Below, piece after piece: positions 1-64,000 of a stretch of 64,000 bases of DNA; position 1 is the stretch's first letter; each line of letters opens with the position of its first letter. The translations under genes and the position numbers were made by a program. Below the pieces are notes generated by a model. It was not told the DNA's origin. It saw nothing but the letters and a program-made list of their open reading frames with translations, and ran no database searches. This DNA is from Bacteroidia bacterium (GTDB taxonomy: Bacteria; Bacteroidota; Bacteroidia; NS11-12g; UBA9320): the NCBI GenBank assembly GCA_018402155.1, contig JAGYJG010000001.1, positions 2,128,501 to 2,192,500 on the forward strand. Direction: 5' to 3'.

Positions 1-279
1 TTCAGTTGCTGGTGAATCTTTCAGCAGGTGCTCAAAATCTTCACCTTTTTTGCCTATAACAGCAATTACGGTCTCAACTGGTACGGTTTCTCCTTCTTTA
101 GCCAAATAGAGTACCTCTCCTTTTTCAAAATTTTCTAGTTCCATTGTGGCTTTATCAGTTTCCACATCAGCTATCATTTCGCTTGACTTTACGGTGTCTC
201 CTATTTTCACAAACCAAGTTACGATGGTACCCTCTTCCATCGTGTCGCTCATTCTAGGTAATTTTATTGCTACTGCCAT
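1..279 (-). CDS. pdhC: Pyruvate dehydrogenase complex E2 (dihydrolipoamide acetyltransferase), N-terminal part
   Basis: Only the first 93 codons are in the window; the gene continues off the left edge. The protein opens with MAVAIKLPRMSDTMEEGTI, the usual beginning of a lipoyl domain in pyruvate dehydrogenase E2 enzymes. The lipoyl attachment lysine is Lys43 in the motif ETDKATME. The domain carries acetyl groups between the E1 and E3 active sites of the complex in the cytoplasm. The ATG at 279 is followed directly by the lipoyl domain, so no earlier start is needed. The catalytic and E1/E3-binding domains are outside the window, so another 2-oxoacid dehydrogenase E2 is possible, though the start matches the pyruvate enzyme best. 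It is divergent from thyA. Confidence 0.85.
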   Translation of the reverse strand, partial: MAVAIKLPRMSDTMEEGTIVTWFVKIGDTVKSSEMIADVETDKATMELENFEKGEVLYLAKEGETVPVETVIAVIGKKGEDFEHLLKDSPATE

Positions 280-300
280 GTTTTTTATCTTTACGCCCCG

Positions 301-308
301 CAAAACTA
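301..308 (-). promoter_or_regulatory. Candidate -7 box for the E2 gene
   Basis: On the minus strand this reads TAGTTTTG, matching the Bacteroidota -7 consensus TAnnTTTG. It lies 21 bases before the ATG at 279. I see no good -33 TTTG at the expected distance, so it is a candidate only. Confidence 0.4.
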
Positions 309-391
309 AACATCCAAGTTTAAATATTGTTGAGAACGGTAATATAATACAGTATTTTATTTCCCATAAATAAACCTTGCTTTGTAACCCA

Positions 392-1186
392 ATGAGAGAG
401 TACGAAGATTTTCTGAGACATGTGTATGAAAATGGAATCCAAAAAACGGATAGAACAGGCACAGGAACTACAAGTGTATTTGGCGGGCAACTTCGGTTTA
501 ACCTAGCCCACTCCTTTCCTTTAATTACTTCCAAAAAAGTTCACTGGAAATCAGTCGTACACGAGCTTTTATGGTTTTTAAAAGGCGAAACTAACATTCA
601 GTATCTCAAAGATCACAAGGTAAAAATTTGGGATGCTTGGGCAGATGAAAATGGTGAACTAGGCCCCGTATATGGAAAACAGTGGAGAGCTTGGGAAGCC
701 ACCAATGGCGAAAAAATAGATCAAATACAATATGTGCTTGACACTCTAAAAACTAACCCAGATAGCAGAAGAATTGTAGTGAACGCCTGGAATGTAGGTG
801 AACTCAATGACATGGCCCTTACTCCTTGCCATTGCTTATTCCAATTCTATGTGGCCAATGGCAAATTGAGCTGCCAACTCTACCAACGTAGTGCTGATTT
901 GTTTTTGGGCGTTCCTTTCAACATAGCAAGCTATGCACTACTTACCCTTATGATAGCCCAGGAGGTTGGCTTGCAGCCAGGAGAATTTGTGCATAGCTTT
1001 GGCGATGCACATATTTATAGCAATCATTTTCAGCAAGTAGAGGAGCAATTGAGTAGAGAAGTACGCCCTTACCCTACAGTAAAATTAAACCCAAAGAAAC
1101 GCTCTGTTTTTGATTTTGTGTATGAAGATTTTGATGTGATAGGTTACAACCCACATCCCAGAATAAGTGCTCCTGTATCAGTTTGA
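392..1186 (+). CDS. thyA: Thymidylate synthase
   Basis: The product is 264 residues, exactly the usual ThyA length. It methylates dUMP to dTMP using methylenetetrahydrofolate in the cytoplasm. Visible signatures are the N-terminal RTGTGT phosphate-binding loop, the catalytic cysteine in [10 protein letters not shown], the dUMP-binding stretch [17 protein letters not shown], and the C-terminal valine of ISAPVSV. An in-frame TTG at 377 would add five residues, but the ATG at 392 gives [11 protein letters not shown], the normal family start, and is preferred. It stands alone, divergent from the E2 gene; about 360 bases follow before the carotenoid operon. Confidence 0.97.
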
Positions 1187-1546
1187 GGTAAGTTGCGCAT
1201 AAGCATTATTTCTGTTTGCTTTTTTGCGTAGTGAATAACGATGGAGAGTAGCGGCTTGTTTGCTTATGGTTACTAAGAAAACCTTTCCTGATAAAATTAA
1301 TTCTGTACTATTAGTCTAAGTTACATTTATACTCTTGAAAAAGCTCCCACTTAAAATCGAAAGCAAACCGTGTGGTTGAAATACAATATCAGTATGCGTT
1401 TGAAACAAAAAGGGTTAAGAGATGTTTGTGTTGTAGAGTAGTTGATTTTTAATTACTCAATGTGAGCTCAAATAACTTAATACTAGATAATTATCAGCCA
1501 GCACGTAAAGCTAAAGTCACTAATACGCCTCTTTCCTTAAAAAAAT
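1187..1546. other. Non-coding gap upstream of the carotenoid operon
   Basis: No gene is visible. The stretch must hold the promoter of the downstream regulator and carotenoid genes. Two perfect short palindromes could be operators: TGAGCTCA at 1463-1470 and GATAATTATC at 1486-1495. A weak TACATTTA at 1322-1329 resembles a -7 box, preceded by an imperfect TGTA/TACA inverted pair (1304-1325). None is strong enough to assign. Confidence 0.4.
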
Positions 1547-2425
1547 ATGTACAGTAGCCTAAGTATAAAAGATTTAGAAAATTTAAGTGGTATAAAAGCC
1601 CATACCATTCGTATGTGGGAGAAGAGGCATAATATTTTTGATCCAAATAGAACTGATACGAACATCCGCTTGTACAGCAACGACGATTTAAAAAAGTTAC
1701 TAAATATTGCCTCGGTACTAGAACACGGCATGAAAATTAGTAAGGTCATAGCACTAAGCACAACCGAACTAAACGAAGAAATAGAACAATTACAACGAGA
1801 AAATATAGATGCGGCTAAAAAAATAGTAATAAATGAATTGATTGTAGCCACACTGCAGTGCAACGTAGTTTCATTTGAAACAATCTTTAGAGAATATATC
1901 AAAGAAAATGACGTAGAGCAGACTATGGAGGAGATTATTTATCCTTTGCTTGTACGTATTGGCTTAATGTGGACAGTAAGTAAGTTAAATCCTGCTCAAG
2001 AGCATTTTGCAAGCCAAATGATACGTCAAAAACTTTTTTCGGCGATAGATAACTTACCAGTTACTAAAAGTGCAGCACGTTTTGTGCTATATTTACCCAA
2101 TAACGAAGACCACGAGATTGGACTTTTGTATGCATACTATCTCATTAAAAAAAGTGGACATGAGTGCATTTATTTGGGTCCGAATGTGCCACTCGTAGAT
2201 GTAGGTAAGTGCTGCAAAAACTCAGAGGCTACACATTTGTTGTGCGCATTTACAATACAAAGACCTTTAGCAATGCTTCAAACCTACATAGCAGACATGA
2301 AGCTAACGTGTTCTGAACAACATATTTTATTGCAAGGATTACCTTCAGAAACATCCGGTTTATTGAGTCATTCTGGTCTTTCTTTTTTACACGAAATAGA
2401 AGATTTGAAAAACATTATTTCTTAA
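1547..2425 (+). CDS. MerR-family regulator with B12-binding domain, CarH-like
   Basis: This 292-residue protein has an N-terminal MerR winged helix (about 5-75, motif HTIRMWEKRH) followed by a cobalamin-binding four-helix bundle and Rossmann domain. The CarH signature W-x9-EH is present (Trp142, Glu152, His153), as is the cobalamin-ligating ExHxxG (Glu187, His189, Gly192). CarH proteins are repressors that bind adenosylcobalamin in the dark and release DNA on illumination, inducing carotenoid genes. The position of Thermus CarH His132, directly after the Trp, is Thr143 here. The gene is first in line with crtI, 38 bases upstream of it, so it probably regulates this operon and itself. Family assignment is firm; light sensing is inferred. 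Confidence 0.9.
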   Translation: MYSSLSIKDLENLSGIKAHTIRMWEKRHNIFDPNRTDTNIRLYSNDDLKKLLNIASVLEHGMKISKVIALSTTELNEEIEQLQRENIDAAKKIVINELIVATLQCNVVSFETIFREYIKENDVEQTMEEIIYPLLVRIGLMWTVSKLNPAQEHFASQMIRQKLFSAIDNLPVTKSAARFVLYLPNNEDHEIGLLYAYYLIKKSGHECIYLGPNVPLVDVGKCCKNSEATHLLCAFTIQRPLAMLQTYIADMKLTCSEQHILLQGLPSETSGLLSHSGLSFLHEIEDLKNIIS

Positions 2426-2463
2426 ATAATGTTTAAATTTACACCCTTTTTAGACTTAGTGTT

Positions 2464-3927
2464 TTGAATATTTCAATAATAGGTTCAGGTTTTTCTTCCC
2501 TTTCCAACGCATGTTACCTGGCTCAGCAAGGTCACAAGGTAAACGTGTATGAAAAAAATATTCAGCTAGGAGGAAGAGCACGTACTATGGAAATTGATGG
2601 TTTTCTTTTTGACATGGGACCTAGCTGGTACTGGATGCCTGACGTGTTTGAAAGTTTTTTTGCAGACTTTGGTAAGAAAGTCTCAGATTTATATGATTTA
2701 AAACGTATAAATCCGAGCTATAGAGTCTTTTGGCCTGATGCTCCAGACGATATTCCGGCAGATTTAAATGAGTTAAAAAAGTACTTTGAAACGTATGAGA
2801 CGGGCTCAGGCAAGAAGCTAGAGCAATTTTTGGAAGAAGCAAAAATGAAATATGAGGTGGGTATGGGTGATTTTGTTTCTAAACCTTCCTTAAGTATTAT
2901 GGAGTTTATAAGCATTGATACTGCTCGAAAAGGATTGTCACTAGACTTGTTCAAACCTATTAGTAAACATATACGACAGTTTTTTAAGCACCCTAAACTT
3001 ATCGAACTGTTAGAATTTCCGGTCTTATTTTTAGGGGCAAAACCTCAAAAAACACCGGCGCTCTACAGTTTAATGAATTATGCTGATATGGCATTAGGTA
3101 CTTGGTACCCTATGGGGGGCATGCACCAAATAGTAAAAGCTATGGTATCGCTTGCCCAAGAACTAGGAGTTGTTTTTCATACCGAAGCAAATGTTGAGGG
3201 AATAGTGGCAGACGGTAGAAAAGTAAAAGGTCTAAATGTCAATGGGGTTTTTTGTGCAGCAGATATTGTTGTCAGTGGGGCAGATTACCACCACACAGAG
3301 CAAAAACTTCTCGATACCCCGTACAGAAACTATGATAAAAAATACTGGGATGAGCGAGTAATGGCACCCTCAAGTTTGTTGTATTACGTTGGTTTGAATA
3401 AACATGTGGAAGGCATTAAACATCACAATCTCTTTTTTGATGAAAGTTTTGATAATCACGCCACAGAAATATATGACACCCACCAATGGCCAGAAGCCCC
3501 TTTGTTTTACGTATGTAACCCTAGTAAAACAGATAGAAGTGTTGCTCCAGAGGGAAAAGAAAATTTATTTTTTTTGGTGCCAGTAAGCACAGAATTAAAA
3601 GACGACGAACCTACCAAAGAACGATATTTCACAATGATATGTGATAGATTGCAGAAACATACAGGACAGGATATTAGACCTCATATAGAAGTGTATGAAA
3701 GCTACGCGCAATCTAATTTTGTGAATGATTACAATAGTTTTAAAGGAAATGCATACGGTCTAGCAAACACTTTAAGACAAACAGCAATACTAAAACCTAG
3801 ATGTAAAAACAAAAATCTCGATAATCTGTATTACATAGGTCAGTTGACCGTCCCCGGACCAGGTGTGCCACCAAGTATCATATCGGGAAAAATAGTAGCT
3901 AAACTTATAGCAAAAGAACAAGGATGA
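2464..3927 (+). CDS. crtI: Phytoene desaturase
   Basis: This 487-residue flavoprotein introduces double bonds into phytoene to give lycopene. It has the N-terminal FAD dinucleotide fold (IIGSGFSSLSNACYL, then an acidic residue in VYEKN) and the C-terminal CrtI signature around GQLTVPGPGVPPSIISGK. The start must be TTG at 2464: an in-frame stop lies at 2434-2436, no ATG falls between, and translation from TTG begins right at the nucleotide-binding strand. The stop codon overlaps the crtB start by four bases (ATGA), which indicates translational coupling. A related CrtI-type desaturase or isomerase is possible, but the neighbours favour phytoene desaturase. Confidence 0.93.
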   Translation: MNISIIGSGFSSLSNACYLAQQGHKVNVYEKNIQLGGRARTMEIDGFLFDMGPSWYWMPDVFESFFADFGKKVSDLYDLKRINPSYRVFWPDAPDDIPADLNELKKYFETYETGSGKKLEQFLEEAKMKYEVGMGDFVSKPSLSIMEFISIDTARKGLSLDLFKPISKHIRQFFKHPKLIELLEFPVLFLGAKPQKTPALYSLMNYADMALGTWYPMGGMHQIVKAMVSLAQELGVVFHTEANVEGIVADGRKVKGLNVNGVFCAADIVVSGADYHHTEQKLLDTPYRNYDKKYWDERVMAPSSLLYYVGLNKHVEGIKHHNLFFDESFDNHATEIYDTHQWPEAPLFYVCNPSKTDRSVAPEGKENLFFLVPVSTELKDDEPTKERYFTMICDRLQKHTGQDIRPHIEVYESYAQSNFVNDYNSFKGNAYGLANTLRQTAILKPRCKNKNLDNLYYIGQLTVPGPGVPPSIISGKIVAKLIAKEQG

Positions 3928-4766
3928 AAGCGTTATTCGATTCTGTATCTCTAAAAACCAGTAAACTGGTCACCAATGCATATAGCACATCTTTTTCTCT
4001 TGGTATACGTATGCTTAACGAATCCGTTAGAAATCCTGTGTATGCTATTTACGGTTTTGTTCGTTTGGCAGATGAGATCGTAGACTCTTTTCATGGTTTT
4101 CAAAAAGAATCATTGATAGCCGATTTTCGTAGGCAAACCGAAGAGGCAATAGCTCAAGGAATAAGTTTAAACCCAATACTTAACAGTTTTCAACACGCCG
4201 TAAATCATTATAATATTGACCAGTGGCTGATTGACGCATTTTTTGATAGCATGGAAATGGACCTAGTAGATCAAGAGTACAATTTAGCCACATTCGAAAA
4301 ATATATACTCGGTAGTGCTCAGGTGGTAGGACTTATGTGTCTTAGGGTTTTTTGTAATGGAGATAACTCACTCTATGAAAGTTTGAAAGATGGCGCAATG
4401 AGCTTGGGCGCGGCCTTTCAAAAGGTCAATTTTTTGCGAGATCTGAAAGCAGATAAAGATAATTTAGGTAGAGTATATTTTCCTGCTATGAATACAAATG
4501 AGTGGACCCCAGCGCTCAAAAAAGAAATAGAAGCTGATATTGCTGCAGATTTTAAGCAAGCGTTAGTAGCGATTAATTTATTGCCTAGCAATTCTAGATA
4601 TGGAGTGTACACAGCATATCGGTATTATTTTAAACTTTTTAAAAAGTTAGAAAATGCAAGTTTTCAAGACTTATTTACTAAAAGACTTCGAGTTCCAAAT
4701 GCTACAAAATTTAGATTGCTTTTTACTTCCAAGGCTAGACTAGCACTTGGCGCTTATTTTTTATAA
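3924..4766 (+). CDS. crtB: Phytoene synthase
   Basis: The 280-residue product belongs to the squalene/phytoene synthase family and condenses two geranylgeranyl diphosphates to phytoene. Both Asp-rich metal and diphosphate motifs are seen: DEIVD in the YGFVRLADEIVDSF region and the second site FLRDLKADKDNLGRVYFP. Length is slightly short for the family (about 280-310) but the fold appears complete. It overlaps crtI by four bases. No GGPP synthase gene (crtE) is present in the window, so the precursor must come from elsewhere in the genome. Confidence 0.94.
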   Translation: MKALFDSVSLKTSKLVTNAYSTSFSLGIRMLNESVRNPVYAIYGFVRLADEIVDSFHGFQKESLIADFRRQTEEAIAQGISLNPILNSFQHAVNHYNIDQWLIDAFFDSMEMDLVDQEYNLATFEKYILGSAQVVGLMCLRVFCNGDNSLYESLKDGAMSLGAAFQKVNFLRDLKADKDNLGRVYFPAMNTNEWTPALKKEIEADIAADFKQALVAINLLPSNSRYGVYTAYRYYFKLFKKLENASFQDLFTKRLRVPNATKFRLLFTSKARLALGAYFL

Positions 4767-4785
4767 TATTATTTAATACTAAAAT

Positions 4786-5238
4786 ATGATTCTAGTATAT
4801 ATCTTTATAACACTCGGGACTTTCTTAGCTATGGAATTTGTAGCTTGGTTTGCTCACAAATATGTGATGCACGGTTTTTTATGGTATCTACACAAGGACC
4901 ATCATCAGCACAATAAGGGTTTTTGGGAAAAAAATGACGCTTTTTTTCTCATATTTGCAATTCCTAGTGCTGCTTGCTATGTACTGGGAAGCGCTGTTAA
5001 CAACCTGTTTCCCTTATTTTTTGTGGGGATAGGAATTTCACTATATGGTGTCGCATACTTTCTAGTTCACGATATTTTTATCCATCAGCGTTTTAAAATA
5101 TTTACACGAACAAATAATAAATACCTGAAGGCTATACGTAAAGCACATAAAATCCACCACAAGCATCTTACCGCAGAAGATGGGGAGTGCTTCGGTATGC
5201 TAATAGTCCCGCCAAAGTATATCAAAGAAGCCAAGTAA
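4786..5238 (+). CDS. crtZ: Beta-carotene hydroxylase
   Basis: This 150-residue membrane di-iron hydroxylase adds 3-hydroxyl groups to beta-carotene rings, giving zeaxanthin. The histidine clusters of the fatty acid hydroxylase superfamily are visible: HKYVMH, HKDHHQH, HDIFIH and HKIHHKH. The N-terminus and the segment near 60-90 are hydrophobic, consistent with an integral membrane enzyme. It begins 19 bases after crtB, and its TAA stop shares one base with the ATG of the lycopene cyclase at 5238. Confidence 0.93.
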   Translation: MILVYIFITLGTFLAMEFVAWFAHKYVMHGFLWYLHKDHHQHNKGFWEKNDAFFLIFAIPSAACYVLGSAVNNLFPLFFVGIGISLYGVAYFLVHDIFIHQRFKIFTRTNNKYLKAIRKAHKIHHKHLTAEDGECFGMLIVPPKYIKEAK

Positions 5239-5925
5239 TGGATACATTATATCTTTGGTTAAATCTAGGAACTATTTTTTTCCCTTTTATACTTAGTTTT
5301 AATAAAATAGGCCATTTTTATACACGCTGGAAACCTATATTTATATCTATTGGGGTAATGTCAACTTTTGTGGTTTCATGGGATATTATTTTTACGCGTT
5401 TGGGTGTTTGGGGCTTTAATCAGGACTATTTAATCGGTCCTTCATTCTTAGATTTACCCCTGGAAGAATGGCTTTTCTTTATATGTATACCCTATGCATT
5501 CATGTTTTTGTATGACCAGCTTGTGGTTCTGCAGGTTAGAAATATTTTGGCACCTATAGAACGCTATTTTGATTACTTTTTTAGGTGTCGCATTGGTTTA
5601 TTTCTTTGCTGGATTTGGCAACATTTATACCACTACTATTTCCTCTATGGTCATCTTATTGGTGCTTGTTATGCTAAGGGTGCAGCCCCCTCATAGAGGT
5701 ATTTTTTATTTAAGTTACGGAATCATTTTAATTCCTTTCTCAGTCGTAAATGGTATTTTGACAGGTTATATAACACCAGAGCCTATTGTATGGTATAACG
5801 ATGCAGAAAATTTAGGCATTCGTTTCTTTACAATTCCTGCAGAGGATTACTTGTATTATTTCTTGATGTATGGCCTCAGTTATACGATATATGAAAGCAT
5901 AAAAAAAGCTACTTTTATAAAGTAG
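5238..5925 (+). CDS. crtYcd: Lycopene cyclase, fused CrtYc-CrtYd type, frameshifted
   Basis: The enzyme cyclises the ends of lycopene to beta-carotene. The first half reads as a polytopic membrane domain with the CrtYc signature (GVWGFN, then LPLEEWLFFICIPY). The second half, with GILTGYITPEPIVWYN and IPAEDYLYYFLMYGL, is in the next reading frame. The frames join at a run of six T at 5577-5582; with five T the product would be a continuous protein of about 228 residues, the normal size of fused bacterial cyclases. Both halves retain conserved motifs, so the break is recent, a sequencing error, or a slippage site. A 13-bp terminator hairpin overlaps the stop codon. Confidence 0.88.
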
Positions 5926-5931
5926 CTTTTT
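5903..5931. terminator. Bidirectional rho-independent terminator between crtYcd and rpoD
   Basis: A perfect 13-bp stem (AAAAAGCTACTTT and its complement) closes a three-base loop, with A-runs on the left and T-runs on the right so that both strands give a hairpin plus U-tract. It overlaps the crtYcd stop codon at 5923-5925 and lies 25 bases past the rpoD stop, so it serves both converging genes. Confidence 0.88.
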
Positions 5932-5955
5932 CGTATGACTAAGTACGAAAAGGTG

Positions 5956-6819
5956 TTAACCTAAGTATGATTTTAATATTTTACTTTTACTAGACTTTCG
6001 AAGCCTACGTAGAGCTTTTTCTTTGATTTGACGAACTCGCTCTCTCGTAAGTCCTACTTTGTCAGAAATATCTTCTAATGTGTGAGCTGGCCCACCATCC
6101 AAGCCGTAATAATATTTGAGCACATCTCGCTCTTTTTCTGAGAGGGTGCTTATAACACGATTTATTTCTTTTCTAAGAGACTCATCCATTAATGGTTGAT
6201 CAGGATTTGGTTCATCATTATTGTCTAAAACACCAAGTAGACTGTTGTCTTCACCCTCAATAAGGGGTGCATCTATGGATAGGTGTCTACCGGATGTTTT
6301 GAAAGCATTTTCTACTTCGGTTACTGATATTTCAAGTTCTTTAGCTATTTCTTCGGGTGTTGGTTCTCGCTCCTGTAACTGCTCCAAACGCGCAGCAGCA
6401 GCACTTATTCTACCTATACTTCCGACTTTATTAAGCGGGAGACGTACAATACGAGATTGGTCGGCAAGAGCTTGCAATATAGACTGTCTGATCCACCAAA
6501 CTGCGTAAGAAATAAATTTAAAACCACGAGTTTCATCAAATCTTTTTGCAGCTTTTATTAGACCCAGATTTCCCTCGTTAATAAGATCTCCCAAAGTTAA
6601 ACCCTGATTTTGATATTGTTTCGAGACAGACACAACAAAACGAAGATTCGCATTTACTAATTTTTCTAACGCAGCCTGATCACCTTCACGTATCCTGCCG
6701 GCTAAAATCACTTCCTCTTGCGCGTCAATCATAGACACTTTACTTATCTCGTTGAGGTATTTATCTAACGATTTGTTTTCCCTGTTGGTAAACTGTTTTG
6801 AAATTTTAAGCTGTCTCAT
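5956..6819 (-). CDS. rpoD: RNA polymerase primary sigma factor
   Basis: The 287-residue protein begins MRQLKI and is the short primary sigma factor typical of Bacteroidota. It directs RNA polymerase to housekeeping promoters with -33 TTTG and -7 TAnnTTTG. Region 1.2 (around [11 protein letters not shown]), region 2 ([40 protein letters not shown]), region 3 ([13 protein letters not shown]) and region 4 ([19 protein letters not shown]) are all present. The long acidic region 1.1 of proteobacterial RpoD is absent, as expected. It is a single-gene unit converging on the carotenoid operon. Confidence 0.96.
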
Positions 6820-6854
6820 CTACTTTTAAATGTTTTTTCCTTTTTTAGGACTTG

Positions 6855-6862
6855 CAAAAGTA
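6855..6862 (-). promoter_or_regulatory. Candidate -7 box of rpoD
   Basis: On the minus strand this reads TACTTTTG, a match to TAnnTTTG, and is followed by GCAAG. It lies 36 bases before the rpoD ATG. The -33 element is not clear. Confidence 0.5.
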
Positions 6863-6960
6863 ATATTTTGTGCATATAATGCTAACAATTATCTTTTGGT
6901 ATTTACAGCATAGTTATTGCAAAAAGTGTGCCTAAAGTTAAAAATTTTGCGGCAATCGAA

Positions 6961-6968
6961 TACCTTTG
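6961..6968 (+). promoter_or_regulatory. Candidate -7 box of the isocitrate dehydrogenase gene
   Basis: TACCTTTG matches TAnnTTTG. It ends 19 bases before the ATG at 6988, giving a leader of roughly 13 bases with no Shine-Dalgarno sequence. No -33 TTTG sits at the ideal distance. Confidence 0.5.
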
Positions 6969-6987
6969 AACCCTTACCGACAAATCA

Positions 6988-8448
6988 ATGGAAAACATAA
7001 AAATATCCGTAGCCAAAGGAGACGGGATTGGCCCAGAAATAATGGACGCTGTACTTAAAGTTTTTAAAGCTGCTAAGGTACCTTTAGACTACGAATTTGT
7101 AGAAATGGGAAAAAGTGTTTACGACAGAGGATACACCACAGGAATGACAGAGGAAGCAAAATCTAGCGTAGAGTCTACGGGTATATTGTTTAAAGGACCA
7201 ATGGAAACCCCTAAAGGCGGTGGCGTAAAAAGCATTAATGTAACGGCAAGAAAAACGTGGAACACTCATTCTAATATACGGAAATTCCAAACTATAAAAG
7301 GTGTAGACACTGTCTTTAGTAAAGCGGGCATTCCTATAAATTTAACAATAGTAAGAGAAAACGTAGAAGATACATACGGCGGTATAGAGCATTATATGAC
7401 CAAAGATGTAGCAGTTAGTAGAAGGATTATTTCTAGACCAGGATCTCAGCAAGTTATTAGGTCTGCTTTTGAAACTGCCATAAAAGAGGGATATAGTACT
7501 GTTACTTGTGGTCATAAAGCTAATATAATGAAACTTACAGATGGTATGTTTTTGGATACTTTTTATGAAATAGCCAAAGAGTATCCACAGATAAAAGTAG
7601 AGGATATAATCGTGGATGCCCTATGCATGAAATTGGTGTACACCCCACAAAGTTTTGAGTGTATTGTGCTGACTAATTTGCAAGGTGACATCGTTTCAGA
7701 TTTGTGTGCTGGATTAGTAGGAGGCCTTGGGTTTGCTCCATCGGCAAACTTGGGAGATCACATCAAAATTTTTGAAGCGGTACACGGAACTGCACCTGAC
7801 ATTGCATTTCAAAATTTAGCCAACCCAACTTCACTGCTGCTAAGTGGTGTACTGATGCTCAATCAAATTGGCCTAGAACAGTACGGAGCGGCTATCCGAA
7901 ATGCCGTATTAACCACAATTGATAAAGGATTTTATACGGGCGATTTTGGTAGTGATCGCACAAAATCTGTTGGGACTAATGAGTTTTCTGATGCCATAAT
8001 ACAAGAACTAGACTTTAGCAGAATAACAGATAGTAACCCAGCAAAATATCAGAAACCTATTCCATTGCAGCAAAATAAAATGATGGTTTCAAGCGTCGAG
8101 GTTATAGAGACTGTGGGCATAGATATATTTATAGAAACTGAAACGCAAGCGGATAAGATAGCTGAAATAGTGCAGGCAAATTTAGATAGGGATATGGAAG
8201 TGACTACTATCACAAATCGAGGGACACAAGTATGGCCAGAAGGATCAGTTTTTACAAATTTAGTGGATACCTACATAGTGCGAATTGAAAAAAATACAAC
8301 AGCCGAAATCAAGAAAAAGAAATTTATGGAGCAAGCTATTAGGTTATATGATCATCTCAACATAAGCTCCATTGAAATGCTAATAAGCATAAATGGCAAA
8401 AGAAAATATTCGCTCGCACAGGGTCAAAAAGTAGTAGCAATAAGTTGA
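6988..8448 (+). CDS. icd: Isocitrate dehydrogenase, long form
   Basis: This 486-residue enzyme oxidises isocitrate to 2-oxoglutarate in the TCA cycle. The first 340 residues form the isocitrate/isopropylmalate dehydrogenase fold (start GDGIGPEI, substrate loop TIVRENVEDTYGG, metal and cofactor motif FEAVHGTAPDIA). About 130 further residues (from roughly 355) form a C-terminal domain like that of the Thermus-type NADP enzyme, explaining the length. Cofactor choice cannot be settled by eye. Its stop codon overlaps the TTG start of the next gene (TTGA), so the two are probably cotranscribed. It starts at the first ATG after a -7-like box. Confidence 0.9.
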   Translation: MENIKISVAKGDGIGPEIMDAVLKVFKAAKVPLDYEFVEMGKSVYDRGYTTGMTEEAKSSVESTGILFKGPMETPKGGGVKSINVTARKTWNTHSNIRKFQTIKGVDTVFSKAGIPINLTIVRENVEDTYGGIEHYMTKDVAVSRRIISRPGSQQVIRSAFETAIKEGYSTVTCGHKANIMKLTDGMFLDTFYEIAKEYPQIKVEDIIVDALCMKLVYTPQSFECIVLTNLQGDIVSDLCAGLVGGLGFAPSANLGDHIKIFEAVHGTAPDIAFQNLANPTSLLLSGVLMLNQIGLEQYGAAIRNAVLTTIDKGFYTGDFGSDRTKSVGTNEFSDAIIQELDFSRITDSNPAKYQKPIPLQQNKMMVSSVEVIETVGIDIFIETETQADKIAEIVQANLDRDMEVTTITNRGTQVWPEGSVFTNLVDTYIVRIEKNTTAEIKKKKFMEQAIRLYDHLNISSIEMLISINGKRKYSLAQGQKVVAIS

Positions 8449-9491
8449 AAAATGGCCATAACATAGCATCCTATTTTACTGGCCGAAAATTGATTCTGCC
8501 TTTTATTATAGGACTTGCTATGGCTGCGTATTTTTTTTTGCAAGATTTTGATACAGAGGCATATCGAAACATAAACTGGACTACAGAGTCCAGCATATGG
8601 CTAATTGCTGCAGTGTTTGCAATTTTCTCCCGTTTGATGAGCTATGCCTATCGCCTTATTGTGCTTTCTAATTATGAAATTTCTTGGATACGGGCAGTCC
8701 AAATAGTGGTGCTATGGGAGTTTTCATCTGCCATATCACCAGGTATAGTAGGAGGTACTGCTGCTGCACTTTTACTTTTGGCACGTGAAAAAAAAATAGA
8801 TTCTGGGAAAGGAACAGCTATTGTTTTGGCTACTTCTTTTCTAGATGTACTCTTTTATGTACTAGCTGTTCCTGTTTTGGCATTATGGGTCTCCCGTGTT
8901 GCCGTTATACCTCAGAGTATTGGTTATTTATCTGACACTTCTATCTGGAATTATTTTATAACGATATACTTTTTGTTTTTATGCTGGGCTTTACTCCTAG
9001 GATTTGGTCTGTTTTTTAGACCAAAAAGCATAGCTAGATTTGTGTTATTGTTTACAAAGTTCCACTTTTTAAAACGCTATAGATATCAAGTACTTGCGTG
9101 GGGAAACAATTTAATTGCAGCGGCAAATGAATTCAAAACACAACGATTTTCACATTGGATTAAGGCTTTCATGGGCACTATTTTAGCGTGGGTTTCACGC
9201 TTTATTTTAGTAAATTGTCTCATCTTAGCATTTGGAAATGGTACAGCAGTAGTAGAAATTTTTGCAAAACAATTAGTAATGTGGGCTGCACTGATGATTC
9301 CTGCAACCCCGGGAGCTGCTGGCATGGCCGAATGGCTATTTAGTGGATTTATGAATGAGTATTTTATAAATGCTCAGGTTACCAATACCGCAGCCTTTAT
9401 ATGGCGATTACTCAGCTATTGGCCCTATTTATTTGCTGGAATAGTAGTTTTTCCAGTATGGTATAATGCTACTTCTTCTCGTAAACAGTGA
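8445..9491 (+). CDS. UPF0104 integral membrane protein (LPG synthase TM-like)
   Basis: The 348-residue protein has about eight hydrophobic segments and the conserved core of the UPF0104/lysylphosphatidylglycerol synthase transmembrane family, notably WEFSSAISPGIVGGTAAAL near residues 87-107 and IPATPGAAGMAEWLF near 285-300. The family includes flippase-like domains and proteins of unknown substrate; the cytoplasmic aminoacyl-transferase half of true MprF enzymes is absent. The start appears to be TTG at 8445, overlapping the stop of icd as TTGA, because no in-frame ATG precedes the first membrane segment. Its substrate and its link with icd are unknown. Confidence 0.8.
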   Translation: MKNGHNIASYFTGRKLILPFIIGLAMAAYFFLQDFDTEAYRNINWTTESSIWLIAAVFAIFSRLMSYAYRLIVLSNYEISWIRAVQIVVLWEFSSAISPGIVGGTAAALLLLAREKKIDSGKGTAIVLATSFLDVLFYVLAVPVLALWVSRVAVIPQSIGYLSDTSIWNYFITIYFLFLCWALLLGFGLFFRPKSIARFVLLFTKFHFLKRYRYQVLAWGNNLIAAANEFKTQRFSHWIKAFMGTILAWVSRFILVNCLILAFGNGTAVVEIFAKQLVMWAALMIPATPGAAGMAEWLFSGFMNEYFINAQVTNTAAFIWRLLSYWPYLFAGIVVFPVWYNATSSRKQ

Positions 9492-9612
9492 AGAAATTGT
9501 CGCCTTATTCAAGCCTTAGCTTTTATAACTTTGGAATACTGGTTGAATAAAGATTTTATAGAAGTAAGTATATATACATAGAATCCAAAAAAAATAAGTT
9601 GCTTTGCAAGTA

Positions 9613-10689
9613 ATGATAGAAAAACCTAAAATAGGAATCACTGTTGGCGATTTTAATGGCGTCGGGCCAGAATTGATACTCAAAACGCTTAGCAATGATT
9701 TAATTTTCAATTATTGTACACCCATAGTGTACGGCACCAGCTATGTATTTAAGTTTTATGCAGACTTGATGGAGCTTCCAGGCTTAGAGTTTAATGTAGT
9801 TAAAGACATAAAAGACATAAAACATGGAAAAGTAAACCTGCGCATATGCAGCAATGAGCGAATAGAAATAACACCGGGGAAACCTAGTGTACAAGCAGGA
9901 AAGCTTGCTTATGAAGCACTCCAGCTTATAGTTTCTGATATTAGAGAAGGAATAGTAGAAAATATTTTAACTGCACCCATAGACAAAAAGACGACTGCAC
10001 AAGCAGGGTTGCCATATAATGGTCACACAGAGTTTTTTGCCAATGAATTTTCTAGCAAAGCTCAAATGCTTTTGCTAAATGATAAATTACGAGTTGCTAT
10101 GGTTACTGGTCACACGGCACTTAGTGAGGTGCCGTCAAAGATAAACACTGCCGTGGTATTAGAGGCAATAGAAGTACTTCATGCTAACCTACGTGCAGAT
10201 TTTGGTATTATAAAACCCAAGATAGCGGTATTGGGTATAAATCCTCACGGAGGAGATAACGGACTTATGGGAAAAGAAGAGGCAGAACTCATAGCTCCAG
10301 CCGTGCGTCAAGCACAAGATAAAGGCATATTAGCAATAGGACCATATGCTCCAGACGGTTTTTTTGGGTCAAGTAATGCTGCAAATTTTGATGGTGTGCT
10401 TGGTATGTATCACGATCAAGTACTTATCCCGTTCAAGCAAGTTGCATTTGCAGATGGGGTGAATTATACAGCAGGACTACCCATTGTGCGGACTTCTCCT
10501 GACCATGGCACAGCCTATGATATTGCTGGTAAAGGAATAGCTGATACGTCATCATTTATAAATGCGCTTTACCTGATAAATAAAATACATAGAAATAGAA
10601 TAGCCTATTATGATGATTCTGTTTCTCCACTTGATTTCAGAGACCATAAACGAGAAAAATTTAGTATTGGGATACCAGACTTAAGATAA
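9613..10689 (+). CDS. pdxA: 4-hydroxythreonine-4-phosphate dehydrogenase
   Basis: The 358-residue product catalyses the NAD-dependent oxidation of 4-phosphohydroxy-threonine in pyridoxal phosphate synthesis. Family landmarks are GITVGDFNGVGPE at the N-terminus, the metal-binding stretch GHTEFFA, NPHGGDNGLMGKEE, MYHDQVLIPFK and SPDHGTAYDIAGKG. An in-frame TTG at 9604 would add three residues; the ATG at 9613 gives the normal start. A 121-base spacer separates it from the upstream membrane protein, so it may have its own promoter. Such DXP-dependent B6 synthesis also needs PdxJ, which is not in this window. Confidence 0.95.
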   Translation: MIEKPKIGITVGDFNGVGPELILKTLSNDLIFNYCTPIVYGTSYVFKFYADLMELPGLEFNVVKDIKDIKHGKVNLRICSNERIEITPGKPSVQAGKLAYEALQLIVSDIREGIVENILTAPIDKKTTAQAGLPYNGHTEFFANEFSSKAQMLLLNDKLRVAMVTGHTALSEVPSKINTAVVLEAIEVLHANLRADFGIIKPKIAVLGINPHGGDNGLMGKEEAELIAPAVRQAQDKGILAIGPYAPDGFFGSSNAANFDGVLGMYHDQVLIPFKQVAFADGVNYTAGLPIVRTSPDHGTAYDIAGKGIADTSSFINALYLINKIHRNRIAYYDDSVSPLDFRDHKREKFSIGIPDLR

Positions 10690-10703
10690 GTGAATCTTAA
10701 TAA

Positions 10704-10732
10704 TTGGTTTATAACTAAAAATTTTACCTTTG
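10704..10732 (+). promoter_or_regulatory. Promoter of the yceD-rpmF-plsX-fabH operon
   Basis: TTGG at 10704-10707, a near match to the -33 TTTG, is separated by 17 bases from TACCTTTG at 10725-10732, a match to the -7 TAnnTTTG. The ATG follows 14 bases later, so the leader is very short. This is the most complete Bacteroidota-type promoter I found in the window. Confidence 0.65.
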
Positions 10733-10745
10733 CGGACTTTTTAAG

Positions 10746-11240
10746 ATGAAGCTAAACCATTTCGATATTGATTTTATTAAATTCAAGAACGAAAAAGATG
10801 TAGTCCGTTTTGAAATAAATGATACGTTCTTTACCTTAAAGGAGAATAGCCTACACAACCGCTGTGATATAGCTATTGAGATTTCTTGCGAAAAAAGTGA
10901 CAACACATTGACGCTTGTTTATGATATGTTAGGACACGTTTACTCACAATGCGAACGCTGCTTGAACGACATAAGTATAGCAGTTAAAACAAATAACAAT
11001 GATGTATTGAAACTAACCAATGATGAGGAGCTTTTGCAACAAGAAAATTATCTCAGTGCCAATCATCAGGTATATTCAACATACGACTCAATATACGAGC
11101 AAATATGTTTGAGTATGCCTACAAGGCTGATATGCGAAAACTCTATAACAAATAAAATATGTGAAATAGCACAACTGCAGTCTGCATCAGAAGAGGTGAT
11201 AGACGAACGTTGGGCAGAACTTAAAAAATTAATAAAATAA
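10746..11240 (+). CDS. YceD/DUF177 family protein
   Basis: The 164-residue protein belongs to the DUF177/YceD family, needed for normal 23S rRNA accumulation in E. coli and plants. The conserved CERCL motif lies near residues 75-79 and the family ending DERWAELKKLI is present. Location directly upstream of rpmF (three bases) and plsX is the classic bacterial arrangement yceD-rpmF-plsX-fabH and strongly supports the call. The molecular activity of the family is not established. Confidence 0.9.
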   Translation: MKLNHFDIDFIKFKNEKDVVRFEINDTFFTLKENSLHNRCDIAIEISCEKSDNTLTLVYDMLGHVYSQCERCLNDISIAVKTNNNDVLKLTNDEELLQQENYLSANHQVYSTYDSIYEQICLSMPTRLICENSITNKICEIAQLQSASEEVIDERWAELKKLIK

Positions 11241-11243
11241 ATA

Positions 11244-11429
11244 ATGGCACATCCTAAACGTAAGATCTCCAAGACAAGAAGAGACAAAAGAAGAACTCAT
11301 TACAAATTAGGTAACAGACAACTCCATAGAGATCCGTCTACAGGTGATGTACACTTGTATCACAGACTAAATCTTGAAACTGGCATGTACAGGGGAGTTC
11401 AAGTTATAGAACCTAATAACGCAGACTAA
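11244..11429 (+). CDS. rpmF: 50S ribosomal protein L32
   Basis: The 61-residue basic protein starts with [17 protein letters not shown], the invariant L32 N-terminus. It is a component of the large ribosomal subunit. It contains no cysteine at all, so it is a zinc-independent C-minus form, unlike L32 proteins with a CxxC zinc ribbon. It sits between yceD and plsX with very short spacers. Confidence 0.96.
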
Positions 11430-11437
11430 CATTTCGT

Positions 11438-12412
11438 ATGAGAATTGGCATAGATGCCATGGGGGGTGATTTTGCTCCCAAAGAATGTGTAGAAGCCGTA
11501 CTTTCGGAAGCTAACACTTCAGATTGTGATTCACATTTTTTTGTGTTTGGGGAGCAGAGTGCTCTAAAAAACTATGCAGCAGACTTGGATCACCCCAAAA
11601 TAACTGTTGTATATACAGGCGAAAGTATCACAATGGGTGAACATGCGACTAAAGCTGTAGCTTCCAAAAAAGAAGCTAGTATCAACGTAGGTATGCGCTA
11701 TCTTGCCGAAAACATGGTTGATGCTTTTTTGGGAGCAGGAAATACAGGTGCTATGATGGTATCTGCCCTCTATCAAGTTAAGACCATTACAGGAATAGAG
11801 CGACCAGCACTTTCATCTGTGCTGCCACAGCAAAGTGGAGTGACTGGAGTGTTGCTAGACGTAGGAGCCAATAGTGACGTAAAACCCGAAACACTAGCAA
11901 AATTTGCTGTTCTTGGTAGCGAGTATGCCAAAGCAGTATACGGTATAAAAAATCCACGTGTTGGCCTTCTCAATATAGGAGAAGAAGAAGAAAAAGGAAA
12001 TATTCTCACTAAAGGGGCATTCCCTATGCTTGAAAGTCAGTCTGGTATAAATTTTATAGGCAATGTAGAGGGACGACATTTATTTAGCGACGTTGTCGAT
12101 GTTGCAGTGTGCGACGGTTTTACAGGAAATGTCGTTGTGAAGACATGTGAAGGATTTTTTTACAATTTACTAAAAAGAGGAGTAGAAGATGATTTTCTTA
12201 CCAATTTTAATTTTGAGCACTACGGAGGCACACCTATTTTAGGGGTAAAGAAACCAGTTATTGTAGGTCATGGAATTACAAAAGCAAAAACATTTTGTAA
12301 TATGATAAAATTGGCCCAAAATGTGGTCAATTCAAATTTAATTGCTAAAATTGAACAATCTTTTTCTGAAACAACAAACAACGTAACGCAGTCCAAAACT
12401 GAAAATATTTAA
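11438..12412 (+). CDS. plsX: Phosphate acyltransferase PlsX
   Basis: This 324-residue cytoplasmic enzyme converts acyl-ACP to acyl-phosphate for phospholipid synthesis. The start MRIGIDAMGGDFAP is diagnostic, followed by GNTGAMM, LLDVGANSD and VCDGFTGNVVVK. It begins eight bases after rpmF, and its TAA is immediately followed by the fabH ATG. The order ties membrane lipid synthesis to ribosome components, as in many bacteria. Confidence 0.96.
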   Translation: MRIGIDAMGGDFAPKECVEAVLSEANTSDCDSHFFVFGEQSALKNYAADLDHPKITVVYTGESITMGEHATKAVASKKEASINVGMRYLAENMVDAFLGAGNTGAMMVSALYQVKTITGIERPALSSVLPQQSGVTGVLLDVGANSDVKPETLAKFAVLGSEYAKAVYGIKNPRVGLLNIGEEEEKGNILTKGAFPMLESQSGINFIGNVEGRHLFSDVVDVAVCDGFTGNVVVKTCEGFFYNLLKRGVEDDFLTNFNFEHYGGTPILGVKKPVIVGHGITKAKTFCNMIKLAQNVVNSNLIAKIEQSFSETTNNVTQSKTENI

Positions 12413-13399
12413 ATGAGAGCAGCAATTACAGCCGTTGGTGGTTATGTGCCTGAAAAAATCGTCACGAATAAAGACCTGGAAAAATTAGTAGATACTTCTG
12501 ACGAGTGGATACAAAGCAGAACAGGAATTAAGGAGCGAAGAATGATGCCAGATGGTTCTGCCACTAGTGATATTTGTGCAGAAGCAGTATCTCAAATTCT
12601 TGCAAAAAGAAAAATATCTGCAGAGGAAATAGATCTTATAATTGTTGCTACGGTGACACCTGACCACGTTTTTCCTGCCACTGCTAACGTCGTTTCTGAT
12701 AAAATTGGTGCAACCAATTCGTGGGGCTTTGATATAAGTGCTGCTTGCTCTGGCTTTTTGTTTGCTCTAGAAACAGGATCTAAATTTATAGAGTCTGGAA
12801 AACACAAAAAAGTAATTGTGTGTGGTGCAGATAAAATGTCAGCTATTACAAATTATCAGGATAGAAATACCTGTGTTATTTTTGGTGATGGTGGAGGAGC
12901 CGTATTGCTGGAGCCGAGTATAGATGAAAATGGTATTGTCGATAGCATTTTAAAAAGTGATGGCTCTGGAAAAGAATTCTTGCATCAAAAAGCTGGGGGT
13001 TCACTATATCCGCCTACCCATGAAACCATAAACGCCAGAGAGCACTATGTACACCAAGAGGGAAAAACCGTTTTTAAATTTGCAGTAACTAACATGGCTG
13101 AAGTAAGTAGAGCTATTATGGATCGAAATAATCTAACGGGCGATGACGTAGACTATCTCTGTGCGCATCAAGCTAACCTCAGAATAATAGATGCCACAGC
13201 ACGTAGGATGGAGCTAGCTGACCACAAAGTACTTATAAATATAGCGCATTATGGTAACACAACAGCAGGAACTATTCCGCTATTGTTTTCTGATTTTGAA
13301 AAAAAATTTAAAAAAGGCGATAACATTGTTTTAGCGGCTTTTGGAGGAGGATTTACGTGGGGTTCTATTTATTTGAAGTGGGCCTACGATTCCTTATAA
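12413..13399 (+). CDS. fabH: 3-oxoacyl-ACP synthase III (KAS III), copy 1
   Basis: The 328-residue condensing enzyme starts fatty acid synthesis by joining acyl-CoA to malonyl-ACP. The catalytic triad is visible: Cys112 in SAACSGF, His252 in CAHQAN and Asn282 in HYGNTTAG. It follows plsX with no gap and precedes accB, fitting the plsX-fabH operon. A second, divergent copy lies 2.1 kb downstream at 15466. This one, inside the conserved operon, is the likelier housekeeping enzyme. Confidence 0.95.
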   Translation: MRAAITAVGGYVPEKIVTNKDLEKLVDTSDEWIQSRTGIKERRMMPDGSATSDICAEAVSQILAKRKISAEEIDLIIVATVTPDHVFPATANVVSDKIGATNSWGFDISAACSGFLFALETGSKFIESGKHKKVIVCGADKMSAITNYQDRNTCVIFGDGGGAVLLEPSIDENGIVDSILKSDGSGKEFLHQKAGGSLYPPTHETINAREHYVHQEGKTVFKFAVTNMAEVSRAIMDRNNLTGDDVDYLCAHQANLRIIDATARRMELADHKVLINIAHYGNTTAGTIPLLFSDFEKKFKKGDNIVLAAFGGGFTWGSIYLKWAYDSL

Positions 13400-13446
13400 T
13401 GTAACAAATTTTACTACTTTCGTTAACTGAAATATATATATCACAA

Positions 13447-13929
13447 ATGGACTTAAAAGAAATTCAAACACTCATCAAATTCATTTCATCTTCTAAAGTA
13501 GATGAAGTTTCTATTGAGCAAAAAGACTTTAAAATCAAAATACGCAAAAATCAAACAACTGTTTTGCAAGCACAAAGTCCTCCTATTCAAGTGCTTCCAC
13601 AAGCCTCCGTTCAAGTGCCAGAAACATCAAGTTCTTCTGAGACAGATAGTACGATTGAAAAATCGATAAACAATGGTACTTCTGCTAGTACTGTAGAGAT
13701 TAAATCACCTATGATCGGTACTTTTTATAGAAAAGCATCCCCAGACAAGCCGTCTTTTGTTGAGGTAGGTGATATTATAGAAAAAGGGCAGGTTATTTGT
13801 ATTATTGAAGCTATGAAGCTTTTTAATGAAATAGAGGCTGAAGTCAGTGGTAAAATCGTGAAAGTATTGGTAGATGACTCTAATCCAGTAGAATATGACC
13901 AACCACTTTTCTTAATCGAACCAAGCTAA
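13447..13929 (+). CDS. accB: Acetyl-CoA carboxylase biotin carboxyl carrier protein
   Basis: The 160-residue protein has the standard AccB layout: a short N-terminal region (1-40), a flexible Ser/Pro/Gln-rich linker (about 41-84) and a C-terminal biotinyl domain. Lys124 in [13 protein letters not shown] is the biotin attachment site. It carries the carboxyl group between AccC and the carboxyltransferase. It precedes accC by ten bases. A TACTTTCG at 13415-13422 could be a weak -7 element of its own. Confidence 0.95.
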
Positions 13930-13939
13930 TTAGTCCGGT

Positions 13940-15279
13940 ATGTTTAAAAAAATATTAATCGCAAATAGAGGCGAAATTGCTTTGCGTATAATACGTACGT
14001 GCAAGGAAATGGGAATATCTACAGTAGCTGTCTATTCTACCGCCGACGCAGACTCCCTTCATGTTAAATTCGCAGACGAGGCTGTCTGTATAGGCCCTCC
14101 CCAAGTTCTAAATCGTATCTAAGTATGCCAAATATTATAGCTGCAGCAGAAATTACAAATGCAGATGCTATTCATCCCGGTTACGGTTTTTTGTCAGAAA
14201 ATGCACAATTTTCAGAAATGTGTCGTGATCATGGCATAAAATTCATAGGTGCAAGCCCAGAAATGATAGAAGGAATGGGTGATAAATCTAACGCAAAAGC
14301 TACTATGATAGCAGCTGGTGTGCCTTGTGTTCCTGGTTCTGAAGGCTTGTTAAAAGATTTGAAACATGCAAAAGCTGTGGCGCAAGAAGTTGGATATCCT
14401 ATTATGCTTAAAGCAACTGCTGGAGGAGGTGGACGAGGAATGCGATTGATTTGGAAGGAAGAAGATTTTGAAGATCATTGGAATAGTGCACGCACAGAAT
14501 CAAAAGCTGCTTTTGGAAATGATGCCATGTACTTGGAAAAATTTGTTGAAGAACCGCGACATATTGAAATACAAATAGCCGGAGACCAGTATGGCAAAGT
14601 ATGTCACTTATCTGAGCGTGACTGTAGTATACAGCGTCGTCATCAAAAACTAATTGAAGAAGCTCCTTCTCCTTTTGCAGATGATGATTTGAGAAATAGA
14701 ATGGGAGAAGCCGCCATAAAAGCCGGTGAGGCTATACGTTATGAGGGCGTCGGAACGGTGGAGTTTCTAGTAGATAAACACAAGCAATTCTATTTCATGG
14801 AAATGAATGTGCGTATACAAGTAGAGCACCCTGTTACTGAAGAGGTTATAAATTTTGACCTGATAAAAGAGCAAATAAAAATAGCAGCAGGGCACCCCAT
14901 TAGCGGGCAAAACCACCTGCCGCAGAAACACTCTATAGAGTGCAGAATAAATGCAGAAGACCCGTTTAATGATTACAGACCTAGTCCCGGAAAAATCACA
15001 GTATTGCATAAACCTGGTGGCCATGGTGTACGGATAGATTCCCACATATACGCAGGTTATACAATACCTCCTCATTATGACTCTATGATAGCTAAGCTTA
15101 TCGTATCTGCTCAAACCAGAGAGGAGTGTATATTGAAAATGGAACGTGCTTTATCTGAATTTACAATAGAGGGAATAAAAACAACTATACCTCTTCATCT
15201 TAAACTTATGAAAGACCCGGATTTTAGAGCAGGTAATTTCACAACAAAGTTTATGGAGACGTTTGACATTCGAAAGTAA
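13940..15279 (+). CDS. accC: Acetyl-CoA carboxylase biotin carboxylase, frameshifted
   Basis: The enzyme carboxylates biotin on AccB with ATP and bicarbonate. The first 60 codons (start [17 protein letters not shown]) run into a stop at 14120-14122, while the remaining 384 codons from [20 protein letters not shown] onward are one frame away. Reading one extra C in the CCCC at 14099-14102 restores a continuous protein of about 446 residues through [12 protein letters not shown], matching the usual 449. ATP-grasp motifs ([36 protein letters not shown]) are intact. Since accC is essential in nearly all bacteria, a base missing from the sequence is more likely than a real mutation. Confidence 0.92.
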
Positions 15280-15465
15280 TCAGATGATTAATAATGAATA
15301 GAAAAATCTGAGAGAAAAGATAATGACAGTGGTTTTTTGTTCTAGATAGTAGTGAAAACAGATTTGTTATTGCTCTAAAGCCTACTCATGTATACATCCA
15401 ACGATGTAAAGCAGTTCCAGATTATTTTTTTTTCGCAAATGCAGTTTTGGTGTTAAATTGCACCT

Positions 15466-16467
15466 ATGAATAGTGCAATAATCAAAGGCATTGGGTATTA
15501 TGTTCCAAAAAATGTTGTGACCAACGAGGATCTCTCTAAAATAATGGATACCAGCGATGAATGGATTACCGAACGTACAGGAATAAAAGAGCGCAGATGG
15601 ATAAATAATGATGAAAGTACGTCTTCTATGGCATTGGAAGCGTCAAAAAACGCTATACAAGACGCAGACATTGAAAAATCAGCAATTGACTTTATAATAT
15701 TCGCCACATTAAGCCCAGATTATTATTTTCCAGGTCCTGGTGTTACTTTACAAAAAGAACTTGGATTAGATACTATTGGTGCTCTTGATGTTCGAAACCA
15801 GTGTAGTGGATTTGTGTATGCGCTTTCAATCGCAGATCAATATATAAAAACAGGGATGTACCAAAACATACTTGTAGTAGGTTCTGAATACCATAGTGGG
15901 GGGCTTGACAAAACTACGAAAGGCCGAGGTGTTTCGGTCATATTTGGAGATGGCGCAGGTGCGGCTATTGTTTCTAAAAGCCCGAGCAAAGAAAGAGGTA
16001 TTTTGTCTACCCACCTGCACGCACAAGGGGAGCATGCCGAAGAACTTACACTTATAGGACCGAGTACAAGGCGATGGGTTCCTCAAATTATAGACGGTGC
16101 CGGCAAAGATGATGATGCAATATATCCCTATATGAATGGAACATTTGTTTTTAAACATGCGGTTACTCGTTTTCCAGAGGTGATTAATGAAGCTTTAAAG
16201 AAAAATGACCTTAATGCCGAGGATATTGATCTTTTGATACCGCATCAGGCTAATCTTCGCATCTCTCAATTTGTACAAAAGAAAATGGGATTAACGGATA
16301 GTCAAGTCTTCAATAATATACAAAAATACGGGAATACAACAGCTGCCTCTATACCCATAGCCCTTGCTGAAGCTAAACAAGCAGGTCTTGTTAGCCAAGG
16401 AGACCTTATTTGCTTAGCAGCATTTGGCAGTGGTTTTACGTGGGCTAGTGCCCTTATCAGATGGTAG
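15466..16467 (+). CDS. 3-oxoacyl-ACP synthase III family protein, copy 2
   Basis: This 333-residue protein is a second KAS III. It keeps the catalytic Cys113 (NQCSGFVYAL), the histidine in IPHQANLRIS and the asparagine in YGNTTAAS. It differs from copy 1 in the loop after residue 130, including extra residues around RWVPQIIDGAGKDDDA, suggesting a different acyl primer. Branched or longer acyl groups are plausible in Bacteroidota but not shown here. It stands apart from accC by 186 bases, and its end overlaps the mscS start by seven bases, so the two may be coupled. Confidence 0.9.
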   Translation: MNSAIIKGIGYYVPKNVVTNEDLSKIMDTSDEWITERTGIKERRWINNDESTSSMALEASKNAIQDADIEKSAIDFIIFATLSPDYYFPGPGVTLQKELGLDTIGALDVRNQCSGFVYALSIADQYIKTGMYQNILVVGSEYHSGGLDKTTKGRGVSVIFGDGAGAAIVSKSPSKERGILSTHLHAQGEHAEELTLIGPSTRRWVPQIIDGAGKDDDAIYPYMNGTFVFKHAVTRFPEVINEALKKNDLNAEDIDLLIPHQANLRISQFVQKKMGLTDSQVFNNIQKYGNTTAASIPIALAEAKQAGLVSQGDLICLAAFGSGFTWASALIRW

Positions 16468-17321
16468 GAGATATAACACACAAAGAAGGTATCCAAATTG
16501 CTATAATTGTAATAGTATCCTATCTTATAGTGCAGGCTGGCAAAGCCCTAATAAGAAGGTCCATACACAAAACATACAGCGATCCAACCGAAAGTGAATC
16601 TCGAGTCACAGGCCTGAAGTTTTTGCACAACACACTTTCTTTTCTAGTTTATACAATTGGAGTTATAGCTATTATTTACAGCATTCCACCATTGAAACAA
16701 ATAGGCAAAACACTATTTGCCGGCGCAGGTATTTTCGCTGCTATTCTAGGTTTTGCGTCACAGCAAGCTTTTAGTAACATTATAGGGGGCATTTTTCTAG
16801 TTATTTTCAAACCTTTTAGAGTAGGTGATCTTATAAAGGTGGGAACCATAAACGAGGGATTTGTTGAGGATATAACTTTGCGGCATACGATAATTAGAGA
16901 TTTTGAAAATAGACGTATAGTTGTTCCGAATTCGCTAATTAGTACAGAAACAATTCATAATTCTACAATAAAAGACGCACGAATTTTAAATCGTATCGCG
17001 TTTCAGATAAGCTATGACTCCGACGTAGATTTGGCCATGCGTATTATAAAAGAAGAAGCTATGCAGCATCCAAATTTTATAGATGATCGTACTGCTACGC
17101 AAAAAAAGGATGGTATAGAAGCAGTAGATGTAAGAGTAATATCTTGGGATCACTCTTCCATTACTTTGCGTGCTTATGTATGGTGTGACAATCAGCAGCT
17201 TGGTTTCGATCTCAAAACAGCACTATTTTACAGTGTGAAAAAACGCTTTGAGTTAGCAAATATTGAGATTCCATTTCCACACCGTACAGTGGTATATAAA
17301 AATAGTGAGCAAAAAAAGTAG
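16461..17321 (+). CDS. Mechanosensitive ion channel, MscS family
   Basis: The 286-residue membrane protein has two N-terminal hydrophobic segments and then the pore helix and beta domain of MscS, with the glycine- and alanine-rich signature GAGIFAAILGFASQQAF and FKPFRVGDLIKVG. Such channels open under membrane tension and release solutes on osmotic downshift. The size equals that of E. coli MscS. The ATG lies inside the end of the second KAS III gene (seven-base overlap). Confidence 0.92.
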   Translation: MVGDITHKEGIQIAIIVIVSYLIVQAGKALIRRSIHKTYSDPTESESRVTGLKFLHNTLSFLVYTIGVIAIIYSIPPLKQIGKTLFAGAGIFAAILGFASQQAFSNIIGGIFLVIFKPFRVGDLIKVGTINEGFVEDITLRHTIIRDFENRRIVVPNSLISTETIHNSTIKDARILNRIAFQISYDSDVDLAMRIIKEEAMQHPNFIDDRTATQKKDGIEAVDVRVISWDHSSITLRAYVWCDNQQLGFDLKTALFYSVKKRFELANIEIPFPHRTVVYKNSEQKK

Positions 17322-17535
17322 AAATAAGAGAAGTATAGGGCTCTATTTTGCTGAATCTAGAAAAACATAGTGGCTAAATGTATGTTGATTTTAGTACATA
17401 CACTGAAGATAGCTCTATGTGATTGAATGCAATAAGTTTATGAGCTATTTAAAAATAAATTACCATACTATTATGCTGCCACACACTACAGTAGCATTTG
17501 TATTGAGGTATGTTAGTTGAAAAAGTAGTCGAGAT

Positions 17536-17988
17536 ATGAAAAGAAAAAAATACGAAGTGATAGGAATATACGAATATATTTCATTGCCCATAGCTGGCAT
17601 TCGGCAGTTAGAAAGCAAAACAGATACTGGAGCGTATAATTCAGCTATAGATTGCTGTTTTGTAGAAGAAGTACTTGAAAATGATGGTACAATAATGCTT
17701 CATTTTGTTTTATTAAATGAAAAACATCCGTTATATACTGGTACTGTAAATAGCACAAAAGAGTTCAAAATAAAACGAGTAAGAAGCTCTAACGGTATAG
17801 AAACGTCAAGATACCAAGTAAAGTTGAAGGTAATTTTAAAGGATAGAGAGATTACGACTACGTTTAATTTAAGCAATCGTTCTGCGATGCGATATCCTGT
17901 TTTGTTAGGGAGAAAATTGTTGGCCAATCGTTTTTTGGTTGATGTGAGCCAGAATAAAAAAAATAAGAAAGTAGTAAAACGTGGCTAG
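17536..17988 (+). CDS. RimB-like retropepsin-type protease
   Basis: The 150-residue protein matches the ATP-dependent zinc protease/RimB family (COG4067), small retropepsin-like aspartic proteases. The active-site loop DTGA is at residues 30-33 (ESKTDTGAYNSAIDC) and the second family motif is RYPVLLGRKLL. RimB proteins are linked to RimK, which adds glutamates to ribosomal protein S6; no rimK is adjacent here. Flanking gaps of about 215 and 230 bases hold no other gene, so it appears monocistronic. Confidence 0.82.
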   Translation: MKRKKYEVIGIYEYISLPIAGIRQLESKTDTGAYNSAIDCCFVEEVLENDGTIMLHFVLLNEKHPLYTGTVNSTKEFKIKRVRSSNGIETSRYQVKLKVILKDREITTTFNLSNRSAMRYPVLLGRKLLANRFLVDVSQNKKNKKVVKRG

Positions 17989-18218
17989 CTCTTCATGGTT
18001 TGGTAAATTAGTTAAAATGATTTTCTGTGCATAGTAGTTGCGCTTTGTTCATTATATATTTTCAAGCACTAACGCTGTGTAATGCTCCTTGCTAGCAGAT
18101 ACACAATCGCCATTGCCTATTTGCATAATCTGTAGTGGGGTGTTCCTATATAGAACCACAAGATACTGTCTTACTATGCTAATCCAGTCGCTAAAAGAAG
18201 AGTTTACCGTTATTGTAT

Positions 18219-19949
18219 TTACCTAATTTGAACAAGCTTTTTATTTTCTAGGGTGTAGATACTATTGCATAGATCTAACTCTTTTGTATTGTGCGTTATG
18301 AAAATAGCTGTTTTTCCTGCTTTCTTTAATTCTTCAATAGCAGCTAAAGTTTGTGTTTTACTATGGGAATCTAGATTATTTGTTACCTCATCAAAAATAT
18401 AGATCGAGGTGTCTTTGTATAGGGCTCTAGCTATTGCAATACGCTGACGCTGGCCACCACTTATTTGCTTGCCTAACTCTCCTACAGATGTCTGAATGCC
18501 AGAGGGTAGCGTATTAATCCAATCTAGAAGGTTTACCTTCTCTAGGCAGCTCATTACTTTGGCCTCATCTGGCTCGTCATCTAAAAAAGCTATATTTTTA
18601 AAAACACTAGCATTTAACATAAAAATATCTTGTTTAACATACGAAAACAAATATTGGTAGGCTTGTTTTTGGTCTTCTGACACACACTTTCCGTCCAATA
18701 AAACAGAGCCTTTCTGTAGATCAAGGAGTGTGCAAAGTACATTAACTAAGGTGGACTTTCCTGCACCACTTTTTCCAATTAAACCTATAAATTCACCTTT
18801 ATATATAGTCAAATTTAATGCGTCAAATACATCAGTTTTATTGCTATAACCAAAACCGATATCACGCAGTGCAAGTGATTTGTCGAATGGGAGAGGTTCA
18901 ATTTCTTTTTCTGATTTTGGGGTATTTATCCCCTCTAAAAATTTTAGTATGTGGTTATTAGTAGCCAAAACGTTAGAAGTGGAGATAACTCTATTCATAC
19001 TTGGTAAAAGTCTAAATGATACCCCTGCGTAAATGGAAAAGTAAGAGACGATTGTACTGGTACTTATATCATTTAACACTCCGTAAAGCACTACGCACAG
19101 CATGCCTGATATAGCTATTACTTCGTAAATACGCGGCGGTACGTAGTGAGACTTTATATAGACACTTTTATTAAGTTCATAGATTTCCTGTTTTATTTCC
19201 GCATATTCATTAAATTTATATTCAGTACTATTCCAAAGTTTTATCTGGGCTATGCCAGAGGTTAATTCTGTTACATTTTCATATATTTTGGGAAAAAGAG
19301 CGTGCAGCTTTTTCCCATGGTTGGCTAATTTATTTTTATTTAGATAGATTAGAAACGCTGCGATTGGGATTATCGAAGCAAAACTAAAAACAAATAAAAG
19401 TGGATTGTATAGTAAGACAGCTGACAACATTAAAATAATGATGAGCAACTCAGATACCAGCATAATACTAGTAAGTAATATAGAATCGGTAAATGAAAGT
19501 GAAACAGCTATTATTTCATTTACAATATCTGATGATTTTCGCTCATAAAAATAGCGCAATTTTTTGCCTGCAATATGTTTGTAATGGTTGTTTGCAATGG
19601 TAGTAGTTATCTCATACGCCCATTTCACTTGGAGCTTATTTAGCTGTACCAAAATAATATTTTTTACCAAGTAGGTTAAAAATAAAAAACTAGTGATAAT
19701 GACGATGAATGTTTTTTGGTCCGTTAAGCCAAGAGTTTGATACAGGAAACTTGTGAAAAAATTATATGTAATGAATGTAGGCTTCAGTAAAGATAGTATT
19801 GTGTGTAATAAAATGCCGATACCACTAATCTCTAGTAAAGCAACAAGCATACTTATTCCTGTCATTTTTATATACTTTGTTCTGCTGGTTTGGTCAAAAA
19901 CCTTCCACAGACGTATCCATGAAGCAGCTATTTTTCTAATTTTATTCAA
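18219..19949 (-). CDS. ABC exporter, fused permease and ATPase
   Basis: This 576-residue half-transporter has an N-terminal type I exporter membrane domain with six hydrophobic helices (to about residue 330) and a C-terminal ATPase. Walker A is GKSGAGKST (392-400), the signature is SGGQ (497-500), Walker B ends in Asp520-Glu521, and the H-loop is FITHN. It would act as a dimer exporting a lipid, glycan or peptide; substrate cannot be told. It resembles MsbA/PglK-type flippases in size. Its start overlaps the FKBP lipoprotein gene by eight bases, so it is last in a three-gene minus-strand operon. Confidence 0.9.
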   Translation of the reverse strand: MNKIRKIAASWIRLWKVFDQTSRTKYIKMTGISMLVALLEISGIGILLHTILSLLKPTFITYNFFTSFLYQTLGLTDQKTFIVIITSFLFLTYLVKNIILVQLNKLQVKWAYEITTTIANNHYKHIAGKKLRYFYERKSSDIVNEIIAVSLSFTDSILLTSIMLVSELLIIILMLSAVLLYNPLLFVFSFASIIPIAAFLIYLNKNKLANHGKKLHALFPKIYENVTELTSGIAQIKLWNSTEYKFNEYAEIKQEIYELNKSVYIKSHYVPPRIYEVIAISGMLCVVLYGVLNDISTSTIVSYFSIYAGVSFRLLPSMNRVISTSNVLATNNHILKFLEGINTPKSEKEIEPLPFDKSLALRDIGFGYSNKTDVFDALNLTIYKGEFIGLIGKSGAGKSTLVNVLCTLLDLQKGSVLLDGKCVSEDQKQAYQYLFSYVKQDIFMLNASVFKNIAFLDDEPDEAKVMSCLEKVNLLDWINTLPSGIQTSVGELGKQISGGQRQRIAIARALYKDTSIYIFDEVTNNLDSHSKTQTLAAIEELKKAGKTAIFITHNTKELDLCNSIYTLENKKLVQIR

Positions 19950-20754
19950 GGATTTCTTTAATTTCTACCTCTATTAATAAGGGCATATAACCTGGGACAC
20001 GAGAGTTTCCATCTGCACCGTAACCCATTTCCGAGGGTACTACCGCTCTAGCACTTTCTCCCGCACCTAGTTTGCTTATCAAAAAGCGAATACCACCCAA
20101 AATATTTTGATCTTCGATATCGTATATCAATAGCATATCTTCATCACTTTTGGCAATTAGCTTTTCATTGAGTGATCTTATAACATAGTTTACTTTTGCT
20201 TTTTTTATGTCCTTCGGAGAGTTTTCTATCTTTTTTAGTTGTTCGTAAACTATTCCTGTTGCGCTATCTCGTATGCTATTCCACCGCATCTTTTCTGTAT
20301 ACCTTCTTATGGCATCGTTTTCGTATACTTTTTTATAAGCTATATGTTCTATGTCTGTCAGCTTATCACGCATCCATAGTTTTATCTTTATTTGTTCATT
20401 TTTTTTTAGGTATGTTGGCACAGAACCATTCATGGAGCTATAAAATTCTTGTGCAGTGAGGTGTATACGAAGGCTGTCATTTTTGCATGTTTCTTCCAAT
20501 AATGAAAACAAGGTAGAGTTGCTATCTAATTGTCGTTTGTGAACTTCGATTTTACGTCCTAGTGCATCGGTATTAAGATATATGGAGTCTTTAGCATTTC
20601 TTGCGACAAGGTCTATTAACCAATGATTTTTATTCGTGGTTTTGCATACTTTACCATTACGTTCAAAAGTGACATTTCCCAGTTTTTCCATCGGCTTTTC
20701 GGCACAAGCAATTAAAAACATTAGGGTATAGAGTAAGATTACTGGTTTTTTCAT
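19942..20754 (-). CDS. FKBP-type peptidyl-prolyl isomerase lipoprotein, GldI-like
   Basis: The 270-residue protein begins with a lipoprotein signal peptide ([17 protein letters not shown], lipid-modified Cys17). The C-terminal third is an FKBP domain (LISKLGAGESARAVVPSEMGYG, then MPLLIEVEIKEIL), and the middle resembles a second, degenerate FKBP-like region. It should assist folding of envelope proteins from the periplasmic face of a membrane. GldI, a gliding-motility lipoprotein of flavobacteria, has this type, so GldI is a candidate, but no other gld genes are here. It overlaps the DHH gene by four bases (ATGA). Confidence 0.83.
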   Translation of the reverse strand: MKKPVILLYTLMFLIACAEKPMEKLGNVTFERNGKVCKTTNKNHWLIDLVARNAKDSIYLNTDALGRKIEVHKRQLDSNSTLFSLLEETCKNDSLRIHLTAQEFYSSMNGSVPTYLKKNEQIKIKLWMRDKLTDIEHIAYKKVYENDAIRRYTEKMRWNSIRDSATGIVYEQLKKIENSPKDIKKAKVNYVIRSLNEKLIAKSDEDMLLIYDIEDQNILGGIRFLISKLGAGESARAVVPSEMGYGADGNSRVPGYMPLLIEVEIKEILE

Positions 20755-21761
20755 TGCAAATGTTTTTTGAATGTTTTAATGGCCGTCTTGAATGCGCTGA
20801 TAGTTTCTTCTAGTGAGTCTTTACTAGCTCCCCCAGCGGCATTTAGGTGACCTCCACCGCCAAAAAAAGTACCGCTAAATTCATTGCAAGGAAAGGAATC
20901 AGTACTTCTAAAACTCATTTTTACTAGGTAACCTCGGTCTATAATAAGTGCGCTCATTTTTACTCCTCTGATACCAAGTCCATAGTTTACAAAACCTTCA
21001 GTATCACCTGTTACTACATTGTATCTGTCTAGTTCATCTAGCGTAAGGTGGGCCAATGCCACTGTGCCATTTTCTATTAATTCTATTTTATTGGCCAGAA
21101 AATATCCTAATAACTGCAGTCGTTCAAGTCGATTTTGGTCAAAAAGTGAGCGATAAATTTTGTCTGGAACTACACCTATTGTCATCAGATTTGCTGCTGT
21201 GAGTAGTGTGCTGCTCGTAGTGCTACCAAAACGAAAAGATCCTGTGTCAGTTATTAGGCCAGTGTAAATACATTCACCCATTTCTTTGTTCATGGCAGTG
21301 GGGTCCAAGTGTGATTGGATATAATTGTAAACCAGCTCGCAGGTAGAACTCGCACCAATTTCGACAAACCGTTCGTGGTCAAAATTTTGAGGATCTTGAT
21401 GGTGGTCTATCATAATAATCTTAGCTTTACAGTCTTCAATATCCTTACCCATTTGATTTATTCGTCCTAGTGCATTAAAGTCTAAACAAAAAATGTATGA
21501 TGCGTTTTTTATTAGCTGAGCACAGTATTCGGGTTGCTCCTCATACACTATTACAGCTTCATTACCCGGTAACCAATGCAGGAATTCAGAGTAATCTGTA
21601 GGTGTAACTACTTGACTATCTATTCCCGAGTTTTTAAGATAGTTATATAGACCAAGGCTAGAACCCATGGCATCTCCATCCGGCTTATGATGTGTGGTAA
21701 TAATTATGTTTCCTGAATGCTCTTCGAGTTCTCTTAGGCTGTGTTTTATAGTATCTTGCAC
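20751..21761 (-). CDS. DHH-family phosphoesterase (NrnA-like)
   Basis: This 336-residue protein is a DHH/DHHA1 phosphoesterase like the bifunctional nanoRNase/pAp phosphatase NrnA. Motifs include [12 protein letters not shown] (residues 20-31), the DHH box in [11 protein letters not shown], and the C-terminal DHHA1 glycine motif [11 protein letters not shown]. It likely degrades short oligoribonucleotides and pAp in the cytoplasm. It is first in the minus-strand operon with the FKBP lipoprotein and the ABC exporter, and is divergent from ndk with an 80-base spacer. Confidence 0.9.
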
Positions 21762-21808
21762 GCTTTTTTTATTATGTTACAAAACTCGTAAAAAGAATGA
21801 GATATATC

Positions 21809-21816
21809 TATTTTTG
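21809..21816 (+). promoter_or_regulatory. Candidate -7 box of ndk
   Basis: TATTTTTG followed by CAC matches TAnnTTTG and lies 25 bases before the ndk ATG. No -33 TTTG at proper spacing was seen. Confidence 0.5.
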
Positions 21817-21841
21817 CACTCGATTAAACAAAAGAAAAACA

Positions 21842-22258
21842 ATGTCAAAAATTACATTCACAATGATAAAGCCAGATGCGGTAGCAAATGGCCACACCGG
21901 AAAAATCATCAATGATATTATAGAAGGAGGATTTAGTATTAAAGCTATGAAATACCTTCGATTGTCCAAAGAAAAAGCAGAAGCCTTTTATGGTGTTCAC
22001 CGTGATCGTCCTTTTTTTAATGACTTGGTTAGTTTTATGACCTCGGGCACAATAGTAGCTTTGGTTTTGTCAAAAGAAAATGCTGTATCTGATTTTAGAA
22101 CATTAATTGGCGCTACAAATCCAGCAGACGCAGAGGAAGGCACTATTCGTGCAAAATATGCAAAAAGTATAGATGCGAATGCAATACACGGCAGTGATAG
22201 CGATGAAAATGCCGCTGGTGAAGCTTCTTTCTTTTTCTCAAGTTTTGAGATGTATTAA
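21842..22258 (+). CDS. ndk: Nucleoside diphosphate kinase
   Basis: The 138-residue enzyme transfers the gamma phosphate from ATP to nucleoside diphosphates. The catalytic histidine is in NAIHGSDS and the N-terminus [14 protein letters not shown] is typical. An upstream in-frame ATG at 21797 would overlap the -7 box and add 15 unrelated residues, so the ATG at 21842 is chosen. It is monocistronic, with a terminator about 110 bases after the stop. Confidence 0.96.
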
Positions 22259-22368
22259 ATCATCTTTCGATAATTTAGCACAAAACACAAGAATAGAGTT
22301 ATCCTTTGTGATATGAAGTCATGCAAGTTATATAGTGTGATTTTGTATTAACTTTATTAAACTAAAAA

Positions 22369-22401
22369 GTGCCAGTCAGCTCCTTGACCGGTATTTTTTT
22401 T
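22369..22401 (+). terminator. Rho-independent terminator downstream of ndk
   Basis: A ten-position stem (GTGCCAGTCA with TGACCGGTAT; one A-C mismatch and two G-U pairs) around a six-base loop is followed by eight T. It lies 110 bases past the ndk stop, the only candidate in this 263-base gap. Confidence 0.65.
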
Positions 22402-22521
22402 GAGCCGTAATTAAAACACCAAGTATATAATTACGTTATACTAGTGAGCTTTAGTCTAATTTTATTTATTTTTACACTTCTACTAATAACTTAACCTTAG
22501 CGAGCCAAATTTTTTAAAAAC

Positions 22522-24603
22522 ATGAAATTAAAAACTATATTCTTCCTTGTTGCTCCCTTTCTATTTATAGCTTTTGGATTTTATCTAAAAAAAACAAATA
22601 CAGGTGAAGATATACTTCTAAGAGCAATAAATGCTAGCCTGCAAGGAGCTCACTATGATGCGCCCAAAGTAGACGATAATTTTTCGATAAAAGCGTTTAA
22701 TATGTATCTAGAGAATGTGGATGCAAGTAAGCGTCTGCTCCTACAAAGTGATGTAGATGCTCTCAGGGAATATGAAAATAAAATAGACGATGAAACTATA
22801 AATGGAACATACGAATTGTTTGAAAAATCTTTGGAAATACTAGATAGACAAATGAAATTAACAGAAGGCTATTTTGAAGATATACTCTCTCAGCCGTTTG
22901 ATTTTAATGTGGTTGAAGAAGTTTCTTTTGGAGAAGATGTAGCCTATGTAAATACTCTAGAAGAACTGAAAGACAGATGGCGCAAGTATTTGAAATATAA
23001 TGTGCTAACTCGACTTTATTCAGATAAAGTGGCGCAAGATAAATTGACAGAAAACTCAGATACTGCCTTTGTACCAATACCATTAGATTCGTTAGAGGCT
23101 AAAGCAAGACTGAGTGTATTGAAAACGCATAGAGATTATTATAAAAGGCTGAATAGATTGGACCGCCAAGAAAGACTTTCGGTGTATGTCAATAGTATTA
23201 CTTCCGTTTATGACCCCCATACCAATTACTTCCCGCCAGCTCAGAAAGAAGATTTTGACATTCAAATGAGTGGACACTTAGAGGGTATAGGAGCCCAGCT
23301 GCAAGAAAAAGACGGCTACATAAAAATCACTAATATTATTCCCGGGGGTCCTTCATATCTCCAAGGTGAGTTGCAAACAAATGACCTTATAATTAGGGTA
23401 AAACAAGAAGGCGGAGAAGCTGTAGATGTGGTAGATTGGAGGATAAATGATGCTGTGAAAATAATACGAGGGAAAAAGGGAACTAAAGTAATACTTACAG
23501 TTAGAAAACCAGACGGCACCCAAAAGGATATAGCGATAACACGCGATATAGTAGTACTAGAAGAGACTTATGCCAAGTCGCTCATAATTAAGGATAAAGA
23601 CAATATATCTGCTGGGTATATATACCTACCTAGTTTTTATGCAGATTTCAATAATCCACGGGGTAGATTCAGTTGGAAAGATGTAAAAGTAGAAGTTGAC
23701 AAACTAAAGAAAACTGGAGTGAAGGGTATCCTTCTTGATCTCAGAAATAATGGAGGAGGATCACTTGATGATGTGGTTAAAATGGGTGGCCTTTTTATAG
23801 ACCAAGGACCTATAGTACAAGTAAAAGAAAAAGGTAGAGCTCCACAAGTTCTCGAAGATCGCTATGCAGGTATAGAGTGGGACGGTGCCTTAGTCATTAT
23901 GGTAAACGAATTTAGCGCGTCAGCCTCTGAGATACTAGCTGCTGCTATGCAAGATTATAACAGAGCGGTTATAATTGGCTCATCTTCTACTCACGGCAAA
24001 GGAACAGTGCAACGATTTTTAGATCTAAATAGAGCTGTGCGTAGTAAGGATATCCCAGACCTTGGTAGTATAAAACTTACAATTCAAAAATTTTATAGAA
24101 TAAATGGAGATGCCACGCAACTAAAAGGGGTAAAATCAGACATACTTATTCCCGATAATTATATGTACATAAAAACCGGCGAAAAAGAACACGATTACCC
24201 GATGGCTTGGGATCAAATACAACCCGCAAACTACGACCAAAATCAATTCAATATACCTAGTAAGGTGTACAAAAAAAGTCAAGAACGGGTAAGTAAAAAC
24301 CGCACTTTTCAACTAATAGAAGAAAATGCTCGACGTTGGGAAAGCGAACGAGAAAACAATACATATACACTAAATATTGATACATACGAAGCTCAAGAAA
24401 AACAAGAAAAAATAGAAACTCAAAAATTTGAAGCCTTAAACGAAATACAAATTGACGGTTTTGAAGTTTTTAATTTGCCTATCGACCTAAAGAGTATAGA
24501 GCAAGAAGAGGCACGCCTGAAACGAAATAATGATTGGATAAAAAGTATTAGTAAAGACCCTTATGTGTATGAGGGTTTACAGATTATTGAAGATTTGAAT
24601 TAG
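22522..24603 (+). CDS. Carboxy-terminal processing protease, S41 family (Prc/Tsp-like)
   Basis: The 693-residue envelope protease has an N-terminal signal/anchor (MKLKTIFFLVAPFLFIAFGF), a helical N-terminal region, a PDZ domain near 240-340 and the S41 catalytic core. The Ser-Lys dyad is visible: Ser467 in FSASASE and Lys493 in THGKGTVQ. The long C-terminal helical tail corresponds to the extension of tail-specific proteases. It degrades or processes periplasmic proteins from their C-termini. It has its own 263-base upstream region and converges on the photolyase gene. Confidence 0.92.
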   Translation: MKLKTIFFLVAPFLFIAFGFYLKKTNTGEDILLRAINASLQGAHYDAPKVDDNFSIKAFNMYLENVDASKRLLLQSDVDALREYENKIDDETINGTYELFEKSLEILDRQMKLTEGYFEDILSQPFDFNVVEEVSFGEDVAYVNTLEELKDRWRKYLKYNVLTRLYSDKVAQDKLTENSDTAFVPIPLDSLEAKARLSVLKTHRDYYKRLNRLDRQERLSVYVNSITSVYDPHTNYFPPAQKEDFDIQMSGHLEGIGAQLQEKDGYIKITNIIPGGPSYLQGELQTNDLIIRVKQEGGEAVDVVDWRINDAVKIIRGKKGTKVILTVRKPDGTQKDIAITRDIVVLEETYAKSLIIKDKDNISAGYIYLPSFYADFNNPRGRFSWKDVKVEVDKLKKTGVKGILLDLRNNGGGSLDDVVKMGGLFIDQGPIVQVKEKGRAPQVLEDRYAGIEWDGALVIMVNEFSASASEILAAAMQDYNRAVIIGSSSTHGKGTVQRFLDLNRAVRSKDIPDLGSIKLTIQKFYRINGDATQLKGVKSDILIPDNYMYIKTGEKEHDYPMAWDQIQPANYDQNQFNIPSKVYKKSQERVSKNRTFQLIEENARRWESERENNTYTLNIDTYEAQEKQEKIETQKFEALNEIQIDGFEVFNLPIDLKSIEQEEARLKRNNDWIKSISKDPYVYEGLQIIEDLN

Positions 24604-24627
24604 CGAATATCCATTTGACCTGATGTT

Positions 24628-26079
24628 CTAGTGTTTTTTTCTTGCTACAATATGCTTTTCTAATACAGCTTTTGTTCCTTCTTTAACGGCAGCAGATTTT
24701 TTTGTCCCCCAAAGTTCAGCCCTAGCAACTTGCAGTGCTTCCGTAACATTTAGTATGGGTGCAGGGTAGTCCGTAGCCACACCAAACATAGTACGTTCCA
24801 TTTCATTCATTTTCCATGGCTCATGTATGTATTCGTTTGGAAAATCAGCCAACTCGGGTACCCATTTTCTGATAAAGTGGCCTTGTGGGTCGTGCTCCAT
24901 ACCTTGTTTCGTTGGGTTGTAAATACGTATCGTGTTGATACCTGTAACTGATGCTTGCATTTGAAACTGTGGATAATGTATGCCGGGTTCAAAATCAGTA
25001 AATTGACGTGCTAAATGATGCACCCCGTCTTCCCAATTTTGCAACATAGCGTGTGTGAAAAATGAAACTAGCATGCTGCGCATTCTGAAATTTAGATAAC
25101 CAGTGTGCATTACACAACGCATACATGCATCAATCAGTGGAATTCCTGTTGTTCCGTTTTTCCATCGCACTATATTTTCCGAATTTCGAGGTCTCTGTAT
25201 ATAGCTGTAAGCTTTGTTTTGCGGCAAGTATTCCATTTCTACCTCTTGTTCAAATTTTTGAATAAAATGGTCGTGCCAACGTAGCCTAGACAAAAATGCA
25301 GCTAAATTTCTTTTGTTGCCCACTTTGCTTGCATTATATACCGTCTGGTATACCTGCCTTATACTCAAACTTCCCCAAGCTAAATGTGAAGATAGCCTAC
25401 TGCACGAAATTCTACTCTCTTCAGGTTTTGAGATGTGGACCATATAATGGTTGGATCGTTTTTCTATAAAACTATTCAGTAATTTTTGCCCTAGCTGTTC
25501 CCCACCCCTTTGTATTTGCCTGTCTGTTTCCAAAGATTTGAAATATGTGGCATCAAACTGTGGCATGAGCGGACGTATAGTATTTAGTTGCTCTATTTTG
25601 ACGTTTGCCAATGGAGAATGCATATATTCATACCATTTTTTTGCCCAATCTTGTTGCTTTTTATTACCGCGCAGTACACCATTGTTTTGGTACTCGTACC
25701 AAGAAATTTTGTGGCTTTTGCACCATTCTCCAATAGACTTATCTAATGAGTAGGTTACATTTAAACCAGTTTCTTGATGAGAGTATATCGCCGCTATATG
25801 GTATTGTTCTTTTAGGTACTTAAAAATAGCTAAACTCTCTCCCTGTACTACAGTTATCTTTTGGTCTCGAGTTTTTAAATGATTGCCTATTGTTACCAAA
25901 CAATCTCGCACAAATTGCCAGTGTCTTGGTGCGTAGTGAGGGTCTTCTATAAGCGATGTGTCCAAGATGTACAGTAAGATAATAGGTTGGCCACAAGCAA
26001 TGGCATTGCATAAGGGAGTGTGGTCATGAAGTCTTAAGTCTCTTTTGAACCACACTATGCTAACACTTGACGCTGACAT
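24628..26079 (-). CDS. Cryptochrome/photolyase family protein (class I-like)
   Basis: The protein has the photolyase N-terminal alpha/beta domain ([15 protein letters not shown]) and the FAD-binding domain with [18 protein letters not shown] and [11 protein letters not shown], typical of photolyase-like flavoproteins that repair UV pyrimidine dimers or sense blue light. Starts at GTG 26142 or ATG 26133 would add 18-21 residues of poor family match; ATG 26079 gives [14 protein letters not shown], 483 residues, and is preferred. It is divergent from the SDR gene, so the 26080-26162 region probably carries promoters for both halves of the photolyase island. Repair and sensing cannot be told apart by eye. 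Confidence 0.9.
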
Positions 26080-26162
26080 ATAGAAGTTAAAACGGCTGGT
26101 GAGACTCTTTGTTTTACTAAAGTCAAAAACCATCTGAGGCACTTTACGTTATATTAATTATA

Positions 26163-26831
26163 ATGAAAAAAGTACTCATAATAGGTGGTAACACAGGAAT
26201 AGGAGCGGCACTGAGTTTACAATTAAAAGAACAAGGAGTAGAGACTATATTGCTCAGCAGAACCCAAGGTGGCTTGGATGTAACGCAGGAAGAACCTTTA
26301 TTTCCAGAAATCATAGGTCCTGTAGATGCATTGGTCTATTGTCCTGGCAGTATTAATTTAAAACCATTTAGAGCCCTAAAACTTTCGGATTTTGCGCATG
26401 ATATGGAGGTAAATTACTATGGGGCAATAAAAACCATCAAGCATTATTTGCCTAATTTGAAAGAGGCAGAAAATGCAAGTATTGTTCTATTTAGTACTGT
26501 TGCAGTACAAAAAGGCATGCCTTTTCATAGTAGTATTGCGGGGGCAAAAGGGGCTGTAGAGGGTCTTACTCGTTCGTTAGCTGCAGAGTTTGCACCAACT
26601 ATACGTGTCAATTGTATAGCTCCCAGCTTAACTGATACTCCGCTAGCAGAGAAACTATTAAGAAATGAAAAGCAAAGAGAAGGTGCCGAAAATAGACATC
26701 CTTTAAAATCAATAGGTGAGGCAGCTGATATAGCTCACATGGCCAATTTTTTAGTAGGTGAAAAATCTCGTTGGATGAGTGGACAAATTATAGGCGTAGA
26801 TGGAGGCATGAGTAGCCTTTCAACTGGATAG
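26163..26831 (+). CDS. Short-chain dehydrogenase/reductase family protein lacking the catalytic Tyr
   Basis: The 222-residue protein has the SDR Rossmann start GGNTGIGAALS and the NAG-like region, Ser111, and Lys129 in AGAKGAVEGLT. The tyrosine that should lie four residues before that lysine is Ile125 (SSIAGAK), so classic hydride-transfer chemistry is doubtful. SDR genes of this kind often neighbour bacterial cryptochrome/photolyase genes, but their role is not known to me. It starts the plus-strand half of the photolyase island; DUF2256 follows after 38 bases. Confidence 0.85.
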   Translation: MKKVLIIGGNTGIGAALSLQLKEQGVETILLSRTQGGLDVTQEEPLFPEIIGPVDALVYCPGSINLKPFRALKLSDFAHDMEVNYYGAIKTIKHYLPNLKEAENASIVLFSTVAVQKGMPFHSSIAGAKGAVEGLTRSLAAEFAPTIRVNCIAPSLTDTPLAEKLLRNEKQREGAENRHPLKSIGEAADIAHMANFLVGEKSRWMSGQIIGVDGGMSSLSTG

Positions 26832-26869
26832 TAATTTGAGATACTACTAAAATTTAAATGTAGGAATAC

Positions 26870-27025
26870 ATGCACAAAAAAAGTCATTTGCCTACCAAAG
26901 AGTGTTCCACTTGCGGGTTGGTTTTTTCGTGGAGAAAAAAATGGGAGAAAAATTGGAATAATGTAATGTATTGTAGTGAACGCTGTAAACGAAATAAAAA
27001 ACAGACAAATAGTCCATTGGTTTAG
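26870..27025 (+). CDS. DUF2256 small zinc-ribbon protein
   Basis: A 51-residue protein starting [16 protein letters not shown]. It has four cysteines (Cys12, Cys15, Cys35, Cys39) as CxxC and CxxxC, surrounding [17 protein letters not shown], the hallmark of DUF2256. The family is short and frequently encoded beside photolyase/cryptochrome genes in bacteria; its function is unknown. The last 50 bases overlap the next gene in another frame, so translation of the two is probably coupled. Confidence 0.85.
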
Positions 27026-28196
27026 AAATGACCAACGGGTTTCGGACCATGAGATTATATCAAATATGAATAAATTTGATAGTCTCACAACTTTTTACGT
27101 ACATGCTGATAAATATGATAAAAACCATGCTCTTGGTTTTCCCTGGATCAGTGAAAATAGAAAGGCCTTTTTAAATGATTCATTGCTAGAATTAGCTAGC
27201 CATCTAAAATTCCTAGGTATAGAATTTAGGCAATTTAATTCTGTGAAAGAACTGATAAGTAGCGGATTACTTATCGGTAAAACGTTAACATACCAACGTA
27301 TCTATAGTATGGAAGAGCAAAAACAAGAGCTAGAGGTGATTCAACATCACAATGAACAAGTATTTACATTTGACGGGTTTACGCTTGTAGACAATGCTAA
27401 TCTTCCTTTCGAACTCCATAAAATTCCGCAGGTTTTTACTGCTTTCAAAAACAAAATAGAGAAATACGGAGCGTTTAATAAATGTGTTGCCTTGCCAAAT
27501 CTGCCAACGAATGCGCTAACTTTTGCACAAAAAGGTGGAGAAAACTACGGCCTGAGTCGTTTAAAATACTACTTGCAAGATACTGATCTAATAGCTAACT
27601 ATAAACAGACACGTAATGGCATGTTAGGCACTGATTATAGCAGCAGATTTAGTCCGTGGCTTGCCTTGGGAAATCTTTCTGCACGTACAATTGCATACTA
27701 TATTTACCAGTATGAAAAAGATGTTAATGCCAACGAATCAACCTATTGGCTTATTTTTGAACTTCTGTGGCGTGATTTTTTTCAGTTGAATTTAAGAGTA
27801 CATCAAAATAAGTTTTTCAAAAAAGGGGGTATACAAGAAAAACAAGGAAAATGGAGAACCACTGATAGTATTTTTTGGAAATGGGCAAATGGTGAAACAG
27901 GTGATGAGCTAGTAGATGCAAATATGCGTGAGCTCAATACAACAGCCTGGATGAGTAACCGGGGAAGGCAAAATGTAGCCAGTTATTTGATTCATGACCT
28001 TGGCATAGACTGGCGGCTAGGCGCTGCCTACTTAGAGAGTAAATTAATAGATTACGACCCTGCAAGCAACTGGGGCAATTGGATGTATATAGCAGGCGTA
28101 GGTCACGACCCACGTCCATTTAGAAAATTTGACACTGTTGGTCAAGCAGATCGTTACGACCCCAGCAGAAACTACCGAGACTTATGGCTAAAATAG
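26976..28196 (+). CDS. Cryptochrome DASH
   Basis: The 406-residue protein has the photolyase antenna domain ([15 protein letters not shown]) and FAD domain of the DASH group, with [35 protein letters not shown] and [18 protein letters not shown]. Cry-DASH proteins bind FAD and a folate antenna and repair cyclobutane dimers in single-stranded DNA. The start is GTG at 26976: an in-frame stop at 26964 and no ATG leave no other option. It overlaps DUF2256 by 50 bases and the next gene by 13 bases. It is a little short for the group (about 430-490). Confidence 0.93.
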
Positions 28197-29650
28197 GTTT
28201 ACTATTTCCTCATCAGCTGTTCAAAGATAAAATGATGGCCCAAACCTGCGATGAGATCTACCTCTTCGAAGATGAATTATATTTTAAACAATATAATTTT
28301 CACAAACAAAAATTGGTGCTTCACAGGGCCAGTATGAAATATTATGCTGATTATATAGCTGATGCAACTGTAGTGAACTACACGCCATATGGAGACAAAG
28401 GGCAACTAGAGGATATTATACAAAAGCACAGAAAGGATGAAATACACTGTTACTATACCGATGACTATCTCCTAGAGCGCAGATTAAATAGATTTTGCAA
28501 AAGATACGGCTCTAAACTTGTACGCTATATTAATCCAAATTTTATAAATACGGAAGAAGAAGTACGCGAGGCCTTGGGTAAACAGAAAAGCTATTTAATG
28601 GCAAATTTTTATGCAGCATCTCGCAAAAAGTATGGTATCCTTCTAGAAAATGACGGAAAACCTCTTGGAGGAAAATGGAGTTTTGATGCAGATAATCGAA
28701 AAAAAGTACCCAAAGGTACCATAATTCCAAAAATAGCAATCCCTGAAAATTCATCGTATGTAATAGAAGCTAAAAAGTATGTTGAAGAAAATTTTGCAGA
28801 AAACTATGGCACGCTAGACACCTTTTTCTATCCTATTACTCATCAAGCTGCAGAAAAACATCTTGAGCGATTTGTAAATGAGCGCCTTACTAATTTTGGT
28901 GATTATGAAGATGCTATGTTGCAGGAAGAGCACTGGTTATGGCATTCTGTCCTTACGCCAATGTTAAACATAGGGCTACTATGCCCAAGACAGGTCATTA
29001 ATACGGTGCTTTTGGCACACCAAAAACAACCCATTCCTTTAAATAGTCTAGAGGGTTTCATACGCCAAGTATTGGGCTGGAGAGAGTTTATAAGAGGAAT
29101 TTATACCTTGGAGGGTGCAGCCCAACGTACTACCAATCATTTTGGCTATAGCCGAAAAATACCGCGCTCTTTTTGGGACGGAACTACCGGGATAGCACCT
29201 ATAGACGATGTAATCAAAAAATTGCTAAAAACAGGATACTCTCATCATATAGAGCGGCTTATGATATTGGGTAATTTTATGTTACTATGTGAATTTGATC
29301 CAGACGAAGTACACCGATGGTTTATGGAAATGTATGTAGATGCCTATGATTGGGTTATGGTACCCAATGTATATGGAATGACCCAATATGCCGACGGAGG
29401 CCTGATGACTACCAAGCCTTATTGTAGCGGTAGCAACTATGTCTTAAAAATGAGTGACTTTAAGAAGGGCGAGTGGTGCGAAATTTGGAATTCATTGTAT
29501 TGGCGATTTATTTATGTTAATAAAGAAGAATTTAGTAAGAATAGGCGAATGGGGATGATGGTAAATTTAGCTAAAAAAATCAGTAGGACCCAAATGGAAG
29601 CACACTTACAACGTGCAGAGGAGTTTTTTGCACAATTGGAAAACGATTAG
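28184..29650 (+). CDS. PhrB/DPRP-type photolyase homologue lacking iron-sulfur ligands
   Basis: The 488-residue protein belongs to the cryptochrome/photolyase-related family that includes the bacterial (6-4) photolyase PhrB (FeS-BCP). Conserved landmarks are GWREFIRGIY, GYSHHIERLM, WVMVPNVYGM and YADGGLM. In PhrB, four cysteines hold a 4Fe-4S cluster. Here the first is Pro339 (GTTGIAPID), the CxxC pair is replaced by a shortened MSDFKKGEW (423-431), and only the last remains as Cys432. Cluster binding is therefore unlikely. It overlaps cryptochrome DASH by 13 bases, placing it in the same transcript. FAD binding and repair activity are inferred from the family. Confidence 0.88.
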   Translation: MAKIGLLFPHQLFKDKMMAQTCDEIYLFEDELYFKQYNFHKQKLVLHRASMKYYADYIADATVVNYTPYGDKGQLEDIIQKHRKDEIHCYYTDDYLLERRLNRFCKRYGSKLVRYINPNFINTEEEVREALGKQKSYLMANFYAASRKKYGILLENDGKPLGGKWSFDADNRKKVPKGTIIPKIAIPENSSYVIEAKKYVEENFAENYGTLDTFFYPITHQAAEKHLERFVNERLTNFGDYEDAMLQEEHWLWHSVLTPMLNIGLLCPRQVINTVLLAHQKQPIPLNSLEGFIRQVLGWREFIRGIYTLEGAAQRTTNHFGYSRKIPRSFWDGTTGIAPIDDVIKKLLKTGYSHHIERLMILGNFMLLCEFDPDEVHRWFMEMYVDAYDWVMVPNVYGMTQYADGGLMTTKPYCSGSNYVLKMSDFKKGEWCEIWNSLYWRFIYVNKEEFSKNRRMGMMVNLAKKISRTQMEAHLQRAEEFFAQLEND

Positions 29651-29676
29651 GCCAAAAAGCGAACTATTTTCGTGCA

Positions 29677-30246
29677 ATGGATTTTAAAACCACACAGCAA
29701 TCACAAATCACACTTTCTGAGCTTATGCTACCGTCGCATTCTAATTTTAGCGGCAAAATACACGGTGGACATATTTTGAATCTTATGGATCAAGTTGCCT
29801 TTGCTTGTGCTAGTAAACACAGTGGACACTACTGTGTCACTGCATCCGTCAATAGAGTAGATTTTTTGCATCCTGTAGAAGTAGGAGAAATACTCACGCT
29901 GCTGGCATCAGTAAACTATACAGGAAAAACAAGTATGGTAGTCGGTGTACGCGTAGAGTCAGAAAACATACAAACAGGGAAAACACATCACTGTAACTCA
30001 AGTTATTTTACTATGGTAGCCAAAGATGAAACAGGAGCAAATGTGCCTGTTTCTGGCCTTATACTCCGTGGAACGGAGGACATACGTAGATTTGTCCGTA
30101 GCATTTACAGGCAGGAACAGCGCAAGGACAGAGATTCTGAGTTTAGGTCAGAAAACTTTGTAGAAGAAAACTATGTGAAGCATATAGCATCTCACAATGT
30201 CCAATTGAAAAATGATTTGTCAAGCAAAGGCGATTTTAGAGTCTAA
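29677..30246 (+). CDS. Acyl-CoA thioesterase, hot-dog fold
   Basis: The 189-residue protein is a hot-dog thioesterase of the YciA/BACH type (start of domain SELMLPSHSNFSGKIHGGHIL, then MDQVAFACASKHSG). These hydrolyse acyl-CoA esters in the cytoplasm; acyl specificity is unknown. The C-terminal 50 residues are charged and not conserved. It begins 27 bases after the photolyase homologue and may be the last gene of that transcript, although no functional link is evident. Confidence 0.88.
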   Translation: MDFKTTQQSQITLSELMLPSHSNFSGKIHGGHILNLMDQVAFACASKHSGHYCVTASVNRVDFLHPVEVGEILTLLASVNYTGKTSMVVGVRVESENIQTGKTHHCNSSYFTMVAKDETGANVPVSGLILRGTEDIRRFVRSIYRQEQRKDRDSEFRSENFVEENYVKHIASHNVQLKNDLSSKGDFRV

Positions 30247-30342
30247 AGTACTTTGCTATTCATACGCTAAAATTTATGGTTGAATTTGCAGCAAGGCAGA
30301 GTTATTTTATTCGGGTAGTTGAATCTTATAAATAAAACATGC

Positions 30343-30372
30343 AAAAAAAAGTCCCACTTTTCAGTGAGACTT
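30343..30372 (-). terminator. Rho-independent terminator of the initiator tRNA gene
   Basis: On the minus strand AAGTCTCACT pairs with AGTGGGACTT (one G-U) around GAAA, followed by seven T. It ends the tRNA transcript 12 bases after the CCA end. Confidence 0.8.
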
Positions 30373-30383
30373 GTATGTTTTTC

Positions 30384-30458
<75 letters not shown>

Positions 30459-30502
30459 ATAATTGACTGCAAAGATACAATACTTATTTCATTATACAAA
30501 TG

Positions 30503-31348
30503 CTATAATATAATATTATCCAATAGTCGAATATCCTCGTAAATCACTACAGTTAATATGACTATCTCATTAGTTGCTTTTGTCACTTTCGATAGAGTTT
30601 TAGTGTCTACTGCCACTATATATTCTACACTAGCCCCTTTTTGTGCATTGATAAATTGTTGTGCTTTTGCTAAAACACTCTCTAAATTCATTCCCGCATA
30701 AAAATCATCTTTAGCGGTAGTGAGAGCCGTGAAAATAAAAGCAGCATTTTTGCGACCTTGTGTGCTGAGGCGTATATTCCTAGAGCTCATTGCTAGACCG
30801 TTTGGTTCTCTTTTTATAGGTACTACTTTAACCCCCATCGTCCGGCGTTGTAGTTCTATAAGTTTTTTTACAACCACTGTCTGTTGAAAATCTTTTTGAC
30901 CAAAATAAGACACATTGGGCTCAATAATCTCAAAAAAACGGCTTAGAACATTGCACACTCCTTGAAAGTGACCTGGTCTGCTCGCGCCTTCTATTTTATG
31001 GTCTAGGCCGGACAGATTAAACTCTATTTGTAGGTAATCTGGGGGGTAAACTTGTTCATAATCTGGCAAAAAGAGAATGTCACAAGACAAGCCAATTAGC
31101 AATGCAATATCTTGAGCTATGGGCTTGGGATAGTTAGCCAAGTCTGCTATATCACCAAATTGAGTAGGATTGACAAAAATGCTGCAAATAGTTATGTTTT
31201 GTTCTTTTATGCTACATTCTATTAGAGAACCATGCCCTTCGTGTAGGGCTCCCATAGTTGGCACAAAACCAATGGTGACATTCGGATTTGCCTTGCGTAA
31301 AGCGTTCAGATGCTGTTTGAGCATCGCAGTGGATCGGATTAAAAGCAT
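30503..31348 (-). CDS. panC: Pantoate--beta-alanine ligase
   Basis: The 281-residue enzyme joins pantoate and beta-alanine with ATP to make pantothenate. The HIGH-like motif is HEGHGSL in FVPTMGALHEGHGSL, followed by SIFVNPTQFG and the KMSKS-like MSSRNIRLS. It is divergent from the glycogen synthase-like gene, the arrangement commonly seen in Bacteroidota; panD, usually near, is not in the window. Confidence 0.96.
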   Translation of the reverse strand: MLLIRSTAMLKQHLNALRKANPNVTIGFVPTMGALHEGHGSLIECSIKEQNITICSIFVNPTQFGDIADLANYPKPIAQDIALLIGLSCDILFLPDYEQVYPPDYLQIEFNLSGLDHKIEGASRPGHFQGVCNVLSRFFEIIEPNVSYFGQKDFQQTVVVKKLIELQRRTMGVKVVPIKREPNGLAMSSRNIRLSTQGRKNAAFIFTALTTAKDDFYAGMNLESVLAKAQQFINAQKGASVEYIVAVDTKTLSKVTKATNEIVILTVVIYEDIRLLDNIIL

Positions 31349-31413
31349 ATATGTACAAAAAAAATACTAAAAATACAATAGCTCGGCATGATAATTGTCG
31401 GTATTATGCGTAG

Positions 31414-31421
31414 TATCTTTG
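31414..31421 (+). promoter_or_regulatory. Candidate -7 box of the glycogen synthase-like gene
   Basis: TATCTTTG followed by CAA matches TAnnTTTG and lies 26 bases before the preferred ATG at 31448. ATTG at 31394-31397 could be a poor -33. The box falls inside the longer reading frame, which supports the later start. Confidence 0.5.
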
Positions 31422-31447
31422 CAATTGTAAAACATAAAAGACGTTCT

Positions 31448-32272
31448 ATGAGTAATACACAAGAAAGAAAAAAAATACTTTTTATCTCATCAGAGATGAG
31501 ACCATTCTTGGATGGAGACACTTCGCTTGCTGAAATAGCGCGCTACCTACCACAAAAAATCCAAGAAAAAGACAACGAAGTTAGAATCTTAGTTCCGCGG
31601 TTTGGCGTTATAAACGAACGAAGAAACCGTCTTCACGAGGTTGTGCGTCTATCAGGAATGAATATTACTATAGACGATAATGATAATCCTCTCACTATTA
31701 AGGTGGCCTCTATTCCTAACACCAAAATGCAAGTGTATTTTTTAGATAATGAGGATTTCTTTCACCGAAAGTTTGTGTACAATGACGAAAATGAGGAATT
31801 TTTTACCGATAACGATGAACGCACCATCTTTTTTTGCAAAGGAGCTTTAGAAACGGTAAAAAAATTGGGATGGTATCCAGATATTATTCACTGTCAAGGA
31901 TGGATGACTAGTCTTATTCCTTTGTACCTCAAAACCTTGTACAAAGAAGAACCTGTTTTTTCTAATGCAAAGGTTATTTATTCGGTATACGAAAATGATT
32001 TTAAAGAGGATTTAGGTGAAGATTTTATGCGTAAGGCAAGTCTCAACTATATAGAAGATAATGAGTTAGAGCCATTTTCTAATGGTAATTGTACGAGTAT
32101 GCACATGGGCGGTGTAACACACGCAGATGCCGTTGTAAAGTGTAACGCAATAGCAGACGAGGTGAGAGATAAGATTGCTACATTTACTAAACCAGTGCTA
32201 AATCATTCTGACGATAAATTAGCAGACAATTATTTAAATTTTTATAATTCACTGTTGGCCGGCAATGAATAA
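31448..32272 (+). CDS. Glycogen/starch synthase N-terminal domain protein
   Basis: The 274-residue protein corresponds to the N-terminal GT5 domain of glycogen synthase (KILFISSEMRPFLDG, DNEDFFHRKFVY, PDIIHCQGWMTSLIPLYL). The C-terminal GT-B half that binds ADP-glucose is missing, while a normal enzyme has about 480 residues. Single-domain proteins like this are widespread in Bacteroidota next to panC. Whether they polymerise glucose is unclear; this could be a regulatory or degenerate paralogue. A start at 31388 would add 20 residues across the -7 box and is rejected. The next gene starts nine bases after its stop. Confidence 0.82.
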   Translation: MSNTQERKKILFISSEMRPFLDGDTSLAEIARYLPQKIQEKDNEVRILVPRFGVINERRNRLHEVVRLSGMNITIDDNDNPLTIKVASIPNTKMQVYFLDNEDFFHRKFVYNDENEEFFTDNDERTIFFCKGALETVKKLGWYPDIIHCQGWMTSLIPLYLKTLYKEEPVFSNAKVIYSVYENDFKEDLGEDFMRKASLNYIEDNELEPFSNGNCTSMHMGGVTHADAVVKCNAIADEVRDKIATFTKPVLNHSDDKLADNYLNFYNSLLAGNE

Positions 32273-32281
32273 ATATAACAG

Positions 32282-33628
32282 GTGATTAAGTTTTTAAAAA
32301 ATAACAAACTAAAGGGGTTCTTACCCCTTTTCTTTTTACTTGCTTTTGGTGCTTGTAAAAAAGAATCTTCGGACATAGGATATGCGCTCTTAAAAGATAA
32401 CGCCCTGGATGACGCTGAAAAAGTAACGTTTACACAAGCCATTTGCAGGTCAGTATTAGACGACTCTGTGCGCTCTGATATACTTTCCTCTGGTCTTTTT
32501 GGAATGATAAATGATCCTGTACTTGGGGGAAGTAAGGTAAGCCTTATAATACAACCGAGTGTTAGTGAAATATCCATAGATTCAAGCATTAGAAATTCGG
32601 ATTCTACTAAACTTATCTTAAAATATGATATTGCTGAAGAAATAGGAACTGAGCCCTACAGATTATTAATAGGTGACGCTAATGCCGAATTATCCTTTGA
32701 TATTTATAAAATGGGAGAAGAAATACCCGATTCTGCGCTGGGAACCTATAGACCTGTTTTAGGAGAAAAAATTGGCGAATATTCAGGAGGATTTGATTTT
32801 AGTGAAAAAATAGTGATTGCCGACGGAGATACGCAAACGGTAACTCCAGAAATTGTGCTTACGCTTGACAATCAATTGGGTATAGATATTCTTAAGCTTA
32901 CAAACTTAAATAATGAACAACTAAAAACAGTGCTTAAGGGTATAGTGCTAGTGCCTAGAGAAATATTATCTGGCGATGGTCTTATTTTTGGGTTTGAGAG
33001 TAGATTGTCAGCTTCTAGAGTTGTGGTATATTTCGGCAGTTCAGAGGTTTCTTTAAACTTGGGTTCAAGAGAATCTAAGAGTGTTTGTTATTTTGAAAAT
33101 ACCCCTAGCGCAGCACTTGCTTCACAACTATCAGGTACTGGCCATTATAATACAACCTACGTGCAAAGTTTGGGCGGAGCCAAGGTAAAAATAGAGCTGC
33201 CTGAGTTGAATGATTTTATTAAAACCAAAAAAGGAGAGCGAATAGTTATTAATGAAGCGCATATATCTTTTGTGCTGGAAGACGGATCTGTGGTGAATGA
33301 TAAATATAGACAACCTCCCAGACTATTACTATATGCCATAGATTCAGTAACGGATAAAACAGCAAATTTCGAAGATTTGGTAGACTTTAGTGAGGGAAAA
33401 ACACTAAACTATGGTGGCAGGTATACCAATGGTAGTTACGATTTTAGATTCAATAGATACTTGCAACGTTTGGTAGACGATTACCGGTTGCGAGGTGTAG
33501 ATAATTTCAAAGGCTTTTACCTAAGAGTGCCAAATGATTCGCCTGTTACACCACACAGAGCGGTGCTCAATACAGATGTGTCGCAACAGGCCTTGAAAAT
33601 TTCTGTACGGTATACAAAACTCAATTAG
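32282..33628 (+). CDS. DUF4270 family lipoprotein
   Basis: The 448-residue protein has a lipoprotein signal peptide (hydrophobic LPLFFLLAFG followed by Ala-Cys, lipid-modified Cys25) and the conserved early region ALLKDNALDDAEKVTFT of the Bacteroidota DUF4270 family. Most of the rest looks like beta-rich extracellular sequence. The start is GTG at 32282, just ten bases after the preceding stop, suggesting coupling. Function is unknown; a surface or periplasmic role is inferred from the signal. Confidence 0.8.
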   Translation: MIKFLKNNKLKGFLPLFFLLAFGACKKESSDIGYALLKDNALDDAEKVTFTQAICRSVLDDSVRSDILSSGLFGMINDPVLGGSKVSLIIQPSVSEISIDSSIRNSDSTKLILKYDIAEEIGTEPYRLLIGDANAELSFDIYKMGEEIPDSALGTYRPVLGEKIGEYSGGFDFSEKIVIADGDTQTVTPEIVLTLDNQLGIDILKLTNLNNEQLKTVLKGIVLVPREILSGDGLIFGFESRLSASRVVVYFGSSEVSLNLGSRESKSVCYFENTPSAALASQLSGTGHYNTTYVQSLGGAKVKIELPELNDFIKTKKGERIVINEAHISFVLEDGSVVNDKYRQPPRLLLYAIDSVTDKTANFEDLVDFSEGKTLNYGGRYTNGSYDFRFNRYLQRLVDDYRLRGVDNFKGFYLRVPNDSPVTPHRAVLNTDVSQQALKISVRYTKLN

Positions 33629-33652
33629 TATCAATCTGTTAAGGATAAAACA

Positions 33653-34498
33653 ATGTCAGACCTAAAGTTAGTCGGGAAACAATATCAAAACCATAAATCT
33701 GTGGTACACATAGGGAGTGAAAAAATTGGTGCAAAAGACATTTGCCTAATAGCAGGACCTTGTGCTGTAGAGTCAGAAGAACAGCTTGATGCTATAGCAA
33801 AAGGCTTATCTGAACTAGGAGTGAAGTTCATACGTGGTGGCGCATATAAGCCAAGAACTTCTCCGTACGCTTTTCAGGGATTAAAAAAAGAAGGGCTTAA
33901 AATGCTTAAGAATGCCTCTCAAAAGTATGGAGTGAAAATAGTAACAGAAGTGCTAGACACCACACTAATAGAAGAGGTGTATCCTTATGCAGATATTCTA
34001 CAAGTTGGCTCTAGAAATGCAAAAAATTATGCATTTTTGAAAGAATTGGGTAAAATAGATAAACCCATATTGCTAAAAAGAGGAATGAGCAGTACTGTAC
34101 AAGAATGGTTGCTAGCTGCAGAATACATTCTAATGGGAGGAAATAATCAAGTTATTTTATGTGAACGAGGCATTCGCACATTTGATACATCAGTGAGAAA
34201 TACGATGGATATAGCTGCTATACCACTAGTTAAAGAGCTCAGCCATTTGCCAGTTATTGCAGACCCTAGCCAAGGTACAGGAAAACGCAGTTTGGTGACG
34301 CCAATGTCTCTTGCAGCTATTGCCGCAGGAGCAGATGGCTTAATGATAGAAGTGCATAACGAGCCAGAAGAAGCTCTTTCAGATGGTTTTCAGAGTATGT
34401 ATTTGAATACAATGGGAGAGATGATAGAGTCACTCAGAGCACAAGCTCAACACTCAGGCAGATCATTAAATTTAACAAAAGAAGAAATATCAGCATGA
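33653..34498 (+). CDS. 3-deoxy-7-phosphoheptulonate synthase (DAHP synthase), type I-beta
   Basis: This 281-residue enzyme condenses phosphoenolpyruvate and erythrose-4-phosphate, the first step of the shikimate pathway. Landmarks are LIAGPCAVESEEQL, FIRGGAYKPRTSPYAFQG, LLKRGM and ADPSQGTGKR. A regulatory chorismate mutase domain, fused in some relatives, is absent. Its stop overlaps the asd start by four bases (ATGA), linking aromatic and aspartate-family amino acid synthesis in one transcript. Confidence 0.94.
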   Translation: MSDLKLVGKQYQNHKSVVHIGSEKIGAKDICLIAGPCAVESEEQLDAIAKGLSELGVKFIRGGAYKPRTSPYAFQGLKKEGLKMLKNASQKYGVKIVTEVLDTTLIEEVYPYADILQVGSRNAKNYAFLKELGKIDKPILLKRGMSSTVQEWLLAAEYILMGGNNQVILCERGIRTFDTSVRNTMDIAAIPLVKELSHLPVIADPSQGTGKRSLVTPMSLAAIAAGADGLMIEVHNEPEEALSDGFQSMYLNTMGEMIESLRAQAQHSGRSLNLTKEEISA

Positions 34499-35475
34499 AT
34501 TTAGCTATTGTAGGAGCTACTGGCATGGTAGGCCGCACTATGTTGCAGGTTTTAGAGGAGAAAGGGATAAAAATAGATAATCTGTACCCAGTAGCTAGTA
34601 GAGCATCTCTAGGTTCCCAAGTTTCTTATAACGGCGTACTTTATGATGTATGTGTGCTAGAAGATGTGCTAAATAAAGATATAGATTATGCCCTATTTTC
34701 AGCTGGTGGTGCCCTGAGCACAGAGTGGGCACCTAAATTTGCCAAGCAAGGAATAACCGTGATAGATAACTCATCTGCCTGGCGAATGGATAATAATTGT
34801 CCGCTTGTAGTTCCTCAAATAAACCAATCAAGTATTGAATCTGAAAACAAAATTATAGCTAATCCTAATTGTAGCACTATACAGCTGGTCATGGCTCTAG
34901 CTCCTTTGCACCAGTTATACACACTCAAAAGATTGGTTATATCTACCTACCAAAGTGTAACAGGAACAGGAAAAGCAGCTGTAGAACAAATGGAAGATGA
35001 ACGAATTAATGGACACTCCGATAGTATGGTATATGCCTATCAAATAGATAAAAATTGTATACCTCATTGTGATGTTTTCTTGGAAAACGGGTACACCAAA
35101 GAAGAGATGAAATTGGTGCACGAAACTAGAAAAATATTGGGTGTACCAGACTTACCTATAACAGCAACCGCAGTAAGAGTGCCAGTTGTAGGTGGGCATT
35201 CAGAGTCCGTGAATGTAGCCTTTGAAAAAGAATTTGATATGGACACTATTATAAATTTATTGAACAATACCGATGGCATTACTGTAGTAGATGATGTACA
35301 AAATAATATATACCCTATGCCCATAAATGCAATGGGAAAAGATACAGTAATGGTGGGCAGACTGCGGAGAGATGAGTCCCAAGCCAACACACTCAATATG
35401 TGGATAGTAGCAGATAATTTGAGGAAAGGAGCTGCCACAAATGCAGTAGAAATTTTAGAACAATTAATAAAATAA
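34495..35475 (+). CDS. asd: Aspartate-semialdehyde dehydrogenase
   Basis: The 326-residue enzyme reduces aspartyl phosphate to the semialdehyde for lysine, methionine, threonine and diaminopimelate synthesis. The NADP-binding start is IVGATGMVGRTMLQVL, and the catalytic cysteine is in NPNCSTIQL. The histidine motif is in VPVVGGHSESV. It overlaps the DAHP synthase gene and is followed five bases later by a ferredoxin reductase gene. Confidence 0.96.
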   Translation: MNLAIVGATGMVGRTMLQVLEEKGIKIDNLYPVASRASLGSQVSYNGVLYDVCVLEDVLNKDIDYALFSAGGALSTEWAPKFAKQGITVIDNSSAWRMDNNCPLVVPQINQSSIESENKIIANPNCSTIQLVMALAPLHQLYTLKRLVISTYQSVTGTGKAAVEQMEDERINGHSDSMVYAYQIDKNCIPHCDVFLENGYTKEEMKLVHETRKILGVPDLPITATAVRVPVVGGHSESVNVAFEKEFDMDTIINLLNNTDGITVVDDVQNNIYPMPINAMGKDTVMVGRLRRDESQANTLNMWIVADNLRKGAATNAVEILEQLIK

Positions 35476-35479
35476 TAAA

Positions 35480-36571
35480 ATGCCAGCAGGATTTTACACC
35501 CTATCCGTTTCTAAGGTAAAAAGAGAAACTAAAGATGCCGTGAGTATCACCTTTGACGTGCCAGCACTTATGGCCTCGCAGTATCAGTACAAAGCAGGTC
35601 AGTACCTTACTTTTAGTAGTATATTAGATGGGCAAGAAGTGCGTAGGAGCTACTCTATGTGTAGTAGTCCTATTTCTGATGAGCATATCACCATAGCAGT
35701 AAAAGAAGTAGAAGGTGGTAAAATGAGTACCTATCTCAATAGTAGAGTAAAGGAAGGAGATCTTTTAGAGGTGATGCCTCCAATGGGAAAGTTTGTTTTA
35801 GAAACAAATCCAACAGCACAAAATAATTATGTGCTATTTGGCGGTGGTAGCGGTATTACTCCGTTATTTAGCATTATAAAAACAGCCCTTATAGCTGAGC
35901 CCAATAGTAAGTGCTACCTGATTTATGCCAATAGAGACGAGGACAGCATTATTTTTGAGAAAGAAATTGCTGCTTTAGAGGCGGCAAATAATAACCTGAA
36001 GGTGATTCACAGCTTAGATAATCCCAAAGGAGATTGGTCTGGGCACATAGGGTATCTTACCCACGAAAAAGTATCGGAAATAGTTAGAGAAGAGCTAGGC
36101 TTAAGTTATCCTGTAGCTCAGTACTATACGTGTGGTCCAAGCCCAATGATGGATGTGGTGGTGCATGGTCTAAAAAATATAGGCATAAGGGATGAAAACA
36201 TACATACCGAATACTTTACTGCTGTGCCCAAAAACGACAAATCTGAAGAACCAAACAGCTCATCTAGCGAATCGCTTAATTATAGTGACGAGGTGATAGA
36301 TCGAAAAATATGGGTAGAGGTTTTTGGCGAGCGAAAGGAAATTTTGGTTAAATCCGAAGAAACTATTTTAGTGGCTGCACAAGATGCTGGGCTAGATCCG
36401 CCATATAGTTGCTGTGTAGGGGTTTGTACCACTTGTAGAGCTCGTTTGCGCAGCGGGAAAGCTAAAATGGAAGAGCGCGAGGGACTTAGTGATGCCGAAG
36501 TAAATGAAGGTTTTATTCTTACCTGTCAAGCGCATCCTCTCAGTGACGATGTAGACCTAGTTTTTGAATAA
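35480..36571 (+). CDS. Ferredoxin reductase-like flavoprotein with C-terminal 2Fe-2S domain (PaaE-like)
   Basis: The 363-residue protein contains an FAD domain (RRSYSMCSSP), an NAD(P) domain (FGGGSGITPLFS and YTCGPSPMMD) and a C-terminal plant-type 2Fe-2S domain (Cys311, Cys316, Cys319 and a fourth cysteine near 348 in LTCQAHP). This order matches PaaE-type reductases that feed electrons to oxygenases. No phenylacetate cluster is nearby, so the partner is unknown. It follows asd by five bases, and no terminator is evident after it. Confidence 0.88.
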   Translation: MPAGFYTLSVSKVKRETKDAVSITFDVPALMASQYQYKAGQYLTFSSILDGQEVRRSYSMCSSPISDEHITIAVKEVEGGKMSTYLNSRVKEGDLLEVMPPMGKFVLETNPTAQNNYVLFGGGSGITPLFSIIKTALIAEPNSKCYLIYANRDEDSIIFEKEIAALEAANNNLKVIHSLDNPKGDWSGHIGYLTHEKVSEIVREELGLSYPVAQYYTCGPSPMMDVVVHGLKNIGIRDENIHTEYFTAVPKNDKSEEPNSSSSESLNYSDEVIDRKIWVEVFGERKEILVKSEETILVAAQDAGLDPPYSCCVGVCTTCRARLRSGKAKMEEREGLSDAEVNEGFILTCQAHPLSDDVDLVFE

Positions 36572-36632
36572 TAGATACTGAACCTAGGCTGTGCAAATAC
36601 ACCCTATATATCTTAGCTAGAAAAACGACAGA

Positions 36633-37088
36633 CTAGGCTGAAATTCTCACCTGAAAACCTTCATTGGTTTTGGTAATAGTCAGCCCTTCATCATAATATA
36701 TCCCTGTGTTGTGCTTTGGAATTTTGTAGTCAGTTATACCATTTGTAGACATAAATAGACGAAGATCTTTTTCGGTTTCAAATACTTCATCGTGATTTGA
36801 TCGTGACGGTTTTGCCTCTATAGTATGTCCGCTGGGTATATAGTTTTCAAGCATATGTTTTATTTTTTCAAGGTATGCTTCGTCTATATCTATTGGCACA
36901 GCTAGTGTGATTACTTTTTTATTGTTCTTGGTCATCCAAAATTGTGAGCGGCAGGAGCTGCTACAAAATTTAGCCGTTTTTCGGTTTGCCAAGAAACCTC
37001 TTTCACAGTTGGTGCATTTGAGTTCTGTAGTTTTGTGATTTTGCTGAAAGCTTTTAGTAGTTCTAAATAAGTCCATCTGATTTTGCAT
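36633..37088 (-). CDS. Zinc-ribbon protein of unknown function
   Basis: I do not recognise this 151-residue protein beyond its N-terminal zinc finger. Cys25, Cys28, Cys42 and Cys46 form CxxC and CxxxC around RGFLANRKTAKFC. The remaining 100 residues are hydrophilic, with a heptad-like stretch near 66-85 and no clear motif. The -7 box TACTTTTG lies only four bases before the ATG, so the mRNA may be leaderless. It could be a DNA- or RNA-binding protein, but nothing beyond the finger supports that. Confidence 0.6.
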   Translation of the reverse strand: MQNQMDLFRTTKSFQQNHKTTELKCTNCERGFLANRKTAKFCSSSCRSQFWMTKNNKKVITLAVPIDIDEAYLEKIKHMLENYIPSGHTIEAKPSRSNHDEVFETEKDLRLFMSTNGITDYKIPKHNTGIYYDEGLTITKTNEGFQVRISA

Positions 37089-37092
37089 GCAA

Positions 37093-37100
37093 CAAAAGTA
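37093..37100 (-). promoter_or_regulatory. Candidate -7 box of the zinc-ribbon gene
   Basis: The minus strand reads TACTTTTG, then four bases, then ATG. Just upstream, a direct repeat TTAACG-N4-TTAACG (37113-37118 and 37123-37128, a 10-base period) covers the region where a regulator might bind. A second TACTTTTG lies at 37159-37166. Confidence 0.45.
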
Positions 37101-37173
37101 GTGCGGGGTAGGTTAACGTTTATTAACGCTTACCAAGCAGTGCACTACCGAAAGTACACAAAAGTAGACAATG

Positions 37174-37392
37174 CTATAGATCCCAAACGGAATGGCTCGT
37201 TCGCATCCAATAGTGCTTTATGTTGAGCCAAAAAGCTAAAATGAAATATATGATAACAGGACTACCAAATGTAAAAAAGGAAATATAAATAAAATACAAG
37301 CGAATAGTGCTAGAGCGAATGCCAAAGTACTCTCCTAGATAAGAACATACTCCGAACGCATAATTCTCTATGTTTTTTCTAATTTTTTCCAT
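37174..37392 (-). CDS. PspC domain membrane protein
   Basis: This 72-residue protein has the PspC signature (GVCSYLGEYFGI, then the transmembrane segment SPVIIYFILAFWL). PspC proteins sense phage-shock or envelope stress in other bacteria; here it is a bare single-domain form with no visible Psp partners. It lies two bases after the DUF2851 stop in a minus-strand operon. Confidence 0.82.
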   Translation of the reverse strand: MEKIRKNIENYAFGVCSYLGEYFGIRSSTIRLYFIYISFFTFGSPVIIYFILAFWLNIKHYWMRTSHSVWDL

Positions 37393-37394
37393 AG

Positions 37395-38672
37395 CTAACG
37401 TAAAAGTATTTTTTTGCCAATATTACATTCTAAACAGCGCTGTGGTCCACAGTATGTTTTGTACAAGTGTATCAATGCTTGCGAAGTTAGCGCATTTTTA
37501 CTAATTATCCCATTAGATTGCCATTGGCTTATAACGTTATTTTTTTCTGATGGAATGTTAGCTAGATAAGAAAGTGCTTTATCTGTGGCTGTATCTAATT
37601 TTTCTTTTTCATAAAAAAACACAAAAGGAACTATAGCATTAAGAAATAAGTGGTTAATAAAACCAGTGGAAATATTTTTGCTTCGTTTTGTTGAATTTTT
37701 GTCAAAAGTATAGTGTGTATCCCAATAGGCAGAAAGAGAAAAATTAAGCATTTCTTTTACAGTGGCAATAGTGGGAAGTGTGAGCACGTGGGCAATAAAC
37801 TGTGGTGCGTGGTGAAAGAAAGCTGCTAGCTGCGCAAGTTTTATTGTAGGTAAGTTTAAAGGTCTCATTCTGCCGGTTTTTAGTTTGGCGCTAATAGGAA
37901 AAAGAGTGTATTTACTCTGCAAAAAGCGCCATTCATTTTGTAAGCCCTTGTAGTAGGTATCTTCCTTTTCATTTTCTAATACACCCGCCACACCCAAAAA
38001 AAGAGCTTCGAGTTGAAATATAGAAGTGTGGTGCTTTTGTATAAGATCGTAGGATAGTGTTAAAGCAATTTCTTCAAAAGCCTCAGTATTTTCAGGCATT
38101 CCAAAACTGCGCACTATGGCGGTAAAAAATGCATGGTTCCAGTTGCCTTTGGACGATGCCAGATAGGCGTCAAAAAGGGCGCACCTAAGTTCTAAACGTT
38201 CAACAATCATTCGGTCTATCCATTGGGTTATTTCAAAGTTGCTTACGTTGCTAATCTGTCCTTCGCACGGCACAAAGGCTTTTTTGTCCATCAGCTGCTT
38301 ATATTTATACAACGCATTTTTTTGTATAAATTGCCCTATGGCTATACTCGGTATTTTTGTGCCGTCTTCTCTGTAGGCATCTTTGCTTATTGAGTAGCAT
38401 ACATGCAGTATTACGGCATTGTAGGCAGGGTCAGTTTGGTGGCTGTGCTGTTCCCATTCTTTACTGTCTACATGTATTTCTATAGCTCCATGATGTATAG
38501 TGTTTCCTATTCCTACCTGCCCTTGTTTAAAATCTGGGCCATTACTTCTATTCAAAAAACCCTGTTTTATAATACGAACTATTGTGCCGTCTGTGGTGAT
38601 GAGAGTTGAAGCATCGTACAATTGGTATTCCCATATAAACTGAAGTAAATCTTCATTGTACCCAAAACTCAT
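37395..38672 (-). CDS. DUF2851 family protein
   Basis: The 425-residue protein matches the DUF2851 family of Bacteroidota. The N-terminus (FIWEYQLYDASTL, SNGPDFKQGQV, GAIEIHVDSKEW) is strongly conserved, and resembles a nuclease-like fold, although that is only inference. Near the C-terminus a cysteine cluster, CGPQRCLEC, suggests a metal site. It overlaps pyrF by four bases and precedes PspC by two. Function is not known. Confidence 0.85.
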   Translation of the reverse strand: MSFGYNEDLLQFIWEYQLYDASTLITTDGTIVRIIKQGFLNRSNGPDFKQGQVGIGNTIHHGAIEIHVDSKEWEQHSHQTDPAYNAVILHVCYSISKDAYREDGTKIPSIAIGQFIQKNALYKYKQLMDKKAFVPCEGQISNVSNFEITQWIDRMIVERLELRCALFDAYLASSKGNWNHAFFTAIVRSFGMPENTEAFEEIALTLSYDLIQKHHTSIFQLEALFLGVAGVLENEKEDTYYKGLQNEWRFLQSKYTLFPISAKLKTGRMRPLNLPTIKLAQLAAFFHHAPQFIAHVLTLPTIATVKEMLNFSLSAYWDTHYTFDKNSTKRSKNISTGFINHLFLNAIVPFVFFYEKEKLDTATDKALSYLANIPSEKNNVISQWQSNGIISKNALTSQALIHLYKTYCGPQRCLECNIGKKILLR

Positions 38673-39478
38673 AAATGGAGTGTGTAGGGTTCGGTTTCTT
38701 TGGCTAGTTCTTTTGCTTTTTGTCTTGCTGCCTCTGCAAAATCTTTTCCGTTTGAGGCGTATATGATACTCCGAGAAGAATTTATGAGCAGCCCTCCATT
38801 CTGGTTTTTACCGTTTTGGCAAACCTCTACTGCACTTCCCCCTTGCGCACCTACTCCGGGTATTAGTAAAAAATGATTGGGTACTATTTGGCGTATTTCT
38901 TTTAGAGCTGCCGCTTTGGTTGCCCCTACTACAAACATCAGATTCTCCATAGGCCCCCAGGAGCTTACTTGTTTTAACACTGTTTTGTAAAGTGGTGGGT
39001 CATATAGTGGATTGGTCTGAAAATCAATGCTTCCTTTATTCGAAGTGAGTCCGAGTACTATCGTTATTTTTTGATCAAATTTAAGAAATGGCTCAACACT
39101 GTCTAGCCCCATGTAAGGTGCTACTGTTACAGCATCAAAGTTCATCGTTTCAAAAAATGCTCGGGCGTACATGCTGCTGGTATTTCCTATATCTCCGCGT
39201 TTGGCATCTGCTATACTCAGTATATTATTGGGTATCAGTTCGCGGGTTTTTTCTAGTGTTTTCCAACCTTCGCTGCCTAGTTGTTCGTAAAAAGCGGTGT
39301 TCAGCTTATAAGATACAGCATAGTCTTTTGTTGCCTCTATTATAGCCTTGTTAAAATCAAGAATACCTTGTGTATTTTTGGAAATGCCATCAGGAAGTTT
39401 AGAGATATCTGTATCTAATCCTACGCACAAAAAGCTTTTCTTTTCCTTTATTTCCGAAATGAGTTGGTTGACTTTCAC
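38669..39478 (-). CDS. pyrF: Orotidine 5'-phosphate decarboxylase, type 2
   Basis: The 269-residue enzyme converts OMP to UMP in pyrimidine synthesis. The catalytic stretch is DAKRGDIGNTSSMYARAF, and FLCVGLDTDISKLP near the N-terminus marks the type 2 (PyrF2) form. It is first of three genes in a minus-strand operon, divergent from the DUF6029 barrel gene. Confidence 0.94.
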   Translation of the reverse strand: MKVNQLISEIKEKKSFLCVGLDTDISKLPDGISKNTQGILDFNKAIIEATKDYAVSYKLNTAFYEQLGSEGWKTLEKTRELIPNNILSIADAKRGDIGNTSSMYARAFFETMNFDAVTVAPYMGLDSVEPFLKFDQKITIVLGLTSNKGSIDFQTNPLYDPPLYKTVLKQVSSWGPMENLMFVVGATKAAALKEIRQIVPNHFLLIPGVGAQGGSAVEVCQNGKNQNGGLLINSSRSIIYASNGKDFAEAARQKAKELAKETEPYTLHL

Positions 39479-39538
39479 ACTTCAAAAAAAAGTAAAATAG
39501 TGTGTATTTTAATATTTATTTATTTTTACACCTTAGTA

Positions 39539-41200
39539 ATGAAAAGATTCTATACACTTATAACCTGTATTGTATTGATAAGCACCGGTTCTGTCGCTCA
39601 AGACAAGGGAGTTTTTAGTGGTAATTTGCAATCCAATTTCAATGTGTTTTTAAGAGATTCACTCATAGGGGCAGTTCAGGGTGCGTCTCCCCAATACGGC
39701 AAACAAATCAGTAGTTCAGAGTCTTGGCTGTACCTAAATTATGATGTTAAAGGTTGGCATTTTGCCGCTAGGTATGATTTGTTTAACAATAGTAACTTAC
39801 TCAATCCTGGCGATGCCTACTCTGGTCAAGGTCTTGGCTTTTGGCAGATAAAAAAGAGTGTAGGAGACTTAGAGATAACTGCCGGTTCTTTTTATGATCA
39901 ATTTGGCTCGGGTGCAATTTTTAGAGCATTTGAGAATAGGCTAATTGGTATAGACTACGCCATAGAAGGTGTGCGCTTAAAATATGATATTTCAGAAGAT
40001 TTTGTGATAAAGGCTTTTACCGGTAAACAAAAAGGAGGTCTTGATAGACGATTTGACGCCTCGCCTCAAATAGTGAAAGGAATTAATGCGGAAAAAGGTT
40101 TTTATTTTCAGAATGGCATCACGCTAAATTTAGGCGCCTCTGCTGTAAACCGTACCTTAGATGAAAACTCTTATGGAAAATTAGTCACCGAAATACAGGG
40201 TTTAGGCTTAACTAAAGAGGATGTTTTTTATCCAAAGTACAATACGTATCTAATGAATGGATATTTTAATGCTTCAGTGAAAGACTTTGGTTTTAACGGG
40301 GAGTTTAACTACAAAACTGCAGAACCTATAATAGACAACAGAGGCGCTTTAATATACGGAGACGGAAGCCTCGTTATACTTGGTGCTAGTTACTCTAAAA
40401 GAAAATTGGGTGTAAACAAAAAGGGTGGACTAGGGGTTAACGCACAGTACCGTAGGATAGATAATTTTGCATTCAACGTAGATCCATATTCTCAATTGTC
40501 ACTGCTGCAAGGATTTTTGTCTTATCAGCCTTCGCTTACCCGCCAAGCTAGCTATAGAATGCTAGCACGGTACCAAGCACCAGCACAGTTTACCGGAGAG
40601 CAAGGTCTGCAGGCAGAAGTGATTTATTCATTCAATAAAAACACCAATTTGATGCTAAACTACTCAGATATCAAAGACTTGAGTGGGGACCAGTTATTTA
40701 GAGAACAGTTTGCTCAGGTAGAACACAAAATTAACCAACGATGGAAGGGAAAAATAGGGTTGCAAATGGTAACGTATAACCAAGAAGTTTACGAGGTAAA
40801 GCCCCTGGGCAAAGCAGATGATGTGCACACTATCACGCCTTTTGGGGAAATAACCTATAAATTGAACCGTAAAAATAGCTTGCGTTTTGAGTCTCAGATG
40901 CTGATAACTGACCAAGACCTCGGTAGCTTTTATCACGGTATTTTGGAGTGGAATAATTCGCCCAAGTTCTCTATAGCAGCTAGTAATATGATAAATACTA
41001 ACCCCGTTCGTATAGTCAATGCATCTCTGCCCAACCAAGTGTTGCACTACCCCAGTTTATTTGCGAAATACAATGTAAAAACAACGTCTTTTACTGCAGC
41101 ATATATTAAGCAGGTAGAAGGAGTAGTGTGTACAGGAGGTGTATGTAGAATTGAGCCTGCTTTTAGCGGCTTGCGTTTTACGGTGGCCACGCAGTTTTAG
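39539..41200 (+). CDS. DUF6029-type outer membrane beta-barrel protein
   Basis: The 553-residue protein begins with a signal peptide (MKRFYTLITCIVLISTGSVAQ) and continues with alternating amphipathic strands, ending in an aromatic-rich strand with terminal Phe (FTVATQF). The stretch FYDQFGSGAIFRAFENRLIG is characteristic of a Bacteroidota barrel family I know as DUF6029. It should sit in the outer membrane; substrate and partners are unknown. Starting at ATG 39539 gives a proper signal peptide, whereas the earlier in-frame ATG at 39464 overlaps pyrF. Confidence 0.78.
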   Translation: MKRFYTLITCIVLISTGSVAQDKGVFSGNLQSNFNVFLRDSLIGAVQGASPQYGKQISSSESWLYLNYDVKGWHFAARYDLFNNSNLLNPGDAYSGQGLGFWQIKKSVGDLEITAGSFYDQFGSGAIFRAFENRLIGIDYAIEGVRLKYDISEDFVIKAFTGKQKGGLDRRFDASPQIVKGINAEKGFYFQNGITLNLGASAVNRTLDENSYGKLVTEIQGLGLTKEDVFYPKYNTYLMNGYFNASVKDFGFNGEFNYKTAEPIIDNRGALIYGDGSLVILGASYSKRKLGVNKKGGLGVNAQYRRIDNFAFNVDPYSQLSLLQGFLSYQPSLTRQASYRMLARYQAPAQFTGEQGLQAEVIYSFNKNTNLMLNYSDIKDLSGDQLFREQFAQVEHKINQRWKGKIGLQMVTYNQEVYEVKPLGKADDVHTITPFGEITYKLNRKNSLRFESQMLITDQDLGSFYHGILEWNNSPKFSIAASNMINTNPVRIVNASLPNQVLHYPSLFAKYNVKTTSFTAAYIKQVEGVVCTGGVCRIEPAFSGLRFTVATQF

Positions 41201-41511
41201 CCAAAACAGATGCACACAAGATGATATGAATAATAGACCTTAAATAAGAGTAAAACTTGCACATACAGGCACAGTAATTGACGATTGTGTTTCTCGCATA
41301 CTAAAAAAGCGGTTTTTAAGGTCGCTAGCACTTTCTCCCAGACGATTTTTGAGCGTAGCGAGCTAGCGACAATTTTTCGCGGGCATTTTATGTAAGAAAT
41401 AGTTGATTTGAAGAGTACTCAAAATTAAGCTTCACCCCGAGCTCTTTAGGTCTAATAGTCTATCCTTTATAAATTTTGGTTGCTGCTCGCTTTGATCGCG
41501 GCAATCAATGG
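41201..41511. other. Non-coding gap downstream of infB with inverted repeat
   Basis: No gene is seen in these 311 bases between converging units. There is a perfect 9-base inverted repeat, GTCGCTAGC at 41321-41329 and GCTAGCGAC at 41362-41370, around a 32-base spacer. It has no T-run, so it is not an obvious terminator. Confidence 0.5.
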
Positions 41512-44391
41512 TTACTTTAGTTTTCGAGCAACCTCTACTTCCCTAAAGCCTTCTATTAGGTCTAGTTCTTCTAGGTCATTGTAGTTTCTTATCTGAATGC
41601 CGCATTCAAATCCTTTTCCTATTTCTTTTACATCGTCTTTAAAGCGTTTTAATGCTTCAATTTCTCCGGTGTATATTACTACGCCTTCGCGTATGACGCG
41701 TACTTTGTTGTCGCGGTACATTTTACCTTCAGTTTGCATACAGCCTGCTACGGTTCCTACTTTAGTTATTTTAAATACTTCACGCACTTCCGCGGTGCCG
41801 GTTATTTCCTCTTTCAGATCTGGTGCAAGCATTCCTTCCATTGCAGCTTTTATCTCCTCTATTGCTTGGTATATAATGCTGTATTGTTTTATTTCTACCC
41901 CCTCGTTTTCTGCTAATTTTTTGGCAGATGGCATAGGCCTCACCTGAAAACCAATGACAATAGCGTCTGATGCTTTCGCAAGCAACACATCGTTATCTGT
42001 AATTGGCCCTACAGATTTTTGTATTATTTTTACCTCTATTTCCTCAGTTGATAGTCTGAGCAGTGAGTCCGATAGGGCTTCACTACTACCATCTACATCT
42101 GCTTTTATGATAAGTTTCAATTCTTGGAAATTTCCTATCGCTAGACGTTTCCCTATAGTGTCTAGTGTGAGCATAGACGTTGTGCGTATGGTTTGCTCTC
42201 GTTGCAATTGCTCTCGCTTATTGGCTATGTCTTTTGCCTGAGATTCATCACTCAATACCTGAAAAGTTTCGCCGGCGGCTGGTGCAGCAGAAAAACCGAG
42301 AATAGATACTGGAGATCCTGGCCCAGCTGTTTTCATAACCTTACCACGTTCGTTAAACATTGCCTTCACTCTAGCATAGTGCTGACCAGCTATCAGTGCG
42401 TCACCTATTTTTAGTGTACCTTCACTCACTAGCATAGAGGCTACTACTCCTCTACCTTTTTCTATCTTAGCTTCAAGTACAGCACCTTTAGCGTTTTTAT
42501 TTGGGTTGGCTTTTAGCTCTAATAGTTCAGCTTCTAGGCTTACTTTTTCTAGTAGTTCTTCTATATTTATGCCGTTTTTTGCAGATATTTCTTGGCATTG
42601 GTATTTGCCGCCCCATTCTTCTACCAGTATGTTCATAGCAGACAGTGATTCTCTCACTCGGTCTGGGTTTGCCCCAGGCTTATCTATTTTATTAATGGCA
42701 AACACAATGGGTACATTAGCAGCTTGAGCATGGCTTATGGCCTCTTTGGTTTGTGGCATCACTATGTCGTCTGCTGCTATTACAATGATAGCAACATCAG
42801 TAACTTGGGCACCTCTGGCACGCATAGCCGTAAATGCTTCGTGACCCGGAGTATCTATGAAGGTCATTTTATTGCCATTGGGTAGTTGTACTTCATACGA
42901 GGCAACGTGCTGTGTTATACCACCAGCCTCACCCGCTATTACGTTTGCGCTTCTAATGTGGTCCAACAGAGATGTTTTACCATGGTCTACGTGACCCATG
43001 ACTGTAACTATAGGGTGTCGTGGAAGTAAATCAGATTCTTTATCAGCTTCTTGTTCTATTTCTATAGTCTCGTCTGCGTCTACAAAATTTACTTCGTATT
43101 CAAATTCCTCAGCTACTATTTGTATTGTTTCAGCGTCAAGTCGCTGATTTATAGAAACCATAAGACCAAGAGAGAAGCATGCACCAATGATTTCGTTTAC
43201 ATTTACGTCCATCATACTCGCAAGGTCGTTGGCAGTTACAAATTCAGTAACGTCGAGTACTTTGCTTTCTTCAATGTCCTGAAGTTGTTTCTCTTCCCAC
43301 TTTTTCTTGTGTTCTTGTCTTCTAAATTTTCTAGCTTTTTGGCGCACTTTTCCACCATGAGTTGGAGTTTGCTTGCCAGATGACATTCTAGAGAGTGTTT
43401 TCTTTATCTTGTCTTGTATTTCTTTTTGTGAAACTACCAGCTTTTCTTCTGGTTTGCCTCTTTCTGCCTGATTTCCAGGTCCGTTTTGGCGTTCTTTGGT
43501 TAGCTTTTCGGCGGTTACCTTTTCTCCCTGTATACGTTTACGTTTTCGCTTTGGTTCACTCTCTTTTTTTGTTCGCTTTATGGGTGGCTTTATTTCTATT
43601 TTCCCCAGTACCGTTGTTCCTTCTAGCTTGGTATATTCAGTGTCTACATTTTCGGTTATTTCCTCTGGTTTACCTGTATTATCATTTGTAGAGATTTTTT
43701 CTGCTGGCGCACTGGTTGTCTCATTTGCAGCCTGTTTATTTTCGTGCTTTTTAAAACTAGTAGGTTTGCCTATTTTTTTCCTCGGTGAAGGATTTTGCAA
43801 CGTTATTTTTCCCAACACCTTTAGTGTGCCTGTATCTTCATTGCTGTCTACTGGCTCTACTTTTAATGTTTGTGTTGTTTTATCTGGGTTTGTTGGCTCG
43901 GGAAGTATTGTATTTCCAACTAATTTTGTTTTTCCAGAATCATCAGATTCTGGGACTTCAGGCACGACTTTTTCCGTACTTATTGGCTTTGGAGCCACAT
44001 CGTTTTCTTCTTTTGACGTTTCTTGTGATATGATGGGATCCTTTACATCTACTTTCAAAGGCTTTGTACCTAGTGTAGTATCTTTTACAAAAATTGTAGA
44101 TTCTGATTTGAAATCAGGCTCACGTGGTTCTTGCTTTTTAGTTTCTGTAATCTCCTGTGTTTTAGCATCCTTACGGATGTTTAACTCCAATTGCTGAGAT
44201 TCTTCTTTCGCTTGTTTGTCTTTTTTGTAGAAATTCAGTAGCTCTTGATACATGGTATCATCAAGTTTGGCTGTAATTTTGGTTTCTACACTAAAACCTT
44301 TTTCGCTCAGATGTTCTACGATAGTTTTCCAACTTACGTTGAACTCCGTTGCAACCTTATTTATTCTGTATGTCTTGTTATTGTCAGCCAT
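41512..44391 (-). CDS. infB: Translation initiation factor IF-2
   Basis: The 959-residue GTPase places initiator tRNA on the ribosome. Its N-terminus has the IF2-N fold ([17 protein letters not shown]), followed by about 350 residues of charged, low-complexity linker with many Lys, Glu and Thr, and then the G domain from about residue 455. Motifs are G1 [10 protein letters not shown]3 DTPGHEAF and G4 [10 protein letters not shown]. The C-terminal domains that bind fMet-tRNA are complete (ending EVARKLK). It is last in the rimP-nusA-infB operon, 47 bases after nusA. Confidence 0.97.
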
Positions 44392-44438
44392 CTATTGCTA
44401 AGCAGCGTTCGAAAATAACACTTTAAGTTCTTAAAGTA

Positions 44439-45677
44439 TTATTTATCGAATTCTGCCTGTAGTATTTTCTTTATTTCTTCTATTGTTTCTCGTTCTAATT
44501 CTGTGCGAGACACAAGCTCTTCATTATTCATATCGAGTACGTTCTTAGCAGTGTCCAAACCAATATTTTTCAACTCGTCTAGTATCCAAGTATCTATTTC
44601 ATCTGCAAATTCGTCAAGATCTACATCCACATTTTCTCCTTCATTTGTTTCGCGGTATACATCTATGTTATACCCTACTAGTTTTCCAGCTAATTTGATG
44701 TTGTGTCCGCCTTTACCTATAGCAAGTGACACTTGATCTGCAGGCAAAAACACATCAACCTTTCCCTCTGTTTCGTGTATATTTATGGATGAAACTTTGG
44801 CTGGGCTTAAACTTCGTTGTATTAGAAGTGGCATATTGGACGTGTAGTTGATTACATCAATATTTTCGTTTTTAAGCTCACGCACTATACCGTGTATTCT
44901 ACTTCCTTTCATACCTACGCAGGCTCCTACAGGATCTACACGGTCGTCATAACTTTCTACAGCTACTTTCGCTCGCTCCCCCGGTTCTCTCACTATTTTC
45001 TTTATCGTAATTAGGCCGTCCAATATCTCTGGCACCTCCATTTCAAAAAGTCGTTCTAAAAACTCAGGTGCTGTTCTCGAAAGTATAACTTTTGGATTTG
45101 AGTTATACATCTCTACGCGTAAAACGACAGCACGTACAGTGTCGCCTTTTTTGAAGAAATCGCGAGGTATCATTTCACGTTTTGGAAGTATAAGCTCATT
45201 CCCTTCATCATCAAGTATCATCATCTCTGTTTTCCAAATTTGATATACTTCTCCGGTTACGATTTCCCCTGAGCGATCTTTATATAATTTATAAAATTCG
45301 TCTTTTTCCAACTCTAGCACTTTGCTAAGCAAGGTTTGGCGTGCAGTAAGTATGGTTCGGCGTCCAAAAGAAGCTAGATCAATTTCTTCTATAGCCTCTT
45401 CACCTATTTCATAGTCTTCTTCTAGTTTGCGTGCTGCCTCTATGGTTATTTCTTTATTGGGATCTTCCACCTCTCCCATATCCACAATTTCTCTGTTTCG
45501 GTAGATTTCTAGATCACCATTATCTGTGTTTACTATCACGTCAAAATTTTCATCAGAACCGTATTTTCTTCTGATCATAGTGCGAAACACATCTTCTAGA
45601 ACCCGCATCATCGTGGCTCTGTCTATGTTTTTGAATTCCTTGAATTCAGAGAAAGATTCTACTAATTGTAAGCTCAT
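44439..45677 (-). CDS. nusA: Transcription termination/antitermination factor NusA
   Basis: The 412-residue protein has the N-terminal RNA polymerase-binding domain, an S1 domain (GEIVTGEVYQIWK) and two KH domains (VGACVGMKGSRIHGIVREL, and LAIGKGGHNIKLAG). It modulates pausing, termination and antitermination. The C-terminal acidic repeat region of E. coli NusA is reduced, as is common outside Gammaproteobacteria. Its ATG overlaps the rimP stop by three to four bases (ATGA). Confidence 0.96.
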   Translation of the reverse strand: MSLQLVESFSEFKEFKNIDRATMMRVLEDVFRTMIRRKYGSDENFDVIVNTDNGDLEIYRNREIVDMGEVEDPNKEITIEAARKLEEDYEIGEEAIEEIDLASFGRRTILTARQTLLSKVLELEKDEFYKLYKDRSGEIVTGEVYQIWKTEMMILDDEGNELILPKREMIPRDFFKKGDTVRAVVLRVEMYNSNPKVILSRTAPEFLERLFEMEVPEILDGLITIKKIVREPGERAKVAVESYDDRVDPVGACVGMKGSRIHGIVRELKNENIDVINYTSNMPLLIQRSLSPAKVSSINIHETEGKVDVFLPADQVSLAIGKGGHNIKLAGKLVGYNIDVYRETNEGENVDVDLDEFADEIDTWILDELKNIGLDTAKNVLDMNNEELVSRTELERETIEEIKKILQAEFDK

Positions 45678-46139
45678 TTCTTTTTTTGTTTAAAGGATAT
45701 TTGTACTGTACATGTCTTTATTTCGTCAAACGCTATGGTTTTCTTTTCATTTATCTTTTTAGAAATAGGGACTTCTATTTCTACACTGCTCTCATTTATA
45801 TGAGTCAATTCTCCCGTTATTATTTCTGCCTCCCCGAAAGCTATTTCTAGATCCCTGCCTATATGCTGTTCATACTGCCGTTTGTCTAGCAGTGGTTGAT
45901 CTACACCTGGCGATGAAATTTCATACCGGAGCGGAGTCGTCCTCTTCATATTCCTCGTCTAATATACGAGAAACTTTCCGACTCAACCTTGCACACGTTT
46001 GTATGCCTACCCCATTTTTCCCATCTATAAAAAAGCGCAAATCCGTACCAGCCTCGTTGCTGCGAGTATTCACTAAAAAACAATCCGTACTAGCCAGTTC
46101 ACTTTCTATAATTTCTATTATGCGATGTTTTATATCCAA
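45674..46139 (-). CDS. rimP: Ribosome maturation factor RimP, frameshifted
   Basis: The N-terminal half (DIKHRIIEIIESELASTDCF to SRKVSRILDEEYEEDD) and the C-terminal half (RYEISSPGVDQPL to the end) are in adjacent frames. They meet within 45921-45949, where one base too many around the CC of gctccgg (minus strand) disrupts the frame. Corrected, the protein has about 154 residues, the standard RimP size. RimP assists 30S subunit maturation. The start is most likely TTG at 46139, just after a hairpin; an upstream in-frame ATG at 46289 would add 50 unrelated residues across the promoter. It heads the rimP-nusA-infB operon. Confidence 0.85.
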
Positions 46140-46152
46140 GATTTTTGTTATT

Positions 46153-46176
46153 AAAAAAGGGGCGCCTGCCCCTTTT
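46153..46176 (-). terminator. Terminator-like hairpin in the rimP-nusA-infB leader
   Basis: A perfect 9-bp stem (AAAAGGGGC with GCCCCTTTT, loop AGGC on the minus strand) is followed by a run of T. It lies between the candidate promoter (46195-46202) and the rimP start (46139), so transcripts entering this operon must pass it. It is shaped like an intrinsic terminator or attenuator. No gene ends nearby on this strand to explain it otherwise. Confidence 0.7.
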
Positions 46177-46194
46177 AGTTTCTTAGTATGACTG

Positions 46195-46202
46195 CAAATG
46201 TA
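46195..46202 (-). promoter_or_regulatory. Candidate -7 box of the rimP-nusA-infB operon
   Basis: The minus strand reads TACATTTG followed by CAG, a full match to TAnnTTTG. Transcription would start near 46188, about a dozen bases before the terminator-like hairpin. A good -33 TTTG is not visible. Confidence 0.55.
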
Positions 46203-46600
46203 AATGTTTTGTTTATATCTTGCACTATATATGTAAGTTTTTCGTAGCTCTATGTAGTCACTTACGTTAACATTTTCATTATGGTCCAAATCATTTGTCG
46301 ATAGTTGAAATCGTTTTGTTCTTATAATGCTCTGTACAGTTTTAGTTTATTTGTCTCCGATATACTATTCAATTAATTGATAGTGTTGCATGTATGTGAA
46401 GTAGAAACTTAATGATATAAAAATGCTAACCATTTAAATTTCATTTTTTTGAGACCAACCGTAAAATAGTATTTTTTTGATCTCATATTATATGTTTTTT
46501 ATCCTGGATTAGCGGTAGTTGCGTCTCTTTGATGCTCAATTGTACCAATGTGTAAAAGCGGGTCTCTCATTTTAGATTTAAGTATTCGTTATTTTCGACA
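46203..46600. other. Non-coding gap between divergent rimP and T9SS cargo genes
   Basis: About 400 bases without a convincing gene. They are AT-rich and contain a perfect palindrome CAATTAATTG at 46370-46379 and T-runs near 46446-46481. Upstream regions of both flanking units fall here; nothing else can be assigned. Confidence 0.4.
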
Positions 46601-46608
46601 TATATTTG
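46601..46608 (+). promoter_or_regulatory. Candidate -7 box of the T9SS cargo gene
   Basis: TATATTTG matches TAnnTTTG and lies 22 bases before the ATG at 46631. No clear -33 element. Confidence 0.45.
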
Positions 46609-46630
46609 AATTCACTTTTAAAAAATCGTT

Positions 46631-47425
46631 ATGAAGAAAAAGTATCAAAAATTTGTAGTGCTTGGATTAGCAAGTTTGGGCATCTTACTCTTGGCCAATA
46701 GCGGAGGTAGCCCTGGTGGCCGCACTGGCTCTGCAACTGACCAAGGTAGAACGTGTGCTACCCAAGGTGGTTGTCATGCGGGCGGAGGTACTGTTTTGTC
46801 GCAAGAGATGATTTCAACCACCATTCCAGCTGAAGGGTATGTCCCAGGTATGCAGTATACTATTACTCTTAGCCCAGCCTTTGACGGAGCTGGCAGGTAT
46901 GGGTTCGAAATGATGGTAGAAGATGCATCTGGGAGTGCCAAAGGAACGTTTACAAATAATTCAGACGGAAATATTAAAGAGAATGGACTTCGGATAACAC
47001 ATAAATTTGCAAGTAGTACAGGTGGAGATACCAAAACGTGGAACTTAGATTGGACTGCTCCAAGTGCTGGCACTGGGGATTTAGTAATCTTTGCATCTGT
47101 ACTCGCCGCAAATGGCAATGGGGCTACAAGCGGTGATAGATTAATTCTGGATACACTTATTCTCACCGAGAATACAAAAGCGTCTGTTAATTATACGTTT
47201 GACCGCACTATAAATTTGTTCCCAAACCCTGTGCACAACATTTTGCACATAAGTGGCATAGAAACCACTAATAGTCTAGTAACGATTACAGACCTTAATG
47301 GAAAAACCGTTATTTCAGAACCATATACTAAGTCTGTAGACGTAAGCATACTTCCTGCTGGCACCTATGTACTTCTATTTGTGAATGATACTAAAACATG
47401 GAAGAAAAAGTTCATAAAACGGTAA
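46631..47425 (+). CDS. Secreted choice-of-anchor V-like protein with T9SS sorting domain
   Basis: The 264-residue protein has a signal peptide (KKKYQKFVVLGLASLGILLL), a middle beta-sandwich like the choice-of-anchor V/Reeler-type domains, and a C-terminal type IX secretion sorting domain (INLFPNPVHNILHISG ... GTYVLLFVNDTKTWKKKFIKR). After export through the outer membrane, the tail would be cleaved and the protein anchored or released. The N-terminal GGRTGSATDQGRTC motif is typical; here Cys42 and Cys48-His49 are spaced CX5CH rather than the usual CxxCH, so haem binding is doubtful. The gene is monocistronic. Confidence 0.83.
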   Translation: MKKKYQKFVVLGLASLGILLLANSGGSPGGRTGSATDQGRTCATQGGCHAGGGTVLSQEMISTTIPAEGYVPGMQYTITLSPAFDGAGRYGFEMMVEDASGSAKGTFTNNSDGNIKENGLRITHKFASSTGGDTKTWNLDWTAPSAGTGDLVIFASVLAANGNGATSGDRLILDTLILTENTKASVNYTFDRTINLFPNPVHNILHISGIETTNSLVTITDLNGKTVISEPYTKSVDVSILPAGTYVLLFVNDTKTWKKKFIKR

Positions 47426-47459
47426 ATGTAGTTTATGATTTATAACCTGTACCCTGAAT

Positions 47460-48386
47460 TCAAGTAAAATTTTGAGTCTCTTCGACCTCATCTGATTTAC
47501 CAAAGACATAAATTAGAGAGCTAGACCTGTCAATGTTTGTCAACGAGACGAGATAAGCCCAAAGTGCTTTTGTGAGTGTAATCGGTAAGACAGTGAATTT
47601 TTTCTTATAGCTGGCGCTCACCATACAATTAAAAAAAGGGTCTAACGGAAGTCTATGCTTTTGTATTAGTACAAATCCTCTTGCACTAGCAAATGCTTCA
47701 ATTGTTTTTGGTGTAAAGTGCCATAAATGCCGAGGTGTGTCATAGGCTGCCCAAAATTTACCATACATCTTAGCATCTATGCTATCACTATTGGGCAATG
47801 CGAGTATTAGTACTCCGTTTTTCTTTAGTGAGGTATGAAAAAGTTCAAAGTATTCATTGTAAGTATACACGTGCTCAAAAACGTGCCAAAGGGTAATAAG
47901 GTCAAAATCTGTATCTAATTTTTTTTCTAAAAACTCGGCTGGAGTATACGCAGCTAAGTCAAATTTTTTTTGGCAAAGTGAGCGTGCTTTTTCACTTATT
48001 TCTACACCCGCAGTGGCATAACCTTTACCCGCCATATGATGCATAAAATAACCGGAACCAGACCCTATATCCAAGAGTTTTTTTCCTACACCTAGTTTTT
48101 CAATTTTTTTGCTCTTGTAGCGCAGCATAATCTTCCGGGCAGTATGGTAAAGGCTGAATATTATTCCTTTCTTGGTGTCGCTATGCTCCACATATTCTTC
48201 ACTATTATAGTATGGACCTATGTCGTTTTCTAAAGGAGCATTATTCGTAAATTTAAAACCGCACGAAGCGCATTGTGATATCTCAAAAACCTCTCTGGAC
48301 ACTAACCAATCGGGAACGTCTTTGAAGGTAATAAAATCAGTGCAATGGCACACAGGGCAGTTTGATATAGAAAATGACGCAGACAA
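47460..48386 (-). CDS. Class I SAM-dependent methyltransferase with N-terminal zinc ribbon
   Basis: The 308-residue protein has an N-terminal zinc ribbon (Cys10 and Cys13 in CPVC, and CASC near residue 39) and a methyltransferase domain with SAM motif LLDIGSGSGYF and post-motif TLWHVFEHV. Proteins of this arrangement commonly act on sugars or polysaccharide intermediates, but the substrate cannot be inferred here. It faces DUF2723 divergently, with 192 bases between them. Confidence 0.85.
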   Translation of the reverse strand: MSASFSISNCPVCHCTDFITFKDVPDWLVSREVFEISQCASCGFKFTNNAPLENDIGPYYNSEEYVEHSDTKKGIIFSLYHTARKIMLRYKSKKIEKLGVGKKLLDIGSGSGYFMHHMAGKGYATAGVEISEKARSLCQKKFDLAAYTPAEFLEKKLDTDFDLITLWHVFEHVYTYNEYFELFHTSLKKNGVLILALPNSDSIDAKMYGKFWAAYDTPRHLWHFTPKTIEAFASARGFVLIQKHRLPLDPFFNCMVSASYKKKFTVLPITLTKALWAYLVSLTNIDRSSSLIYVFGKSDEVEETQNFT

Positions 48387-48578
48387 TTTTTTATAACTTT
48401 CGTGATTGCAAATAACAATTTAAATGAACTCAGGAACAAATTGGAGACATATAAATTTTAGGACAAGCCAACGCATCATCCAGTTTTTTCGTCTTAAGTT
48501 TTCACGTATTTGTAGCGTATATAAACTAAATATTTATTTTCGCCGATACTATTGAAATAAAGATAGAACATTAATCAA

Positions 48579-51500
48579 ATGAATAATTTTAAAAAAGTAA
48601 ACACCATTTTTGGCTGGGGAGCGTTTCTGATTGCCCTTGTTGTCTACATACTCACTCTAGAGCAGTCCGTCAGTTTATGGGACTGTGGAGAGTTTATATC
48701 TGCCTCATATAGACTGCAAGTAGTTCATCCTCCTGGCGCGCCATTGTTCCTTATGCTAGGTAGATTGTTTACTCTATTTGCTACACCAGGTACAGCAGAG
48801 GTAGCCATAGCGGTCAATATGTTTAGTGCGGTCGCTAGTGCAGCGACTGTTATGTTTACTTTTTGGATTACCACGCATTTTGCAAAAAAAATACTAAGAG
48901 TAGATCTCAATTCAACTAAAGTAAGCTTAGGAGATACTATCGCTATTTTGGGCTCTGGTATGGTAGCGGCCTTATCAGTTACGTTTATGGATACCTTTTG
49001 GTTTAGTGCAGTAGAGGCCGAGGTATATGCCGGCTCTTCTTGCTTCATGGCATTAGCTTTTTGGGCTATTCTGAAATGGGAAAAAGTAAAGGATGAACCT
49101 CGTTCTGATAGATGGATTGTTTTCATTGCATATATCATTGGATTAGGTATTGGGCTTCACTTGTTGAATATATTAGTAGTTCCTGCTATATTTCTATACT
49201 ATTTTGTGAATAAATATGGCGCATCAACAGCCAATGTGTTGAAAGCTGCAGTCATTGGATTCGGCTCTATTGCTTTGCTTCAATGGGGTATAATACCCAA
49301 AACACCAGAAGTGGCGGCGTGGTTTGACCTGATTTTTGTTAATAGTTTTGGTCTACCTTTCAACTCCGGTGTGTTATTTTTTATGGTGGTTATATTGGTT
49401 GCTATAATTTTTGGATTGCGCTACACCGCAAAACACAATAAGCCTATCGCTAATTTGGTCATATTATGCTACGCATTTATTATGATAGGTTTTAGCTCGT
49501 ATTCTATGGTTGTTATCCGCTCTATTGCTGAGCCAGCTATAGATATGAATGACCCACAAGATGCACAAAGTCTACTAAGCTATATAAACCGAGAGCAATA
49601 TGGATCTAGGCCATTGGTATATGGCCCACACTGGAATGCGCGACTCACTGCTATAGACGAAGGTAAAGTGAACTACAGAAGAGGTGACGGAGAATACGAG
49701 GAAATTGGCACAAAGCAAGAACCCGTTTATGATGATCGATATTCTACTTTCATACCTCGTATGGGAGATATGTCAGAAAAATCTAAATACTACCCTATAT
49801 GGTGCGGTATGGAAGATATGTTTATGCGGGTAAACCAACTGGAACAACAGGTGCAAGCAGACCCTACTAATAAAGATTTGAGGAGACAACTGGAAGCTGC
49901 AGAGCTCACCAAACCAACCACCAGCAATAACTTGGAGTTTATGTTTAAATATCAAATGGGCTGGATGTACTGGAGATATTTTATGTGGAATTTCGTAGGG
50001 AGACAAAATGATGTCCAAAATGTGACCGGCAACAGCCAAGAAGGAAACTGGATTTCAGGAATAAAAGCTTTTGACGAATGGAGACTAAATGCGCCAATGG
50101 AAGTACCCGTAGATATGGAATACAATAAGGCCAGAAATACGTACTATTTTTTACCTTTACTATTAGGATTTTTAGGTATATGGATTATGTATAAACGAAG
50201 CAAAATGGATTTTTATACTGTTTTGGTGATGTTTTTATTTACCGGTTTGCTTGTAGTCATATACCTCAATCAGCCTCCTATGGAACCCAGAGAGCGCGAT
50301 TATACGTTTGCCGGATCTTTTCAAACGTTCTGTATCTGGATAGGTCTTAGCGTATTGTTTTTTGTAGATGCCTTAAAAAAATTCGCCAATAAAACAGTAA
50401 TTGCCTCGGGTGCTACCTTAGTAGCTTTGTTCGCTGCTCCAGTGCTTATGGGGGCTCAGAACTGGGACGACCACGATAGGTCTGACCGGTATTTGGCTAT
50501 TTCATTTGCCAAAAACTACCTCAGTAGCTGTGAGAAAAATGCCATACTTTTTACCAATGGAGATAATGATACCTATCCGCTTTGGTATGCCCAAAATGTG
50601 GAAGGATATCGCACAGATGTGCGGATTATCAACTTGAGTCTTTTGCCTACGGAGTGGTATAGCAGTGCATTACGTCGCAAGGTTTTTGAGTCCGAAGCTT
50701 TGCCGCTTAGTATCCCTGCTGAAGAAATGGTGGCAGGAAAACGAGATTATGTACGATTTTATGAAAACAAATCCTTTCCTCAAAATCAGTTTTATCCGCT
50801 AGATCAAGTACTTTCTTACGCTACTTCTAACGATAAGTCCAAAATGCAAAGAACAAATAGTGGAGATCTTATAAATGTGTATCCTGTAAAAAACTTCAGT
50901 GTGGATGTAGATAAGAAGGCCATACTAGCTACAGGCTATATCCCAGCTAAAGACACTGCCAAAATAGTAGACAAACTCTATTGGAATATTGGCAGAGACG
51001 GACTAAGTAAAGGAGACCTTGTAGTTTTAGATGTGATAGCTACCAATGCAAAAACTGGTTGGAAAAGACCTATATACTGGACCACTACTACCGGTTCTTC
51101 CGTGTATCTGAATCTAGATAAGTACCTTCGGCACAATGGACTTACATACCAACTTTTGCCCGTTGAAGCCAATAGAAGTACTCGGGGGATGGATGATATG
51201 GATCTCTTGTACAAACGATTGATGGAAGATTATGTGTGGGGCAATATGGATAAAGGTGAAATGTTTTTGGACGAAAAAGCCAAACTAGTGCCGGAAAACC
51301 TTCGTACGCTTTTTATACAAGTAGCAGACTATCATTCGCGCATTGAAGACATGGAAAAAGCAACAGCTGTACTAGACCAATGTTATAAGGTGATGCCCGA
51401 AAGTATATTACCCATGCGTTTAAACTTAAAAGCATTAAGTGCAGATATTTACTACCGAGCAGGGCAAGTAGAAAAGGCAGATTCGTTTACCACTGATATT

Positions 51501-51692
51501 GGTGATAGGGCATTCGAAATGGCCAACTACTATGCTAAATTTAAAACTAAAGGTATACAAAGTGTAGAACGAGACAGAAGAGAACATCTCGAAATACTGC
51601 GCAATGTAGGTGCTCTCACTAAAGAGTATAAACGAGACGAGTTAAACAAGAAATATACTGAATTGTACGCTCAAGCAAGCAAGGTATACTAG
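48579..51692 (+). CDS. DUF2723 membrane protein (putative protein O-glycosyltransferase)
   Basis: This 1037-residue protein has about a dozen membrane helices in two blocks (roughly 10-300 and 525-640) and a large C-terminal soluble region with TPR-like helices. The conserved N-terminal stretch SLWDCGEFISASYRLQVVHP marks DUF2723, the family of the eukaryotic protein O-mannosyltransferase TMEM260 (GT117). Bacteroidota members are suspected to glycosylate exported proteins. The acidic WDCGEF site resembles the metal/lipid-phosphate site of GT-C enzymes. A TATTTTCG at 48535-48542 could be a weak -7 box. rlmB follows after one base. Confidence 0.86.
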   Translation: MNNFKKVNTIFGWGAFLIALVVYILTLEQSVSLWDCGEFISASYRLQVVHPPGAPLFLMLGRLFTLFATPGTAEVAIAVNMFSAVASAATVMFTFWITTHFAKKILRVDLNSTKVSLGDTIAILGSGMVAALSVTFMDTFWFSAVEAEVYAGSSCFMALAFWAILKWEKVKDEPRSDRWIVFIAYIIGLGIGLHLLNILVVPAIFLYYFVNKYGASTANVLKAAVIGFGSIALLQWGIIPKTPEVAAWFDLIFVNSFGLPFNSGVLFFMVVILVAIIFGLRYTAKHNKPIANLVILCYAFIMIGFSSYSMVVIRSIAEPAIDMNDPQDAQSLLSYINREQYGSRPLVYGPHWNARLTAIDEGKVNYRRGDGEYEEIGTKQEPVYDDRYSTFIPRMGDMSEKSKYYPIWCGMEDMFMRVNQLEQQVQADPTNKDLRRQLEAAELTKPTTSNNLEFMFKYQMGWMYWRYFMWNFVGRQNDVQNVTGNSQEGNWISGIKAFDEWRLNAPMEVPVDMEYNKARNTYYFLPLLLGFLGIWIMYKRSKMDFYTVLVMFLFTGLLVVIYLNQPPMEPRERDYTFAGSFQTFCIWIGLSVLFFVDALKKFANKTVIASGATLVALFAAPVLMGAQNWDDHDRSDRYLAISFAKNYLSSCEKNAILFTNGDNDTYPLWYAQNVEGYRTDVRIINLSLLPTEWYSSALRRKVFESEALPLSIPAEEMVAGKRDYVRFYENKSFPQNQFYPLDQVLSYATSNDKSKMQRTNSGDLINVYPVKNFSVDVDKKAILATGYIPAKDTAKIVDKLYWNIGRDGLSKGDLVVLDVIATNAKTGWKRPIYWTTTTGSSVYLNLDKYLRHNGLTYQLLPVEANRSTRGMDDMDLLYKRLMEDYVWGNMDKGEMFLDEKAKLVPENLRTLFIQVADYHSRIEDMEKATAVLDQCYKVMPESILPMRLNLKALSADIYYRAGQVEKADSFTTDIGDRAFEMANYYAKFKTKGIQSVERDRREHLEILRNVGALTKEYKRDELNKKYTELYAQASKVY

Positions 51693-51693
51693 C

Positions 51694-52431
51694 ATGAGCA
51701 AAGAAGGCATAGTTATTGGTTTTCACGCTGTAGAAGACCTCCTAAACAGCGGAGTAACCATTGGTAAGGTATATGTAAATAACCAGGCAGATAAAAAGAA
51801 AATTGGAGTGTTAAGGCAGCTAGCAAAAGCTTCTGATACTCCATTCTCAATGGTGCCATTGGAAAAACTTAATCGCATTACTCGTGCAAATCACCAGGGT
51901 GTAGTTGCCATTAAGAGTCCTATAGAGTTTGTTCCGTTGGAGGAAACCATAACACGAATGTTTGAAGAGGGCCGACCACCCAAGGTATTGGTGTGTGACG
52001 GGGTACAAGATATTAGAAATATTGGTGCTATTTCGCGCTCGTGTTTAGCTTTTGGGGTAGATCTAATGATAGTAGGAGTCAAAGCTAATGCAGAAATAGG
52101 AGAAGGAGCTATTAAATCATCGGCTGGAGCCCTGCTAAAACTGCCAATAGCTAGAGTGAGTAGCTTAAGCAACACCCTGGAGTATCTAAAGAGCTGGGGA
52201 ATAGTTCAAGTAGCTGCTACTGAAAAAACAGATGAGGTCTTGTCCTCAGATTCTTTCAAAAAATTAGACTCATTTGCCCTGTGGATGGGAAACGAAGATA
52301 AGGGCTTATCAAAGGAAAGAATCGATAAAATGGATAGCATTGTGCGTATAAATATGCCAGGTGGCATAGATTCTCTGAATGTGTCAGTAGCAGCAGGCAT
52401 CCTACTTTATCACATAAATTCCTATAAATAA
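51694..52431 (+). CDS. rlmB: 23S rRNA (guanosine-2'-O)-methyltransferase RlmB
   Basis: The 245-residue SpoU-family enzyme methylates G2251 of 23S rRNA. It has the N-terminal substrate-binding domain (VIGFHAVEDLLNSG), then SpoU motifs DGVQDIRNIGAISRSC, MGNEDKGLS and NMPGGIDSLNVSVAAGIL, forming the trefoil-knot SAM site. It starts two bases after the DUF2723 stop, so they share a transcript. Confidence 0.94.
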   Translation: MSKEGIVIGFHAVEDLLNSGVTIGKVYVNNQADKKKIGVLRQLAKASDTPFSMVPLEKLNRITRANHQGVVAIKSPIEFVPLEETITRMFEEGRPPKVLVCDGVQDIRNIGAISRSCLAFGVDLMIVGVKANAEIGEGAIKSSAGALLKLPIARVSSLSNTLEYLKSWGIVQVAATEKTDEVLSSDSFKKLDSFALWMGNEDKGLSKERIDKMDSIVRINMPGGIDSLNVSVAAGILLYHINSYK

Positions 52432-52457
52432 AAGACTTACATGTTAATTTAATGGAG

Positions 52458-52488
52458 TTTGTGTACTTAAAATAAAAATATATTTTCG
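52458..52488 (+). promoter_or_regulatory. Promoter of the DUF2795 gene
   Basis: TTTG at 52458-52461 is separated by 19 bases from TATTTTCG at 52481-52488, which differs from TAnnTTTG by one base. The gene starts 63 bases downstream. Confidence 0.55.
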
Positions 52489-52551
52489 CACAAACAATGC
52501 GGCACATCATTTGTATAGTGCCAAACACTAATAATTATATAAATTTAAGAA

Positions 52552-52773
52552 ATGTATTGGACTTTAGAACTAGCATCTTATCTAGATGACGCACCTTGGC
52601 CAGCAACCAAGGATGAGCTAATTGATTTTGCCATACGTACGGGAGCACCGCTCGAAGTAGTAGAAAACTTACAAGAGTTAGAAGATGATGGCGAACCTTT
52701 TGAAACGATTGAAGAAATTTGGTCAGAGTACCCGTCAACAGATGATTACTTTTTTAATCAAGACGAGTTGTAG
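52552..52773 (+). CDS. DUF2795 family small protein
   Basis: A 73-residue acidic protein (MYWTLELASYLDDAPWPATKD at the start, with helix-rich DELIDFAIRTGAP following). It matches the DUF2795 family common in Bacteroidota, of unknown function, with a predicted all-helical fold. It has its own promoter and terminator, so it is expressed independently of rlmB. Confidence 0.82.
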   Translation: MYWTLELASYLDDAPWPATKDELIDFAIRTGAPLEVVENLQELEDDGEPFETIEEIWSEYPSTDDYFFNQDEL

Positions 52774-52797
52774 TAGCGTTTCGCAAAATATCAAACA

Positions 52798-52834
52798 GGG
52801 AAAGCCCTTCTGACTAGCGCAGAGGGGCTTTTAT
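52798..52834 (+). terminator. Rho-independent terminator of the DUF2795 gene
   Basis: AAAGCCCTTCTG (52801-52812) pairs with CAGAGGGGCTTT (52820-52831), with one G-U pair, and is followed by a T-rich stretch. It overlaps the end of the convergent transglycosylase gene. Confidence 0.8.
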
Positions 52835-53713
52835 TATATATGAACTGCTGTCTATTATCAGTTCATTGCTAGTTATCCAAGGGTTTAATGACTTAATAAC
52901 GTGGTAATTTGTACCCAACGAAAGTGCAAACTCAGCTATGTTATTGACACTGGAATCTACAACTATTTGAGTGGTTAGTTCATTGGCGTAATAGTCCTTG
53001 TTTTCCATATGAAAACCAAAATCAATAGGATTTTCAAATATCTGCTTGAAAGCAAGTACACGCAATAAGTAACGCGATGTTTCTGTGTTTAGGTGCAGAT
53101 CATAGTAATTACCTACCATTTGTTTGGTAAGATCCCTATCTACACCGGCCATCCCTCTATTATATGCAGCAGCTGCAAGTGACCAGCTACCAAATCTATC
53201 GTGCGCTTTCTTTAAGTATTGGCAGGCAGCTTCAGTACTTTTGGCAAGATGTAGCCTTTCATCTATTTGATGATTTATGCGTAATCCATATGATTTTCCT
53301 GTAGCTGGCATGAACTGCCAAATCCCTTTAGCTCCCGCCGGCGAAGTAACATTGACAAGCCCACTCTCTGCTACTGCTAAGTATTTCATGTCGTCTGGTA
53401 CGCCATATTTTGCTAAAATAGGGGTGATAACACTAAAAGCCCTCTTACTGCGCTTTAACATAACCAAGGTATTACTTTGCCAGTAGGTGTTTACTAATAG
53501 CTCTCGGTCTAGCCGCTCTCTAATACCGTACTTGTTTAGAGGGACTTCCTCACCAGCAAATACCATTTTGGTAGGTAGCGGAACAGGATACACCATCATA
53601 CCTTTATGCATGTTAATTGCTTGGTCTTCCTTTTCTGTATTTTTGGCAGATAATAATAAGAAACCTGCACAAACAAGAAGAAACAGAAGAAGGATAGTGG
53701 CATTTTTGAGCAT
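52814..53713 (-). CDS. Lytic transglycosylase, SLT/MltD type
   Basis: The 299-residue protein has an N-terminal signal or anchor helix (ATILLLFLLVCAGFLLL) and a GH23 domain with catalytic Glu116 in AVAESGL, followed by SPAGAKGIWQFMPATG and the AAAAYNRGMAGV helix. It cleaves peptidoglycan glycan strands in the periplasm. A C-terminal LysM-like region (YHVIKSLNPWITSNELI) may help bind the wall. Its end lies in the terminator of the convergent DUF2795 gene. Confidence 0.9.
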   Translation of the reverse strand: MLKNATILLLFLLVCAGFLLLSAKNTEKEDQAINMHKGMMVYPVPLPTKMVFAGEEVPLNKYGIRERLDRELLVNTYWQSNTLVMLKRSKRAFSVITPILAKYGVPDDMKYLAVAESGLVNVTSPAGAKGIWQFMPATGKSYGLRINHQIDERLHLAKSTEAACQYLKKAHDRFGSWSLAAAAYNRGMAGVDRDLTKQMVGNYYDLHLNTETSRYLLRVLAFKQIFENPIDFGFHMENKDYYANELTTQIVVDSSVNNIAEFALSLGTNYHVIKSLNPWITSNELIIDSSSYIIKAPLR

Positions 53714-53729
53714 ATATTATTTGATTTAT

Positions 53730-54341
53730 TTAAAATAACATGCCTATTTCTAGGCTAAAATTATGTACTGAACCACTGATTTCTGTTTGTGGTGAATTTT
53801 CTTCAAAATTAAGTTGCTGATTTGCGTTTATCAATCCAAATTTTCCACCAATTTGAAAACCAACTATAGGCCCCTCTATGGTATAGTATATGCCTAAGCC
53901 TGTATCTATTGGTCTAGCACCTATGTCATTGACATGTGCTTGTTTCTTTTGGCCTACAAAAACAGAAGACAAACCTAGATAAGAAAAATATGGTCCAAAT
54001 GAAATCTTTTTTTTCTCTGCTATTTTGTAAGTGGGCATTGCTGCTATATCCAAATAAAACAGTGCTATTTTTGAATAATCGGTATCCCCATTACTAAACC
54101 TTGACCCCCTAAAACTTCCGGTAAACTCAGTATAAGTGCTCCATTTTTTCTTCTGATTGATATGATAATATGCTCCGGCTGTATAGCCAAATTTAGGTCT
54201 AGGGTTTTCCAATGCATCACCAAGTAGCATTGATAAATTGAAGCTGGTTTTGATGCCAAGCTTGTGTTCGCCACTTCCTGAAGATTGCGCTTGTACAACA
54301 ACTAAGCTTAAAATCAAAACTATGGCAATAGGTGTCCGCAT
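53730..54341 (-). CDS. Outer membrane beta-barrel protein
   Basis: The 203-residue protein has a signal peptide (RTPIAIVLILSLVVVQAQ) and alternating strand patterns typical of small eight-stranded barrels, ending in FSLEIGMLF with terminal Phe. PorT-like and OmpW-like proteins have this size, but no specific motif decides between them. Its ATG abuts the hscA stop (shared base at 54341), so it is cotranscribed with hscA. Confidence 0.72.
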   Translation of the reverse strand: MRTPIAIVLILSLVVVQAQSSGSGEHKLGIKTSFNLSMLLGDALENPRPKFGYTAGAYYHINQKKKWSTYTEFTGSFRGSRFSNGDTDYSKIALFYLDIAAMPTYKIAEKKKISFGPYFSYLGLSSVFVGQKKQAHVNDIGARPIDTGLGIYYTIEGPIVGFQIGGKFGLINANQQLNFEENSPQTEISGSVHNFSLEIGMLF

Positions 54342-56191
54342 TATATTTTTTTTCCTTGTAAGGCTTTACTTATTTGTATATTCATTACTTGCTCAGCAAA
54401 TTGACGAGAGTAGTTGTTTAGCTCATCTGTAGTAGAAACGATAAAGTCTTTATTTTTAGCACGAATAGCCTCTTTTATTTTTTCCATATGCTGTTTTATA
54501 GCAACGGTATTGTCTGATGTTAACAATTGGCCGTTTTCATTTATAAATTTTTGTGTCGCATATATCAATTGCTCAGCGTCTGTGGTGGCCTCTGCTAAAC
54601 TACGCTTGTCCATATCGGCTTGTGCATTCTCAATGCTAGCTTTTAGCATTGTTTTGATTTCTTCATCGGATATACCGTATTGTGGTTTCATAGCTACTTC
54701 TTGTTTTGTACCGCTGCGTTTTTCTTCGGCACTCACTTTCAGTATACCGTCTGCATTTAACATAAAAATCATTTCTATTTTTGGTAATCCTGCGGGCATA
54801 GCAGGTATCCCTTGCAATATAAACTCACCAAGCTTTCTGTTGTCCTCCACCATTTCACGTTCACCCTGATATACATTAACTGCCAAGTTAATCTGTCCGT
54901 CTACACTAGTAGTGTATTCTTTGTGGAGCTTAGTTGGTATTTTGGTGTTTCTCGGTATTAGTACGTCCATTAGACCGCCCAGCGTTTCTATACCAAGCGA
55001 AAGTGGAGTAACGTCCAGCAGAAGCATATCTTTCCTATTGCCCGCTAGTATGTCTGCTTCTATGGCTGCGCCCATTGCCACTACTTCATCCGGATTTAGG
55101 TCATCATTTAGCTGTGCAGCATAAAAAAAAGTTCGTATAGTATCTTTTACCAAAGGAGTACGGGTACTGCCACCCACCAAAATTACCTCTTGTATATCGG
55201 CGGTATCTATTTCTGCATCCTTCAATGCATTAAGACAGCATTTCATTGTTTTATCTATGAGTGGTTTGATGGCTGTATTTAGTTGCATTTGGTCCAAAGA
55301 AAGTTTTATTTCTGTTCCGCCTATGGTTATTGTTTCCTCAAAGAGGTGGGTTTTACTGAGACGTTTTTTGGCGGCTTCGGCAGTAAGTCTTAGCAGTTGG
55401 CTTTCGCTAGGGGTGATATTTCTTATGTTGTGCTGCTCTACCCAAAGTGTGAGTACAGCTTTGTCAAAATCGTCGCCACCCAAGTAGGTATTACCATTGG
55501 TCGCCAACACCTCAAAAATACCATTTTGTATATAGAGTATGGAAATATCAAATGTGCCGCCGCCTAGGTCGTATACTGCCACTGTTTTCCCTTCTTCACC
55601 TTTTAGGCCTATACCGTAAGCTAAGCTAGCAGCGGTGGGTTCATTTATGATTCGAAGTACATCCATGCCAGCTAGTTTACCAGCATCTCTTGTGGCTTGG
55701 CGCTGTGAGTCATTAAAGTAGGCTGGCACTGTTATTACTACTTTATTTACGGTGTTTCCAAGCTTTTGTTCTGCAACAGTTTTTAGTTCTTTTAGTATGT
55801 AAGATGAGAGTTCTATGGGAGAGTATTCTTTCCCTGCTAATTTTACTTTCACCAGTTGGTCTCCAGTGTCTACAATCTGGTAGTTCAGGTCGTGGTTTAG
55901 GTCTTGCAGATCGCCATAGCTTTTACCCATTAATCTTTTTACGGAGTAAATAGAGTTCTCAGGATATGCGATCATTTGTTTCACAGCGTTATTTCCTACT
56001 AGTATGGTATCTGCATCAAAATGCAAAACACTAGGTACAATACTTTGAGCATCTGAGGTGATGCAGTAAGGTAATCTATCTTTTTCATTTATAGTGGCAA
56101 TCAGACTATTGGTGGTGCCTAAGTCTATGCCTATTACTGCCTCACTTTTTGCAACGGTGCCCGAGTTTAAGTCTATCGATATTTTGGCCAT
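54341..56191 (-). CDS. hscA: Hsp70-family chaperone HscA
   Basis: The 616-residue Hsp70 has the ATPase signatures GIDLGTTNSL, VYDLGGGTFDIS and ILVGGSTRTPLV, and a substrate-binding domain. Length and the N-terminal MAKISIDLNSGTV extension ahead of the first ATPase motif fit HscA, the chaperone that helps release Fe-S clusters from IscU; the C-terminus ends MNIQISKALQGKKI. The co-chaperone hscB and isc genes are not in the window. The ATG is only four bases after a -7 box, so a leaderless mRNA is likely. A DnaK paralogue is the alternative. Confidence 0.88.
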   Translation of the reverse strand: MAKISIDLNSGTVAKSEAVIGIDLGTTNSLIATINEKDRLPYCITSDAQSIVPSVLHFDADTILVGNNAVKQMIAYPENSIYSVKRLMGKSYGDLQDLNHDLNYQIVDTGDQLVKVKLAGKEYSPIELSSYILKELKTVAEQKLGNTVNKVVITVPAYFNDSQRQATRDAGKLAGMDVLRIINEPTAASLAYGIGLKGEEGKTVAVYDLGGGTFDISILYIQNGIFEVLATNGNTYLGGDDFDKAVLTLWVEQHNIRNITPSESQLLRLTAEAAKKRLSKTHLFEETITIGGTEIKLSLDQMQLNTAIKPLIDKTMKCCLNALKDAEIDTADIQEVILVGGSTRTPLVKDTIRTFFYAAQLNDDLNPDEVVAMGAAIEADILAGNRKDMLLLDVTPLSLGIETLGGLMDVLIPRNTKIPTKLHKEYTTSVDGQINLAVNVYQGEREMVEDNRKLGEFILQGIPAMPAGLPKIEMIFMLNADGILKVSAEEKRSGTKQEVAMKPQYGISDEEIKTMLKASIENAQADMDKRSLAEATTDAEQLIYATQKFINENGQLLTSDNTVAIKQHMEKIKEAIRAKNKDFIVSTTDELNNYSRQFAEQVMNIQISKALQGKKI

Positions 56192-56195
56192 ACTG

Positions 56196-56203
56196 CAAAT
56201 GTA
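56196..56203 (-). promoter_or_regulatory. Candidate -7 box of hscA, possibly leaderless
   Basis: The minus strand reads TACATTTG, then four bases, then ATG at 56191. Given the usual start point 4-8 bases after the box, transcription would begin at or next to the start codon. Confidence 0.55.
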
Positions 56204-56321
56204 TTGTTATTGTGCTCTGGGAATTAAGATGTGAAGAGTTAAATTTGTTTTAATATATACACATGTGGTGTGTAAATTACAAAAACAGGCGAGTGAACTT
56301 GTTTGTTTATCTAAGAACAAT

Positions 56322-56717
56322 ATGCCAGAAAATATAATCCTTTTTGATGGGGTATGCTCCCTATGCAATACTAGCGTAGATTTTATAATTCGTCACGAAA
56401 ACGGTAGTGGGCTGTATTTTGCCTCGTTACAGTCTGACATAGGTAAAGAAATCATTGCCAAAACAGCAACGGCAGAAGTTCCAGACAGTATTTTGTTTTA
56501 TACCAACGGGGTGTTGCTCGCAGAATCTTCTGCAGTATTTGCTATATCTCGGCACTTGAAGTTTCCTTTCGCTTTAGCCACAGTTTTCAATATCTTACCC
56601 AAGTTTTTGTGCGATGCTGTGTACCGCTTGATAGCCCGAAATAGGTACCGATGGTTTGGCAAGAGAGATACGTGCAGAGTACCTACAGCCGCAGAAAGGG
56701 GAAAGTTTTTAGCTTGA
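56322..56717 (+). CDS. DCC family thiol-disulfide oxidoreductase (DUF393)
   Basis: The 131-residue protein begins MPENIILFDGVCSLCN, with the DxVCxxC motif that names the DCC family (thioredoxin-like). It presumably shuttles electrons between thiols. The C-terminal half has the conserved FGKRDTCRVP ending. The earlier in-frame start at 56265 would add 19 residues that do not fit the family. It converges on rlmN with 13 bases between stops. Confidence 0.88.
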   Translation: MPENIILFDGVCSLCNTSVDFIIRHENGSGLYFASLQSDIGKEIIAKTATAEVPDSILFYTNGVLLAESSAVFAISRHLKFPFALATVFNILPKFLCDAVYRLIARNRYRWFGKRDTCRVPTAAERGKFLA

Positions 56718-56730
56718 CATTTGTTTATTT

Positions 56731-57762
56731 TTATGCTAGCTTATTAGCTAGCTGGCCGCAGGCGGCATCTATATCTTTGCCGCGACTTCTGCGTATGTTT
56801 ACTATTACGTTTTTGCTTTCTAGGTATTCTGCAAAGCGTTGTATTTTTTCTGCAGAGCTCGACACAAATTCAGCTAAGTCTATTGGGTTGTATTCTATCA
56901 GATTCACCTTGCAGGTTATTCGTTTGCAGAAAGCTACTAGCTCTTCGGCTTCTAGGGGTTGGTCGTTTATATCATTTATAACGCAGTACTCTAAGGTGGC
57001 TCGGGTGCCTGTTTTTTGGTAAAAGTAGTTGAGTGCTTCTACCAAATCGTCTAAAGAGTTACTATCGGTTATCGGCATTATTTTGGCACGCTGCTCATTA
57101 TTGGCAGAATGGAGTGATAGAGCAAGGTTGAATCGTGCTCCGTCATCTCCAAGTTTCTTTATCATTTTGGCAATTCCGGCGGTGCTTAGAGTGATTCTCT
57201 GTGGACTCATACCTAACCCGTCTGGGGCTGTTATGCGTTCTATACCGGCCATTACATTGGTGTAGTTGAGTAGTGGTTCTCCCATACCCATTAGTACAAT
57301 ATTACTCAGTTTTATACCATATTCTTTAATTGCTTCTTCTCGGAGTATGGCTACTTGGTCGTATATTTCGTCTAGCCTAAGATTTCGCTCGCGTTTTAAA
57401 AATCCGGTAGCACAAAATGTACAACTCAAGCTGCAGCCTACTTGTGAAGATATGCAGGCGGTAACTCTTTCTGAAGTAGGAATCAAAACACCCTCTACAA
57501 GAAAACCGTCGTTTAACCTGAAAGCGTACTTTATAGTTCCATCTTTACTGCGTTGACTGTTAGCTATAGTCATCACTTGAAAGGCGTAGTGCTCTGCTAG
57601 TTGAGCTCTAAACGGTAAAGAAAGATTAGTCATTTGGTCAAAAGTTCGAGCACTTTTTTGCCACAGCCATTCCCAGAGTTGGGTAGCTCTAAATTTTTTT
57701 TCACCTAGTGCGTCACAGGCAGCAAGGAGTTCGTCTTTAGAAAGGGAGCGGATATCTTTCAT
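56731..57762 (-). CDS. rlmN: 23S rRNA/tRNA (adenine-C2) methyltransferase RlmN
   Basis: The 343-residue radical-SAM enzyme methylates A2503 of 23S rRNA and A37 of some tRNAs. The iron-sulfur cysteines are Cys110, Cys114 and Cys117 in GCSLSCTFC, followed by ATGF. The methyl-carrier cysteine is Cys335 in DIDAACGQL. The SAM-binding motif LMGMGEPLLNY is present. It begins 62 bases after the Omp28-like gene, beyond that gene's terminator, so has its own expression. Confidence 0.95.
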   Translation of the reverse strand: MKDIRSLSKDELLAACDALGEKKFRATQLWEWLWQKSARTFDQMTNLSLPFRAQLAEHYAFQVMTIANSQRSKDGTIKYAFRLNDGFLVEGVLIPTSERVTACISSQVGCSLSCTFCATGFLKRERNLRLDEIYDQVAILREEAIKEYGIKLSNIVLMGMGEPLLNYTNVMAGIERITAPDGLGMSPQRITLSTAGIAKMIKKLGDDGARFNLALSLHSANNEQRAKIMPITDSNSLDDLVEALNYFYQKTGTRATLEYCVINDINDQPLEAEELVAFCKRITCKVNLIEYNPIDLAEFVSSSAEKIQRFAEYLESKNVIVNIRRSRGKDIDAACGQLANKLA

Positions 57763-57772
57763 AGTGGCAAAT

Positions 57773-57806
57773 AAAAAAGCCTTCCACCAGAAGTGGAAGG
57801 CTCTTT
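57773..57806 (-). terminator. Rho-independent terminator of the Omp28-like gene
   Basis: A perfect 10-bp stem (AGCCTTCCAC with GTGGAAGGCT, five-base loop) sits 22-46 bases beyond the stop codon at 57824 and is followed on the minus strand by T-rich sequence. Confidence 0.85.
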
Positions 57807-57823
57807 TATATAGTCATTAAATT

Positions 57824-58696
57824 TTAGTCAAACGGTTTATCAGTTCCGATTTTAGTTCTCTGTACGTTGTAGATTAAAGAAGAAGATAGTGCAGGATTAG
57901 CTAAGTTGCTTGTAGATTCGTGTATAAATGCAACAACGTCTAAATCTTTGCCCAATCCACTTACATTATAAGAGTATTCAAATTCACTAATAGTTCCAGC
58001 AACTAATTTATCATTTGAAATTTTGTCTCCTAATGCCTCTGTAAGTACAGTACGGTTTACGTTTGTGTGTACATATCCTTTGATTGGATCTCCTTTACCA
58101 GCATACGGGTGACCAGCTTGTCCATTGTATGCATTTTTTTGGTCAAATCCAGTACCTTCACCTACCATTTCGTCTTCAACTAAAAGAACGGTTAAAGTAT
58201 AATTTCCTGCTGGCAAATCTTCTGCACCAATTCCAAGTTTTACTTTTACATTTAAGTTTCCACTAGTATTTTTGGTAGCATCAATTGCTAAACCACATTT
58301 TGCAGTTTGTGCGAGTACTTCTTTTGCAGTTGCAGACCAAGTAGTTCTACTTTTACCTTCACCACCAACTCTATTTACCATACCAGTGGGATATCCCTTG
58401 CTATATTTTGAATCAATAGCATCATCGTATGAGTTGTCCATATCGTCTCCGAGGTGATATACTACTGAAGATATTAAACCTTCTGGGTTTTCATTTTCTA
58501 TTCTTTCAAAAAATACTTTACCGTCTGGGCAAAAAGGACACCATGCACCGGAGAAATACTCAATTAGCGCTTTTTGGGTGTAGGTTGTTGGAGCTTTGAT
58601 TTCTCCTGCAGGCTTTTTAACTGGTTCTGCGTCGTCTGATCCGCATCCTACAAGGAATGCTGAGGCAATGAAGCCTAGAAATAATAATTTTTTCAT
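57824..58696 (-). CDS. Omp28-like lipoprotein with thioredoxin-type CxxC
   Basis: The 290-residue protein has a lipoprotein signal (MKKLLFLGFIASAFLVGC, lipid-modified Cys18) and a redox motif WCPFC with Cys53 and Cys56 in YFSGAWCPFCPDGK. The rest is beta-rich and resembles the Omp28 family of Bacteroidota, whose members have a thioredoxin-like domain and are found in the envelope. Choosing ATG 58696 over 58732 gives a clean signal peptide. It is monocistronic. The function in disulfide chemistry is inferred. Confidence 0.82.
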   Translation of the reverse strand: MKKLLFLGFIASAFLVGCGSDDAEPVKKPAGEIKAPTTYTQKALIEYFSGAWCPFCPDGKVFFERIENENPEGLISSVVYHLGDDMDNSYDDAIDSKYSKGYPTGMVNRVGGEGKSRTTWSATAKEVLAQTAKCGLAIDATKNTSGNLNVKVKLGIGAEDLPAGNYTLTVLLVEDEMVGEGTGFDQKNAYNGQAGHPYAGKGDPIKGYVHTNVNRTVLTEALGDKISNDKLVAGTISEFEYSYNVSGLGKDLDVVAFIHESTSNLANPALSSSLIYNVQRTKIGTDKPFD

Positions 58697-58721
58697 CGTT
58701 GTTTTTATTCTAATTGTTTCA

Positions 58722-58729
58722 CAAATATA
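58722..58729 (-). promoter_or_regulatory. Candidate -7 box of the Omp28-like gene
   Basis: TATATTTG on the minus strand matches TAnnTTTG and lies 25 bases before the ATG at 58696. It falls within the longer alternative reading frame, supporting the later start. Confidence 0.5.
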
Positions 58730-58789
58730 CACGGATTTTATAAAAATGAGTTTTAAGGTTAAAAAATGACAAATCTGGTAAAAAGCAGA

Positions 58790-59944
58790 CTAGTATTCTA
58801 TGCCAGCTATAGACAGCCTTTTGGTCGCACTACTTTCGCATCTGCCTATAACCTGGGCTTGTACATCAAAACTAGCGGCTGTATCTATCATTTTCTGTGC
58901 TATGTCTTTGTCGCAATATATTTCTAATCGATGACCCATATTGAATACTTCAAACATTTCTTTCATGCTTGTGCTAGTGGTTTTCTGTATAGCGTCAAAA
59001 AGTGGTGGTATGGGTAGCAAACTGTCTTTTATAATGTGTAGTGGTTTATCCAAAAATTTCATAACTTTGGTTTGTGCTCCTCCTGTGCAGTGAATAATAC
59101 CGTGTATTCCTTGCTTTAAAGTAGCGTCAGCTAAAATCTTGTTTAATATGGGTGCATATGTGCGCGTAGGCGAAAGGAGCGCTTTGCCTATGTCTACTGA
59201 AGTGTCTGGTAAAGCATCCGTTAAAGAAAACTGACCACTATATATATACTCCTCATTGGTGTTGCTGTCAAATGATTCGGGGTACTTAGAGAAATAAGTA
59301 TGATGAAGCAGGTCGTGTCTTCCGCTGGTGAGCCCATTAGAACCTATTCCTGCATTGTAAGTCTGCTCATAGCTAGCTTTACCGTACGATGAAAAACCAA
59401 CAATAACATCGGTAGGCTGGATGTCTACTTCTAGAATTTCTTTTCTTTTTGGCCTGCATGCCACAGTGCTATCTACTATTATAGTTTTTACGAGATCTCC
59501 TACGTCTGCAGTTTCTCCACCAGTGAATTTTATTTGAGTGCCAAAAGACTGCATGGTTTCTATGCACTCTTCAAAGCCATCTATTAGTTCTTTGATAACC
59601 TCTCCTGGTATGAGGTGTTTATTTCTACCAATAGTATTAGAAAGCAGAAAAGGACCAACGGCACCTGTGCAAATAATGTCATCCAAATTCATAACAATTG
59701 CGTCTTGGGCTATTCCTCTCCATACGCTTATGTCACCCGTTTCTTTCCAGTAAAGATAGGCTAGTGATGATTTGGTACCTGCCCCATCGGCGTGTACTAT
59801 GTTGCAGTAATCTTGGTCTCCACCAATATAGTCTTCTACAATTTTGCAAAATGCATTTGGAAAGATGCCCTTATCTATATTGGTTATAGCTTTATGTACA
59901 TCTTCTTTTTGAGAGGATACTCCTCTCTTTTCATATCTACTCAC
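58790..59944 (-). CDS. purM: Phosphoribosylformylglycinamidine cyclo-ligase (AIR synthetase)
   Basis: The 384-residue enzyme closes the imidazole ring in purine synthesis. It shows the MSRYEKRGVSSQKEDVHKAI start, DGAGTKSSLAY, FTGGETADVGD and HCTGGAQTKV motifs. The C-terminal part is longer than the E. coli enzyme (345 residues), as in other Bacteroidota. It lies 10 bases after the OmpA/PD40 gene, so they may be cotranscribed. Confidence 0.93.
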   Translation of the reverse strand: MSRYEKRGVSSQKEDVHKAITNIDKGIFPNAFCKIVEDYIGGDQDYCNIVHADGAGTKSSLAYLYWKETGDISVWRGIAQDAIVMNLDDIICTGAVGPFLLSNTIGRNKHLIPGEVIKELIDGFEECIETMQSFGTQIKFTGGETADVGDLVKTIIVDSTVACRPKRKEILEVDIQPTDVIVGFSSYGKASYEQTYNAGIGSNGLTSGRHDLLHHTYFSKYPESFDSNTNEEYIYSGQFSLTDALPDTSVDIGKALLSPTRTYAPILNKILADATLKQGIHGIIHCTGGAQTKVMKFLDKPLHIIKDSLLPIPPLFDAIQKTTSTSMKEMFEVFNMGHRLEIYCDKDIAQKMIDTAASFDVQAQVIGRCESSATKRLSIAGIEY

Positions 59945-59954
59945 AGTATATATT

Positions 59955-62549
59955 TTAGTCTTGGGTATCTTTTAATAACCAGATTTTTTCTTCATTGATT
60001 TCAAAGTCTATGTAGTCTCGGTCGAAAATATTGTAACCCAAAATAACATCTCGAGATTCTGTCATTTTACATTTTACTTTGGTATATACTTTATCCTTAA
60101 TTTTCAATTCAGCCAGTGTAAATGATGTACCAAATATTTTGGTGCCGTCGCTTAGCTTAATTTTATTGCCTTGGTCTTTGAAGTCGGTAGTTTTGAGGTC
60201 ACCGGATTTCAAGAGTTGCTCTACAACAGTTTGCGGTATTAGCGTGCGTCTCTCGTCCCCATTAAACATGAATTTAATTTTTTTACGGCCTATATAACCG
60301 TATAAACTATAGTTCTCATCACGTTCTTTTTTAAGAGGTATGAAATCGTACTTGGCTAGGAGTTCTTCTTCGGCTTTTTGTACTAAAAGTAAACTGTCTT
60401 GTAAGGCCTGAGCTGCCAAAAAGCTATCAATATCTCCCTTGGTTTCAGTGAGAAAAGCGCGTTGTTGATCCAATAAATAAGGGCTATATACGGATCCTTT
60501 CCCATTCAGTGCTTCGTCGTTTCGCTGTGAGTACTCTACTCCTATAGACAATACATCAAAGTTGCAATTAACCACTTTTACGGTTGTACGCCTATTTTGT
60601 TGGTGCTCTTCTTCTGTACAGTTACTTACTACTGGGCCTTCACAAGGGCAGTTGGTCACTAATTGGCTCTCGCCGTACCCCCTTGCTTCTAGTCTGAATG
60701 GATTGATTTTTCCGTTTTCTACAATATATCGTATCGCAGCATCTGCTCGCTTTTGAGAAAGATCCCTGTTGTATTCAAAACTAGCTCTACAATCTGTATG
60801 TGAACCAAGTTCAACAGCCATTTTTGGGTATTTTTTTAAGGTTTTAATAAGGTCGTCTAGTATGGGTTGGGCATCAGCACGAATATCCCACTTTGCAAGG
60901 TCATAGTATATTGGAAGTACAAAAACATCATTGCAGGTGTTTTTCATACAAAAATCTTTAACGTGTTGACAGTCTAATGAGTTTTCTACACCTACTGTAC
61001 TTACGTATTGCGGTTTAGCATCATAGTAGTAGGCTTCTCTTTTAGAAACTTCAATGGTGTATTCTCTATTGATACCCAAGTCTGTTTCGTAATATCCTTT
61101 ATCATCTGTGCGAAGTCTTATTTTACTGCTATCTACGCTGTTGCTTATCAAAACGAGTGCATCTACAATAGCTGTTCCACTATCGCAGTCTGTTATTTGT
61201 CCTTTTAGCTTACACTCTATAGGCTCCATCGTAAACTCAAAAATATCGTCTTGGCTTTTGTCTCGGTTTGAAGTAAAAAAGCCGTTTTCTTTGGTAATAT
61301 CCAGTATGATACTAAAATCATCACCACTTGAATTTACAGGGCTTTTCATATTTACTGGTACTTGCCAGTCAGTAGGTCCTTCGCCGTCTTTTTTACTTTC
61401 AAAAATGTCTAGCGCACCTAAACCTGGATGCCCATCTGATGAAAAATATAGGGTACCGTCGTCGTGAACATATGGGAACATTTCGTTACCGTCGGTATTT
61501 ATTGTAGGACCTAGGTTCACAGGTTCACCCCAGGTTCTTCCGCGTCTTACAAAAGTGGTCATCCATATATCTTTTGTTTTCTCCAATGAGCTTGTATCTC
61601 CGTATCCTCCGGGTCTGTCAGAGGAAAAATACATAGTTTTATCATTATCGGTAAGCGTAGGGTGGCCAAAATTCCAATTAACATTTTGTTCTCCGCTACA
61701 GAAACTTAATGGTTCAGGATTTATTTGCCAACCTTTTCCGGATTTCCGTGCCTCGTATATTTTACATTTTGGTTCTTTTCCACTAAAACCGTTGCATTGC
61801 GTGAGGTACATTTGTGATTTTCGCGAGTTGAAAGTTACTGTTCCATCGTTCCATTTAGTATTGAGACCTTCTACTAACTCTGGCTCTCCCCATTTTACTT
61901 TCCCTCTAGATCCTTCTAGTTTTACTTGCCAAATGTCAGTAAAACCTCTCAGTGTTCTGTCATATTCGCCTTTATTTACTCCTCCTTCGCGGTCAGAAGT
62001 AAACATAATTACTTTGTTTTTTCTATCGGCCCACATCGGACTAAAGTCGTCTGCACCTTTATCGTTTGCTGGTTTGAATGATTCAACGGTGTAACGAGAT
62101 TTTTCTTCTTTCCATTGCAATGCTTGCTCGCAACCTTTAATCATGGTTTCTATGCGCTCGTCTGCTGGTTGTAATTTTTGGTAGAGTTTAAAATTTTTTA
62201 TAGCCTCTTCATACTGTCCAAGTTGTTTGTTGGTTTGGGCTATACGGTATAACACCTCGGGGTCTTGAGCGCCGTATTTTTGAGCTCGCTCATACATTTT
62301 CAGCGCCTGTTTGGGCTGATGGTTATACTGATAGCTTTGACCACTCCGAAAAGCTGCTGTTTGACGCTCCTCTTTTGGCATGTCAGTCTTTCGTGCTAGC
62401 AATTCATACATGTCTGCGGATTCTGCGTAGCGTTTATTGTTCATAGCTTCTCCTGCTTTTTTCATAGTGGGGCCGCCACAGCTTAAAAAAAAGAACACTA
62501 TGAATAGACTTGCTATTGTCTTGAATCTATTTGTTGATTTCAAATTCAT
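59955..62549 (-). CDS. OmpA/PD40 lipoprotein (PorE-like) with C-terminal retropepsin-like domain
   Basis: The 864-residue protein has a lipoprotein signal (lipid-modified Cys24 in FFFLSCGG), TPR-like helices (about 35-125), a PD40 beta-propeller (about 145-430), a carboxypeptidase-regulatory-like fold (about 440-530), and an OmpA domain (GSHTDCRASFEYNRDLSQKRA, arginine in NRRTTVKV). TPR-PD40-CarboxypepD-OmpA is the layout of PorE, a type IX secretion component that anchors to peptidoglycan. From about residue 747 follows an extra domain resembling a retropepsin fold, with the active DTG replaced by NGD. The ATG at 62549 gives a clean lipoprotein signal and is preferred over 62567. Confidence 0.85.
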   Translation of the reverse strand: MNLKSTNRFKTIASLFIVFFFLSCGGPTMKKAGEAMNNKRYAESADMYELLARKTDMPKEERQTAAFRSGQSYQYNHQPKQALKMYERAQKYGAQDPEVLYRIAQTNKQLGQYEEAIKNFKLYQKLQPADERIETMIKGCEQALQWKEEKSRYTVESFKPANDKGADDFSPMWADRKNKVIMFTSDREGGVNKGEYDRTLRGFTDIWQVKLEGSRGKVKWGEPELVEGLNTKWNDGTVTFNSRKSQMYLTQCNGFSGKEPKCKIYEARKSGKGWQINPEPLSFCSGEQNVNWNFGHPTLTDNDKTMYFSSDRPGGYGDTSSLEKTKDIWMTTFVRRGRTWGEPVNLGPTINTDGNEMFPYVHDDGTLYFSSDGHPGLGALDIFESKKDGEGPTDWQVPVNMKSPVNSSGDDFSIILDITKENGFFTSNRDKSQDDIFEFTMEPIECKLKGQITDCDSGTAIVDALVLISNSVDSSKIRLRTDDKGYYETDLGINREYTIEVSKREAYYYDAKPQYVSTVGVENSLDCQHVKDFCMKNTCNDVFVLPIYYDLAKWDIRADAQPILDDLIKTLKKYPKMAVELGSHTDCRASFEYNRDLSQKRADAAIRYIVENGKINPFRLEARGYGESQLVTNCPCEGPVVSNCTEEEHQQNRRTTVKVVNCNFDVLSIGVEYSQRNDEALNGKGSVYSPYLLDQQRAFLTETKGDIDSFLAAQALQDSLLLVQKAEEELLAKYDFIPLKKERDENYSLYGYIGRKKIKFMFNGDERRTLIPQTVVEQLLKSGDLKTTDFKDQGNKIKLSDGTKIFGTSFTLAELKIKDKVYTKVKCKMTESRDVILGYNIFDRDYIDFEINEEKIWLLKDTQD

Positions 62550-62615
62550 GTTTAAAAATGACGTCAAAAATCTAAAATAATAAGTCCAAAAACAAATTTA
62601 TAATGATTTATAAAA

Positions 62616-62643
62616 AAAAACCACACGCTTCCGTGTGGTTTTT
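62616..62643 (-). terminator. Rho-independent terminator of the glutamine synthetase gene
   Basis: A perfect 12-bp stem (AAAAACCACACG with CGTGTGGTTTTT) around the CTTC tetraloop is followed by T on the minus strand. It lies 23-50 bases past the stop at 62666. Confidence 0.88.
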
Positions 62644-62665
62644 AGAATGTGTTGAGTAAAAAAGA

Positions 62666-64000
62666 TTACCTAATAAATAGCAATTCTCTATATTTTGGTA
62701 ATTGCCACAGTTGGTCATCTACTATATGTTCTAGCTTGTCTACGTGGTAGCGTATATCTTCAAAAGACTCTTTGATATCATGGCAATACGAGAAAGCTTG
62801 CTCCTCTGCAGTGTTCATAGAATTGGCTTTCTTACGTGCAGCTACCATAGCGTCTGTCTTCTTTTTAGCGGCGTCTATGTGCGTTGATAGTTCAGCAATT
62901 AGCTCTGCTTGAGCGGTGCCTGATTTAAGTCCAGCTTCTTGTATTGATTTTACATTATTGGCCAATCGTGTTAGATAGTCTATAGCAGGAGGCAAGATAT
63001 GTGAGTAAACAAGTTCTCCGAGTACACGTCCTTCTATTTGTATTTTTTTAATGTAGTCTTCTAGCATAATTTCGTAGCGTGCGTGAAGCTCTTCTTTCGT
63101 AAATATACCGTTATCAACGAATGTTTCTTTTGCCTGTTTACTGATGTAAGCTTTCAGTGCTTCCGGCGTGTTTTTTACATTGCTTAGTCCGCGTTTTTTA
63201 GCTTCTTTTGCCCATTCGTCGCTATAATTATTTCCTTCAAAAAGTATGTTTTGAGAAGAAACGAGTACTTTTTTCAATTCGGCTACAATCACCTTTTTTT
63301 GGTCTCCTCCATCTGCTATGCCCTGGTCTACTTGTTTTTTAAAGGCTATCAATTGGTTAGCTACGGCAGAGTTGAGCGCTGTCATAGGCTGAGCGGAGTT
63401 GGTAGAAGAACCTACCGCTCTTAGCTCAAATTTATTTCCTGTAAACGCAAATGGAGACGTTCTATTTCTATCGGTGTTGTCTCGCATTATTTCTGGTATC
63501 TTGTCTATATTTATTGATTTTCTATCATTGTCACTGGCGGTTTCATCTTCTAAAAATGCGTTTAGTACTTCCGTAAGTTGTGACCCAATAAAGGCAGAGA
63601 TGATAGCCGGTGGCGCTTCGTTTGCACCAAGTCTGTGATCGTTAGATGCGGATGCGATACTCGCTCGTATAATGTCTGCATTGTCGTGTAATGCTTTTAT
63701 AGTGTTTATAAAAATGGTAAGAAATAGCAAATTAGAATTTGGATCAGTGCCGGGAGAGAGCAAGTTTACACCTGTGTTGGTAATGAGGGACCAGTTATTA
63801 TGCTTTCCAGACCCATTGATACCTGCAAAAGGTTTTTCGTGAAAAAGCACTCTAAAATGGTGCTTGTGGGCTAGGTCGTCCATCAGATCCATCAGTAGTT
63901 GATTGTGGTCTATAGCAAGATTTACCTCTTCAAACATAGGTGCACATTCGTATTGTCCGGGCGCAACCTCATTGTGTCTTGTTTTTAGGGGAATACCTAG
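62666..64000 (-). CDS. glnN: Type III glutamine synthetase, C-terminal part
   Basis: Only the last 444 codons are in the window; the gene runs off the right edge. The reading frame is open up to base 64000, with GIPLKTRHNEVAPGQYEC at the left side of the visible protein, the conserved glutamine synthetase III loop. The full enzyme is about 725 residues. It makes glutamine from glutamate and ammonia. The C-terminal extension (ending LPKYRELLFIR) is characteristic of type III. A start at 63937 is not real, because the conserved sequence continues upstream. A terminator follows. Confidence 0.94.
   Translation of the reverse strand, partial: LGIPLKTRHNEVAPGQYECAPMFEEVNLAIDHNQLLMDLMDDLAHKHHFRVLFHEKPFAGINGSGKHNNWSLITNTGVNLLSPGTDPNSNLLFLTIFINTIKALHDNADIIRASIASASNDHRLGANEAPPAIISAFIGSQLTEVLNAFLEDETASDNDRKSINIDKIPEIMRDNTDRNRTSPFAFTGNKFELRAVGSSTNSAQPMTALNSAVANQLIAFKKQVDQGIADGGDQKKVIVAELKKVLVSSQNILFEGNNYSDEWAKEAKKRGLSNVKNTPEALKAYISKQAKETFVDNGIFTKEELHARYEIMLEDYIKKIQIEGRVLGELVYSHILPPAIDYLTRLANNVKSIQEAGLKSGTAQAELIAELSTHIDAAKKKTDAMVAARKKANSMNTAEEQAFSYCHDIKESFEDIRYHVDKLEHIVDDQLWQLPKYRELLFIR

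Follow-up and report, generated by a model that had tools for sequence, protein, structure and literature searches.

The closest described relative of the element reported here is the rimP-leader, a published attenuator with a GGGc...gCCC stem and a U-run, for which NusA is the favoured effector (Naville and Gautheret 2010, PMC2965389). In that paper, the distance from the element to the gene start is 4 to 130 nt, and there is neither a larger conserved element nor a visible antiterminator. Bacteroidota, searched for as "Bacteroid" and "Flavobac", are not named in its main text. In Bacillus subtilis, the nusA (ylxS) operon likewise has a leader intrinsic terminator as its feedback point and, according to the part of a 2025 review cited here, NusA-stimulated leader termination autoregulates NusA (PMC12288461).

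We examined the rimP-nusA-infB operon in a stretch of 64,000 nt (the window, meaning the whole stretch of DNA that was analysed) from a 2.49-Mb genome with Bacteroidota relatives, in which the operon lies on the minus strand. As in the rimP-leader, a short hairpin with a G-rich 5' arm and a C-rich 3' arm, followed by a U-run, is found near the gene and ahead of rimP-nusA-infB. In the window these features take the form of the operon position, a GGGc...gCCC stem, a U-stretch of six T and a distance of 13 nt to the start. Unlike the published element, the hairpin described here belongs to Bacteroidota, its commonest core in Bacteroidia is GGGGAC/GUCCCC, a -7 box is found a short way upstream, and the U-tract is missing in one genus. 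For B. subtilis, PMC2965389 gives a leader length of 180 nt, whereas the window hairpin is situated within about 50 nt of the box. The window hairpin is the Bacteroidota form of the rimP-leader, and extends a known regulator rather than adding a new one.

Escherichia coli K-12 provides a further comparison. Its rimP leader, ACTGGGCTTTAGGCCCTTTTTTTATG, was read by eye, as it is not called by the hairpin rule used below, and contains GGGCTTTAGGCCC followed by TTTTTTT just ahead of rimP, which is the same G-arm/C-arm hairpin and T run. A preliminary description of the window had proposed that the signal differs from that of E. coli, and this claim does not hold. What does differ is the upstream context, since metY and another hairpin lie upstream in E. 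coli, whereas in the window a promoter box belonging to the operon immediately precedes the hairpin. The mechanism put forward in the same description, autoregulation by NusA, is plausible on this analysis, but already known.

The Rfam family RF01770 (rimP) concerns the same gene and the same proposed role through a model of 102 positions. It gave no match in the window at the gathering level and none up to an E value of 10. None of 20 relatives had a match above the cut-off, and among 14 control genomes 12 had some match and only one was above it. The results in the relatives indicate that the Bacteroidota form is not covered by the Rfam model. Other Rfam RNAs were rejected, as weak matches to sraA and STnc40 fall well short of the respective cut-offs and can be put down to terminator shape. 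No description of a Bacteroidota rimP-leader was found in titles and abstract openings of the open-licence PMC literature, and as far as these searches show, two things are new, namely how widely the motif occurs in Bacteroidia and the existence of a genus lacking the U-tract.

Anatomy of the rimP leader

Read from the minus strand, the leader has the order given in the preliminary description, namely a -7 box, a hairpin and the rimP start (Table 1). The box has the form TAnnTTTG, which we take to be the Bacteroidota -7 box, and is separated from the first G of the hairpin by 22 nt, compared with a median of 25 nt in the 177 leaders considered below. The hairpin is composed of the 5' arm AAAAGGGGC (46176-46168), the loop AGGC (46167-46164) and the 3' arm GCCCCTTTT (46163-46155), and the perfect 9-bp stem claimed earlier is confirmed, with all nine pairs formed (five G-C and four A-U). 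Two T follow the 3' arm, to 46153, and then come AATAACAAAAATC and the rimP TTG at 46139. "T-runs" had been reported in the plural; a T tract is indeed present, but as a single run (46158-46153) in which four of the six T are paired. The form of an intrinsic terminator, a hairpin with a T run pointing at rimP, is borne out.

Table 1. Features of the rimP operon and its leader in the window
Feature	Coordinates	Strand	Basis
-7 box TACATTTG, form TAnnTTTG, rimP operon promoter	46195..46202	-	sequence
Leader hairpin (rimP-leader), 9 bp, AAAAGGGGC-AGGC-GCCCCTTTT	46155..46176	-	sequence, fold, model R1, covariation
T run (U-tract), six T, four also paired with A tract	46153..46158	-	sequence
rimP 5' part, TTG start, stop included, RimP_N	45921..46139	-	Pfam PF02576; start position kept in genus
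rimP 3' part, other frame, C-terminal SH3 domain	45674..45949	-	Pfam PF17384, 26.4 bits vs cut-off 26.3
nusA, proposed source of the feedback protein	44439..45677	-	Pfam NusA_N, KH_5 and KH_2 above cut-off; S1 just below
infB (IF2)	41512..44391	-	Pfam IF-2, GTP_EFTU, IF2_N

The predicted fold of the 91-nt window leader has an energy of -16.8 kcal/mol (z -2.75; 2 of 200 shuffles were as good) and contains no helices competing with the stem. An additional 6-pair helix in the same predicted fold (46181-46186 with 46136-46141, minus strand) encloses the hairpin and includes the TTG start. A repeat search listed no repeats, which is weak evidence given that its minimum length of 12 misses the 9-bp stem too. 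A terminator consensus scan of 45000-48600 returned two sites against 2.2 in shuffles, and listed the same palindrome on the plus strand only; on the minus strand it was missed because the A-U pairs were counted as stem, leaving too few T. The single-sequence scan therefore shows no excess over chance, and it is the comparison of genomes that places the hairpin beyond chance.

The rimP gene of the window is in two frames, the N-terminal part stopping at 45921 and the C-terminal part running from 45949 (minus strand), with one base more than in relatives by hand comparison. These two parts are the sole rimP matches in the genome of the window, and the split may be an assembly error or a real lesion. 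The TTG start was chosen by script in the 15 loci of the genus, where no ATG yielded 125-176 codons, and was set by hand for the window's own rimP; rimP thus appears to begin with TTG (46139, minus strand, in the window), with ATC or ATT just before it. On the 5' side of the hairpin the neighbouring gene, at 46631-47425 on the plus strand, is divergent and encodes a Reeler domain and a secretion-system C-terminal sorting domain.

Conservation of the hairpin ahead of rimP

With the window nusA as query, matches were obtained in 54 of 58 near genomes and in all 148 class genomes (148/148), and the best 80 loci, Pedobacter, Sphingobacterium and Mucilaginibacter among them, were taken from a genome collection. 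The hairpin rule, applied ahead of rimP, required a stem of at least 6 pairs whose 5' arm contains GGG and whose 3' arm contains CCC. Without any condition on T, a match was obtained at 121 of the 136 loci taken from the order and class of the window, in three of which (L035, L093 and L127) it is not the leader stem, and at 74 of 79 named loci. When at least 5 T of 10 were also required, 74/79 named loci matched ahead of rimP. Control stretches gave one match in 79 just ahead of nusA, none in 79 within the nusA gene and one in 76 around the junction of nusA with infB, and shuffles that preserve dinucleotides gave 11 in 790. Every locus of the window's genus has the hairpin (15/15, its own included; 19 genomes were searched and four gave no locus). 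A chance hairpin is rejected by the leader fold against shuffles and by the named-loci counts against controls. The conservation check suggested in the preliminary description thus came out in favour of the hairpin, and its stem covaries, as described below.

These counts have the following scope. The 136 loci include one genome twice (L042, L064), and the named loci overlap them in part (e.g. L155, L162), the L155 leader being that of a model member, so that the two sets are not wholly independent; L160, with 23 nt upstream, is excluded from the named-loci counts. At L035 the rule chose another terminator farther upstream while the true stem is visible in the sequence, and the matches at L093 and L127 looked spurious. 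These three loci, together with L082, where a leader-like hairpin has a long lower arm, were dropped from the set of 177 non-redundant leaders.

Fifteen of the 136 loci had no match. Six of them (L066, L073, L087, L106, L119, L131) lack, by the frame rule used, a usable rimP frame immediately ahead of nusA, and in L048 and L049 the leader may fall beyond the scanned range. L098 and L100 have hairpins with G-U or mismatched pairs, L069 has another hairpin, and L091 has a stem AAGGC/GCCTT with a T run and so no GGG; at L104, L111 and L121 no leader hairpin was recognised in the stretch ahead of rimP. Among the five matchless named loci, L185, L191 and L219 have variant or imperfect hairpins, the others being L200 and L218, and the covariance model R1 described below finds L185 and L219 despite the rule having missed them.

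Outside the class, other classes of the phylum supplied 17 loci. Nine of these have a rule match with at least 7 T of 10, mostly with a different stem sequence, and a terminator-like hairpin ahead of rimP was seen by eye at six more (L242, L245, L246, L251, L253, L256). At L245 and L246, from another class, the leader hairpin is inverted by eye, with a C-rich 5' arm, a G-rich 3' arm and a T run.

Covariation and sequence motifs

Model R1 was built on an alignment of 25 equal-length leaders, as alignment of 72 of the 106 distinct leaders misaligned the arms by placing gaps 5' of the stem. In the 25-leader alignment, two-sided changes are seen in 6 of 10 pairs, with 22 cells against 5.3 in shuffled alignments. 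The covariation score is 0.333 compared with 0.145 when shuffled, and the true register beats every slid one. The 88 model matches (86 distinct), of which 18 are antisense readings of the same palindromes, likewise show 6 of 10 pairs changing on both sides (32 cells vs 5.7). Percent paired is biased upward in alignments A3 and A4, where stems were chosen by a pairing rule, and A5 is model-fitted.

The best R1 match in the window is at 46176-46147, with 26.2 bits. With E values of 0.05 or less, the leader is recovered by the model in 70 of 78 loci (the locus of the window plus 77 named loci, the 80 without L149, L159 and L160), and otherwise, in 322 kb, only antisense readings of the palindromes are found. 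Genome-wide, R1 is not specific. At most 150 first-look candidates per genome were scored, out of 910 in the genome of the window, and there the window leader is third among the matches listed (30.6 and 27.1 vs 26.2 bits). The 14 other matches listed, which occupy 11 places, each have an open frame ending no more than about 130 nt away, two of them being reported on the opposite strand, and they look like ordinary terminators. R1 also matches two T-tailed hairpins at 32310-32339 (+) and 59909-59937 (+), which are probably ordinary terminators. In one relative, a second nusA (G006:C6:29872-31113), 59% identical to the query, has a leader-model match about 490 nt upstream; the contig carrying it may be contamination.

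A strict motif, GGGGAC-N3-7-GTCCCCTCTTT, occurs at 42 places in 35 of the 148 Bacteroidia genomes. In all 42 cases (8 as antisense readings) nusA follows at a distance of 486-530 nt; the backward control gave 0. The motif is missing in 113/148 class genomes, including that of the window, whose leader (GGGGC...GCCCC) does not match it. Within the window's genus, the GGGGAC/GUCCCC core has given way to GGGGC or GGGGU, indicating that a strict recognition sequence is not kept there.

Placement and orientation of the hairpin

Promoter boxes and T tracts were counted in the 177 leaders. In 158 leaders an exact TAnnTTTG precedes the hairpin by at most 66 nt, compared with 7 leaders in which it falls in the next 66 nt upstream and 1 in which it falls in the 66 nt downstream. 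The hairpin is therefore transcribed and lies near the transcript 5' end, and the short gap between box and hairpin leaves little room for an upstream antiterminator. A promoter 3' of the hairpin, which the preliminary description had named as an outcome that would speak against its proposal, is rejected at 1/177. At least 6 T of 8 follow the C run in 158/177 leaders, whereas at least 6 A of 8 precede the G run in 22/177. Of the two tracts it is the T tract that is conserved, which orients the signal towards rimP. Weak T tails are found in L079, L081 and L084. A read-through terminator of the upstream gene was rejected on the basis of the divergent neighbour and of the promoter and T-tract counts.

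A genus without the U-tract

Genus g14, in the order of the window, comprises 17 genomes and 16 usable leaders (L270, with 45 nt upstream, was left out). In these leaders (L028 965-1000, L264-L279) the promoter box and a covarying stem are kept, and the U-tract is absent in 16/16 usable leaders. Compensatory stem changes are seen (GAGGGGC/GCCCCTC vs AAGGGCC/GGCCCTT), and the stem is followed by AATTGTT or an ACTTGTT-like sequence. The four g14 leaders scored have a U-tract score of 0.99-1.26, compared with a median of 4.4 and a lowest value of 0.56 over the 177 leaders, on a scale that is rough because long A-U arms shift the start of the tail. Three of 10 pairs change on both sides among 11 distinct sequences, reflecting few events, and two measures of covariation were reached by 32/500 and 172/500 shuffles. 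The lack of a U-tract implies that termination is not the whole story in g14.

In family f2, the 12-nt loop AAGCCAAAAGCA is identical in 9 of the 12 rule-found leaders outside g13 and g14 (L038-L046, with differing flanks; the count omits L064, a repeat of the L042 genome). The g14 leaders, the f2 loop and the stems of other classes fit, without proving, a role in recognition beside termination.

Proposed mechanism and alternatives

The hairpin is in a transcribed leader, has the form of a terminator directed at rimP and is conserved with covariation, and for these reasons attenuation is the best reading. On the sequence comparisons above, we consider it probable that a promoter-proximal intrinsic terminator acts as an attenuator, with termination raised by NusA limiting NusA synthesis. 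RNA polymerase would start just downstream of the TAnnTTTG box, near 46190, and transcribe roughly 35-40 nt, after which the hairpin of G-arm and C-arm would form behind it. To judge from its form, the U-tract would then release a fraction of polymerases in vivo ahead of rimP, while the remaining polymerases would read through to give the rimP-nusA-infB mRNA. By analogy with the published rimP-leader and with B. subtilis, NusA made from the operon would most likely raise the terminated fraction and so limit its own synthesis; in other systems NusA promotes termination at hairpins of this kind (PMC12288461).

Alternatively, the hairpin could be a site of protein binding or pausing, at which NusA, RimP or another RNA-binding protein holds on to the GGGGAC stem and either slows polymerase or prevents rimP translation. 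The strict stem motif, confined to the leader in those 35/148 genomes, shows more constraint than pairing requires, g14 has kept its stem through compensatory changes with no U-tract, and the loop shared by nine of 12 f2 leaders points the same way; however, the g14 covariation comes from few events, and pausing or binding alone would not need the directional T tract present in 158/177 leaders, and we regard this explanation as unlikely. A passive 5' stabiliser of the operon mRNA, with no regulation, is less likely still: it would account for a hairpin near the transcript 5' end (22 nt from the box in the window) and for the stem that persists in g14 without the U-tract, but would need neither a T tract nor a motif restricted to the operon. 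An ordinary terminator acting against transcripts from upstream or from the opposite strand is very improbable even though the other R1 matches listed in the window's genome look like ordinary terminators and the window palindrome also has an A tract and is listed by the scanner on the plus strand, since the operon's promoter box is 5' of the hairpin, the next gene 5' runs the opposite way, and the A tract is far rarer than the T tract (22/177 vs 158/177).

Beyond the attenuator, we tentatively raise a broader possibility, that the Bacteroidia stem is a sequence-specific site, probably for NusA, in the first 50 nt of the transcript, and that in g14 it has been uncoupled from termination and kept for binding, pausing or translation control. 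If this were true, g14 would be a natural test of the role of the hairpin apart from termination.

Control of transcription in Bacteroidia is less studied than in E. coli or B. subtilis. Because NusA governs pausing and termination across the genome, it matters how its level is kept constant. The same control point is found ahead of rimP in many Bacteroidia families, and the genus without a U-tract could separate the role of the hairpin as a terminator from any role in recognition.
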